DNA of 40,747 nt, taken from Aequorivita sp. Its GTDB lineage: Bacteria; Bacteroidota; Bacteroidia; Flavobacteriales; Flavobacteriaceae. The stretch is taken from the NCBI GenBank assembly GCA_002715485.1, contig PAZL01000034.1, positions 28,212 to 68,958 on the forward strand. Reading direction: 5' to 3'. Position numbers and translations under genes: made by a program. Below the pieces are notes generated by a model, which searched no databases, was not told the origin of the DNA, and saw only the letters and a list, made by a program, of their open reading frames with translations. The first letter of the stretch is position 1. The number at the start of each line of letters is the position of its first letter. This document shows, piece by piece, positions 1 through 40,747 of this stretch.

Positions 1-1214
1 GCCACTACCATCGGCAAACCCATGCCACCTTTTCGAATAATCGCCCCAAGCGGTGCCCCCACAAAAAACAAAATAATGCAAGCAATACCCAAAGCGTATT
101 TTTCGTGCAAGGCTATCTCGGTTTTATTCAACCTTTTGGTTTTATTTTTAAACTCAACCTTTTTTGCATCCACTGTTTGCAGGGTCCCTTTGGCATTGTT
201 CAATGCAAGTTTTACAATCTGCAATTGATGGGCAGGATTATAAATTTCAAGAATGGAGCTTATTGCGGGAGGTCTTGCGGAATCACTAATTTTATTTTCC
301 TTTAATTTTTCAACCCCACTGCGGTAGTACATGTTTTTTGTGTAAGATTGAATATCGGTAGAATAGCTATCAGAAAGCGAGTCAATCTCAACGCGTAACT
401 CACTGATATTGTACATATTTTGGTTATTGAGGTTATTCTCTTTATCAACATCTTTATTGTTCAATTCGGTAAGATCGATGTTTATGGAATATTCGTCAAA
501 ATAGCTTTTTGCAAAGGGCTCGCCCTTCTGTTTAGCCGCAGATTTAGCCTGAATTTCTTCGTAATAATTACCTTCCTTTAAAATTAGTGATAGGGTATTG
601 CTGCCTTCCTCACTTGCCAATTCACCATTATTGGCAATTATTACAGTAAAGTTCCCGTTTGGTTTGACTTCATTTTTTTTATGAATTACCACATCTTCCA
701 AAAACTGGTCCCGATCACCAGTTTTCTTTTCAACTTTTATGTTGAACATATCGCCAATTTGGCTGAACTGTCCTTCGGAAATTACCATGGAAGGCTGGAA
801 CTGCGAGATATTTCGCCGAAGGTTCTGCCATTTATATTCCGAATAAGGAATCACGTTATTTGCGAAAAAGAAAGCTGTAATTGACAGTACGACAATAAAA
901 CCAATCACACTTCCCATAGCGCGTTGCAGTGAAATTCCTGTAGATTTCATTGCGGCAAACTCATACTTCTCTGCAAAACTTCCAAAAACCATTAGGGAAG
1001 TTACCAAAATGGTGAGCGGGAGCACCAAAGGAATTAACCGCGGGGAAACGTACCAAAGAAATTTAAGCACGATCCAAACGTCCAAATCTTTTCCGGCTAG
1101 CTCTGAAATGTAGAGCCAAATGGTCTGCAGGACAAATATGAACATTAAAATAATGAAGACGCTCATGAACGTCTTCAAATATGTAACCAATATGTACCTG
1201 TCCAGTATTTTCAC
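1..1214 (-). CDS. LptF/LptG family permease (YjgP/YjgQ), partial
   Basis: Membrane permease of the lipopolysaccharide export ABC transporter (LptB2FG), which extracts LPS from the inner membrane. About 404 codons are present and the C-terminal end lies beyond the left edge. The start is a GTG (protein begins VKILDRYILVTYLKTF), 8 bases after the lolA stop; no ATG fits the family N-terminus. Visible are an N-terminal membrane segment, a second membrane pair around 'LIPLVLPLTILVTSLMVFGS' followed by the conserved 'AEKYEFAAMKSTGIS' motif, a long periplasmic region, and the 'VGAPLGAIIRKGGMGLP' motif before the last membrane segments. It is the third gene of a ftsK-lolA-permease operon. LptF versus LptG cannot be settled from this part. 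Confidence 0.9.
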   Translation of the reverse strand, partial: MKILDRYILVTYLKTFMSVFIILMFIFVLQTIWLYISELAGKDLDVWIVLKFLWYVSPRLIPLVLPLTILVTSLMVFGSFAEKYEFAAMKSTGISLQRAMGSVIGFIVVLSITAFFFANNVIPYSEYKWQNLRRNISQFQPSMVISEGQFSQIGDMFNIKVEKKTGDRDQFLEDVVIHKKNEVKPNGNFTVIIANNGELASEEGSNTLSLILKEGNYYEEIQAKSAAKQKGEPFAKSYFDEYSINIDLTELNNKDVDKENNLNNQNMYNISELRVEIDSLSDSYSTDIQSYTKNMYYRSGVEKLKENKISDSARPPAISSILEIYNPAHQLQIVKLALNNAKGTLQTVDAKKVEFKNKTKRLNKTEIALHEKYALGIACIILFFVGAPLGAIIRKGGMGLPMVV

Positions 1215-1222
1215 TTACGGGG

Positions 1223-1873
1223 CTATAGCTTGTTTATGTAGTAACCGTCTTTTTTGTACTTAGCCTCATCAAAAGTAAACAAGGTTTTGGAAACGGGTTG
1301 ATTTGTTTTAAATGAATTTACGGTAAGGGTGTATTTTGTACCCTTGTCATCGGTCTGTATCAATTTATAAATATGCTTGGTCTGTACATCTATCCCCAAG
1401 AGAATATCCTTTATTTCAGCTTTTGAATCAATAGGCGTAAGTTTTATATATTGAATTTTTCTACCCTTTACATTTTGTTCTATGTCCATCTTATAAGTGT
1501 AGCCTTTTTCATAAAAAGTGAGCATTTTTGAAGGTGTAATTTCCTTGTCATCCTTTGGGTTGTATGCTGAAATGGTTACTTCCTCATCTTCGGGAACGAT
1601 GGTATAAATATTCTTACCATCAAAAATTCGGGTGGTTCCAAGCATGTTCAAAACATATTTATCACCCTGAAGCGTAACATCGCCACGGGTTTCCTGATTT
1701 ACGTTTTCTTTGGAATTGTTCAAATTGTACTTAAAATCTATTGAAATGTTATCGTAGCTCTTGGCTTTTGCAGAAACCTCTTTCAGCAATGTTTTTGCGT
1801 CCTGTCCCTGTGAAAAGGTTGTTATAAAAAGTGCGATTAATAGAATACTTAGCTTGTGCATTTTAATTGTCAT
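1223..1873 (-). CDS. lolA: LolA-like outer-membrane lipoprotein carrier
   Basis: Periplasmic chaperone that carries lipoproteins from the LolCDE complex to the outer membrane. The 216-residue protein has a signal peptide (hydrophobic core SILLIALFITTF, likely cleaved near SQGQ) and a LolA-type beta-sheet body with the typical 'YDNISIDFKYNL', 'GDVTLQGDKYVLNM' and 'TRIFDGKNIYTIVPEDEEV' stretches. The first ATG overlaps the ftsK stop by 11 bases, suggesting translational coupling. A second ATG four codons later (start 1861) gives a more standard signal peptide (MHKLSIL) and is equally possible. It lies between ftsK and the LPS permease, so envelope biogenesis genes are cotranscribed with the division translocase. 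Confidence 0.9.
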   Translation of the reverse strand: MTIKMHKLSILLIALFITTFSQGQDAKTLLKEVSAKAKSYDNISIDFKYNLNNSKENVNQETRGDVTLQGDKYVLNMLGTTRIFDGKNIYTIVPEDEEVTISAYNPKDDKEITPSKMLTFYEKGYTYKMDIEQNVKGRKIQYIKLTPIDSKAEIKDILLGIDVQTKHIYKLIQTDDKGTKYTLTVNSFKTNQPVSKTLFTFDEAKYKKDGYYINKL

Positions 1874-4226
1874 TTTGTTCGTTATCTAAAAGTTGGTTCA
1901 AAGCATCAATTGTAGGAACCAAAACTTGCCGTGCCTTGCTGCCCTCAAAAGGACCAACAATACCTGCCGCTTCCATTTGGTCAATGATTCTTCCAGCTCG
2001 GTTATAACCTAATTTCAGCTTTCGCTGTAATAAGGAAGCGGAACCTTGCTGGGCAATCACCAATACTTCTGCGGCTTCACGGAACAGTTTGTCGCGTTCC
2101 TCTATGTCAATATCAAGAGTTGTGCCACCTTCTTCACCTACGTATTCTGGCAGTAAATGCGCATCGGGATATGCTTTCTGCGAGCCGATAAATTCCGTAA
2201 TATCTGCAACTTCAGGCGTATCTACGAACGCACATTGAATACGGGTCAGTTCATTTCCTTGGGTGTAAAGCATATCTCCACGACCTATTAGCTGATCTGC
2301 ACCCGAATTGTCCAAAATGGTCCGGGAATCAATTTTACTGGTTACCCTAAAGGCAATACGGGCCGGGAAGTTGGCTTTTATAATTCCCGTAATTACGTTT
2401 ACCGAAGGTCGCTGCGTAGCAATAATTAAATGGATCCCAATGGCCCTTGCAAGCTGAGCCAAACGTGCTATGGGCGTTTCCACTTCTTTACCTGCGGTCA
2501 TAATCAGATCTGCGAACTCGTCTATTACCAGCACGATGTAGGGTAAAAAGCGATGCCCCTCGTTTGGGTTTAGTTTTCGGTTTTTGAATTTAGTATTGTA
2601 TTCCTTAATGTTACGCACCATGGCATCCTTGAGCAAATCGTAACGCGTGTCCATTTCAATACAAAGGGAATTCAACGTGTTAATCACCTTTGCGGTATCG
2701 GTAATAATTGCCTCTTCGGTGTCGGGCAGTTTAGCCAGATAATGTCTTTCAATTTTGTTGAAAAGCGTCAGTTCTACTTTCTTTGGATCTACCAAAACGA
2801 ATTTCACTTCCGCAGGGTGCTTTTTGTATAAAAGCGAAGTCAATACCGCATTGAGCCCGACCGATTTTCCCTGGCCCGTGGCTCCTGCCATAAGCATATG
2901 CGGCATTTTAGCTAAATCTACCACAAATGTTTCATTGCTAATTGTTTTTCCAAACGCTATGGGAAGTTCCATTTCAGCATTTTGAAATTTAGCCGAAGCA
3001 ATCACCGAACGCATGGAAACGATTTTGGCATTTTTGTTCGGTACCTCGATTCCAATGGTTCCACGGCCGGGAATTGGGGCAATAATACGAATGCCCAATG
3101 CTGAAAGTGAAAGCGCGATATCGTCTTCCAGGTTTTTAATTTTTGAAATACGGATACCTGCGTCGGGTACAATTTCGTAAAGGGTTACGGTAGGCCCAAC
3201 GGTAGCCTTAATATTTGCAATACCTATTTTATAATTGCTGAGGGTTTCAACAATTCGGTTTTTATTTTCCTCAAGCTCCTCTTGATCGATTGTTATAGCA
3301 GCGCCCACAGTATGGTCGCGCAGCAATTCAATACTGGGAAACTTGTAGTTACTCAATTCCAATTTAGGGTCAAATTCCCCAAAGTCTTTTACCAGTTTAT
3401 CGCTCAGGTTTTCTATTTCCTCTTCATCAGCAACTTGTTCTACCTCCATTTCCACATCACCCTCTACATCTGACTTCAAAATTATTTTCTCGGTTACTGG
3501 GGTAGGTGGCGTTACTTTTTCTTCTATGTAGGGTTCCAGAACATCCTCTTCGTCTTCATCTTCATCTTCAATTTCACTTTGGGGTGTTGAAATCTCTTGT
3601 TCTGTTCTAATTTCATTGGAATCAAATTCTGAGGCAATTTGCTTTTTGGAGTTTTTAAAAGCATCGATCGCCATTTCGGGAGTGAGCTTTAATCGAACTA
3701 CAAGATAAACAATCAATATAAAGACCATTACTAGCATAGCGCCAACCAAACCCAAATAATCCTGCATCAGGTCATTGGTTTCAAAACCAATAATACCGCT
3801 GAAAAGTGTTGTCTTTTCTCCAAAAAATCCGAAGAAAACAGAAATCCAAAGCATTAAAACTAATCCCCAAAACCAAAACTTGGCCAATTGTTTTTTTGCA
3901 TAGTCGAAGAAATAATACACACCCGTTAAGGTTACCAGAAATCCAAAAATAAAAGCTGAGATTCCGAAACCGTCATAGATAAAAAAGTGCGCTACATTAG
4001 CCCCGAATTTGTTGAGCCAATTCTTGGTTTGCAGTTCGCGTTCTGATAAAATACCAATTTCGCTTTGGTCAGCCTGCCACGTAAAAAAGTAGGAGACAAA
4101 AGAAAACAATAGTGCCAATCCCAACAAAAACAAAAAGCTACCCAAAAGAATTTTCTGTTGTTTGGATAGCGAAAAGCTTATTTTTTTGCGAGGTGTTTTA
4201 GTTGTTGATTTTTTCTTTTTGGCCAT
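1863..4226 (-). CDS. ftsK: DNA translocase FtsK
   Basis: Septal DNA pump that clears the chromosome terminus during division and activates XerCD recombination at dif. The 787-residue protein has a basic start (MAKKKKSTTKTPRKK), four membrane segments within about the first 190 residues, and an acidic linker rich in E and D (about 205-275). The translocase motor has a Walker A motif GATGQGKSVG near residue 450 and a Walker B region 'YIVLVIDEFADLIM'. The C-terminal winged-helix gamma domain reads 'LQRKLKLGYNRAGRIIDQM'. Length is usual for Bacteroidota FtsK. It heads the ftsK-lolA-permease operon and overlaps lolA by 11 bases. A TATTTTTG box on the minus strand (4250-4257) could be a -7 element but I found no good -33 partner. 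Confidence 0.97.
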   Translation of the reverse strand: MAKKKKSTTKTPRKKISFSLSKQQKILLGSFLFLLGLALLFSFVSYFFTWQADQSEIGILSERELQTKNWLNKFGANVAHFFIYDGFGISAFIFGFLVTLTGVYYFFDYAKKQLAKFWFWGLVLMLWISVFFGFFGEKTTLFSGIIGFETNDLMQDYLGLVGAMLVMVFILIVYLVVRLKLTPEMAIDAFKNSKKQIASEFDSNEIRTEQEISTPQSEIEDEDEDEEDVLEPYIEEKVTPPTPVTEKIILKSDVEGDVEMEVEQVADEEEIENLSDKLVKDFGEFDPKLELSNYKFPSIELLRDHTVGAAITIDQEELEENKNRIVETLSNYKIGIANIKATVGPTVTLYEIVPDAGIRISKIKNLEDDIALSLSALGIRIIAPIPGRGTIGIEVPNKNAKIVSMRSVIASAKFQNAEMELPIAFGKTISNETFVVDLAKMPHMLMAGATGQGKSVGLNAVLTSLLYKKHPAEVKFVLVDPKKVELTLFNKIERHYLAKLPDTEEAIITDTAKVINTLNSLCIEMDTRYDLLKDAMVRNIKEYNTKFKNRKLNPNEGHRFLPYIVLVIDEFADLIMTAGKEVETPIARLAQLARAIGIHLIIATQRPSVNVITGIIKANFPARIAFRVTSKIDSRTILDNSGADQLIGRGDMLYTQGNELTRIQCAFVDTPEVADITEFIGSQKAYPDAHLLPEYVGEEGGTTLDIDIEERDKLFREAAEVLVIAQQGSASLLQRKLKLGYNRAGRIIDQMEAAGIVGPFEGSKARQVLVPTIDALNQLLDNEQNDN

Positions 4227-4426
4227 TAATGGAACGGTTGTCTTTTCAGCAAAAATACAAATATCAATGAGGAAAATTTGAAATTACAAAAAACAAATTC
4301 AAAATTTAAATTTCGAGTGAAAAGGTTTAAAACTCTTAACGTACTGAACGCTATAAATAATATAAAAGAGATTAAAAACTTCAATTAGAAAATTTGTTAC
4401 AGAAAGTAGGTAAACGCTATAAAAAA

Positions 4427-5425
4427 TTAGCTCAACAAATTATAAATTATTAAAAGTTTGCCGTTGCGTTTCCATTGAATCCAACCACTCCCCACGGTTT
4501 TAAAATCACTGTTTAATAGTAAAACTTTCATCCAATCGCCTTTAATTTGAATGGCTCTCATAAATTGGTGGGACGTGTTTTCTTCTCCGGAATTTTCAAA
4601 GGAACGCACGTGTACTTTTTCTTTTGAATTGGGTAGAAATTCAATCGAATGCATACTCAACAGGAATTCTGGCCAGTAAATTAATTGTCCTGCACGCCTA
4701 TCCACATAGGAAGTTTGTCCGTTGGTTTTATTTACAACTACTTCAATAAAATCTTCACTTACACTCACCACTTTAAAATACAGTCTGTCATAATCCAATT
4801 TTAAATATTCCGGCACCAAAAATGGAGGCGCGGTGGCTATTTCAAATTGATTAAATTTATTTCGTCTAAAGCTAATGCTGTCGTAAGGAATGTGGTCCAT
4901 TAATGATTTTTCAAGATTGGGATTTCCGTAGAAATATAAGGTAGGATTGTCATAATAGTTAGGTGAAAAAAAGCCCATTCCCATTTCGCTATTTTCTTGG
5001 TTTAAGATTTTGTGTGGAATCTCGGCCTCAACGTCATCAGCATATAACATTGCCATTCCCAACGGTTCTGTTTGAGAAGTAGGAGTAGTGGAGGGAGGGT
5101 CAAATTTTTCGCTTTCTTCTTTTTGAAGTTTATCCCGTTGCTGGAATTCAAAGTATTTATAGCCTACAGATGCAAGCAAAATTAGTAATAGAAAAAGGTT
5201 AAACTTAACAATTACTTTTGTAGCTACATAATATGCTATAAAGAAGGAGGCAATAAACCCCACTCCTGCAAAAATCACTCCATAGCCCACTACTATTGCA
5301 CCGCCTGCGAGTCCTTGGTTTTTACCTGCATCTATTGCTCCGGCAAAATAAAGCCCGAGGACAAAACATACTAAAAGCATAAGGATATAGAAGCCTATGC
5401 TTGCTGGTTTTAAAAGTTTTTTCAT
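4427..5425 (-). CDS. Hypothetical membrane protein, partner of VWA protein
   Basis: I do not recognise this 332-residue protein. It has three predicted membrane segments (about residues 11-30, 40-66 and 74-90), then a polar linker (about 95-120) and a soluble domain of about 210 residues that probably lies outside the membrane. The domain contains 'GMGFFSPNYYDNPTLYFYG', two segments resembling SH3-like beta sheets ('DRLYFKVVSVSEDFIEVVVN', 'IKGDWMKVLLLN'), and a C-terminal 'GSGWIQWKRNGKLLIIYNLL'. It begins 2 bases after the stop of the upstream VWA gene, so the two are almost certainly cotranscribed and may act together. The 200 bases after its stop (4227-4426) are very AT-rich, with no gene or clear terminator. 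Confidence 0.75.
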   Translation of the reverse strand: MKKLLKPASIGFYILMLLVCFVLGLYFAGAIDAGKNQGLAGGAIVVGYGVIFAGVGFIASFFIAYYVATKVIVKFNLFLLLILLASVGYKYFEFQQRDKLQKEESEKFDPPSTTPTSQTEPLGMAMLYADDVEAEIPHKILNQENSEMGMGFFSPNYYDNPTLYFYGNPNLEKSLMDHIPYDSISFRRNKFNQFEIATAPPFLVPEYLKLDYDRLYFKVVSVSEDFIEVVVNKTNGQTSYVDRRAGQLIYWPEFLLSMHSIEFLPNSKEKVHVRSFENSGEENTSHQFMRAIQIKGDWMKVLLLNSDFKTVGSGWIQWKRNGKLLIIYNLLS

Positions 5426-5427
5426 CC

Positions 5428-6822
5428 TTAAAAATTTAAGGTTTTGGTAATAGCTTCCCCTTTTTTTACTTCAATGGTTATAGTTTGTGCTTTGCGGTCT
5501 TTATAATTTCCAAGGGGTGTTACTTTTACTTTATAAGTTCCGGGATTCAATAAAAATTCTTTTCCACGGTCATAAGTTCGCCCTCCCGCAACATTTTTTC
5601 CAGTACCCATCTCACCAATGGTCACCATGCTGTCTATGGAATTACCCTCCGCCTTTGCATCAATAAATGCGGTGCCTGTGGTAAAGTTGTACGATATTGG
5701 TTTAACTCCACTTGCTTCAACCTTTACATTTTCAATTTCAGTATAGGTTTCCATTCCTTTCATATCGCCCAAGGCCTGAATGGTTATTTTATAGATTCCG
5801 GGATTTACTTCCACTTCCTTGGGTTCTCTGTAAGTGCGCAGCGATGCTGCGGTTTTTCCTTTTGAGTCTATAACGTTTACCAAACAGTCCCAGTTTTTGC
5901 CATTATTGGTAGTACTTACCCCAATTTTTCCACCATCAAAACTGATAGTTTGATGTACAATCTTGTCTTCAAAACTTTGAATTCCTTCCACGGGAACCAT
6001 CTTTACATCGCTGCCTTCAAGTGGAGTGACTTCAAAATTGTATTTGCTGGGGGGTAAGTAGAAATAGGCAGTATCTTTATACGTCCGAACGCTTATGGGG
6101 GCACGTTTTGCAACAATATCATACGCTTTCACCCAAGCATCTATTGCCACGCCGTTTTTAACGGCATACACCGAAACGTTTCCTTTGGGCTTATCAACGG
6201 TTTCCGAGGTAGCTTCAGTCATTACCTCAGTAAGTCCAGCAGTATCTGAAGCATCATAGTATTTACCATCTCCCGCATCTGCGGCACACCTAAGTTGTTC
6301 TGTTTCATTTGCTTTTAAGCCGAAACCTACAATGTGCAATCTAAAATCAATTCCCTCCTTTTTGGCAGCTGTCACAACATTACAAATGTTGCCATCGCAA
6401 GATTCAATACCATCCGTTATTAAAATAATGGTTGCCTTTTTCTTTGATTTTCGAAGTCCATCAATTACTTGTGATGCAGCATAAGCTAAGGGAGTCATTC
6501 CCAAGGGCTTTATTTTTTTTAAGGAAGAATTTATTTCACTTTTTGAATTATTCTCTATGGAAACAAGCGTTTCCACATCTTTGCAATCTCCCTTTTTCCG
6601 ATGGCCGTAGGCAACAAGGCCCACGTTTTGGTTTGCGGGAAGCTTATTCACCGTAGTTGAAAGAACCTCACTGGCTATTTCCATCTTGGTTTTTCCTTGC
6701 ATTTGGCCCCACATGGAGCCACTTGCATCGTAAATAAAAATAATCGGGGAAGGGGCTTCCGATTGTGCTGTAAGCTGAATTGAAAACAGCAGTAAACACA
6801 AAATTGTGGCTAATTGCTTCAT
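5428..6822 (-). CDS. Secreted VWA-domain protein
   Basis: A 464-residue exported protein with a signal peptide (MKQLATILCLLLFSIQLTAQ) followed directly by a von Willebrand factor A domain (about 26-210). The metal-ion-dependent adhesion site is complete: D32-x-S34-x-S36 in 'YDASGSMWGQ', T110 in 'GMTPLAYA' and D137 in 'ITDGIES'. Several cysteines (C80, C142, C147 and one in 'LRCAADAG') could form disulfides. The rest is three similar beta-rich modules, each with a 'R.Y...KE..LNPG.YK' type end, e.g. 'TYREPKEVEVNPGIYKITI' and 'YDRGKEFLLNPGTYKVKV', suggesting an internal repeat of an extracellular sandwich fold. The substrate is unknown. It forms a two-gene unit with the membrane protein 2 bases downstream. 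Confidence 0.85.
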   Translation of the reverse strand: MKQLATILCLLLFSIQLTAQSEAPSPIIFIYDASGSMWGQMQGKTKMEIASEVLSTTVNKLPANQNVGLVAYGHRKKGDCKDVETLVSIENNSKSEINSSLKKIKPLGMTPLAYAASQVIDGLRKSKKKATIILITDGIESCDGNICNVVTAAKKEGIDFRLHIVGFGLKANETEQLRCAADAGDGKYYDASDTAGLTEVMTEATSETVDKPKGNVSVYAVKNGVAIDAWVKAYDIVAKRAPISVRTYKDTAYFYLPPSKYNFEVTPLEGSDVKMVPVEGIQSFEDKIVHQTISFDGGKIGVSTTNNGKNWDCLVNVIDSKGKTAASLRTYREPKEVEVNPGIYKITIQALGDMKGMETYTEIENVKVEASGVKPISYNFTTGTAFIDAKAEGNSIDSMVTIGEMGTGKNVAGGRTYDRGKEFLLNPGTYKVKVTPLGNYKDRKAQTITIEVKKGEAITKTLNF

Positions 6823-6907
6823 AATGAAATTGGTTGGTTGCCCTTAAAGATATAAAAAAATATATAATTATTTGTATATCAATAAATTGCGAATTTCATT
6901 ATGAATT

Positions 6908-7267
6908 TTAAAATTTCGGAATATAAATGATGCAACCAATGATAACGGCAGTAACTGCGGCAAAAAATACAGCCCCTGCTGCTACATCTTTTATAAAACC
7001 AATTTTGTTGTGGAAATCTGGATGTACAAAATCTGCAATTTCCTCAGCAGCGGTGTTAAGGCCCTCAATGCTCATAACCAAACCGATTGCAAAAACTTGA
7101 AGTATCCATTCCGTAGCCGAAATTTCAAAATAAAAGCCTGCAAAGGTCATAATGATACCGATTACCGCCTGCACTTGGATGCTCGCCTCATGGCGTAATA
7201 AAAGCAAAGCGCCCTTGAATGCGTAGCCGCATCCTTTTAGGCGCTTTCCCAAAAATGAATTCCACAT
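6908..7267 (-). CDS. dgkA: Diacylglycerol/undecaprenol kinase family protein
   Basis: Small integral-membrane lipid kinase of the DgkA family (119 residues, the usual length), phosphorylating diacylglycerol or undecaprenol. The conserved core is present: E68-x-x-N71-x-x-x-E75 in 'SIEGLNTAAEE', D79 and the K93-D94-V-A-A-G-A motif. Three hydrophobic helices are visible (about 32-47, 52-68 and 95-115). The start codon overlaps the tpx stop by one base (TAATG), so it is translationally coupled to tpx. Whether the substrate is diacylglycerol or undecaprenol cannot be told from sequence; many non-proteobacterial members use undecaprenol. Confidence 0.93.
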   Translation of the reverse strand: MWNSFLGKRLKGCGYAFKGALLLLRHEASIQVQAVIGIIMTFAGFYFEISATEWILQVFAIGLVMSIEGLNTAAEEIADFVHPDFHNKIGFIKDVAAGAVFFAAVTAVIIGCIIYIPKF

Positions 7268-7767
7268 TATAAAAGTGGTTTTAATGCTGAAAGATAATCG
7301 GGTTCCTCTCCAATGTCAGGCACTTGCTGGCTGTGGATTACTTTTCCGTTTTCGTCCAAAACCACAACTGCACGGGAATGAAGCCCTCTTAAGGCGCCGT
7401 TTTCCATTTCCACTCCGTAATTTTTTCCGAAGTTTCCATCGCGGAAATCAGAAAGATTGGTAACATTGTTTATTTCCTCATCGCTTACAAAACGCTTTTG
7501 TGCAAAGGGAAGGTCTTTGGAAATGCAAAGCACTTTGGTATTTTTTAGACCAGTAGCCTTCTCGTTAAATTTTCGCACAGATGTAGCACAAACATTTGTG
7601 TCTATACTGGGAAATATATTCATTATGACCCGCGAGCCTTTAAAATCCGAAAGCTTTTTTGAACTTAAATCCTGTGCTGTTAAATTGAAATCTGGGGCTG
7701 TATCGCCTACCTGAGGTAGCGTTCCAAGAGTTTCTATGTTATTGTCTCCTAATTTTATGGTTGCCAT
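7267..7767 (-). CDS. tpx: Thiol peroxidase Tpx, resolving Cys replaced by Val
   Basis: Peroxiredoxin of the Tpx subfamily (166 residues), reducing hydroperoxides in the cytoplasm or periplasm. The peroxidatic cysteine C60 lies in the diagnostic 'NIFPSIDTNVCATSVRKFN' motif, and 'LCISKDLPFAQKRF' follows. In E. coli Tpx that stretch ends RFC, where the Cys is the resolving residue (C95). Here it is RFV (V94, codon GTA), so the canonical resolving cysteine is missing; only C81 remains as a second Cys. The enzyme may work by a one-Cys mechanism or use C81. First gene of a tpx-dgkA pair. A weak TATCTTTA box at 7792-7799 (minus) could be its -7 element. Confidence 0.95.
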   Translation of the reverse strand: MATIKLGDNNIETLGTLPQVGDTAPDFNLTAQDLSSKKLSDFKGSRVIMNIFPSIDTNVCATSVRKFNEKATGLKNTKVLCISKDLPFAQKRFVSDEEINNVTNLSDFRDGNFGKNYGVEMENGALRGLHSRAVVVLDENGKVIHSQQVPDIGEEPDYLSALKPLL

Positions 7768-7854
7768 TTTATAGTTTTTAAAGTGAAGCCTTAAAGATAC
7801 GTATTCAGTTTTGCTTAAAATGCAAACAACTTCTTAAAGAATTTATCTAAAAAG

Positions 7855-7886
7855 AAAACCCCTCTACAAATATGCAAAGGGGCTTT
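7855..7886 (-). terminator. Rho-independent terminator of the peroxiredoxin operon
   Basis: On the minus strand CCCCT pairs with AGGGG (7878-7882 with 7859-7863), extended by A/T pairs around one mismatch, and is followed by TTTTCTTTTT. It sits about 20 bases past the stop of the last operon gene at 7904 and before tpx, separating the two transcription units. Confidence 0.6.
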
Positions 7887-7903
7887 ATAATTATAATAAT
7901 CTC

Positions 7904-8152
7904 CTATCGGTCTATAGAACCCAAAACTTTTTGTGCAAATGCATTTGCTGCATCGCGTTCGGGCATACCGTCATCAATCATTTTATGCACTTCCACCGCC
8001 CCGCAAAGGTTGGTGATAAGTTCGCCAATGATATCCATCTCTTCTTCAGTTATCCGGTTGTATTCGCTGTACGATTCCAAAACTTCTATACAGTTTTCAA
8101 TCTGTATTGTGGAATTGTTTCGCTGAATATGTCTAATTACTGGCAACTTCAT
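7904..8152 (-). CDS. Small unknown protein in peroxiredoxin operon (DUF6952-like)
   Basis: An 82-residue soluble, mostly helical protein starting MKLPVIRHIQR. I believe it matches the Bacteroidota family DUF6952, but this is from memory. Its start overlaps the end of the thioredoxin gene by 20 bases, so it is translated from the same message. It has two cysteines, in 'IENCIEVLES' and 'TNLCGAVEVHKMID', and an acidic middle ('ITEEEMDIIGELI'). There is no signal peptide or membrane segment. Tight linkage to thioredoxin and peroxiredoxin suggests a role in thiol redox balance, but nothing in the sequence proves it. Confidence 0.8.
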   Translation of the reverse strand: MKLPVIRHIQRNNSTIQIENCIEVLESYSEYNRITEEEMDIIGELITNLCGAVEVHKMIDDGMPERDAANAFAQKVLGSIDR

Positions 8153-8447
8153 TTACAAGATCTTTTAAAAGTTCAAATTTGTTGGTCTGCAGCTGATTTA
8201 CCAATTCGCCATTTCTGAAAGTAGCGAAGGTTGGCAAATTATCTACATTAGCCATTTTTCTGCTTTCAGGGAATTTTTCCGCATCCACTAAAACAAATTT
8301 ATAACCTTCAGTTTCTGACGCCAACTTCTTAAACTTTGGCTTCATCAATCTGCAATTGCCGCACCAACCCGCCGAAAATTGAACTATTACGTCCTTTTTT
8401 TCAGCAACCAATTGCTGTAGACTATCGTCTGCTAATTCAAGTACCAT
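8133..8447 (-). CDS. Thioredoxin family protein (WCGNC active site)
   Basis: Cytoplasmic thioredoxin-fold protein of 104 residues, with no signal peptide. The redox pair is W28-C29-G30-N31-C32, so Asn replaces the Pro of classical thioredoxin (WCGPC), which should shift the redox potential. The cis-proline loop is present ('NLPTFATF', P72). It lies 3 bases downstream of a typical 2-Cys peroxiredoxin and overlaps the small unknown gene by 20 bases. The natural inference is that it is the electron donor, or one of the donors, for that peroxiredoxin. Start choice is clear: ATG 3 bases after the upstream stop. Confidence 0.93.
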   Translation of the reverse strand: MVLELADDSLQQLVAEKKDVIVQFSAGWCGNCRLMKPKFKKLASETEGYKFVLVDAEKFPESRKMANVDNLPTFATFRNGELVNQLQTNKFELLKDLVNEVASN

Positions 8448-8450
8448 ACT

Positions 8451-9086
8451 CTAGTTTCTTAAATAAGTAGCTACAGCCTCACGTGTGGCTTTCATTGCAT
8501 CCTTGCCTTCTTCCCAGTTTGCTGGGCAAACTTCGCCTTTTTGCTGTACGTGGGTATAGGCATCAATCAATCTAATGAATTCGTTTACGTTTCTTCCCAA
8601 AGGCATATCGTTTACACTTTCGTGGAATATTTTTCCTTCCTCATCAATTAGGTAGGTTGCACGGTAGGTTACGTTATCGCCATCAACCATTAACAAGCCG
8701 GTTTCCTCATCATAACGTTCGTTGGTGATGTCAAGAATTCCAAGGGCGTTTGATAGGTTGCGATTCGTATCTGCCAATAATGGATAGGTAACACCTTCAA
8801 TACCACCGTTATTCTTTGGGGTGTTCAGCCAAGCAAAGTGAACTTCGGGCGTATCGCAAGAAGCACCGATAACCATAGTATTGCGGTCTTCAAATTTTGA
8901 AAGTGCTTCCTGAAAGGAATGGATTTCGGTTGGGCAAACGAAAGTAAAATCTTTCGGATACCAAAAAAGCAGTACTTTTTTGTTGTTTTTTTTCGCTTCT
9001 TCAAGCACATTGAGTTTAAAAGTATCCCCCATTTCATTCATTGCATCTACTGAAATGTTTGGGAATTTTTTTCCTACTAATGACAT
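8451..9086 (-). CDS. Typical 2-Cys peroxiredoxin (AhpC/Prx1 type)
   Basis: Peroxide-reducing enzyme of 211 residues. The peroxidatic cysteine C51 is in 'YPKDFTFVCPTEI' and the resolving cysteine C187 in 'GEVCPANW', the two signatures of typical 2-Cys dimeric peroxiredoxins. The C-terminus after 'CPANWEEGKDAMKAT' is short and lacks a clear YF motif, so it should resist over-oxidation better than eukaryotic Prx; that is an inference. It is the first gene of a peroxiredoxin-thioredoxin-unknown operon. A -7 box (TATCTTTG) lies at 9124-9131 and a 7-base inverted repeat at 9171-9190 could bind a peroxide regulator. Confidence 0.95.
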   Translation of the reverse strand: MSLVGKKFPNISVDAMNEMGDTFKLNVLEEAKKNNKKVLLFWYPKDFTFVCPTEIHSFQEALSKFEDRNTMVIGASCDTPEVHFAWLNTPKNNGGIEGVTYPLLADTNRNLSNALGILDITNERYDEETGLLMVDGDNVTYRATYLIDEEGKIFHESVNDMPLGRNVNEFIRLIDAYTHVQQKGEVCPANWEEGKDAMKATREAVATYLRN

Positions 9087-9123
9087 AGTTTTATTTATTT
9101 TTTTAGGTTAAATTTTTCTACTG

Positions 9124-9131
9124 CAAAGATA
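9124..9131 (-). promoter_or_regulatory. Promoter -7 box of the peroxiredoxin operon
   Basis: Minus-strand TATCTTTG matches the Bacteroidota -7 consensus TAnnTTTG and lies 38 bases upstream of the peroxiredoxin ATG. The -33 region has only TTCC at the right distance, a weak match, which would fit a promoter that needs an activator. Confidence 0.55.
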
Positions 9132-9170
9132 GAAACTCCTTACGGATAAAGGAATAGTGCAGAATGTAAT

Positions 9171-9190
9171 AATCTATAAACCGATAGATT
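9171..9190. promoter_or_regulatory. Inverted repeat, possible operator above peroxiredoxin promoter
   Basis: AATCTAT (9171-9177) and ATAGATT (9184-9190) form perfect 7-base arms around AAACCG. It is centred about 50 bases upstream of the -7 box, a position suited to an activator. The CTAT/ATAG halves resemble OxyR half-sites, though the spacing (6) differs from the usual 7. Its AAACCGATA core recurs at 10921-10929 above another promoter. Confidence 0.4.
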
Positions 9191-9237
9191 TTTACAATAG
9201 GTTAAAATTTTAACGATAAGTAAAAGCTATAATATTT

Positions 9238-10734
9238 CTATGCTACTTTTGCGGAAGTTGTCAACTCTCTGATTTTGATTCTAAAAGCTGCAAAAAGAAG
9301 GGTCATAAATGGACTTAACCAGTTAAAAATAGCATAACCCGCATAGTGAAGTGTATCTACGCCCAGCACCCCACTGTGGTATGCGCCACAAGTATTCCAA
9401 GGTACCAAAACAGAAGTTACCGTTCCGGAATCTTCCAGAGTTCTTGAGAGGTTTTCTGGAGCTAAACCTTTATCCTTAAAGGCTTTTGCATACATTTTGC
9501 CGGGAACCACTATTGCAAGGTATTGGTCACTGGCAGTAAGATTTAATGCCAAACAACTGGCAACCGTACTTGCAAAAAGCCCAAAAGTGGTGTGAAACAA
9601 TTTTAATAAGGCCTTACTTATTGCAGCAAGTGCACCAATGGCATCCATAATGCCACCAAATACCATAGCGCAAAGAATCAACCAAATAGTATTTAGCATA
9701 CCAGCCATTCCGCCTGCGGAAAAAAGATCTTTTAATGCTTCATTATCTGTAGGAATGGAACTATCCACGGTAATTGCGTTCATAATACCTTTATAACCAT
9801 TTTCAAAAGTTAGCGAAGTACCTCCACCAATGGAAGCTACAATATCCGGTTGAAATATCAAGGCTGCAACCGCACCTAAAAGTGTTCCTATAAGCAAAGC
9901 GATTAACGGAGCAGTCTTCTTTACAATTAAAAATATAACGACCAATGGCACTATAAATAACCAAGGACTCACGTTTATGGAGTTCTTTACCGCCTCTAGG
10001 ATTAAATGGGTGTCTGCAGTACCGGAAGTGTCAATATTCAAGCCAATAATAACAAACACGATTAATGTAACCGCTAGGGTGGGTACCGTGGTGTAAAGCA
10101 TATACCTAATATGCGTGAATAAATCTGTACCGGCCATAGCAGGTGCAAGGTTTGTAGTATCGCTTAAAGGTGATATCTTATCGCCAAAATAGGCTCCCGA
10201 AAGAATGGCGCCTGCGGTCATTCCTATTGAAATGTCCAATGCATTCGCAATACCTACTAGCGCAATACCTACCGTTGCCGAGGTGGTCCAGCTACTCCCC
10301 GTAGCCACAGAGATAATGGCACATATAATAACACAGGAGGCCAAAAATATTGTGGGATTTAAAATTTGAAGACCGTAATAGATCATGGTGGGTATAATAC
10401 CACTTATAAGCCAAGTGCCCGCCAAAGCTCCAACCATTAAAAGTATTAAAATAGCGCCAGCGGTAGATTTTATGTTGACGGCTACCTCTTCAAGCATTTG
10501 GTCAAATTTCACTTTGTTGAAGAAACCTACAATAGCGGCAACGGCACCACCCATTAAAAGAATAAATTGATTGCTTCCGTCTAAAGCGCTATCGCCATAG
10601 GCAAAAAACACATTGTAAAAAAGCATCCCGATAAGGGCAAAAACAGGAATTAACGCTTCCCAGATATTCAATTCAACGTTTTCAACAATTTGATCGTCCT
10701 TAGGATCGGTGGGCTTAATGTCTTGACTTTGCAT
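9238..10734 (-). CDS. nhaC: Na+/H+ antiporter NhaC
   Basis: Inner-membrane sodium/proton antiporter of 498 residues, near the usual NhaC length, with about 11-12 hydrophobic segments. The family signature 'GDKISPLSDTTN' is at residues 184-195, followed by 'LAPAMAGTDLFTHIRYMLYTT'. Further conserved segments are 'ATGSSWTTSATVGIAL', 'TASDQYLAIVVPGKMY' and 'EDSGTVTSVLVPWNTCGAY'. The gene stands alone, with 151 bases to the peroxiredoxin operon downstream and 257 bases to a divergent gene upstream. It probably helps sodium tolerance and pH balance, fitting a marine or saline lifestyle. No convincing -7/-33 pair was found directly upstream. Confidence 0.96.
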   Translation of the reverse strand: MQSQDIKPTDPKDDQIVENVELNIWEALIPVFALIGMLFYNVFFAYGDSALDGSNQFILLMGGAVAAIVGFFNKVKFDQMLEEVAVNIKSTAGAILILLMVGALAGTWLISGIIPTMIYYGLQILNPTIFLASCVIICAIISVATGSSWTTSATVGIALVGIANALDISIGMTAGAILSGAYFGDKISPLSDTTNLAPAMAGTDLFTHIRYMLYTTVPTLAVTLIVFVIIGLNIDTSGTADTHLILEAVKNSINVSPWLFIVPLVVIFLIVKKTAPLIALLIGTLLGAVAALIFQPDIVASIGGGTSLTFENGYKGIMNAITVDSSIPTDNEALKDLFSAGGMAGMLNTIWLILCAMVFGGIMDAIGALAAISKALLKLFHTTFGLFASTVASCLALNLTASDQYLAIVVPGKMYAKAFKDKGLAPENLSRTLEDSGTVTSVLVPWNTCGAYHSGVLGVDTLHYAGYAIFNWLSPFMTLLFAAFRIKIRELTTSAKVA

Positions 10735-10906
10735 AGGGAAATTTTAAAATGGAATGTAATGTTACGATTTTGTAAAAACCTATGCAAATTAAAAACACAA
10801 AGAGGATATGAGTTAGTTTTATCAAGAAAACACATTTCCTTTTGTAGGTAAATTCTTCTAATAACTCCCTCATTCTCTTAACAATCTGCATTTAAACGAG
10901 TATATA

Positions 10907-10928
10907 ATCGGTTATATCGAAAACCGAT
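10907..10928. promoter_or_regulatory. Inverted repeat upstream of the 10992 promoter
   Basis: ATCGGTT (10907-10913) and AACCGAT (10922-10928) form 7-base arms around an 8-base spacer, ending 10 bases before the -33 element of the rightward promoter. It lies in the shared divergent region with nhaC. The right arm shares AAACCGATA with the repeat above the peroxiredoxin operon. Confidence 0.4.
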
Positions 10929-10938
10929 ATATCTTACA

Positions 10939-10968
10939 TTGCAATTCTGCAAAAGCACATTAGGTTTG
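10939..10968 (+). promoter_or_regulatory. Bacteroidota-type promoter for the 10992 gene
   Basis: TTG (10939-10941), 19 bases, then TAGGTTTG (10961-10968) matches the -33/-7 consensus of the Bacteroidota primary sigma factor. Expected transcription start is about 10974, giving a leader of under 20 bases. Confidence 0.7.
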
Positions 10969-10991
10969 CACCACCAAATCAAAGCCTTATT

Positions 10992-11765
10992 ATGAAATTC
11001 TTCTACAACTTCATCCTGTTTTTCTTATTTTCTTTTTATAGTTTTTCACAAGTGGGTATCAATACCACCTCGCCCGATCCTTCAAGTATCCTTGATATTT
11101 CTGCAACAAACAAGGGTGTTCTTTTTCCACGAGTAGCCCTTACGGGGATAAATGATAATAGAACTGTTGCTAATCCTGCTGAAGGCTTACTTATTTATAA
11201 TACTACACACAACAGTACGTTGACTTCGGGGTTTTATGTTTGGGATGGCAGCACTTGGAATTTGGTTAATACCGGTAATAACTCTGGCGGTGGTTCAACT
11301 GGTAGTACAAAAGAGTATGGAGAGATTTTTTTAGCAAATAATGCAACACTACAATTAAGCCAATATACTGATAATTTAAGTTTGCCAAATATGCAAACCA
11401 CAGGTTTGTCGAGTTCAAATGTAAAACTACTTAGCAATGGAATACAACCAAAGGTGTCGGGGACTTATAAAGTTACCTATACTGTTACATATCAACGTGT
11501 AACGGGCGTGAACAGTGCGATTAAAAATATTGAGTTTTATTTATCTAAAAATAATAATAGAATAAATAATACCGCAACGGTAACTGAAATTTTAGATACT
11601 GAAATACATTCATTTACTACAGTAAAATTACTTCATTTAGATGCTTATCAAACCTATTTTATCAATGTTTCTAAAACAGGGCCTTCCGGAACAAATATTA
11701 CACCTATTCCTGAAATAAAGATTTTTGGCGGAACGACAAATATGATAATTGAGCGTATTGATTAA
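10992..11765 (+). CDS. Secreted flavobacterial surface-type protein with C1q/TNF-like end
   Basis: Exported protein of 257 residues with a signal peptide (MKFFYNFILFFLFSFYSFS). The mature N-terminus 'QVGINTTSPDPSSILDISAT' followed by 'NKGVLFPRVALT' is a motif seen at the start of many flavobacterial surface proteins. 'GFYVWDGSTWNLV' ends that module at about residue 92, then a Gly/Ser linker. The remaining 150 residues are beta-rich ('GTYKVTYTVTYQRV', 'IKNIEFYLSKNNN', 'HLDAYQTYFINVSKTG') and look like a C1q/TNF-type jelly roll, which is an inference from pattern only. No sorting domain (Por/T9SS) is visible at the C-terminus. It has its own strong promoter and terminator, so it is monocistronic. 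Function is unknown; adhesion or matrix is a guess. Confidence 0.85.
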   Translation: MKFFYNFILFFLFSFYSFSQVGINTTSPDPSSILDISATNKGVLFPRVALTGINDNRTVANPAEGLLIYNTTHNSTLTSGFYVWDGSTWNLVNTGNNSGGGSTGSTKEYGEIFLANNATLQLSQYTDNLSLPNMQTTGLSSSNVKLLSNGIQPKVSGTYKVTYTVTYQRVTGVNSAIKNIEFYLSKNNNRINNTATVTEILDTEIHSFTTVKLLHLDAYQTYFINVSKTGPSGTNITPIPEIKIFGGTTNMIIERID

Positions 11766-11785
11766 TTCATTATTGGCTTTAATAG

Positions 11786-11814
11786 AAAAACTCCTGATAC
11801 TACCAGGAGTTTTT
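11786..11814. terminator. Bidirectional terminator
   Basis: AAAAACTCCTG (11786-11796) and CAGGAGTTTTT (11804-11814) form an 11-base stem with a 7-base loop, with T runs in both directions. It lies between the convergent 10992-11765 gene and the PLP enzyme ending at 11836 and can serve both. Confidence 0.85.
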
Positions 11815-11835
11815 TTGTTTATAAGGAATCTGTTT

Positions 11836-13035
11836 TTATAGAACACCAACCTCCACCATACATTCCTGCATCATTTGGTAAGTGCGTTCAATATCATTAT
11901 CCAAACCAATACTAAAACGTATCAAGCCATCACTAAGTCCCATTTCCTTTTGCTCTTCCTCAGGAATTTCAGAAGACGTGGAAGAGCCCGGCGCACTGAA
12001 AAGTGTTTTGTAAAAACCTAAACTCACAGCCAAATAACCCAAATTCCGTTCCTGCATCAATTCCATTAATTCATTTGCTTTATCAATTCCGCCAACGTCA
12101 ATCGTCAACATTCCGCCGAACCCATATTCTTTGTTCATCATTTTTTTGAAAAGTTCGTGGCCACTGTGTGATTTCAATCCTGGATAGACCGTTTTTAGCC
12201 CATCTGCCTCAAATTTTTCAGCTAAATACAGCGCATTTTCACTGTGCTGTTTGATACGAATGTGAAGCGTTCTTAAATTTTTCAAAATAGAAGCTGCACG
12301 CAAACTATCCATCGCTGGCCCGAGAAGCATATTTGCACCATCATTCACATTGCGAAGGTTGTCTATAAATTCCTGTGTACCACAAGTTACGCCACCCATA
12401 GTGTCGCTACTTCCATTGATGAATTTGGTCAAACTATGTAAAACCACATCGGCTCCCAATTTTGCCGGTGAAATGCTCAAAGGTGAAAAGGTATTGTCAA
12501 CCAACAATTGCAGACCGTGTTTTTTCGAAATTTTTGAAAGGGCTTCAATATCGGCAATTTCCAAAAGCGGATTGCTTACGCTTTCACAGTAGATAATTTT
12601 TGTGTCTTCAGTAATTGCAGCTTCCACTTCGTCTAGCTTCGTAATATCCACAAACGAAGTTTCAATATTCAACCTCGGCGCAAAGTTTTTCAAAAATGCA
12701 TAGGTTCCACCATAAATTGTTCTACTTGAAACTATGTGGTCGCCCGCTTTGCAAAGCTGAAGTATTGCTGGCGTAATAGCACCCATTCCGCTTGCGGCAA
12801 CATTTGCGGTTTCGGTACCTTCCATGGCCGCCAAGGCTTGGCCTAAATATAAATTGGAAGGGGTAGAGTGGCGCGAATATAAATAACACCCGTCAGCATT
12901 CCCTTCAAAAGTATCAAACATCGTTTTCGCCGAAAGAAAGGTATATGTCGAAGAATCTGAAATGGAAGGATTAACGCCTCCAAATTCGCCAAAGTATTGT
13001 AAATCCTGAATTTTGTCTGCTGGTTTAAAAGCCAT
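11836..13035 (-). CDS. PLP-dependent Cys/Met metabolism enzyme (methionine gamma-lyase-like)
   Basis: Fold-type I PLP enzyme of the Cys/Met metabolism family (PF01053), 399 residues from the chosen ATG. Visible are 'YLYSRHSTPS' (phosphate-binding Tyr-x-Arg of the neighbouring subunit), 'ASGMGAI', D180 in 'LLVDNTFSPL' and the Schiff-base lysine K204 in 'HSLTKFINGSSDTMGG'. Family members catalyse beta- or gamma-elimination or replacement on cystathionine, methionine or homocysteine; methionine gamma-lyase is the nearest match I recall, but substrate cannot be fixed. An in-frame GTG 22 codons upstream (13101) is rejected, because a promoter at 13059-13090 would start transcription after it. The usual 'NPT' of the substrate loop reads 'STPS' here. 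Confidence 0.88.
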   Translation of the reverse strand: MAFKPADKIQDLQYFGEFGGVNPSISDSSTYTFLSAKTMFDTFEGNADGCYLYSRHSTPSNLYLGQALAAMEGTETANVAASGMGAITPAILQLCKAGDHIVSSRTIYGGTYAFLKNFAPRLNIETSFVDITKLDEVEAAITEDTKIIYCESVSNPLLEIADIEALSKISKKHGLQLLVDNTFSPLSISPAKLGADVVLHSLTKFINGSSDTMGGVTCGTQEFIDNLRNVNDGANMLLGPAMDSLRAASILKNLRTLHIRIKQHSENALYLAEKFEADGLKTVYPGLKSHSGHELFKKMMNKEYGFGGMLTIDVGGIDKANELMELMQERNLGYLAVSLGFYKTLFSAPGSSTSSEIPEEEQKEMGLSDGLIRFSIGLDNDIERTYQMMQECMVEVGVL

Positions 13036-13058
13036 GATAGTATTTTTAGGTTGCTCGG

Positions 13059-13090
13059 CAAATTTGCGAAAATTTAAAGGAGTGGTCAAA
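13059..13090 (-). promoter_or_regulatory. Promoter of the PLP enzyme gene
   Basis: Minus strand TTTG (13087-13090), 20 bases, then CAAATTTG (13059-13066), one mismatch to TAnnTTTG. The predicted start (about 13052) leaves a leader of about 17 bases and supports the ATG at 13035. Confidence 0.55.
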
Positions 13091-13177
13091 TTATAAAGCA
13101 CTTCCTTTTTAAAATTTAGTTTTCAGAATTGCCAAAACTTTATTGATTATAACTTTTACTATCTAAGCTTTAACTGT

Positions 13178-13185
13178 TAAATTTG
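13178..13185 (+). promoter_or_regulatory. Putative -7 box of the lipoamide dehydrogenase gene
   Basis: TAAATTTG matches TAnnTTTG and lies 25 bases before the ATG. TTTA at 13155-13158, 19 bases upstream, is a three-of-four match to the -33 element. Confidence 0.5.
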
Positions 13186-13210
13186 CACTTCAATTTAAAA
13201 GAAATACTTT

Positions 13211-14614
13211 ATGAGCACTTATGATGTAGCAGTAATTGGTTCGGGTCCCGGTGGCTATGTGGCAGCAATCCGTTGCGCCCAATTGGGAATGAAAACCGCA
13301 ATCATTGAAAAATACGATGTTTTGGGGGGAACTTGCCTAAATGTGGGCTGTATTCCGAGCAAAGCGTTACTGGATTCTTCACATCATTATGAAGATGCAT
13401 TAAAACATTTTGAAGAGCACGGCATTGAAATCTCTGGAGATATAAAATTGAATTTGAAAAAAATGATAGAACGCAAAGCTTCCGTAGTGGACCAAACCAC
13501 CAAAGGAATTGCGTTTTTGATGGATAAAAATAAAATTGACGTTTTCACCGGAATGGGTGCCTTTAAGGATGCTACCCATATTGAAATTACAAACGGCAAG
13601 AAAAAGGAAACCATCGAAGCAAAAAACACCATTATTGCTACCGGTAGTAAGCCAGCGACCCTTCCTTTTATTAAGTTGGATAAAGACCGAATTATCACTT
13701 CTACCGAGGCATTAAGTTTAAAAGAAGTTCCAAAACATCTCATTGTAATTGGCGGTGGTGTGATTGGTCTTGAACTTGGGCAGGTATATCGCCGTTTGGG
13801 TGCCGAAGTTTCCGTAGTGGAATATATGGACAGAATCATCCCAACCATGGATTCTTCCCAGAGCAAGGAATTGATGAAGGTAATGAAGAAACAAGGAGTA
13901 AAATTCTACGTTTCGCATAAAGTTTCCGCAGTTTCCAAAAAAGGAAAAGAAGTAACCGTAACTGCAACCGATAAAAATGATAAAGAAGTAACTTTTAAGG
14001 GTGATTATTGCTTGGTTTCAGTTGGAAGAAAGCCTTACACTGATGGCCTTAAAGCCGAAAATGCTGGCGTTAAAATTACCGAGCGAGGCATGATTGACGT
14101 AAACGATCATCTTCAAACCAATATTGATAACATCTATGCCATTGGTGATGTGGTTCGCGGAGCAATGCTTGCGCACAAAGCTTCGGAAGAAGGTACTATG
14201 GTTGCTGAAATTATTGCCGGACAAAAGCCGCATATTGATTATAATTTAATTCCCGGAGTGGTTTACACTTGGCCGGAAGTTGCTTCCGTTGGAAAGACAG
14301 AGGAACAACTTAAAGAAGCGAAAGTTGAATACAAAAGCGGTCAGTTCCCGATGCGTGCTTTGGGAAGAAGCCGTGCCAGTGGCGATACCGATGGTTTCGT
14401 GAAAATTCTTTCCGATAAAAAGACCGATGAGGTGCTTGGGGTACATATGGTTGGTGCCCGTGTTGCCGATTTAATTGCAGAAGCTGTTACGGCGATGGAA
14501 TTCCGTGCAAGCGCAGAAGATATTGCCAGAATGAGCCACGCACATCCTACTTATGCGGAAGCAGTAAAAGAAGCTGCACTTGCTGCAACTGATGATAGAG
14601 CATTACATGTTTAA
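13211..14614 (+). CDS. lpdA: Dihydrolipoyl dehydrogenase
   Basis: FAD-dependent E3 component of the 2-oxoacid dehydrogenase complexes, reoxidising dihydrolipoamide with NAD+. At 467 residues it has normal length. The FAD-binding motif is G10-x-G12-x-x-G15 ('VIGSGPGGY'), the redox-active disulfide is C42/C47 in 'GGTCLNVGCIPSK', the NAD-binding motif is 'VIGGGVIGLELG', and the second FAD motif is 'NIYAIGDV'. The catalytic dyad H445/E450 is in 'HAHPTYAEAVKEA'. It is monocistronic, with its own putative promoter and a strong terminator. No E1 or E2 genes are nearby, which is common in flavobacteria, so it probably serves several complexes. Confidence 0.97.
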   Translation: MSTYDVAVIGSGPGGYVAAIRCAQLGMKTAIIEKYDVLGGTCLNVGCIPSKALLDSSHHYEDALKHFEEHGIEISGDIKLNLKKMIERKASVVDQTTKGIAFLMDKNKIDVFTGMGAFKDATHIEITNGKKKETIEAKNTIIATGSKPATLPFIKLDKDRIITSTEALSLKEVPKHLIVIGGGVIGLELGQVYRRLGAEVSVVEYMDRIIPTMDSSQSKELMKVMKKQGVKFYVSHKVSAVSKKGKEVTVTATDKNDKEVTFKGDYCLVSVGRKPYTDGLKAENAGVKITERGMIDVNDHLQTNIDNIYAIGDVVRGAMLAHKASEEGTMVAEIIAGQKPHIDYNLIPGVVYTWPEVASVGKTEEQLKEAKVEYKSGQFPMRALGRSRASGDTDGFVKILSDKKTDEVLGVHMVGARVADLIAEAVTAMEFRASAEDIARMSHAHPTYAEAVKEAALAATDDRALHV

Positions 14615-14635
14615 GCTTCTATAGCTTAGCAATAA

Positions 14636-14663
14636 AAAAAGTCCCGCTTTGGCGGGACTTTTT
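14636..14663. terminator. Bidirectional terminator after lpdA
   Basis: GTCCCGC (14641-14647) pairs with GCGGGAC (14652-14658) around TTTG, flanked by A5 and T5, a strong hairpin. It lies 22 bases after the lpdA stop and 17 bases from the stop of the convergent TraB-type gene. Confidence 0.9.
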
Positions 14664-14679
14664 ATTTGTTTGAAAATTA

Positions 14680-17600
14680 TTATTCAGATTCAGCATCTTC
14701 AGACTCCACCTTGTTTTTTATAATTTCTGTGGCCTGCGTTTTCCAGTCTTCTTTAACAGTTTCCCAGTCAGTAAAGGATTTAGCCATTTTGAATTTTGAA
14801 AAATTGACAGGAGTTTTCTCAACTATACCTACATATTTTTCTGTTTCGTCAGCTTCCTCTGTATCTTCTTCGCTTATTTCCCCATAGGAAAATGTAAATA
14901 CAAAATAATTTTTTTCGCCAACAGTTACTTCACCTAAATAGTCAAAAATATTTGGATAGCCGTCGTAATCATCTCCAACATTATTATAAAGTGAAAGTTT
15001 TGCAAATTCCTGTGGCTCTAGATATACTTTTGGGATTGAATTAATGTGATCAGCATTTACCATGCTTTCCATAATTTCAAACCGAACATACATATCTTTC
15101 ATGGCTTCGTTCAATACTATTGGTTCAATTTCTATATTCAATTTTGTCGCAGCCATAAGTGCTTGTGCTTGGAGCCATTTACTATCCTTGAATTGTTCAG
15201 CCATAAGCTCTAATGTTTTTACTACTTCTTCAGGTTTGTTTTCAAATTCCTTTGAAAATTCAATGTAGCTATACATTAATCCTTCATTTATATGATGGTT
15301 CTTCTTTCGAGCGATTGTATCTAAAAAGGTTGTCACGTCTTGATACATATATGAGAGCAACTTGTTCTTTAACAAAGGCATTTTGTTCCTATAAACGCTA
15401 TCGTTTGAAATATTATAGGCATATATAGAAGCTATTCCATCTCTGTAATCATTAATGTCTATAAGTTTGGCTAATTGGGCATCATGATTGACGAAAAGAG
15501 GTAAAGTATCAGAGAGTTTAGTCATTATATCATAGCCATTAATATCTTTACGCTCTAGTTTGTGCTCTTCCAAAAGGTCAAAATATACTGCTTCTGCATT
15601 CTTGTTTTTTAGCGTCAACAGTCTTTCAAGAATTTCCATTCGCGCCTGATAGCTGCTTTTTTTATTTTTATAAAAGTCTGTGAAAGTTTTGAGGGTTTCT
15701 GGTTTTTCCAGATTTGTCAACGCATCTATAATATGGTACTTTGCACCATAATAAATAGAGTCATCTTTGAATTCACGTTTTAAATTCTTTTCCAGAAGTT
15801 TATATTCAGAAGCATCAAATTCATAATAATTTAGCGCACCTTTCGCTTCTGCAAATTTTATGGAATCTTTGGATTTTAGGTTTTTAAAAATCAAATCGGC
15901 TTTTGAGGCTGTAAGATCAAAATTACTGGTACTTTTCTTTATTTTCAATGAGTTGAAAAATGTATCTACTCGCGGTTCATCAATTTCTTCATCCCCCAAA
16001 TAAGTTAAAAAAAGAAGGATTGTATCATCATCCAGCAATAATTCCATCCTTTGTTTTACGTGGGTATTTTCGTTGTTCATTCTAATTTCACGCGCCGGTT
16101 TTCCGCCCATGGTAATGTCTATATTGCTTACAATGGTATCGTCATATTCAGTAAGTAGTTGGGCATAATCATCATAAAACTCCTGAAGTGATTTTTTGCG
16201 ATAATACGGCTTTAACTTTATATGCTGAACCAAGTAGGTTCCCGAAGTAGTAGGGTCTAGGGAACTATAGTTATTTACATAACTATATTCTGAATGTGCA
16301 CCCTGAACTTCTTCGTGGACGATTACTGTTTTACTGGGAGCTTTAAATGAATACTTATCCTGAATGTTTATTATGGTGTCGAAAGAAGCCTCAGCGTATG
16401 GCAAAAATTTAAAGGAATTGAAAAACTTATCGTCTTCCGGAATTTTATCATCTTCATTATATCTTTGGGCCATTAACAAATAGGTCCTGTTGCCCCTTAA
16501 AATAAGTTTTGCTACGGTATGGAATTTATCAGAAAATAAAAGCTCGTATTTTTTCCCCTCATTACCATCTACCATTATATCTTGGGGCTCTTTCAGAAAA
16601 GTTCCATTTTCTTTGAAATAGTTATCAAAATAATCATAATAACTTTCTTTCTCGTCCAAATAATACCCTACTGGCTGATCATTATAACGAAGCAAATAAA
16701 CAGTCTTATTGGCTTTATCTTCCGCAGAAAAAATATTAATAATGTAGGGTGAATCTTTATCACCGTTAGGGTTTTCACTCGTCTGGCTTCGATCCTGTAT
16801 TTTACCGGGAATCTCTACACTATAAGCACCCATGGGGTCTGTATGGTTTTGCCATACCGCCGCATCTATTTTTGGGGTAAAAAGTTTAACGGAATCAAAA
16901 AAGGCGTTTGCGTAGACTGATGTGATTTCCTCTAAAGTGTTTTCAGTCATAAACGTATAGATTATTTTATCTTTAAAAACAACCTGCAAACGTGTGTGGG
17001 TTTCTGCTTTTTTAATTAAAACCTCTGTAAACTCAACTCCATCTTTTACAAAGGTTTTCCTGCTAATAATAGAGTCTGTATCTTTTTGGGTTTGGGTATT
17101 TATGATATTTTCAACGAAATCAAAACCCTCTTTTAAAATTTGGTTTCTTAAGTCTGCGACCATATAAACAAAGGTGCCGCCATAAATGAGGTCGGTACTG
17201 GTCATGGCGTTTATGGATTCATTAATTTCAACTGGCACCGCTTTACTGGGCGTTAAAACACTGTATCCTAAAAATTCATTTCTATCCGTAACCCACCTAT
17301 CCAGGTCTGGAGCAATGTCGTATTGTTTTTCGTAATCATTAAAAGTTGCCTCTACTTTACTTACCTGGTATCCATTTTCACGAAGTAGGTTAATCAAACC
17401 GCTGTCTCCCGGCAAATGTGCTGCGCCCACCGCGGCAAATACGCTATGGGTTTTCATTATTTTATCCAGACTATTGAACATAACATTGTTCCTTTTAATC
17501 ATTATAGTATCGTTAGCCTGGCTATCATTAATGTAGTTCCAAATTTTTTCAAGATCTCCTTCGTAATAGAGCTCTGTTATTTTATCATACTCATTATTAT

Positions 17601-18210
17601 TTTCATCTCCCGCATTGTCCAGAATTGACAAAATACTTTCCCTCAGTTCCATATCGCTCATATTTTCAACTGCGGGAATTTGATCCTTTACTTCTTCAAG
17701 CCCGGTTATAATTTTTTTGGAATTGTAGGCAATTCCGTATAAATAAGCATCAAGAAATGTACGGCGGTCATCTGGTCTATCCTCTTCAAAAGTTAGCATA
17801 GACTCTATTAAACTTGGGTGTTTTAATGGGAAACTGTCCAAATCAATTTTATTGACTTCATAGAAGCGAGCCTTCAACTTTTTATATTCTTCTTTTGAAA
17901 GGATTTTTTTATATACATTCTCTATATTCGAATTGTAATAACTATCGCCAAAACTGTTTGTCGCTGAATCAGGATGTACTTCCAGAGCGAACATTTCCGA
18001 TTTTTTTATCGCAGGAATAACAGAATCACTAAACTTAAAAGCTCGAGCATCCTTTAGGTGAAGTGTTCCAAATAAATAAGATTTTTTGTTTCCCGTCTTG
18101 TGCTTAATTTCCCAAAGAAGCTCATAGTTTGTACGGTCTTGGGAGAAGATAGGATGTATGGTAAAGAATAGAAGAAAACAAATAAAAAGGGTACGTAGAG
18201 TTGTAATCAT
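14680..18210 (-). CDS. Giant TraB/GumN family protein
   Basis: An exported protein of 1176 residues with a signal peptide (hydrophobic LFICFLLFFTIHPIF, cleaved near SQD). Residues about 28-300 form a TraB/GumN domain: 'SYLFGTLHLKD' (GTLH at 48-51), 'EVHPDS', 'ITGLEEVKDQI' and 'FAAVGAAHLPG', the conserved Gly/His motifs of this putative metalloprotease-related family. Typical members are about 300 residues, so roughly 850 residues are extra. That part contains two or three repeated beta-type modules ('FDSVKLFTPK', 'FFNSFKFLPYAEASFDT', 'FFNSLKIKKSTS', each closing a segment of about 170 residues) and a long helical region (about 750-1050) resembling HEAT-like repeats. Function is unknown. The gene is monocistronic between two terminators. 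Confidence 0.85.
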   Translation of the reverse strand: MITTLRTLFICFLLFFTIHPIFSQDRTNYELLWEIKHKTGNKKSYLFGTLHLKDARAFKFSDSVIPAIKKSEMFALEVHPDSATNSFGDSYYNSNIENVYKKILSKEEYKKLKARFYEVNKIDLDSFPLKHPSLIESMLTFEEDRPDDRRTFLDAYLYGIAYNSKKIITGLEEVKDQIPAVENMSDMELRESILSILDNAGDENNNEYDKITELYYEGDLEKIWNYINDSQANDTIMIKRNNVMFNSLDKIMKTHSVFAAVGAAHLPGDSGLINLLRENGYQVSKVEATFNDYEKQYDIAPDLDRWVTDRNEFLGYSVLTPSKAVPVEINESINAMTSTDLIYGGTFVYMVADLRNQILKEGFDFVENIINTQTQKDTDSIISRKTFVKDGVEFTEVLIKKAETHTRLQVVFKDKIIYTFMTENTLEEITSVYANAFFDSVKLFTPKIDAAVWQNHTDPMGAYSVEIPGKIQDRSQTSENPNGDKDSPYIINIFSAEDKANKTVYLLRYNDQPVGYYLDEKESYYDYFDNYFKENGTFLKEPQDIMVDGNEGKKYELLFSDKFHTVAKLILRGNRTYLLMAQRYNEDDKIPEDDKFFNSFKFLPYAEASFDTIINIQDKYSFKAPSKTVIVHEEVQGAHSEYSYVNNYSSLDPTTSGTYLVQHIKLKPYYRKKSLQEFYDDYAQLLTEYDDTIVSNIDITMGGKPAREIRMNNENTHVKQRMELLLDDDTILLFLTYLGDEEIDEPRVDTFFNSLKIKKSTSNFDLTASKADLIFKNLKSKDSIKFAEAKGALNYYEFDASEYKLLEKNLKREFKDDSIYYGAKYHIIDALTNLEKPETLKTFTDFYKNKKSSYQARMEILERLLTLKNKNAEAVYFDLLEEHKLERKDINGYDIMTKLSDTLPLFVNHDAQLAKLIDINDYRDGIASIYAYNISNDSVYRNKMPLLKNKLLSYMYQDVTTFLDTIARKKNHHINEGLMYSYIEFSKEFENKPEEVVKTLELMAEQFKDSKWLQAQALMAATKLNIEIEPIVLNEAMKDMYVRFEIMESMVNADHINSIPKVYLEPQEFAKLSLYNNVGDDYDGYPNIFDYLGEVTVGEKNYFVFTFSYGEISEEDTEEADETEKYVGIVEKTPVNFSKFKMAKSFTDWETVKEDWKTQATEIIKNKVESEDAESE

Positions 18211-18300
18211 AAGGGGCTATGCAAATTGATGATTAAAATAAATTTCAATGATAACGATTTATAGCCATTTTTAAAATTATATTTCTTGAAAAGATTATAA

Positions 18301-18336
18301 AAAAAAACCACCCGACTTGTGTGGGTGGTTTTTTTT
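18301..18336. terminator. Terminator after the superoxide dismutase gene
   Basis: CCACCC (18308-18313) pairs with GGGTGG (18323-18328) around 9 bases, flanked by seven A and eight T, which lengthen the stem. It lies 16 bases past the sodC stop on the minus strand and separates it from the downstream TraB-type gene. Confidence 0.88.
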
Positions 18337-18351
18337 AAGATTTGTGGTTTA

Positions 18352-18945
18352 TTATTTTATAATGCCTCCACAACTTACTCTTCCTCCAGCATCGCCAGTA
18401 GGTTGGGTAGTGAAGTCGTCTTTGCCTTCGTGTACTATTACAGCTTTGCCAAGAATATCCTTATTCTCGTCACCACAGCCTATACACCATTCGTCAGTCT
18501 GCATAGATATACGGCCTATTCCGTTATCGTCTACTTCAAAATTTCCTATATCGCCTTTATGATATCCTTCTGGATCGCCCCACTTTCCGTGCTTGGAATG
18601 AGTTGGATTCCAATGACCGCCAGAGGAGGTGGCATCTTCAGCACTACAATCTGCTTTTTCGTGTATATGGATGGCATGTGTGCCTGGCTTAAGCCCTGAA
18701 AACTTAGCTTCAAGAGTTACCATTCCATTGGATTCCGTAAAATAGGCTTCCCCCTTAACGGTACTTCCACTTTTGGATTCCATTGAAACGGAAACTGTTT
18801 TGGGTTCCTCCTTAACTTCATTTGTTTGGTTTTCTGATTCTACTTGGATGGTATCATTCGTTTCATCCATATCTTTTTTTTCATTTTTACAGCCCACAAA
18901 AGCGAAGATTGCAGTGGCAGCAATTAATATTTTTAAATTTTTCAT
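18352..18945 (-). CDS. sodC: Lipoprotein Cu/Zn superoxide dismutase
   Basis: Converts superoxide to hydrogen peroxide in the periplasm or at the outer membrane. It is a 197-residue lipoprotein: the signal peptide ends in a lipobox (FVGC, C19), then an acidic linker (about 21-50) and the SOD domain. Copper ligands H93, H95, H111 and H172 and zinc ligands H111, H119, H129 and D132 are all present, as are the disulfide cysteines C100 and C192 and the active-site arginine R189 ('GGRVSCGG'). Unlike the mammalian enzyme it carries an extra CxxC pair, C154/C157, in 'EWCIGCGDENKD' of the electrostatic loop region. It is monocistronic with a recognisable promoter (18983-19014). Confidence 0.96.
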   Translation of the reverse strand: MKNLKILIAATAIFAFVGCKNEKKDMDETNDTIQVESENQTNEVKEEPKTVSVSMESKSGSTVKGEAYFTESNGMVTLEAKFSGLKPGTHAIHIHEKADCSAEDATSSGGHWNPTHSKHGKWGDPEGYHKGDIGNFEVDDNGIGRISMQTDEWCIGCGDENKDILGKAVIVHEGKDDFTTQPTGDAGGRVSCGGIIK

Positions 18946-18982
18946 TGGTAATAGTTTATAGTTAATGTTGGTTTTATTTTCT

Positions 18983-19014
18983 TAAAGGTAAGATTTCAAT
19001 ATTGGCTAAACAAA
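18983..19014 (-). promoter_or_regulatory. Promoter of sodC
   Basis: Minus strand TTTG (19011-19014), 20 bases, then TACCTTTA (18983-18990). The last base differs from TAnnTTTG, but spacing and distance to the ATG (38 bases) are right. The same TACCTTTA occurs at 36755-36762. Confidence 0.5.
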
Positions 19015-19054
19015 AATTTAAAATAACCTTAGCATTTGGAATCTAAAAAGCAAT

Positions 19055-20266
19055 TCAAATAAGCTTGGTAATTACTTGTGTTTTTGTATGCAGAGTTTTA
19101 TGGACAGGACATTTATCAGCAATTTGAAGGAGCCTTGTTTTTTGTTCTTCAGTAAGATTTCCTTCTAGTTTAATTTCGCGGGTAAAGGTGTCTATTTTGG
19201 CTGTATCTTCTTCACAATGCTCGCAATCCACTGCATGATCTTTTGAATAGTTAATATGGCAGCTAACGTTCTCAACATTCCATTTTTTCCTTCTGGCATA
19301 CATTTGTATGGTCATTACCGTACAGGCAGCGAGCCCAGCGGAAAGAAATTCGTAAGGGGAAGGTCCAAAATTGTTTCCTCCAAAACTTGTAGGCTCATCT
19401 GCAATTAAATAATGGTCTCCAAGCTTTAAATGTGTAGTAAACATTTCATCTCCATCCAAACTTGCCGCAACCTTACTTTTACTTTTCACCTCTTCAGCAG
19501 GTGGAATTTCCACATACCGGGAAGCCCAGCCTGCAATTACTTGTCCCACGTAATTGGAATCTTCTTTTTTACTTAACAGATGGTCTACCCCATCTAACGA
19601 AACAAAACTCTTGGGATGATGCGCCGCTAAATATATCTCTTCGGCATTTTTAATACCTACAGTCGTGTCCTGTGGAGAATGTAAAATCAGCAATGCTTTT
19701 TTAAAACTGCTTACAATTTTTATAAGCGATTTATCTTCCAGATCATCCAAAAAGTGCTTTTTGATAGTAAAATCTATTCCGCCCAAATTCACTTTTGCCT
19801 TTCCGTTTTTGGCGATTTCCTGTGCGCTATCTTTAAGCAAATGCATAACGTGCGAAGGGTGGCTGGGAGCATTGATGACTGCAACGGCATTTACGGAAGC
19901 AATCTTATTAGCGGCAAATATTGCCGCCGCGCCCCCTAGGGAATGACCAATAATTAGGGTGGGAGCTTCATAGTTTTCTTTTAGGAAATTGGCTGCTTCA
20001 ACTAAATCTTCTACATTACCGGAGAAATTTGTATTTTCAAAATCGCCCTCACTTTCGCCCAATCCTGTAAAGTCAAATCTTAAAACCCCAAAACCCGAAT
20101 CTGTAAGCGCCCTACCAATATTTTTAACGGCGCTCAAATTTTTGGTACACGTAAAACAGTGTGCAAAAATGACAAAATTGTGGGGCTTTTGGTTTAACGG
20201 AAGTTCCAAACGCCCTGCCAGTTGTTCTTCATCTTTATTGGTAAAGGAAACTTTTTTAATATTCAT
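19055..20266 (-). CDS. Alpha/beta hydrolase-OsmC fusion protein
   Basis: Two-domain protein of 403 residues. Residues 1-255 are an alpha/beta hydrolase with nucleophile S109 in 'GHSLGG' and likely triad partners D200 ('HSPQDTTV') and H229 ('GVDHLL'). Residues about 265-403 are an OsmC/Ohr-type domain with the two reactive cysteines C315 ('LAACTVMT') and C386 ('KCPVHKTL'), which in that family reduce organic hydroperoxides. Such fusions are a known arrangement in several phyla; the hydrolase may release oxidised acyl groups that OsmC then reduces, which is an inference. It starts 2 bases after the lipid kinase stop, so the two are cotranscribed. No signal peptide, so cytoplasmic. Confidence 0.93.
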   Translation of the reverse strand: MNIKKVSFTNKDEEQLAGRLELPLNQKPHNFVIFAHCFTCTKNLSAVKNIGRALTDSGFGVLRFDFTGLGESEGDFENTNFSGNVEDLVEAANFLKENYEAPTLIIGHSLGGAAAIFAANKIASVNAVAVINAPSHPSHVMHLLKDSAQEIAKNGKAKVNLGGIDFTIKKHFLDDLEDKSLIKIVSSFKKALLILHSPQDTTVGIKNAEEIYLAAHHPKSFVSLDGVDHLLSKKEDSNYVGQVIAGWASRYVEIPPAEEVKSKSKVAASLDGDEMFTTHLKLGDHYLIADEPTSFGGNNFGPSPYEFLSAGLAACTVMTIQMYARRKKWNVENVSCHINYSKDHAVDCEHCEEDTAKIDTFTREIKLEGNLTEEQKTRLLQIADKCPVHKTLHTKTQVITKLI

Positions 20267-20268
20267 TG

Positions 20269-21177
20269 TTAATGGTTTGGAGTATGTAATTTACAGAACA
20301 TTTCTGGCACCGCCATTAAAAGTGTTTCTTTTTGAATAGTTGCGCTTACGGTGTCAACTTCGCCCAAAAATTCTCCGTCTATCTGAAAAGGTATTTTCTT
20401 TCTTGAACTAATTTGTGCCTTGTTGGTTGAAATCACATGTACAAAATCTGAAGACATATTGGGTTGGTCGCTTATCGTCTTAAAGATTTCAATAAAATCC
20501 AGATTTTTGAAGATTAGAATTTCGAATTTGCCATCGTTCATTTTTCCGCTTGGGTTAATAGTTGCCCCGGTTCCAAATTTGCTCGCATTCGCAATCGCAA
20601 GCAGAATTCCTGTTTCTTCAAGAGTTCCGCCGTCAGTTTCAACAGTAAAATGAAATGGCGATTCAGAATTGAAAAGTGTTGGGATTGATTGCAGAAAATA
20701 GCCCCATTTTCCGCGAACGCCAGAGTTTTCATAGTTTTTAATAAGTTCTGCATTTAGCCCTAAATCTGCTATATGAAGACATAGTTTTCCATTAATAAAA
20801 AGTACGTCCAGCTTCATTGTGCAGTCTGAAAGTGCGATATCTATTTGTTTTGAAAGAATTTCAGGCAGATCAAAATTTACCGCGATTCCATTTGCCGAAC
20901 CTGCTGGGAGTATTCCTAAACAAATCTCAGTTGCCAAAATACATTCCGCTACCAATGAAATGGTCCCGTCTCCTCCAGCTACCAAAATTCGGGATGGATT
21001 GTATTCTCCTATTAAGGAATCTATGGCTTCTTTATCATTATCTCCGGTAGTTTCATAAATTTTCAGCTTATAATCGCGTTGGGACACTTCATATTCCACC
21101 GCTGTGATTATGGAAGATTTATCACTATCGCCCGCTATTGGGTTTACTACCAATAAAATATAATTTTCTGATTTCAT
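20269..21177 (-). CDS. Diacylglycerol/lipid kinase family protein (YegS-like)
   Basis: Soluble lipid kinase of the DAGK catalytic family (PF00781), 302 residues. Motifs: 'NPIAG' (12-16), 'GGDGT' (68-72) for ATP binding, 'ILPAGSANG' (about 89-97), and a C-terminal beta-sandwich ending in 'FQIDGEFLG'. Members phosphorylate diacylglycerol, sphingoid bases or other lipids at the membrane. It is the first gene of an operon with the hydrolase-OsmC fusion 2 bases downstream. It is divergent from an App1-type phosphatidate phosphatase with only about 65 bases between starts, so a lipid kinase and the opposing phosphatase share a control region. Confidence 0.93.
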   Translation of the reverse strand: MKSENYILLVVNPIAGDSDKSSIITAVEYEVSQRDYKLKIYETTGDNDKEAIDSLIGEYNPSRILVAGGDGTISLVAECILATEICLGILPAGSANGIAVNFDLPEILSKQIDIALSDCTMKLDVLFINGKLCLHIADLGLNAELIKNYENSGVRGKWGYFLQSIPTLFNSESPFHFTVETDGGTLEETGILLAIANASKFGTGATINPSGKMNDGKFEILIFKNLDFIEIFKTISDQPNMSSDFVHVISTNKAQISSRKKIPFQIDGEFLGEVDTVSATIQKETLLMAVPEMFCKLHTPNH

Positions 21178-21242
21178 TAATAAAATTTGAAATTAAAAAT
21201 ACCTATTTTGGAAATGCTAAACCGTTAACGAAATCTCAATTA

Positions 21243-22208
21243 GTGAAACTTGATTTAAAATTGTACCGCGGCTATGTTAATGATGAGGAATTGGTGGTCT
21301 TTGGCCACGTATTTAAATCGTGGGCACCCGATAAATACAGATTGGACCGAAAGGGAATTCGGCATGCGGTATCCGTAATACATATGTTTCGAATAAAGCC
21401 TATGGAAAATGTTGAGGTGAAGTTCAAGTTCAAGAATATTGAAGTAACTACTAAAACCTTGGCCGATGGTTATTTCAGATTTACCATTCCCTATTCCGAA
21501 AAACTTGAGAGTGGCTGGCACCCGTACCAAGTGAGCTGTGAACTTTATGATTACGGTATTGTAGAGAATTCTGAATTACTGAAACCATTTGAGAGTAAAG
21601 TAGGGGTTATCTCAGATATTGACGATACTTTTTTGGTTTCACACAGCGGAAATTTTTTTAAAAAACTCTATGTACTGCTTCTTAAGAATATTAATAAAAG
21701 AAAAGTTTTTGAAGATGTGGTGCCACACTATCAAGCGTTGAGCAGGGCAGGGCAGGAAAACAAAACAGCCTCTAATTCATTTTTCTACGTATCGAGCAGT
21801 GAGTGGAATCTTTATGAATTTATAGATTCTTTTGCACGATTACACAAACTTCCAAAAGCGGTAATAAAACTCAAAAAAATAAAAACAGGTATCTCCGATT
21901 TTCTTTTCACAGGACGAGGTAGCCACGACCATAAGTTTGAAAAGATAAAGGATATAATTATGTTTTATCCAAAACTTGAATATGTGCTAATGGGCGATGA
22001 CTCCCAAAAAGATCCCTATTTATATGAACGGGTTGTAAAAATTTTCCCCAAAAACATAAAGGCAATCTATATTCGGCAGACTTCAAAACGGAAAAAAACT
22101 ACAACCCAAAATTCTCTATTAAATATTGAATCTATGGGTGTTGCTACTTGCTATTTCAAGAGTAGCGAGAAAGCAATCAATCATTCAGAAGCCATTGGTA
22201 TAGTGTAG
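21243..22208 (+). CDS. App1-type phosphatidate phosphatase domain protein
   Basis: HAD-type phosphatase with the App1/DUF2183 catalytic domain, which in yeast App1 dephosphorylates phosphatidate to diacylglycerol. The catalytic 'ISDIDDTFLVS' (D-x-D) lies at about residues 123-133; 'FFYVSSSEWNLYEF' and 'YVLMGDDSQKDPYLYERVV' are the later conserved HAD motifs. The N-terminal 110 residues are beta-rich. The frame is open upstream to a TTG at 21138, inside the divergent kinase gene. I prefer the GTG at 21243 because the family usually begins near 'LKLYRGYVND' and it avoids the overlap; the start is uncertain. No signal peptide. Protein is about 321 residues. Confidence 0.85.
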   Translation: MKLDLKLYRGYVNDEELVVFGHVFKSWAPDKYRLDRKGIRHAVSVIHMFRIKPMENVEVKFKFKNIEVTTKTLADGYFRFTIPYSEKLESGWHPYQVSCELYDYGIVENSELLKPFESKVGVISDIDDTFLVSHSGNFFKKLYVLLLKNINKRKVFEDVVPHYQALSRAGQENKTASNSFFYVSSSEWNLYEFIDSFARLHKLPKAVIKLKKIKTGISDFLFTGRGSHDHKFEKIKDIIMFYPKLEYVLMGDDSQKDPYLYERVVKIFPKNIKAIYIRQTSKRKKTTTQNSLLNIESMGVATCYFKSSEKAINHSEAIGIV

Positions 22209-22285
22209 CATTTTTACAGTATAATTTAGAACTAGTTTAACGTTTCCACTTTTTTTATAAACTAGGATTGTTATACTTTTAGAAT

Positions 22286-23407
22286 ATGAATAAGAAAGAA
22301 GCCAAGAGCGGATTTATCTTCACAAAACATACTCCAAAAGACCAATCACCCTTTGAAAAACTATTCGAAGTCTTTCAAGAACTTATTACCCATACTTCGG
22401 GTGATGTTGATGAAGCGATGGACTGGTTAAAGCAATTGGATGAAGAATATAATCTAACTACCGATGATTATACGCTGGATGATTTTGTGGAAGACCTTAA
22501 AAAGAAAGGCTATCTGCGCGAAGAAATAAAAATGGACGGCAAAAATGGGTTGGCTATTACCGAAAAAACCGAAAGAGCACTTCGCAAAAGAGCCTTGGAG
22601 CAAATCTTTGGAAAACTCAGAAAAAGTGGTGCCGGTAACCACCGAACCAAGCAAACGGGAAGGGGAGATGAGCAGGCAGGAGAATTTCGCGATTATCGCT
22701 TTGGCGATTCGCTGGAACAAATCTCAATGACGGAAAGTTTTAAAAATGCGCAAATCAATCACGGTTTGGGGGATTTCACACTGTCTGAAAACGATTTGGT
22801 GGTTGAAGAGACTATGTACAAAACCCAAATGAGCACGGTTTTGATGATAGACATCAGCCACAGCATGATTCTCTATGGCGAAGACCGCATAACTCCAGCT
22901 AAAAAAGTGGCAATGGCACTTTCGGAATTTATAACCACCCGTTACCCAAAAGATACGCTGGATATTTTAGTCTTCGGAAATGATGCTTGGCCAATTAAAA
23001 TTAAGGATTTGCCGTATTTGAATGTAGGGCCTTATCACACAAATACAGTTGCGGGACTTCAATTGGCAATGGATTTATTGCGAAGAAAACGCAATACCAA
23101 CAAACAGATTTTTATGATAACCGATGGAAAACCTAGCTGCGTAAGGCTCCCGGATGGAAGGTATTATAAAAATAGTAACGGATTGGATAGTTATATTGTA
23201 AACAAATGTTACGCAATGGCATCACAGGCACGAAAGCTTCACATCCCAATCACCACTTTTATGATTGCCGAAGACCCCTATTTGATGCAGTTTGTGGAGC
23301 ATTTTACAGCTGCCAATCAAGGGAAGGCATTTTACACAGGCCTTAAAGGTTTGGGGGAAATGATTTTTAGTGATTATGAAACCAACCGCAGAAAGCGAAT
23401 TAAATAA
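22286..23407 (+). CDS. VWA domain protein, partner of MoxR-type ATPase
   Basis: Cytoplasmic protein of 373 residues with a helical N-terminal part (1-115), a flexible Gly/Arg-rich linker ('KSGAGNHRTKQTGRGDEQAG', about 114-133) and a C-terminal VWA domain (about 180-365). The MIDAS residues are D189-x-S191-x-S193 ('IDISHSM'), T252 or T254, and D280 ('MITDGKPS'). The downstream gene encodes an AAA+ ATPase of the MoxR/magnesium-chelatase I type. Such VWA/AAA+ pairs work as metal-insertion or protein-remodelling complexes (compare ChlI/ChlD, CoxD/CoxE, MoxR/VWA). No chelatase H subunit or client gene is nearby, so the target is unknown. Confidence 0.9.
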   Translation: MNKKEAKSGFIFTKHTPKDQSPFEKLFEVFQELITHTSGDVDEAMDWLKQLDEEYNLTTDDYTLDDFVEDLKKKGYLREEIKMDGKNGLAITEKTERALRKRALEQIFGKLRKSGAGNHRTKQTGRGDEQAGEFRDYRFGDSLEQISMTESFKNAQINHGLGDFTLSENDLVVEETMYKTQMSTVLMIDISHSMILYGEDRITPAKKVAMALSEFITTRYPKDTLDILVFGNDAWPIKIKDLPYLNVGPYHTNTVAGLQLAMDLLRRKRNTNKQIFMITDGKPSCVRLPDGRYYKNSNGLDSYIVNKCYAMASQARKLHIPITTFMIAEDPYLMQFVEHFTAANQGKAFYTGLKGLGEMIFSDYETNRRKRIK

Positions 23408-23453
23408 TAGGTTTGCGATTTATCGCGAGCAATCGAGTTTTATTGGAAATATC

Positions 23454-23498
23454 CTTTGCGACATTAGTGAAAAACTTTGTGACCTCTCTGGTTAAAAA
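23454..23498 (+). repeat. Two degenerate intergenic repeat units
   Basis: Unit 1 (23454-23474) begins CTTTGCGAC and ends GTGAAAAA; unit 2 (23475-23498) begins CTTTGTGAC and ends GTTAAAAA. Both lie in the 109-base gap between the VWA and AAA+ genes. I recall similar 'CTTTGCG...AAAA' intergenic repeats in Bacteroidota genomes, but cannot verify this here. Confidence 0.4.
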
Positions 23499-23516
23499 AA
23501 TATAGAAATAAAAGTT

Positions 23517-24980
23517 ATGGAAATAAAAAAAATAAAAACCTTCGGTGAACTTAAAAAAGCGGGTTACGAACCGAAATCAATCAAAGAAGAATTGCGCCGC
23601 AATCTACTTCAAAAAATAATGAAGAAGGAAACGCCTTTTGTGGGAATTCACGGCTATGAACTTACCGTGATTCCAGAACTGGAACGCGCCATTCTTTCAA
23701 AACATAACATTAATCTTTTGGGACTTCGCGGACAGGCAAAAACCCGATTGGCGCGACAAATGGTGGGGCTCTTGGATGAATATATTCCTATTGTGGAAGG
23801 GAGCGAGATTAACGATGATCCTTTCAACCCCATTTCGCGTTACGCCAAGAACCTAATGCACGAAAAGGGAGATGATACTCCAATTAGTTGGTTGCATCGG
23901 AACGATCGCTTTTCAGAAAAATTGGCAACGCCCGATGTTACGGTTGCAGATATTATTGGCGATGTAGACCCCATAAAAGCCGCCAACCTAAAATTGACCT
24001 ATGCAGATGACCGCGTTATTCATTTTGGGATGATTCCTCGTAGCAATCGCTGCATTTTTGTTATTAATGAATTGCCAGATTTACAGCCGCGTATCCAGGT
24101 TGCGCTATTTAATATTTTGCAGGAAGGCGATGTGCAAATTCGAGGCTTTGCAGTACGGTTGCCGTTGGATATTCAGTTCGTTTTCACTGCAAACCCTGAG
24201 GACTACACAAACCGCGGAAGTATTGTTACCCCGCTAAAAGATAGAATTGGGTCACAGATTTTAACGCATTATCCAGAGGATATTACTACTGCACGGACCA
24301 TAACGGAACAGGAAACAAAAGAGGCTATCAACGCAAAGTCAAACGTTTATGTACCCGATTTGGCAAAAGATATTTTGGAGCAAATAAGTTTTGAGGCGCG
24401 TGAAAATGATTTTATTGACGCTAAAAGTGGCGTAAGCGCCCGATTGAGTATTACTGCTTTTGAAAACCTTTTAAGCACTGCTGAAAGGAGAGCTTTACAG
24501 AATGGCGAAGAAGAAACCAGCGTGCGTCTGGGAGATTTTGTTGGCATAATTCCTTCCATAACCGGAAAGATTGAATTGGTTTACGAAGGGGAACAAGAGG
24601 GTGTTTCACAGGTTGCGCAACAATTGATTACAGATGCCGTGAATACTATTTTTAAGGAGAAATTTCCAAAGATAGAAAAACTCACAAAAGATGGTGATCC
24701 AGACCCGTATGCAGAAGTAGTTGCATGGTTTTTTGAAGAAAATGATTTTGAACTGCTGGATTCCTATACTGATGAAGAATATAAAAATGAATTGGACCGG
24801 ATTATTCCGTTGCAGCAATTAATTGAAAAATATCAACCTGAAACTTCTAAAAAGGACGGTTATTTTTTAAAAGAAGTAATTCTTTGGGCATTGGCAGAGA
24901 ACAAGAAGTTGAGCAAATTCAGTTTGGGGAATGGCTTGCACTTTAAAGACTTATACGGAAGCTATATTAGCGGCCTTTAA
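23517..24980 (+). CDS. MoxR/magnesium-chelatase-type AAA+ ATPase
   Basis: AAA+ ATPase of 487 residues, cytoplasmic. The P-loop is G69-L-R-G72-Q-A-K75-T76, with Ala where Gly normally precedes Lys. The Walker B stretch is 'CIFVINELPDL' (179-189), with Asn-Glu in place of Asp-Glu. 'LFNILQEGDVQIRGF' and 'FTANPEDYTNRGSI' (sensor 1) follow, then 'DRIGSQILTHYP', matching the ChlI/MoxR clade. The C-terminal 170 residues are helical and specific to this subfamily. It follows the VWA gene by 109 bases on the same strand and is presumably its motor. Whether the unusual P-loop reduces ATP hydrolysis cannot be told; several subfamily members share a similar 'GQAKT', as far as I recall. Confidence 0.9.
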   Translation: MEIKKIKTFGELKKAGYEPKSIKEELRRNLLQKIMKKETPFVGIHGYELTVIPELERAILSKHNINLLGLRGQAKTRLARQMVGLLDEYIPIVEGSEINDDPFNPISRYAKNLMHEKGDDTPISWLHRNDRFSEKLATPDVTVADIIGDVDPIKAANLKLTYADDRVIHFGMIPRSNRCIFVINELPDLQPRIQVALFNILQEGDVQIRGFAVRLPLDIQFVFTANPEDYTNRGSIVTPLKDRIGSQILTHYPEDITTARTITEQETKEAINAKSNVYVPDLAKDILEQISFEARENDFIDAKSGVSARLSITAFENLLSTAERRALQNGEEETSVRLGDFVGIIPSITGKIELVYEGEQEGVSQVAQQLITDAVNTIFKEKFPKIEKLTKDGDPDPYAEVVAWFFEENDFELLDSYTDEEYKNELDRIIPLQQLIEKYQPETSKKDGYFLKEVILWALAENKKLSKFSLGNGLHFKDLYGSYISGL

Positions 24981-24995
24981 ATATTAATCCATAAA

Positions 24996-25027
24996 AAAAC
25001 CGCCAATTAGTATAAATTGGCGGTTTT
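24996..25027. terminator. Bidirectional terminator
   Basis: AAAACCGCCAATT (24996-25008) and AATTGGCGGTTTT (25015-25027) form a perfect 13-base stem with a 6-base loop between the convergent AAA+ and LysM genes. Confidence 0.9.
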
Positions 25028-25044
25028 CTCTATAAAAAGGAATA

Positions 25045-25422
25045 TTAAATATTCGGAATAACCAGTTCATCACCCGGATGAATAAGGTCTGCAGATTTTA
25101 ATTTTCCTTTATTTGCTTCATAAATAGCATTGTATTTGTTGGCGTCACCATAATAATGCTTTGCAATTTTACTCAATGATTCTCCGCTTTTTACAGTATG
25201 GTGGGCATAGGCAGAAGTATCGGCAACTTTTATATCTGCCATAATATCAGTAGGGTTTTCACCTCCTACACGTTTTATTTCATCCCAAAGAAGGTTCTTT
25301 TCATATTGGTTTTTTGCTGTCCCCCAAACTTTTAATTGGCCATTTTCCTCTTTTACATCACCATTTTGGATGTTTAATTTTTCACCTAAATCCAAAACGC
25401 TTTGATACTTCGATTTAATCAT
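25045..25422 (-). CDS. BON-LysM protein (Kbp/YgaU-like)
   Basis: A 125-residue protein with an N-terminal BON domain (about 1-65, 'VKEENGQLKVWGTAKN') and a C-terminal LysM domain (about 73-124, 'HHTVKSGESLSKIAKHYYGD' then 'LIHPGDELVIPNI'). The layout and length match E. coli Kbp (YgaU), a potassium-binding protein; other relatives are called peptidoglycan-binding LysM proteins. There is no signal peptide, so a cytoplasmic role like that of Kbp is possible. The gene is monocistronic. A TATCTTTA box at 25447-25454 (minus) may be its -7 element. Confidence 0.9.
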   Translation of the reverse strand: MIKSKYQSVLDLGEKLNIQNGDVKEENGQLKVWGTAKNQYEKNLLWDEIKRVGGENPTDIMADIKVADTSAYAHHTVKSGESLSKIAKHYYGDANKYNAIYEANKGKLKSADLIHPGDELVIPNI

Positions 25423-25590
25423 ATTTTAAAAATTTTAGTTAGTACTTAAAGATACAATTTTATTGTTTTGATTTTTCCCATTAGTAAAACTTTAATAGTA
25501 TGGCCATTTAATTGTTCTTCTTCTAGAAAATTTATAAAAAGTTTAACTAAAGATTAATTTCAATTGTGAAAAACTTCACTGCTCTTGAAA

Positions 25591-25598
25591 TATCTTTG
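25591..25598 (+). promoter_or_regulatory. Promoter -7 box of the FAS1 lipoprotein gene
   Basis: TATCTTTG is a perfect TAnnTTTG match 28 bases before the ATG. The -33 region is weak: no TTTG at 19-21 bases. Confidence 0.5.
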
Positions 25599-25626
25599 GT
25601 ACAAACTTTAAATCAACAAAACTATT

Positions 25627-26259
25627 ATGAAACTAAAAACAATTGTAATGTCTCTAGCAGTAGTAGCAATGCTTTTTGCAAGCTGTGAAGATTCGAAAAA
25701 GAAAGAAGCTGAGGAACAAGCCAAGGCTGAACAAATGCGTATGGAACGCGAAAAAGATTCTTTAATGAAAGTTGAAGAAATGAACGCGGCTAAAATGGCT
25801 GAGATGGAAGCCAATTCAATTGCTGCTAAAGCAATGGGCAATTCAGACCTGTCAACTTTAGTAAGCGCTCTTCAAGCAGCCGATTTGGCACAAACCTTAA
25901 AATCGGAAGGTGAATACACTGTATTTGCACCAACCAATGAAGCTTTCAACAAAGTTCCAAAGGCAACAATGGATAACTTGATGAAGCCAGAAAACAAAGA
26001 ACAACTTCAAGGACTACTAAAGTATCACGTTCTTCAAGGTAAGATGAATGCAACAGATGTTTTGGCTAAAATTAAAGAAGCCAATAACAAACTTGATGTT
26101 ACTACTCTTAATGGTGAAGTTTTAACTTTGTCTGAAAAAGGTGGTAAAGTAATGATTAAAGATGCTAAAGGAAATACAGCTACCGTAACAAGTGCTGATA
26201 TGGATGCATCAAACGGTGTTGTTCATACTATTGATAAGGTATTGATGCCAAAAATGTAA
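25627..26259 (+). CDS. Fasciclin (FAS1) domain lipoprotein
   Basis: Outer-membrane or periplasmic lipoprotein of 210 residues: lipobox FASC with C20, then a highly charged helix (about 24-68, many K, E and M) that probably forms a coiled coil, then one FAS1 domain (about 74-209). The domain shows the 'LSTLVSALQAADLAQTL' opening, 'YTVFAPTNEAFNKVP' (H1) and 'NGVVHTIDKVLMP' (H2) motifs. FAS1 domains mediate adhesion or ligand binding; here the helix would act as a stalk between the lipid anchor and the domain. It is monocistronic, with its own promoter box and terminator. Confidence 0.95.
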   Translation: MKLKTIVMSLAVVAMLFASCEDSKKKEAEEQAKAEQMRMEREKDSLMKVEEMNAAKMAEMEANSIAAKAMGNSDLSTLVSALQAADLAQTLKSEGEYTVFAPTNEAFNKVPKATMDNLMKPENKEQLQGLLKYHVLQGKMNATDVLAKIKEANNKLDVTTLNGEVLTLSEKGGKVMIKDAKGNTATVTSADMDASNGVVHTIDKVLMPKM

Positions 26260-26280
26260 TTCAATATTTTAAGTAAATTT

Positions 26281-26303
26281 AAAAGCCCCTATTTGGGGCT
26301 TTT
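26281..26303. terminator. Bidirectional terminator
   Basis: AAAAGCCCC (26281-26289) and GGGGCTTTT (26295-26303) form a 9-base stem with a 5-base loop and T/A tails, between the convergent FAS1 and amidohydrolase genes. Confidence 0.9.
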
Positions 26304-26307
26304 TTTA

Positions 26308-29300
26308 TTAATGACAACTGCACCCACCATCCATAAAACCGTGGGTTTCCTGATGCCAAGGGAATGCTTGGTTGTATTTATCCATTTCCCAAAAAAATGG
26401 AAGTCGCTCCTTAGGGTTGTTGCCAATCTCGTTCATAGTATCAGTATCGTATAACCTGCCGTTAACCATTACCATTTTTATAGATTCGGTATTTTCAATA
26501 TTTTCCAAAGGATTTTTGTCCATCACGATTAAATCGGCAAGTTTTCCAACTTTAAGCGAACCAATATCTTCTCCGGCACCGATGTATTCGGCAGAATTTA
26601 TGGTTGCGGCTTTTAATGCCTCCAAGTTGCTCATCCCGCCCTGTTGCAACATCCATGTTTCCCAATGGGCGCCCAACCCCTGTAACTGGCCGTGCGCTCC
26701 CATATTTACTTTTACGCCAGCATCACTCAAGCTTTTTGCAGTTTCGGAAACCAAAATGTGTCCGGTCTTATATTCTTCTTGTGGTGTTTTAATCCTGTGG
26801 CGAGATCTACTGTCCACAATACTTCGAGGCGTGAAGGTTAACAATTTTTTATTTTCCCAAACATTATCACGCTCATAATAATAGAATTCACCGTTCATTC
26901 CACCATAATTTACAATCAGTGTAGGCGTGTATCCTGAACCGCTTTTGCCCCAAAGTTCAAGTATATCTTTATACACAGGCGCTACGGGAATGTTGTGCTC
27001 CACACCGGTATGGCCATCAATTACCTGGGTTATATTGTGATAAAAAGTTGAACCGCCTTCTGGTACCACATTTATACCCATTTCACGGGCAGCCTGTAAA
27101 ACCTGTTGACGCTGGTCTCGACGGGGTTGGTTATAACTTTTTACACTTTTTGCACCAAAGGCTTTTGTGCGGCGAATACTGCTGCGCGCATCTTCCAAAC
27201 TATTGATAACGGCTTTAAAATCACCATCGGCGCCATACAGGATAAAACCTGTGGAAAATAATCGCGGCCCCACTAATTGTCCGCTTTTTTGAAGTTCGGA
27301 AAGCGTGAAGACCGTTTCAGTATTAGCCGAAGGATCGTGCGATGTAGTTACACCGAAGGCCAAATTCGCCATAAAAGGCCAATACTGTTGTGTAGGCAAA
27401 CCATAGCGGAAAGCACCCACGTGTGCATGTGCGTCCACCATTCCTGGCATAATGGTTTTTCCTTCTGCGGAATATACTTTTGTGCCAGCGGGAACAGAAA
27501 CTTTATCGGCTGCGCCTATCGCTTCTATTTTATTTTCATTAATAACAATAGTTCCATTTTCAATTACTTCATCATTTTCCATGGTGATGAGGCGGGCATT
27601 GGTAAAAGCAATCCTTCCACCGGGTTTATTCACGGGTGCTTGCAAGCCGATTTTTGTTCCAGTCAATGTTATTTCTGGCACTTCTTCTGGAGAACCATTT
27701 AAAAAGGTAAATCTGTTTTTCAGTTCATTGACGAAATATTCATCACCCAAAGTCCACATAACTTTTTCGCTATTTGGTGACCAATGAATATTTATTCCTG
27801 CGTCTTTGGTTAGTTGAGAAACGGGCACGGCCTTGGATTTGTCATCCAAATCAACAGTCTGTCCGTTCAGTACCAAGGGTGCCACAAACAATTTATGAAG
27901 ATTTGTAAAAGCAATCCATTCGTTATTGGGACTGGGTATTAATCTGTTTGCATACTTTGAGGTAACATGGGTTTTTTCATCGTTTCCTTCAAGGTTAATG
28001 CTAATAAGTTTTTTTTCAATATCTCCAAAATAGGTTCCGCCAATTTGTAAAAAAATTCGTTTTCCATCTTTGCTGAAGGTGGGATACTCGCCTTTATCTA
28101 TTACAAATTTTTCATTGCTGCCGTCGGCATTCATTACATAAATCCCATCATTTTTGGTGAAAGTAAATCCCTGATCGGTATTTCCATTTTCTTTTCTGAA
28201 GGTAATTTGCGTTCCATTTGGCGAATAGGAAGGGGTGCGGTAAATACCTTTTTTTGAAGTTAGTTTTTTGGAATTTCCGCCATTTGCAGAAATTTTATGA
28301 ATAGCGCCTTTTTCCAAATCATTCCAAGTAACATATAATATTTCGGAACCATTGGGAGAGAAGGTTGGCTCGAATTCAAAGTCAGTACTGTTTGTTAGTC
28401 GTGTTGGTTCTCCATTTGGCAAGTTTTTTTTGTATAAATGGCCCAATGCACTAAATACAATAAATTCCCCATTTGGTGAAGTAACCGCATGGCGAATCAT
28501 TTTCGGAGTAAAAGTTTCTGTTTCAATTTTATTATTGAAATGTACAGTTTCGGCCAAATCAATTTTCACATTTACTGTAAAGGGAATGTTTGTAACCTCT
28601 AAAGAATTTACATTTATCTTATTTATTTTTCCACCGCTCCAAAAAACAATTTCATCATTGTTTGGCATCCAGCTAAAGTTTGGATAAACGCCGAAGATAG
28701 CCCAAGCTTCCTGTTGGTCTTTGTTCAATTTATCATAAATAGGCCATTCTTCTCCAGTTTCCAAGTTTTGAATGAAAAGCACACTTTTGGTACGTACTCT
28801 TTTTACAAAGGCCAATTTTTTTCCATCTCGCGAAATTGTAGGTCTTGCAGCTCCGCCGGGACCTCCCGTTATTGTTTCTGTTTTCCCTGTTTCAAAATCA
28901 TATCTTTTAATTACATAAATCTGGTCGTTGGGATCTTTGTTGTATTGAAAATAGCCACCAGGATATACATCTTCACTATAATAAAGGTATTTTCCGTCTG
29001 GCGACATAAATGGTTCATTTACGTCTTGTTGATCGTTTTTACGTTTTGTGAGCTGTAAACCGGTTCCGCCAGATTTGTGGTATTGCCACATTTCCCCGGC
29101 ACCCAAACTTCTTTCAGAAGTAAAATGTTTACGTGCAATCAAATAATTACCGTCTGCACTCCATACGGCATTGTTCAACAATCGGAAATCCTCTTCTGTA
29201 ACTTGCTTTGCTTCACTACCATCTGTATTCATCACCCAAATGTTATCGCCACCACCAGCATCACTGGTGAACGAAATTTTAGTGCCATCGGGATTGAACC

Positions 29301-29598
29301 TAGGTTGTATTTCAAAAGGAATGCCCGTTCTTATTGCCTTAGCGGTTCCTCCCGAAATAGGAAGGGTATAAATATCGCCTAGCATATCAAAAACTATGGT
29401 TTTACCATCGGGACTTATGTCCAGGTTCATCCAAGTGCCTTCGTTAGTAGTAAAGGAGTGGGTTTTATAGTTGAAATCTTTTCCGGGGTTGGCAACTTCC
29501 CATTTGGACTCTTCCTTTTCCTTATCTTTTTTATCCTTCTTTTGAGCGTAAAAAGTAGTGCATATAGCAAGAGATAGGATTAATGAAAATGTTTTCAT
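26308..29598 (-). CDS. TolB-propeller/amidohydrolase fusion protein
   Basis: Exported protein of 1096 residues: signal peptide (MKTFSLILSLAICTTFYAQ), a Lys/Glu-rich stretch, then WD40-like/TolB beta-propeller repeats (about 45-640; repeated 'S.DG..I.F' units such as 'ISPDGKTIVFDM', 'FSPNGSEILYVT', 'FSKDGKRIFLQI'). An amidohydrolase domain follows (about 665-1060) with metal-binding HxH near residue 720 ('GMVDAHAHVGAF') and 'GKLADLIVMDKNP'. Related fusions are thought to be secreted dipeptidases or imidazolonepropionase-like hydrolases; the substrate here is unknown. The last residues, 'HETHGFMDGGCSCH', form a His/Cys-rich tail. It lies 17 bases after the YdeI-like gene and is the last of a four-gene peptidase operon. 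Confidence 0.93.
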   Translation of the reverse strand: MKTFSLILSLAICTTFYAQKKDKKDKEKEESKWEVANPGKDFNYKTHSFTTNEGTWMNLDISPDGKTIVFDMLGDIYTLPISGGTAKAIRTGIPFEIQPRFNPDGTKISFTSDAGGGDNIWVMNTDGSEAKQVTEEDFRLLNNAVWSADGNYLIARKHFTSERSLGAGEMWQYHKSGGTGLQLTKRKNDQQDVNEPFMSPDGKYLYYSEDVYPGGYFQYNKDPNDQIYVIKRYDFETGKTETITGGPGGAARPTISRDGKKLAFVKRVRTKSVLFIQNLETGEEWPIYDKLNKDQQEAWAIFGVYPNFSWMPNNDEIVFWSGGKINKINVNSLEVTNIPFTVNVKIDLAETVHFNNKIETETFTPKMIRHAVTSPNGEFIVFSALGHLYKKNLPNGEPTRLTNSTDFEFEPTFSPNGSEILYVTWNDLEKGAIHKISANGGNSKKLTSKKGIYRTPSYSPNGTQITFRKENGNTDQGFTFTKNDGIYVMNADGSNEKFVIDKGEYPTFSKDGKRIFLQIGGTYFGDIEKKLISINLEGNDEKTHVTSKYANRLIPSPNNEWIAFTNLHKLFVAPLVLNGQTVDLDDKSKAVPVSQLTKDAGINIHWSPNSEKVMWTLGDEYFVNELKNRFTFLNGSPEEVPEITLTGTKIGLQAPVNKPGGRIAFTNARLITMENDEVIENGTIVINENKIEAIGAADKVSVPAGTKVYSAEGKTIMPGMVDAHAHVGAFRYGLPTQQYWPFMANLAFGVTTSHDPSANTETVFTLSELQKSGQLVGPRLFSTGFILYGADGDFKAVINSLEDARSSIRRTKAFGAKSVKSYNQPRRDQRQQVLQAAREMGINVVPEGGSTFYHNITQVIDGHTGVEHNIPVAPVYKDILELWGKSGSGYTPTLIVNYGGMNGEFYYYERDNVWENKKLLTFTPRSIVDSRSRHRIKTPQEEYKTGHILVSETAKSLSDAGVKVNMGAHGQLQGLGAHWETWMLQQGGMSNLEALKAATINSAEYIGAGEDIGSLKVGKLADLIVMDKNPLENIENTESIKMVMVNGRLYDTDTMNEIGNNPKERLPFFWEMDKYNQAFPWHQETHGFMDGGCSCH

Positions 29599-29615
29599 AT
29601 TTAAAAAATTGGAGA

Positions 29616-30188
29616 TTAATTTCTGGATTTAATATTGTTTTCGCACAGCGATATAATTTCTGAAATACGCTTTTGTCGAGTTTCTTCCCTTTTTGCGTGA
29701 TTTAGCCAATAAAGATAGCTTTTTCTATAACTACGGCTGAAGTTTTTAAAGTTTGAAAATGCCTTTGCGTTATTATCAAATTCTTTTTGAAGATCTTCAG
29801 GAATTACTAGGTTTTCCACATCGTCCAAAGCTGTCCAGCTTCCATTTTTCTTGGCTTCTGCTATTGCCTTTTTTCCGTTTTTGTGAAGTAGGTTTTCTCT
29901 TTTCAATTCCTTTAAATACGACTTATTGAGAGCGCTCCAAACACTTTTTGGGTTCCGCGGACAAAAATATTGCTGACGCTTCCCATCGCCAAGGCTTTTC
30001 ACCGTGCTGTCAATCCAACCGTAACAAAGGGCTATTTTAACCGCTTCTTCCCAGCGCATCGTTGGAATTTCCATTTCAAGCTTGTAAAAAATCAGGTAAA
30101 CACCCTGGGGATGTATTTCATGATTTTGGTGCAGCCATTCACGCCATTCTTTATCCTTTTTAAAATAAAGTGTAGGCTTGGTTTTCAT
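29616..30188 (-). CDS. YdeI/OmpD-associated family protein
   Basis: Cytoplasmic protein of 190 residues from the YdeI/OmdA family (PF13376-type C-terminus). Typical features are 'EWREWLHQNHEIHPQGVYLIFYK', here with 'RWEEAVKIALCYGWIDSTVK', 'FCPRNPKSVWSALNKSY' and the C-terminal 'FSRSYRKSYLYWLNHAKREETRQKRI'. Family members have been linked to bacteriocin or antimicrobial-peptide tolerance, but the biochemical role is unknown. Its start overlaps the M1 peptidase stop (ATGA, 4 bases), so it is translationally coupled into the peptidase operon. Confidence 0.92.
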   Translation of the reverse strand: MKTKPTLYFKKDKEWREWLHQNHEIHPQGVYLIFYKLEMEIPTMRWEEAVKIALCYGWIDSTVKSLGDGKRQQYFCPRNPKSVWSALNKSYLKELKRENLLHKNGKKAIAEAKKNGSWTALDDVENLVIPEDLQKEFDNNAKAFSNFKNFSRSYRKSYLYWLNHAKREETRQKRISEIISLCENNIKSRN

Positions 30189-31858
30189 CGTTTTATTTCT
30201 TCGGAATTCACATAGAAATCTTTTTTTATTTCTACTGTTTCAATTGCAGCTGGAAATTTTTTGGTCTTCCATTCCGAAGTAGGGTAAATCCATTCTTCTT
30301 TACCGTTCACCACGGCAATTATAGGCATATCAAAATTTTCAATGATATCAACATATCGAAATTTCAAGCTATTTCCATCTGCTAGGGAATATTCCACTTT
30401 TGGAACCATGGTAGTTCTCAAATACTGATCAAAAAATGCTGTAAGATCTATTCCGCTCTCTTTCGAAATGTATTCCTCAACTTGCTTTGTGGTAACTGTT
30501 TGGTGGTAAAACTCTTTATTCAATCCACGAAGGATATTTCGCCATTTTTCATCATTATCTACAAGCTGCCTTAAGGTGTGAAGTATGTTTGCGCCTTTGT
30601 AATACATATCGCTACTCCCGGGATTGTCAACATTATACTCACCAATAATGGGGCGGTCATTTAAAATATTTTTGCGTATTCCAACAACGTATTCCGAGGA
30701 AGCCTTTTTTCCGAAGAAATAATCCAAATACAAATTTTCGGAATAATTGGTAAATCCTTCATGGATCCACATATCTGCCACGTCTTTGTTCGTAATATTG
30801 TTTGCGAACCACTCGTGGCCACTTTCGTGTATAATGATAAAATCGAATTTCAATCCCCAACCCGTGCCGGAAAGGTCACGGCCTAAATAGCCATTTTTAA
30901 ATTTATTGCCATAGGTTACGCTGCTTTGGTGCTCCATTCCCAAATAGGGCGCCTCGACAAGTTTATAGCCATCTTCATAAAAAGGGTAGGGGCCAAACCA
31001 GTGCTCAAAAGCTTCCATCATTTTTGGCGCTTGTTTAAATTGCTCTTTTGCTTTCGCCTCATTCTCGCGAAGCACATAATAATCCATATCGAGCATTCCT
31101 TTTTCGCCTTTGTACTTTTCACCCCAATGCACATAATCGCCAATGTTTATGTCCACACCATACGCATTTATTGGGTTTACCACTTGCCAGGTCCAAGTTT
31201 TGGTAGAGTCGGTTTCACTAACTTTAATTAGTCTTCCGTTGCTTACATCCATTAAATCCTTAGGAGTAGTTACGGCAATAGTAACCCCGTTATCGGGCTC
31301 TTCGGATGGATGGTCCTTTAAAGGCCACCAAACACTGGAACCAATACCTTGGTTGGAAGTTGCTATAAAAGGCTTGCCATTACTGTCTTTTGTCCAAGTA
31401 AAACCTCCATCCCAAGGGGGGCGAACGGCTTCAGTTGGTTTTCCGGAAAAATAGATGGTTATATTATTTTCGCTTCCTTTTATTTGTTTTTTCTGAAGTT
31501 TTAAAAAATGAGCATTTCCTTCAGAAGTGTACGTTATCTCCTTTCCATCTTGAAGTATTTTATCAATTTTCATAGGAGTCTGCAGGTCTATTTGCATAAT
31601 ATTGTTAGGCTCCAAGACTTTATAGGAAATGGTGTTGCTTCCTTTGATGGTTTTTTGCGAAGGATTCACTGTTACTTTTAAATCATAGTGCGTTACATCC
31701 CACCACGCTCGTTCCGGCGTTATTCTTCCTATAAGCGTATCTGCGCGCGTAAATTTTTGCGCCAAGGCGGATTGAAATAAAAATAAAATTGCGACGAAAA
31801 ACATCCCCCTAACTCCCTTCAGAGTGGAAATAATGTTTTGATTTTTTAGTGTAATCAT
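30185..31858 (-). CDS. M1 family metallopeptidase
   Basis: Exported zinc aminopeptidase-like enzyme of 557 residues with a signal peptide (hydrophobic GMFFVAILFLFQSALA). The zinc site is H-E-S-G-H (about 343-347) with the third ligand 18 residues later in 'WIHEGFTNYSE'. The upstream 'LGMEHQSSVTYG' corresponds to the GAMEN substrate motif. A downstream Tyr in 'YYKGANILHTL' fits the transition-state tyrosine. Length is short for M1 because the C-terminal helical domain is absent, as in many Bacteroidota members. It starts 12 bases after the M28 peptidase gene and is coupled to the YdeI-like gene. Confidence 0.95.
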   Translation of the reverse strand: MITLKNQNIISTLKGVRGMFFVAILFLFQSALAQKFTRADTLIGRITPERAWWDVTHYDLKVTVNPSQKTIKGSNTISYKVLEPNNIMQIDLQTPMKIDKILQDGKEITYTSEGNAHFLKLQKKQIKGSENNITIYFSGKPTEAVRPPWDGGFTWTKDSNGKPFIATSNQGIGSSVWWPLKDHPSEEPDNGVTIAVTTPKDLMDVSNGRLIKVSETDSTKTWTWQVVNPINAYGVDINIGDYVHWGEKYKGEKGMLDMDYYVLRENEAKAKEQFKQAPKMMEAFEHWFGPYPFYEDGYKLVEAPYLGMEHQSSVTYGNKFKNGYLGRDLSGTGWGLKFDFIIIHESGHEWFANNITNKDVADMWIHEGFTNYSENLYLDYFFGKKASSEYVVGIRKNILNDRPIIGEYNVDNPGSSDMYYKGANILHTLRQLVDNDEKWRNILRGLNKEFYHQTVTTKQVEEYISKESGIDLTAFFDQYLRTTMVPKVEYSLADGNSLKFRYVDIIENFDMPIIAVVNGKEEWIYPTSEWKTKKFPAAIETVEIKKDFYVNSEEIKR

Positions 31859-31870
31859 TTTATTAATTTA

Positions 31871-33202
31871 TTATCTAAATACCGAATTTGGAAACATGAC
31901 AATACTTTCAAACCCATCCTTTCCTACTGAAGCTACACCGAAAAAGTAATTGTCAATCACAATGCCTTCCAAAGTAAATTCTGAAACATCGCCTACAAAC
32001 CGACTATAATCCCAAGTTGGGCTGGTTGTATCCCGCCAATAAATTTTATAACCCGTTGCGCCATCTACTTTGTTCCATTTCAGTTTGGCGGAAGGCGCTA
32101 CAATACCACCAATAGCAACGTTTGATGGAGCAGGAGGTGCCCAGGCAAGACTGGCCAGATTTATCGCGTTAACAGCGGTGAGTTTTGCTGCGTAGTCAAA
32201 ATTCACAAACTTGAGTTTGTCGCCATATTCTATTCCTTTTTCGGTTCGAATGTCTTGGTGTTGCTGATTGTAATTTTCATGTGCTTCCATAATTCTAATT
32301 CCAGCCCAGCCCAAATCATTGAAGGGACGGTGATGTCCTCCACGACCAAAACGATCCAATCTATAAATCATCATTGGGTTCATTTCTGGCATATATGTCT
32401 GAGTTGTCTTTAAAACGTAACGCGCAAGTTGGCGCGAAATGCCATCTACCTCTCCACCATAGAATCGTCGCATTTGTCGTTCGCGTTCAGTTTCGGTGGG
32501 CGGAACTGGTTCACTGAAAATTCTGAAATCGCGATTACTGATTACGCCATTTACCCCTTCAATGTTCCCGATCATATCATTATTTAATACTCCAATAATT
32601 TCCCAACCATTATTTTTTGCGTACGCCGCAAAACCTTTTCCGCCAAACAGCCCTTGTTCTTCACCACTTAATCCCAAATAAATAATGCTGCTTTCAAATT
32701 TATATTTTGAAAGAACCCTAGCCGCTTCAATAGCCCCTGCCATGCCACTGGCGTTGTCGTTAGCGCCGGGTGCATCTTTTGTGTAATCGCTGCCGTCGCT
32801 GTTTCGCGAGTCTATATCACCACTCATGATGATGTATCGGTTTGGGTATTTTGTTCCTTTTTGAACCGCAGCCACGTTTACAATCCAAGTGTCTTGGGGA
32901 ATGCGGTCGTTGCCTTCGGCTTTTACGAAATCTTTTTGATAGAAAACATTTAAACAGTTGTTGCACTCTGTTGAAATCTTTTCAAATTCAGATTTAATCC
33001 ATCTTCGTGCTGCACCGATCCCACGGGTGTTGCTTACGGTATCGCTAAAAGTATTTCGGGTGCCGAAATTTGCAAGCGTAGTAATATCAGCTTTAATTCG
33101 TTCCGAGGAAACAGAATTGATAATGTCGTATATTTTTTGATTGGTTTGGGAAAAGGAAGAAAGGGTAAAACAAAGTATAATGAAGCAAACAACACTTTTC
33201 AT
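31871..33202 (-). CDS. M28 family peptidase with C-terminal FnIII-like domain
   Basis: Exported metallopeptidase-like protein, 443 residues from the ATG at 33202 (an upstream TTG at 33232 gives a poorer signal peptide). The signal is MKSVVCFIILCFTLSSFSQ. The M28 core shows 'APGANDNASGMAG' (D149), the catalytic E181 with E182 in 'LSGEEQGLFGG', and D209 in 'NNDMIGN'. The first metal ligand is normally His in a G-x-H-x-D-S motif; here it reads 'MSGDIDSR', with Asp at that place. A C-terminal fibronectin-III-like domain (about 355-440, 'AKLKWNKVDGATGYKIYWR') follows. It is the first gene of the peptidase operon and may bind two metals in a modified way, or be partly inactive. Confidence 0.92.
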   Translation of the reverse strand: MKSVVCFIILCFTLSSFSQTNQKIYDIINSVSSERIKADITTLANFGTRNTFSDTVSNTRGIGAARRWIKSEFEKISTECNNCLNVFYQKDFVKAEGNDRIPQDTWIVNVAAVQKGTKYPNRYIIMSGDIDSRNSDGSDYTKDAPGANDNASGMAGAIEAARVLSKYKFESSIIYLGLSGEEQGLFGGKGFAAYAKNNGWEIIGVLNNDMIGNIEGVNGVISNRDFRIFSEPVPPTETERERQMRRFYGGEVDGISRQLARYVLKTTQTYMPEMNPMMIYRLDRFGRGGHHRPFNDLGWAGIRIMEAHENYNQQHQDIRTEKGIEYGDKLKFVNFDYAAKLTAVNAINLASLAWAPPAPSNVAIGGIVAPSAKLKWNKVDGATGYKIYWRDTTSPTWDYSRFVGDVSEFTLEGIVIDNYFFGVASVGKDGFESIVMFPNSVFR

Positions 33203-33281
33203 TGGGAAAGGAATTTTGTTTAAAAATACCAAAAAGAACCAAGAACCTACTAATAACTTTTAGAGAATGTAAAAAATGTAA

Positions 33282-34148
33282 CTATTTAGATTCAGCCACT
33301 ATAGCGAGCTTCTTCCCATTTGGGCTTATGGCCATACGGGTAATATTCTTTAAACCGTATTCTTCCAAAGAAGCAACCCTTGTCCACTCTGAATCTCCAA
33401 GCGTATCATACATATAAAGCTTGTTTCCACTGCCAATGAGGATTTGGGTATCGTTGAGCCAAACATAATCCTGAATGCCAATGGGCATTTCGGTTACAAA
33501 AAAGCTTTCATAAGAGTCCATATCCAATAGATAAAGATCTAAATTCCCTTCTTCGTTTAGTAACGAATAACTCATTGAATTGATTTTCGGGACTTTTTGA
33601 AGCGACCTCCCCACATTATAAAACAAGGTATCTGCCTTTTTTAATGGCAAATCAATCATTACTAAGTCCATTTTATCGCCGTCCAAAACTGTGGAAAGAA
33701 TTTTTTGATCGTTGTAAAAAGCGAAATAAGCTATTTGTAAATCTTTGATTAATTCAGTTGATTTTCCTGTTTGTGAATCATACTTATACAATCTTTGCAA
33801 ACCATCTTTGTCAAGTCTAACAGCTGCAATATCAGCACTAGTAGGAAGTTTTTGAGGAGAATATTCGCCGCCCTCGGTTTTGGTATTGAACCACTTTTTG
33901 GATTTGGTATTCAAATTATATTCCGCGATATCGGTTTGTCCCTCATTATTTCCTGCAAAAAGGAGGGTTTCGTTAGAAGGGAAGAATGGCTGGTTGTTGT
34001 AACCATCGTTATTTGAAACTTTTTGTAAATTCAGCAGTTGCAAACCTTCGTATGCGGGGGCAATATCAACTACAAAGACGTCAGTATTATTTTGGGCAAA
34101 CAAATGTTGTGCTACTAGTAGCACAATTACAAAAAGGAATTTTTTCAT
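33282..34148 (-). CDS. Secreted TolB-like beta-propeller protein
   Basis: A 288-residue exported protein (signal MKKFLFVIVLLVAQHLFAQ) made of short beta-rich repeats of the PD40/TolB type: 'NNQPFFPSNETLLFAGNNEG', 'TDIAEYNLNTKS', 'DLYLLDMDSYES', and 'RMAISPNGKKLAIVAE' at the C-terminus. It looks like a single six- or seven-bladed propeller and has no catalytic domain. It lies 79 bases upstream of the M28 peptidase gene on the same strand and may be part of that transcription unit. A TATTTTTG box on the minus strand (34165-34172) may be its -7 element. Function is unknown; binding of a protein or sugar ligand is possible. Confidence 0.85.
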   Translation of the reverse strand: MKKFLFVIVLLVAQHLFAQNNTDVFVVDIAPAYEGLQLLNLQKVSNNDGYNNQPFFPSNETLLFAGNNEGQTDIAEYNLNTKSKKWFNTKTEGGEYSPQKLPTSADIAAVRLDKDGLQRLYKYDSQTGKSTELIKDLQIAYFAFYNDQKILSTVLDGDKMDLVMIDLPLKKADTLFYNVGRSLQKVPKINSMSYSLLNEEGNLDLYLLDMDSYESFFVTEMPIGIQDYVWLNDTQILIGSGNKLYMYDTLGDSEWTRVASLEEYGLKNITRMAISPNGKKLAIVAESK

Positions 34149-34245
34149 GACAATTAATTTTCTTCAAAAATAGCAAACTCTGCGCCATAAATTTCTGTAT
34201 TCAGTATTCATACAGGTTTAATAAAAGGAGAGTGTATAGAAGTTG

Positions 34246-36732
34246 TTATTCCACTATTAACATTTCAGTAGAATGGAATGGAGTCCCACTATTGGTAATT
34301 CCTTCAATTTCAATTTGAAAGCGACCCTTTTCATCGCTTGTGTAAAAAGTGATTTCGGCATTTTTATAGCCGTTGCTAGAAATATTTGGCTTCCAAAATA
34401 AGGTTGTCCGTTTGTCTTCACGGCTTCTGTTTCTATCTACTAGTGAATAATCCGGAGCATAAAATTCACGAGCGGTATAAAAACCTTCCAGTTTAAAGTT
34501 GATTGAGCCAAGCTTTTTGTCCGTAATATTTCTTTTGTTGCCTGAGCCTTGTTTTGTATAAATAGCAATAATACCTTGGGCCTTTAAACTGTATGCTGCA
34601 GAAGCATGACCCGTATTTAGTATATCAATAAAATCTATATCTGCTTGATGAATGGATTTTGCATACGGCAAATCAACTTCTACATCGTCAACGTAATAAG
34701 CTGGCTCCAATCCTCTTAAGGTTACTAGAATATCTTGCGAAGTTCCAGGATTACTTGGGTCATATTTTCTACCTGTTCTTACTCCCGGAATGTTTTCTAT
34801 TAATTCCATAAAGTTACCAGCTCCGTGTTGTCCCATATCATCTACCACAATACGATGTGAGGGTGAAAAGGATCGCGTTCTTTTGTCTCTTATGCTTTCT
34901 TCAATATCTTCCTGTGTTTTTGCTTTTCCAGTTAGCTTTACCTCGTCTAATAATTCCCTTTCACTATCAAATTCAAAGTCTCTAAAAACTTTGTTGCGTG
35001 ATTTTTTAATATAATTTTCTACGTTTTCAATTTCTAGGTTTTGGTTAAAAGGGTTTGCAATTCTATCTGGTATAATAGTAGGTCTTTGGGCAGGTGGGTC
35101 TAATTTTATATTGGTATCGGTATAATTGGGGTTTTCTGAGGAAAGGCCAGACCCAGCTTGCAAAAACACGTCTATGGTATCGTGGAACACAAAGGGACCA
35201 TAGGAAAAACGACCAATGTTATTGGTGTTATCTGTTTCTTGATAAAATCCTTTCTTTCTGAAAGTGAGTTTAGTCTCGCTGTATTTGTTTTGAAAAGGCG
35301 ATTTTGCATTTATTGTATGGCCGCTGATGTAGATTCCATCTTCTGGTTTAAACTCTTGCCGTACACTATTCTGAAGAAGTTCCTGCCAGGTAAAGCGGCT
35401 CCAACCATGGGTGAGCATTATCAAATCTAATTGCCCACTCTTTTTTATAGAGTCGCCAGCGGTAAAAAAGTAATTTGGCGATTTTATTTTGCCTCTAATA
35501 TCTGAATTTAACAATAAATAGGTCTTTATATTCTCGGCATTTATGTTTGGCTCTATCAAGTCAGCATCAGTAATGGAAACAGAGAACGTACTGGGAACAG
35601 CTTTTCCTAAATTATCTCTTATTTCAATATCCATGTTAACACGGTCACGAATACCTGTTGAAAAGCCGTTTGTCTTTTTAACGGTAACAGAAATTTTATT
35701 TTCTTTATTTATATAAACCAACCGTTCTGCCACAGGTTTTTCCGATTCGTTGAAAAGAACGATGTCCAACACGCCTTCAATTAAATCTACTGTTGGAATT
35801 TTAACCAACATTGTGCTTACGTTTTTTTCCTGCGTATAATCAAAAGCGGGAAGCCCCCTTTGTTGACCAATGATCAGTACGTTTTTCAACCCTTCTTTTT
35901 TATTGGTAGTAACGTTTATTAAAACATCTTTATCGGTTATTGATGTATTCATTACATACCCTTCAGAAAGCGGAAGAGGTAGCGGGTATTGGATGATTTC
36001 ATCATTTGTAGTGATTACCGCGCGATATTCTTTGGCTGGTTCTGGTTTTAAGAAGAAAGTGCCGAGTCCAAACTCAAAAGTCTTAAAATCGGTTACTTTA
36101 TTTCCTTCCGTATCTTCAATAATGCCGACTACTGGATTTGCTGATAATTCGGCATCTTTAATTTTTACAGCTACTTTATTATTAATTCCATTAACTAAAT
36201 AGCCTCCCTCGGGATAAAAGCCAATTTCTGGTAGCTCTGAAGTTTGGGTTGTTTTGTTTTCCTTACCGTCTTTGCTATTTGCATCTGAGTTAATAGCAAA
36301 TAAAGGAATCTCCTTTTTAAAAAAATAATCCCTTGGTTGATTGCGCATATAATTGGTAAAAGCCCGTAAAAGATAAGTCCCTTCATTAAGATCAATTGGC
36401 AACTTGAAATCCCCGTTAACACTTAAGGACTCTGTAAAAAGTTTTCTATCTGCAATTACCTCGTTTTGTTCGTTTATGAGCTCGACATAAATTATTTTGC
36501 TTTTTGCGGTTTTTGTATGTGTCACGCCATTTACTAAATAAGTGTTGAACCATATGTTTTCTCCCGCAGTGTAATAGGGCTTGTCTGTTTGAATATATAT
36601 TTTTTCGGGATATTTTTCTGTTGTGTATTCGTTAAGTCGGTTAAGAATTAAAATTTTTAATCCAGATGTATCAACAAATGTAAAGGCAAGGCAAGAAAGG
36701 GTAAGTATTATTAAAACAAGTTTATTTTTCAT
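34246..36732 (-). CDS. MG2-like/TonB plug-domain protein without barrel
   Basis: Exported protein of 828 residues (hydrophobic start KLVLIILTLSCLAFTFV). The N-terminal part carries alpha-2-macroglobulin MG2-like motifs ('YPEKIYIQTDKPYYTAGENI', 'EGTYLLRAFTNYMR'). The middle is a series of beta-sandwich modules. About residues 610-730 resemble a TonB-dependent receptor plug ('NFMELIENIPGVRTG', 'LVTLRGLEPAYYVDDVEVD', 'IIAIYTKQGSGN'). There is no room for a 22-strand barrel: only about 95 residues follow. Proteins of this make-up occur in flavobacteria but their role is unclear; interaction with an outer-membrane partner is a guess. It has its own promoter and appears monocistronic or to lead the 33282 gene. 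Confidence 0.85.
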   Translation of the reverse strand: MKNKLVLIILTLSCLAFTFVDTSGLKILILNRLNEYTTEKYPEKIYIQTDKPYYTAGENIWFNTYLVNGVTHTKTAKSKIIYVELINEQNEVIADRKLFTESLSVNGDFKLPIDLNEGTYLLRAFTNYMRNQPRDYFFKKEIPLFAINSDANSKDGKENKTTQTSELPEIGFYPEGGYLVNGINNKVAVKIKDAELSANPVVGIIEDTEGNKVTDFKTFEFGLGTFFLKPEPAKEYRAVITTNDEIIQYPLPLPLSEGYVMNTSITDKDVLINVTTNKKEGLKNVLIIGQQRGLPAFDYTQEKNVSTMLVKIPTVDLIEGVLDIVLFNESEKPVAERLVYINKENKISVTVKKTNGFSTGIRDRVNMDIEIRDNLGKAVPSTFSVSITDADLIEPNINAENIKTYLLLNSDIRGKIKSPNYFFTAGDSIKKSGQLDLIMLTHGWSRFTWQELLQNSVRQEFKPEDGIYISGHTINAKSPFQNKYSETKLTFRKKGFYQETDNTNNIGRFSYGPFVFHDTIDVFLQAGSGLSSENPNYTDTNIKLDPPAQRPTIIPDRIANPFNQNLEIENVENYIKKSRNKVFRDFEFDSERELLDEVKLTGKAKTQEDIEESIRDKRTRSFSPSHRIVVDDMGQHGAGNFMELIENIPGVRTGRKYDPSNPGTSQDILVTLRGLEPAYYVDDVEVDLPYAKSIHQADIDFIDILNTGHASAAYSLKAQGIIAIYTKQGSGNKRNITDKKLGSINFKLEGFYTAREFYAPDYSLVDRNRSREDKRTTLFWKPNISSNGYKNAEITFYTSDEKGRFQIEIEGITNSGTPFHSTEMLIVE

Positions 36733-36754
36733 TACTTATTTGCTGATATTCTCC

Positions 36755-36785
36755 TAAAGGTAAGTATTCTAAAAAAAAAGTCCAA
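36755..36785 (-). promoter_or_regulatory. Promoter of the MG2/plug gene
   Basis: Minus strand TTG (36783-36785), 20 bases, then TACCTTTA (36755-36762), 22 bases before the ATG. The -7 sequence is identical to that of sodC. The -33 element overlaps the stem of the upstream terminator. Confidence 0.45.
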
Positions 36786-36809
36786 CAGATTTTTTAAAAT
36801 CTATTGGAC
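36771..36809 (-). terminator. Terminator of the acyl-CoA dehydrogenase gene
   Basis: On the minus strand, positions 36809-36796 and 36793-36780 form a 14-base stem with one mismatch (outer part GTCCAA/TTGGAC), followed by nine T (36779-36771). It ends the beta-oxidation operon about 50 bases past the stop. Confidence 0.85.
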
Positions 36810-36858
36810 CTAATATTTATAAACTTTAGCTATTTAATTGATAATTAGCGCAAAACGA

Positions 36859-38670
36859 TTAAAAGGGATATGTGTTTTCCGAAATTACTTTATTTGCAAT
36901 TGTTTTTCGCAACTCACCAATATTTGGCATGTTTTGATATTTGGTGAATCGTTTAAGTCCCATTAACATTGCGCGTTGTTCATCTCCTTCAGAAAAAGAA
37001 AGAATTGCTTCTTTCGCTTTCACAGTAATAATATCAACAGCATGGTAAAGGTATAATTGCGACATTGCAATTTGTTCCTTTTGCGTATCCGCTCCAAAGC
37101 GTTTTGCATTCTTTTCGGTACGAAGGATAGCGCTCTCGGCCATATAGATTTCAATCAAAATATCTGCAGCGGCCATCAATGTTTGCTGATGTTCTTCCAG
37201 TTCGGTACCATATTTTTGCACGGCGCTTCCGGCAACCATTAAGAACACTTTTTTAAGTTTGGCAATCATTGCTTTTTCCTCTGAAAGTAATTCTGAATAG
37301 TCGGGGGTTTCAAAAGAAGGAATTCCCATCAATTCTGAGGCAACTGCCTGGGCTGGGTTTAAAAGATCTACGTGACCTTTCATTGCTTTTTTTACCAACA
37401 TGCCCACTGCCAACATACGATTGATTTCGTTGGTGCCTTCATAGATACGGGCAATTCGAGCATCGCGCCAAGCAGACTCCATGGGGGTATCTGCGCTGTA
37501 ACCCATTCCGCCGTAAATTTGGATGCCTTCATCACTACAATTTTGAATGTCTTCAGAAACGGCAACCTTTAGTATAGAACATTCAATAGCATATTCCTCA
37601 ACACCTTTTAATTCTGCTTCTTGGTGGCTATTACCAGCTTTTACGCGAAGCGCTATTCGGTCTTCAATATTCTTTCCAGCACGGTAGCAAGCACTTTCGC
37701 CCACATACGCACTGGTTGCCATTTCGGCTAACTTTAGCTTTATTGCGCCAAAGGAAGAAATAGGCACATTAAACTGAATGCGCTCATTTGCGTATTTAAC
37801 GGCACTCGAAATAACACGGCGTTGTGCGTCAAGACTGGCAGCAGCAAGTTTTATTCTGCCTACGTTCAAAGCATTCATGGCAATTTTGAAACCTTCACCG
37901 CGTTCGCCCAACATATTTTCAACAGGAACCTTTGTGTCACTGAAGAAAACCTGACGGGTAGAGGAGGAGTGGATTCCCAACTTCTTTTCTTCCTCGCCCA
38001 TTGAGATTCCGTTTTCTGGATCGTTTTCAACAATAAAGCCAGTGATGTATTTATCATCTTCAATCCGTGCAAAAACAATCAGTGTATGACAAAACCCTGA
38101 ATTTGAAATCCACATTTTCTGTCCACTGATTTTGTAGTATTTTCCGTCTTCAGAAAGTACTGCTTTTGTCTTACCGCTATTGGCATCACTTCCCGCACCT
38201 GGTTCGGTTAAGGCATATGCGCCAAACCATTCTCCCGTAGCAAGTTTTGGTACGTATTTTTTCTTTTGCTCTTCGGTTCCATAAAGCGTAATAGGTAGCG
38301 TACCGATACCTGTGTGCGCTCCAAAAGCAGTAGCCACAGAACCCGTAGCACCAGAGATATAGTCACAAACAAGCATAGTGGTTACAAAGCCCATACCGAG
38401 CCCACCATATGCTTCGGGAACTGCTACACCCAGCAAGCCCATTTCGCCAGCTTTACGCATAACTTCTTCCGTTAGCGCATAATTTTTATGCTCAAACTCT
38501 TCCTTCTTAGGCCATATTTCGCGATCCACAAATTCCTTCACGGAATCGCGCATCATCTTTTGCTCTTCGGAAAAATCTTCTGGCGTGAAGACGTCTTCGG
38601 CTTTTGTTTCTTTTACTAGAAATTGACCGCCTCTTAGTAATTCAGAGTTATTTTTAGTTTGTGTTTCCAT
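36859..38670 (-). CDS. Acyl-CoA dehydrogenase
   Basis: FAD enzyme performing the first step of fatty-acid beta-oxidation, acyl-CoA to trans-2-enoyl-CoA. At 603 residues it belongs to the long VLCAD-like form with a C-terminal extension, usual in Bacteroidota. Motifs: 'FGAYALTEPGAGSDAN' (FAD/substrate), 'KMWISNSGFCHTLIVFARI', 'NVGRIKLAAASL', 'CSDEGIQIYGGMGY', and the catalytic glutamate near residue 410 in 'ARIYEGTNEINR'. It is the last gene of a minus-strand cluster with a thiolase, from which it is separated by a small four-helix-bundle gene framed by inverted repeats. A terminator follows at 36771-36809. Confidence 0.97.
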   Translation of the reverse strand: METQTKNNSELLRGGQFLVKETKAEDVFTPEDFSEEQKMMRDSVKEFVDREIWPKKEEFEHKNYALTEEVMRKAGEMGLLGVAVPEAYGGLGMGFVTTMLVCDYISGATGSVATAFGAHTGIGTLPITLYGTEEQKKKYVPKLATGEWFGAYALTEPGAGSDANSGKTKAVLSEDGKYYKISGQKMWISNSGFCHTLIVFARIEDDKYITGFIVENDPENGISMGEEEKKLGIHSSSTRQVFFSDTKVPVENMLGERGEGFKIAMNALNVGRIKLAAASLDAQRRVISSAVKYANERIQFNVPISSFGAIKLKLAEMATSAYVGESACYRAGKNIEDRIALRVKAGNSHQEAELKGVEEYAIECSILKVAVSEDIQNCSDEGIQIYGGMGYSADTPMESAWRDARIARIYEGTNEINRMLAVGMLVKKAMKGHVDLLNPAQAVASELMGIPSFETPDYSELLSEEKAMIAKLKKVFLMVAGSAVQKYGTELEEHQQTLMAAADILIEIYMAESAILRTEKNAKRFGADTQKEQIAMSQLYLYHAVDIITVKAKEAILSFSEGDEQRAMLMGLKRFTKYQNMPNIGELRKTIANKVISENTYPF

Positions 38671-38688
38671 TTTTTCTATTTTGTATTT

Positions 38689-39106
38689 TAAATTCTAAAT
38701 TTTGAATGAAAATTTAGATGTTATTGTTTTTTAAATTGGTCTGAGCCGTGATTATTATTTTGGTCAAAATGTTTATTATATGTTCTATTTCCGTCAAAAA
38801 AGGGGAAATATTAAGTTGGGTCAAATCAGACTTGTCCAAAAGTTTAAGCCAATATTTTGTTTCGCGTGCTTCCTTAGAAGCAATGGACATTTTATTTATA
38901 AAATCCTTTTTCGACTGGGCTGCCGATGCTTCTTCAACGTTAGCACCTATACTGGTTGCCGAACGTACAAGTTGTTTTGAAAGAATGTATTCCTTTTCAT
39001 TTTGAAGTTTTTTGTATAAAGAAATTATATCAAGGGAAAACTTAAAGGTTTTGTCAATAATGATATTTTCCTTCTTCGGCTCCATTCATTCAAAATTTAG
39101 AATTTA
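38689..39106 (-). mobile_element. IVS-like unit 1: four-helix-bundle gene between perfect 22-base inverted repeats
   Basis: Positions 38689-38710 and 39085-39106 are exact reverse complements (22 of 22; core TTCATTCAAAATTTAG on the right side). Between them lies a single gene of 123 codons. One repeat ends 3 bases past the stop codon and the other begins at the start codon. Outside the unit, 18 bases remain to the acyl-CoA dehydrogenase start and 4 bases to the thiolase stop, a normal operon gap. The layout equals that of 23S rRNA intervening sequences, whose ends pair into a stem around an ORF of the same family. No target duplication is visible, so mobility is inferred. Confidence 0.6.
38714..39085 (-). 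CDS. Four-helix-bundle protein (23S rRNA intervening-sequence family), unit 1
   Basis: A 123-residue helical protein of the four-helix-bundle/IVS-encoded family (PF05635 type). Family pattern: 'FKFSLDIISLYKKL', 'EYILSKQLVRSATSIGANVEEA', 'KKDFINKMSIASKEARETKYWLKLL', and a hydrophobic last helix 'IEHIINILTKIIITAQ'. Homologues are encoded inside rRNA intervening sequences or scattered between genes; a related fold, Avd, works with diversity-generating retroelements. No catalytic residues are evident, and oligomeric nucleic-acid binding is the usual guess. The ATG lies at the inner edge of the right inverted repeat. It belongs to a different subgroup from the second copy at 40342-40695: only the 'LVRSA..I..N..E' core is shared. 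Confidence 0.9.
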   Translation of the reverse strand: MEPKKENIIIDKTFKFSLDIISLYKKLQNEKEYILSKQLVRSATSIGANVEEASAAQSKKDFINKMSIASKEARETKYWLKLLDKSDLTQLNISPFLTEIEHIINILTKIIITAQTNLKNNNI

Positions 39107-39110
39107 CCAT

Positions 39111-40298
39111 TTATAATATTTCATAAATACCAGCCGCTCCTTGTCCAGTCCCCACGCACATTGTTACCATTCCGTATTTACCTTGTAGGTTTCGCTTGCG
39201 CATTTCATCAAAAAGTTGAACGGAAAGTTTCGCACCGGTACAGCCAAGTGGATGCCCCAATGCAATTGCACCTCCGTTTACATTAACTTTTTCTTTATCC
39301 AATCCAAGTTCACGGATAACCGCCAGTGATTGCGATGCAAAGGCTTCGTTAAGTTCTATAAGCTCCATTTGTTCTTGCTTCAATCCAGCTTGTTTTAGTG
39401 CTTTTGGAATTGCATAGACTGGTCCAATTCCCATAATGCTAGGCTCCACGCCAACAGCGGCAAAACTCACCAATCTGGCGATGGGCTCAAGATTTAATTC
39501 CTTCACCATTTCTTCGCTCATAATCACTGCGAAGGCCGCACCATCACTCATTTGTGAAGAGTTTCCAGCGGTAACACTTCCACCTTCGGCAAAAACTGGG
39601 CGAAGTTTTGAAAGGGCTTCAATATTAGTGCCTTTACGCGGACCTTCGTCTTTAGTTACGGTATATTTTTCGGTTACTTTTTTACCCGAATCATTTACGA
39701 AAGTATGCTCCACTTCAATAGGAACAATTTGATCTTGAAAACGATTTTCATCCTGAGCTTTTAACGCGCGCATTTGGCTGGTGTAAGCAAACTCGTCTTG
39801 GTCCTCGCGGGAAACATTGTATTTCTTTGCAACAGCTTCTGCAGTCAACCCCATATTCCAATAATAGTCTTCGTGACCTTCTTTAGCCAATTTATAATCG
39901 GGAACTGGTTTGTAACCCCCCATCGGAATGTAACTCATACTTTCAGCACCCCCTGCAATAATGCAATCTGCCATTCCTGTTTGGATTTTTGCAGCAGCAA
40001 TGGAGATGGTTTCCAATCCTGATGCGCAATAACGATTTACCGTCATTCCGGGAATATCAACAATATCAAGACCCATCAACGAAATCAGACGCCCCATATT
40101 TAGCCCCTGTTCGGCTTCGGGCATGGCATTACCCACAATTACATCGTCGATGCGTTTTTTGTCCAGTTGCGGCAATTCATTCATGATATATTTAATAGTT
40201 TCCGCAGCAAGCTCATCCGGTCTTTTGAAGCGAAATACTCCGCGAGGTGCTTTTCCTACTGCGGTTCTGTATGCTTTTACTATATATGCTGTTTTCAT
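39111..40298 (-). CDS. Acetyl-CoA C-acyltransferase (thiolase)
   Basis: Last step of beta-oxidation: thiolytic cleavage of 3-ketoacyl-CoA to acetyl-CoA and a shortened acyl-CoA. It has 395 residues, normal length. Catalytic residues: C91 in '[13 protein letters not shown]', H349 in '[16 protein letters not shown]' and C381 in '[14 protein letters not shown]'; 'ELNEAFASQ' is also present. The pairing with a VLCAD-like acyl-CoA dehydrogenase favours a degradative (FadA-type) role over acetoacetyl-CoA synthesis. In related genomes a multifunctional hydratase/3-hydroxyacyl-CoA dehydrogenase gene usually sits just upstream, beyond the right edge here. Both neighbours inside the window are four-helix-bundle genes in inverted-repeat frames. 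Confidence 0.96.
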
Positions 40299-40319
40299 TT
40301 TTGTTTAGTATTTAGATGT

Positions 40320-40729
40320 TAGTATTGAGTATTTAGAAGGCTCATTTTTCTAACGATTTTATTAGTGCATAACTCATTTTTTGTTGTTCGACCACCTTGG
40401 ATAAAATTGGATTTACAATGGTTTCTGAACAGAATGATAGTTTAATTGATAATAACAATTGAGTAAAAAGTTCATATGAAGATCCATTTGCAATACCAAG
40501 AAAATTCTTGAATTCTCCATTGGTATTTCTTCCTGCTCCTTCAGCAATATTTGAAGGAATTGAAACAGCACTTCTACGAAGTTGACTGATCAATCCAAAC
40601 TTTTCTTCATTTGGAAAATTTGCAGTTAGAATATAGACTTCTTCAGCAATTTCCATCGCCTTATTCCAAATTTTTAAATCTTCTAGCTTATGCATTTTCT
40701 CAATTCTCAATTCTAACTACTCAATTCTA
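40320..40729 (-). mobile_element. IVS-like unit 2: four-helix-bundle gene between imperfect 19-base inverted repeats
   Basis: Positions 40320-40338 read TAGTATTGAGTATTTAGAA; the reverse complement of 40711-40729 is TAGAATTGAGTAGTTAGAA, 17 of 19 identical. Inside is one four-helix-bundle gene. As in unit 1, the left repeat ends exactly 3 bases past the stop codon, and the total length (410) is close to that of unit 1 (418). The flanks also hold short tandem variants: CTCAATTCT three times on the right, TAGTATT(T/G)AG twice on the left. The thiolase start is 21 bases from the left end. No target duplication is seen. Confidence 0.5.
40342..40695 (-). CDS. Four-helix-bundle protein (23S rRNA intervening-sequence family), unit 2
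   Basis: A 117-residue helical protein of the same broad family, from the ATG at 40695 (MHKLEDLKIWNKAMEIAEEV, the classic family opening). An in-frame TTG five codons upstream (40710) would begin exactly at the inner edge of the right repeat but is less likely. Signature segments: 'FPNEEKFGLISQLRRSAVSI', 'PSNIAEGAGRNTNGEFKNFL', 'GIANGSSYELFTQLLLSIKL'. This is the 'SIPSNIAEG' subgroup, which differs from unit 1 ('SIGANVEEA'). Like the first copy it is in the orientation of the beta-oxidation genes and just upstream of the thiolase, so it is probably read through by the operon transcript. Confidence 0.9.
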   Translation of the reverse strand: MHKLEDLKIWNKAMEIAEEVYILTANFPNEEKFGLISQLRRSAVSIPSNIAEGAGRNTNGEFKNFLGIANGSSYELFTQLLLSIKLSFCSETIVNPILSKVVEQQKMSYALIKSLEK

Positions 40730-40747
40730 GTTTCTCAACGGTTTTCC
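40727..40747 (-). CDS. Possible 3' end of an upstream gene
   Basis: On the minus strand the window edge reads GGA AAA CCG TTG AGA AAC TAG, six codons and a stop whose TAG is the last triplet of the inverted repeat. It could be the end of the expected hydratase/3-hydroxyacyl-CoA dehydrogenase gene, but the other frames also close within a few codons, so this is weak. Confidence 0.2.
   Translation of the reverse strand, partial: GKPLRN

What the first reader, a model, noticed from the sequence alone, without database searches (positions are those of the whole stretch)
38689..39106. A 418-base unit: four-helix-bundle gene framed by perfect 22-base inverted repeats inside a beta-oxidation operon
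The two 22-base arms are exact reverse complements, 374 bases apart. One ends 3 bases past the stop codon and the other starts at the start codon. Removing the unit leaves a normal gap of about 22 bases between acyl-CoA dehydrogenase and thiolase. The protein family is known from 23S rRNA intervening sequences, which have the same ORF-in-a-stem design. Here the unit sits between protein genes. It may be a mini mobile element or an RNA-processing cassette in an mRNA.
Basis: partly seen in the sequence, partly recalled or inferred. Interest (0 to 1): 0.8.

Follow-up and report, generated by a model that had tools for sequence, protein, structure and literature searches.

The report
Operon-embedded S23 gene in RNA stem
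A small four-helix-bundle gene framed by mutually complementary repeats sits inside a fatty-acid operon, and similar units, each with its own matching repeats, are scattered through the operons of related bacteria, as if the long-known 23S rRNA intervening sequence also lived in messenger RNAs.

Summary
The 418-base unit is real: two exact 22-nt inverted arms frame an intact S23/23S_rRNA_IVP (PF05635) gene between thiolase and fadE. Of 27 related junctions, 5 are empty (18-26 nt gap). It is one of a family: 9 copies in this genome (a second one beside it) and 5-21 in each of 23 congeners searched. Over 144 units, arms pair with their own partner (duplex -27 against -17 kcal/mol mispaired; 44 of 47 sites), carry tandem heptamers (108 of 144; 13-14 of 217 control gaps), differ between loci and tend to go with the ORF to other sites. 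In 128 of 132 units both neighbour genes read in the S23 direction (control triples 144 of 302). Median dN/dS is 0.08-0.14. Cyanobacterial plasmid copies show heptamer arms too, as does the published Coxiella 23S IVS. Best reading: a spreading, promoterless "mRNA intervening sequence" whose arms pair in the operon transcript. RNA processing and the way of spreading are inferred. Caveats: heptamer arrays also stand alone (0 of 20 checked had S23 nearby), arm co-divergence shows only below 80% protein identity, and exchange of operon flanks may explain part of the turnover.

The parts
38689..39106 (-). the unit: arm + S23 ORF + arm, in the sense direction of the thiolase-fadE operon
39085..39106 (-). 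5' arm (sense TAAATTCTAAATTTTGAATGAA); overlaps the first base of the start codon
38689..38710 (-). 3' arm (sense TTCATTCAAAATTTAGAATTTA)
38671..38708 (-). heptamer-periodic stretch at and beyond the 3' arm (threshold 15 of 21 identities at lag 7)
   Evidence: best 17 of 21 downstream, 15 of 21 upstream
38714..39085 (-). S23 / 23S_rRNA_IVP four-helix-bundle gene, 123 aa, no internal stop
   Evidence: PDB 2rld, E 1e-26
39111..40298 (-). host gene upstream: acetyl-CoA acyltransferase (thiolase, fadA-like)
36859..38670 (-). host gene downstream: acyl-CoA dehydrogenase (fadE-like)
40342..40710 (-). second S23 gene of the same operon, upstream of thiolase (listed from a TTG; in-frame ATG at 40695)
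40304..40338 (-). 3' heptamer arm of the second unit (sense TTCTAAATACTCAATACTAACATCTAAATACTAAA)
   Evidence: coordinates read
40696..40739 (-). 5' heptamer arm of the second unit, at the contig end; overlaps the TTG-started reading of the ORF
   Evidence: coordinates read

Best explanation
An S23 cassette: a promoterless gene for an S23-type four-helix-bundle protein, framed by inverted arrays of heptamers, that spreads into gaps of co-transcribed genes in the sense direction. Supported by sequence: the unit is arms plus ORF, arms match their own partner, related units sit at different operon sites, sites are empty or hold unrelated units in different species, the protein is under purifying selection. 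Inferred: the host operon transcribes it; the arms close into a stem around the ORF in the mRNA, as in 23S rRNA intervening sequences; a double-strand RNase (RNase III in the IVS precedent) cuts the stem and frees the S23 message, so that the host cistrons are little disturbed; and the S23 oligomer binds this nucleic acid and helps the unit to persist or spread.
For: Own arms pair better than mispaired ones: alignment median 18 against 9, 98 of 144 above the 95th percentile of mispaired; duplex -27.0 against -17.0 kcal/mol, own stronger in 127 of 144 units and at 44 of 47 sites; phylum sample: own stronger in 24 of 28, 19 of 28 above the 95th percentile. Units at one site with 60-80% protein identity: own beats crossed pairing in 51 of 60 pairs (8 worse; 13 sites), and below 60% in 122 of 131. 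In this very unit, five genomes show one compensatory A-T/G-C change and one G-C/G-U change in the stem. Heptamers: 108 of 144 units against 13 and 14 of 217 control gaps; lags 5, 6, 9, 10 near background; 61 of 70 other Bacteroidota, 21 of 28 phylum loci. Arms go with the ORF: of 59 cross-site pairs with at least 70% protein identity 36 share arms; these are 7 distinct site pairs, 5 with shared arms. Sense placement: 128 of 132 units, 43 of 46 sites, 69 of 69 other Bacteroidota with both neighbours called, against 144 of 302 gene triples. Arm polarity, G-rich 5' and C-rich 3'. Median dN/dS 0.08 within a site, 0.14 between sites. Junction states and relocation. Precedent: S23 inside an Azospirillum 23S gene; Coxiella IVS with heptamers, 28-bp stem and RNase III cleavage in vitro (PMC4990558, passages).
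Against: No transcript or cleavage data. No insertion with exact ends or target duplication was seen. At 80-90% protein identity own pairing is better than crossed in 20 and worse in 43 of 73 pairs; at 90-99% 24 and 19 of 57. The own partner ranks first in only 27 of 144 (median rank 5), and in other Bacteroidota only 15 of 69 exceed the 95th percentile of mispaired (own median 16, mispaired 10); relatives share arms, which raises the control. G009 and G016 have two mismatches in the stem; the G020 relative has lost pairing (score 9). 36 of 144 units lack a heptamer call. Arrays also stand alone: 0 of 20 chosen GAGTATT arrays have S23 within about 1 kb. Sense bias may only reflect the need of a promoter; in the phylum sample it is 21 of 28. 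Thiolase-end and fadE-start variants go with the unit type, so homologous exchange may explain part of the turnover. In L261 and L264 both arrays run the same way and L266 shows none. The Coxiella authors think S23p is probably not made in vivo (PMC4990558, passages).
Confidence: 0.58

Rival explanations
1. Heptamer arrays come first: they are a common class of intergenic tandem repeat at gene ends, and S23 genes are captured between, or recombine into, such arrays. The inverted pairing is a side effect without RNA function.
For: Arrays without S23 are frequent: 14 intergenic lag-7 arrays in 400 kb of G016, and 0 of 20 chosen GAGTATT arrays near S23; 10 of 137 codirectional, 3 of 38 convergent and 4 of 46 divergent gaps carry one. 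Junctions without an intact ORF but with repeats or remnants: 7 of 27 (by eye).
Against: Below 80% protein identity arms at one site diverge and still pair with their own partner; related ORFs at different sites share arms in 5 of 7 site pairs; the five empty junctions have no array; solo arrays seldom have an inverted partner (2 of 20 with 14 or more of 17).
Confidence: 0.2
2. A DNA-level mini transposon: the arms are terminal inverted repeats moved by an enzyme supplied from elsewhere, with S23 as an accessory DNA-binding protein.
For: Inverted ends, size near 420 bp, related copies at different sites.
Against: Arms differ from locus to locus, whereas a transposase is expected to need constant ends. 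Only PF05635 matches the ORF at E 0.001 or better. Placement is nearly always with the operon. Target duplications were not tested.
Confidence: 0.13
3. A resident operon gene: S23 is a host regulator of mRNA stability or translation of its neighbours, inherited vertically and held in place by selection; the stem is an intercistronic stabiliser.
For: Purifying selection; 36 of 70 other-Bacteroidota loci have a thiolase-like start just downstream, as the window's second unit has (the query was that unit's subfamily, so this is a biased sample).
Against: The fadA-fadE gap alone shows nine states (sorted by eye) with a fewest count of 15 changes in 27 genomes; 5 of 24 multi-genome sites hold units under 50% identical; a related unit sits in an unrelated operon.
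Confidence: 0.09

Closest known systems
23S rRNA intervening sequence (IVS) with S23 ORF (Coxiella, Leptospira and others)
   Same: S23-type ORF inside a terminal inverted repeat; 428-444 nt in Coxiella, 418 here; heptamers reported upstream of the Coxiella ORF (PMC4990558, passages)
   Different: sits between protein genes of an operon; many copies per genome; arms differ between loci
Heptameric intergenic repeats: GGGAATC of Xanthomonas and GGGGA(T/C)T of Nostoc (PMC4692102, passages), TAACTGA of Beggiatoaceae and some Bacteroidetes incl. A. sublithincola (PMC4679880, passages), STRR of cyanobacteria (recalled; one search is a listing)
   Same: tandem heptamers, mostly intergenic; in Xanthomonas often in inverted pairs (70 and 75 cases)
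   Different: searching the main texts gave no 'S23' or 'four helix' in PMC4679880 and no 'four helix' or 'xcc0516' in PMC4692102; here such arrays flank an S23 gene
Avd of diversity-generating retroelements (bAvd, PF22296)
   Same: sub-threshold similarity for two other S23 proteins of this genome
   Different: the window protein has no match to bAvd; no reverse transcriptase or template repeat was looked for
S23 genes in cas loci (PMC3936711, passages)
   Same: S23 between operon genes
   Different: there listed among functions associated with CRISPR-Cas; here cas operons look like one more host operon

Membership tests
23S rRNA IVS | ORF of the S23 / 23S_rRNA_IVP family | tested here: met
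   PF05635 90.7 bits, cut-off 33.8
23S rRNA IVS | terminal inverted repeat able to close a stem around the ORF | tested here: met
   22 of 22 exact; z -5.9, stem in MFE and centroid
23S rRNA IVS | location inside an rRNA gene | tested here: not met
   between thiolase and fadE; no Rfam match at gathering score in the window
23S rRNA IVS | excision by RNase III | not testable with these tools
   needs RNA ends
Insertion sequence / MITE | transposase, or ends shared with an element that has one | tested here: not met
   only PF05635 at E 0.001 or better in the ORF; the arm core occurs exactly only at this unit in the held genome; the rest of the genome was not searched for transposases
Insertion sequence / MITE | target-site duplication | not tested
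   no filled/empty pair was close enough to fix the ends
DGR accessory protein Avd | match to the bAvd family | tested here: not met
   not among the matches of the window protein up to E 10; 16.8 bits against cut-off 40 for the second S23 protein
Heptameric intergenic repeat arrays | tandem 7-nt units | tested here: met
   lag-7 identities 15 of 21 upstream and 17 of 21 downstream; the 22-nt arm itself holds only about three imperfect units

The most novel reading that the evidence does not exclude
Heptamer arrays of bacteria (STRR, GGGAATC, TAACTGA and the like) and rRNA intervening sequences belong to one class of RNA-level selfish element: S23 cassettes are its protein-coding members, ORF-less hairpins and solo arrays its reduced members, and the arms are kept complementary but free to change sequence because only pairing in RNA matters, or because one arm is copied from the other.
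Probability: 0.28. Interest if true: 0.9.

Novelty: new variant of a known kind. Interest (0 to 1): 0.72.

Why it matters
PMC4990558 (passages) calls the function and origin of rRNA intervening sequences unclear, and PMC4692102 (passages) says that heptameric repeats are over-represented but hardly studied. One architecture (S23 gene, heptamer arms, sense placement in operons) may link the two and makes both testable in cultured marine Bacteroidota. Units whose arms change sequence while staying complementary would be a natural experiment on what the stem is for. It also suggests that "four helix bundle protein" genes in cas and metabolic operons may be guests, not parts of the pathway.

Tried and rejected
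Rfam on the window at gathering scores: no family. Phage records: no match to one S23 protein, that of L001. PADLOC: no match for three S23 proteins. DGR Avd: sub-threshold only. Stop codons in all frames of the 5' arm: 57 of 144 against 30.1 shuffled, but smaller excesses occur on other arms and strands, and shuffling destroys the periodicity, so it is left open. Genome-wide link of arrays with S23: 1 intergenic lag-7 array in 360 kb of six S23-free genomes, 9 in 360 kb of six S23-rich ones, but six of the nine come from one genome and five of the six S23-free genomes are GC-richer than most of the others. Whole cyanobacterial genomes could not be reached, so other phyla rest on 14 chosen of 33 plasmid records. 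After filing was held I checked the site grouping: one of 47 sites (11 units) had merged two adjacent gaps, so repeats the within-site counts without it. Literature: no paper that links S23 genes outside rRNA with inverted heptamer arms was seen in searches; the listings of 16, 17, 26, 27 and 36 were cut at 20 rows of 96, 195, 79, 42 and 294, and preprints and most subscription journals are not held.

Full report
What is there. The arms (38689-38710, 39085-39106) are exact inverted copies of 22 nt around a minus-strand ORF of 123 aa. The ORF is a member of PF05635, 23S_rRNA_IVP, and TIGR02436; PDB 2rld is a clear homologue by sequence (E 1e-26). The neighbours are a thiolase and an acyl-CoA dehydrogenase of the FadE kind on the same strand. 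A second PF05635 gene lies upstream of the thiolase at 40342-40710. The sense RNA folds far better than shuffles (z -5.9), and the arms close the structure.

A family in the genome. The held assembly has nine PF05635 matches, one with an internal stop. By eye, eight of nine show repeats on both sides, different in each locus; the script listed inverted pairs for seven of nine, not for L003 (broken ORF) and L008. Titles of near relatives name the genus Aequorivita. Of 39 genomes searched as relatives, own included, 30 had the family, and the 23 congeners held 5-21 matches each. Of 118 genomes drawn from the phylum, own included, 90 had it.

Statistics on 144 units. I collected 148 distinct ORFs from the fetched loci, of which 144 have at least 150 nt on both sides; 138 come from 28 genomes of the genus and 6 from six other genomes of the order. 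This is not the complete set, since listings were cut and I chose among them. Upstream against reverse-complemented downstream flank: own median 18, mispaired 9, shuffled 8; 98 of 144 exceed the 95th and 41 the 99th percentile of mispaired; the own partner ranks first in 27 of 144, median rank 5, because relatives share arms. Direct repeats: median 9, 28 above the same threshold. Identity at lag 7 is 0.43 upstream and 0.45 downstream, with peaks at 14 and 21, 0.28-0.32 at most other lags, and no peak in ORF or far flank; lags 1 and 8 are somewhat raised. With a threshold of 14 of 21, 108 of 144 units have a heptamer array within 100 nt, against 13 and 14 of 217 control gaps. Duplex energies agree: own stronger in 127 of 144 units, 44 of 47 sites.

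Units, sites and movement. Flank similarity groups the units into 47 sites, one of which merges two adjacent gaps. Without it, 5 of 24 multi-genome sites hold a pair under 50% identical, and the 5th percentile of same-site identity is 24%. Units at different sites can be up to 87% identical. Of 59 cross-site pairs with at least 70% identity, 36 also share arms; these pairs stand for 7 distinct site pairs, 5 with shared arms. Within G014 the unit of the fadA-fadE gap and that of the gap upstream of fadA are 75% identical with similar arms. A 60% identical relative of the window unit in G020, its frame broken by one stop, lies between the genes of an efflux membrane-fusion protein and an RND transporter (named by me from their translations); its 5' arm matches the window's arm core at 18 of 20 positions, while its 3' side no longer pairs.

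The fadA-fadE junction. 28 genomes were searched and 27 gave the junction; in G006 the matches were at paralogue level. By eye: 5 hold the window's unit, 5 are empty (18-26 nt), 10 hold other S23 genes or decayed ones, 7 hold repeats or remnants without an intact ORF. On a quick tree of the flanking protein parts the nine labels need at least 15 changes (8 is the least possible; shuffled mean 17.9, as low in 3 of 200), and starred branches alone force 4 for 'empty'. The flanks partly go with the unit: A-type genomes G000, G009, G016 differ in thiolase end and fadE start from the near, empty G017 and G004. So exchange of the whole region by homologous recombination has probably contributed.

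Coevolution of arms (merged site left out; pairs are not independent). Same-site pairs under 60% protein identity: own pairing better in 122, worse in 5 of 131. At 60-80%: 51 and 8 of 60 (13 sites). At 80-90%: 20 and 43 of 73. At 90-99%: 24 and 19 of 57. So arms of diverged units match only their own partner, but among near orthologs there is no sign of fine-tuned co-change. In the window's unit the five genomes show one two-sided change, one G-U change, and two mismatched columns in G009 and G016. G009's frame also has two stops.

Orientation. Both neighbours read in the S23 direction in 128 of 132 units (12 of 144 had a missing neighbour), 43 of 46 sites, and 69 of 69 other Bacteroidota loci with both neighbours called; in the phylum sample 21 of 28. 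Control gene triples of G016: 144 of 302. At least 36 of the 70 Bacteroidota loci lie upstream of a thiolase-like start, so they are not independent. Arms have polarity: G over C upstream at 31 of 36 sites, C over G downstream at 27 of 33. The protein is kept: median dN/dS 0.078 (122 usable of 181 same-site pairs) and 0.144 (56 usable of 135 cross-site pairs).

Beyond the genus. 69 other Bacteroidota loci have lag-7 identity 0.46 on both sides; own pairing has median 16 against 10, but only 15 of 69 exceed the 95th percentile of mispaired, many loci being one site with similar arms. In the phylum sample (28 of 30 loci gave a unit) 21 have heptamers, and own pairing exceeds the 95th percentile in 19. 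From 33 plasmid records with a match I fetched 14: 12 cyanobacterial, one Azospirillum, one Gemmatirosa. Pooled lag-7 identity is 0.46 and 0.47; arm score is 15 or more in 7 of 14, without a control; two have arrays in the same direction and one shows none, by eye. Three sit in cas gene clusters. The Azospirillum copy lies inside a large-subunit rRNA gene. PMC4990558 (passages) reports tandem heptamers before the S23 ORF of the Coxiella 23S IVS, variable in number between strains, a 28-bp stem and cleavage by RNase III in vitro; its authors doubt that the protein is made in vivo. PMC11270868 (passages) reports the same protein family in 16S and 23S insertions of CPR bacteria.

What does not fit. 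Heptamer arrays are a wider class than S23 units. In 400 kb of G016, 14 intergenic lag-7 arrays were found. Of 20 chosen places with GAGTATTGAGTATTGAG in the genus (some orthologous to each other) none has an S23 ORF within about 1 kb, and in all 20 the next gene to the right points towards the array, so that the array lies past its stop codon. PMC4692102 and PMC4679880 (passages) describe such arrays without naming S23. Whether solo arrays are remnants, relatives or the source of the arms is open.

Verdict. The unit belongs to a dispersed family of S23 cassettes in operons, with signs of movement, built like the rRNA intervening sequence. That the stem acts and is cut in RNA is the best-supported inference, not a result.

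Noticed in passing
window 40304-40747: Second S23 unit in the same operon, upstream of thiolase, with TTGAGAAT/CTCAATA-type heptamer arms; 36 of 70 other-Bacteroidota loci have a thiolase-like start just downstream too.
   Followed up: partly
L268 (Azospirillum lipoferum 4B plasmid): S23 ORF inside a 23S rRNA gene, with heptamer-like repeats on its 3' side; no gene is listed there in the collection.
   Followed up: partly
L264, L265, L267: S23 genes between cas6 and cas4, or between the cas10/cmr2 and cmr3 genes, of cyanobacterial plasmids, with heptamer-like arms (in L264 both arrays in the same direction).
   Followed up: partly
L359-L378: Solo GAGTATT heptamer arrays, in 20 of 20 chosen places just past the stop codon of a neighbouring gene, none between divergent genes.
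   Followed up: partly
L075 (G022), fadA-fadE junction: An ORF-less heptamer hairpin of about 108 nt present as two tandem near-copies.
   Followed up: no
5' arms of S23 units: Excess of stop codons in all three frames (57 of 144, shuffled mean 30.1).
   Followed up: partly
L069, L073, L076 against L071, L072: Thiolase C-terminus and fadE N-terminus come in variants that go with the presence of the window's unit, hinting at exchange of the whole region.
   Followed up: partly
L003 (G000:C68): One of the nine S23 genes of this genome has an internal stop codon.
   Followed up: no
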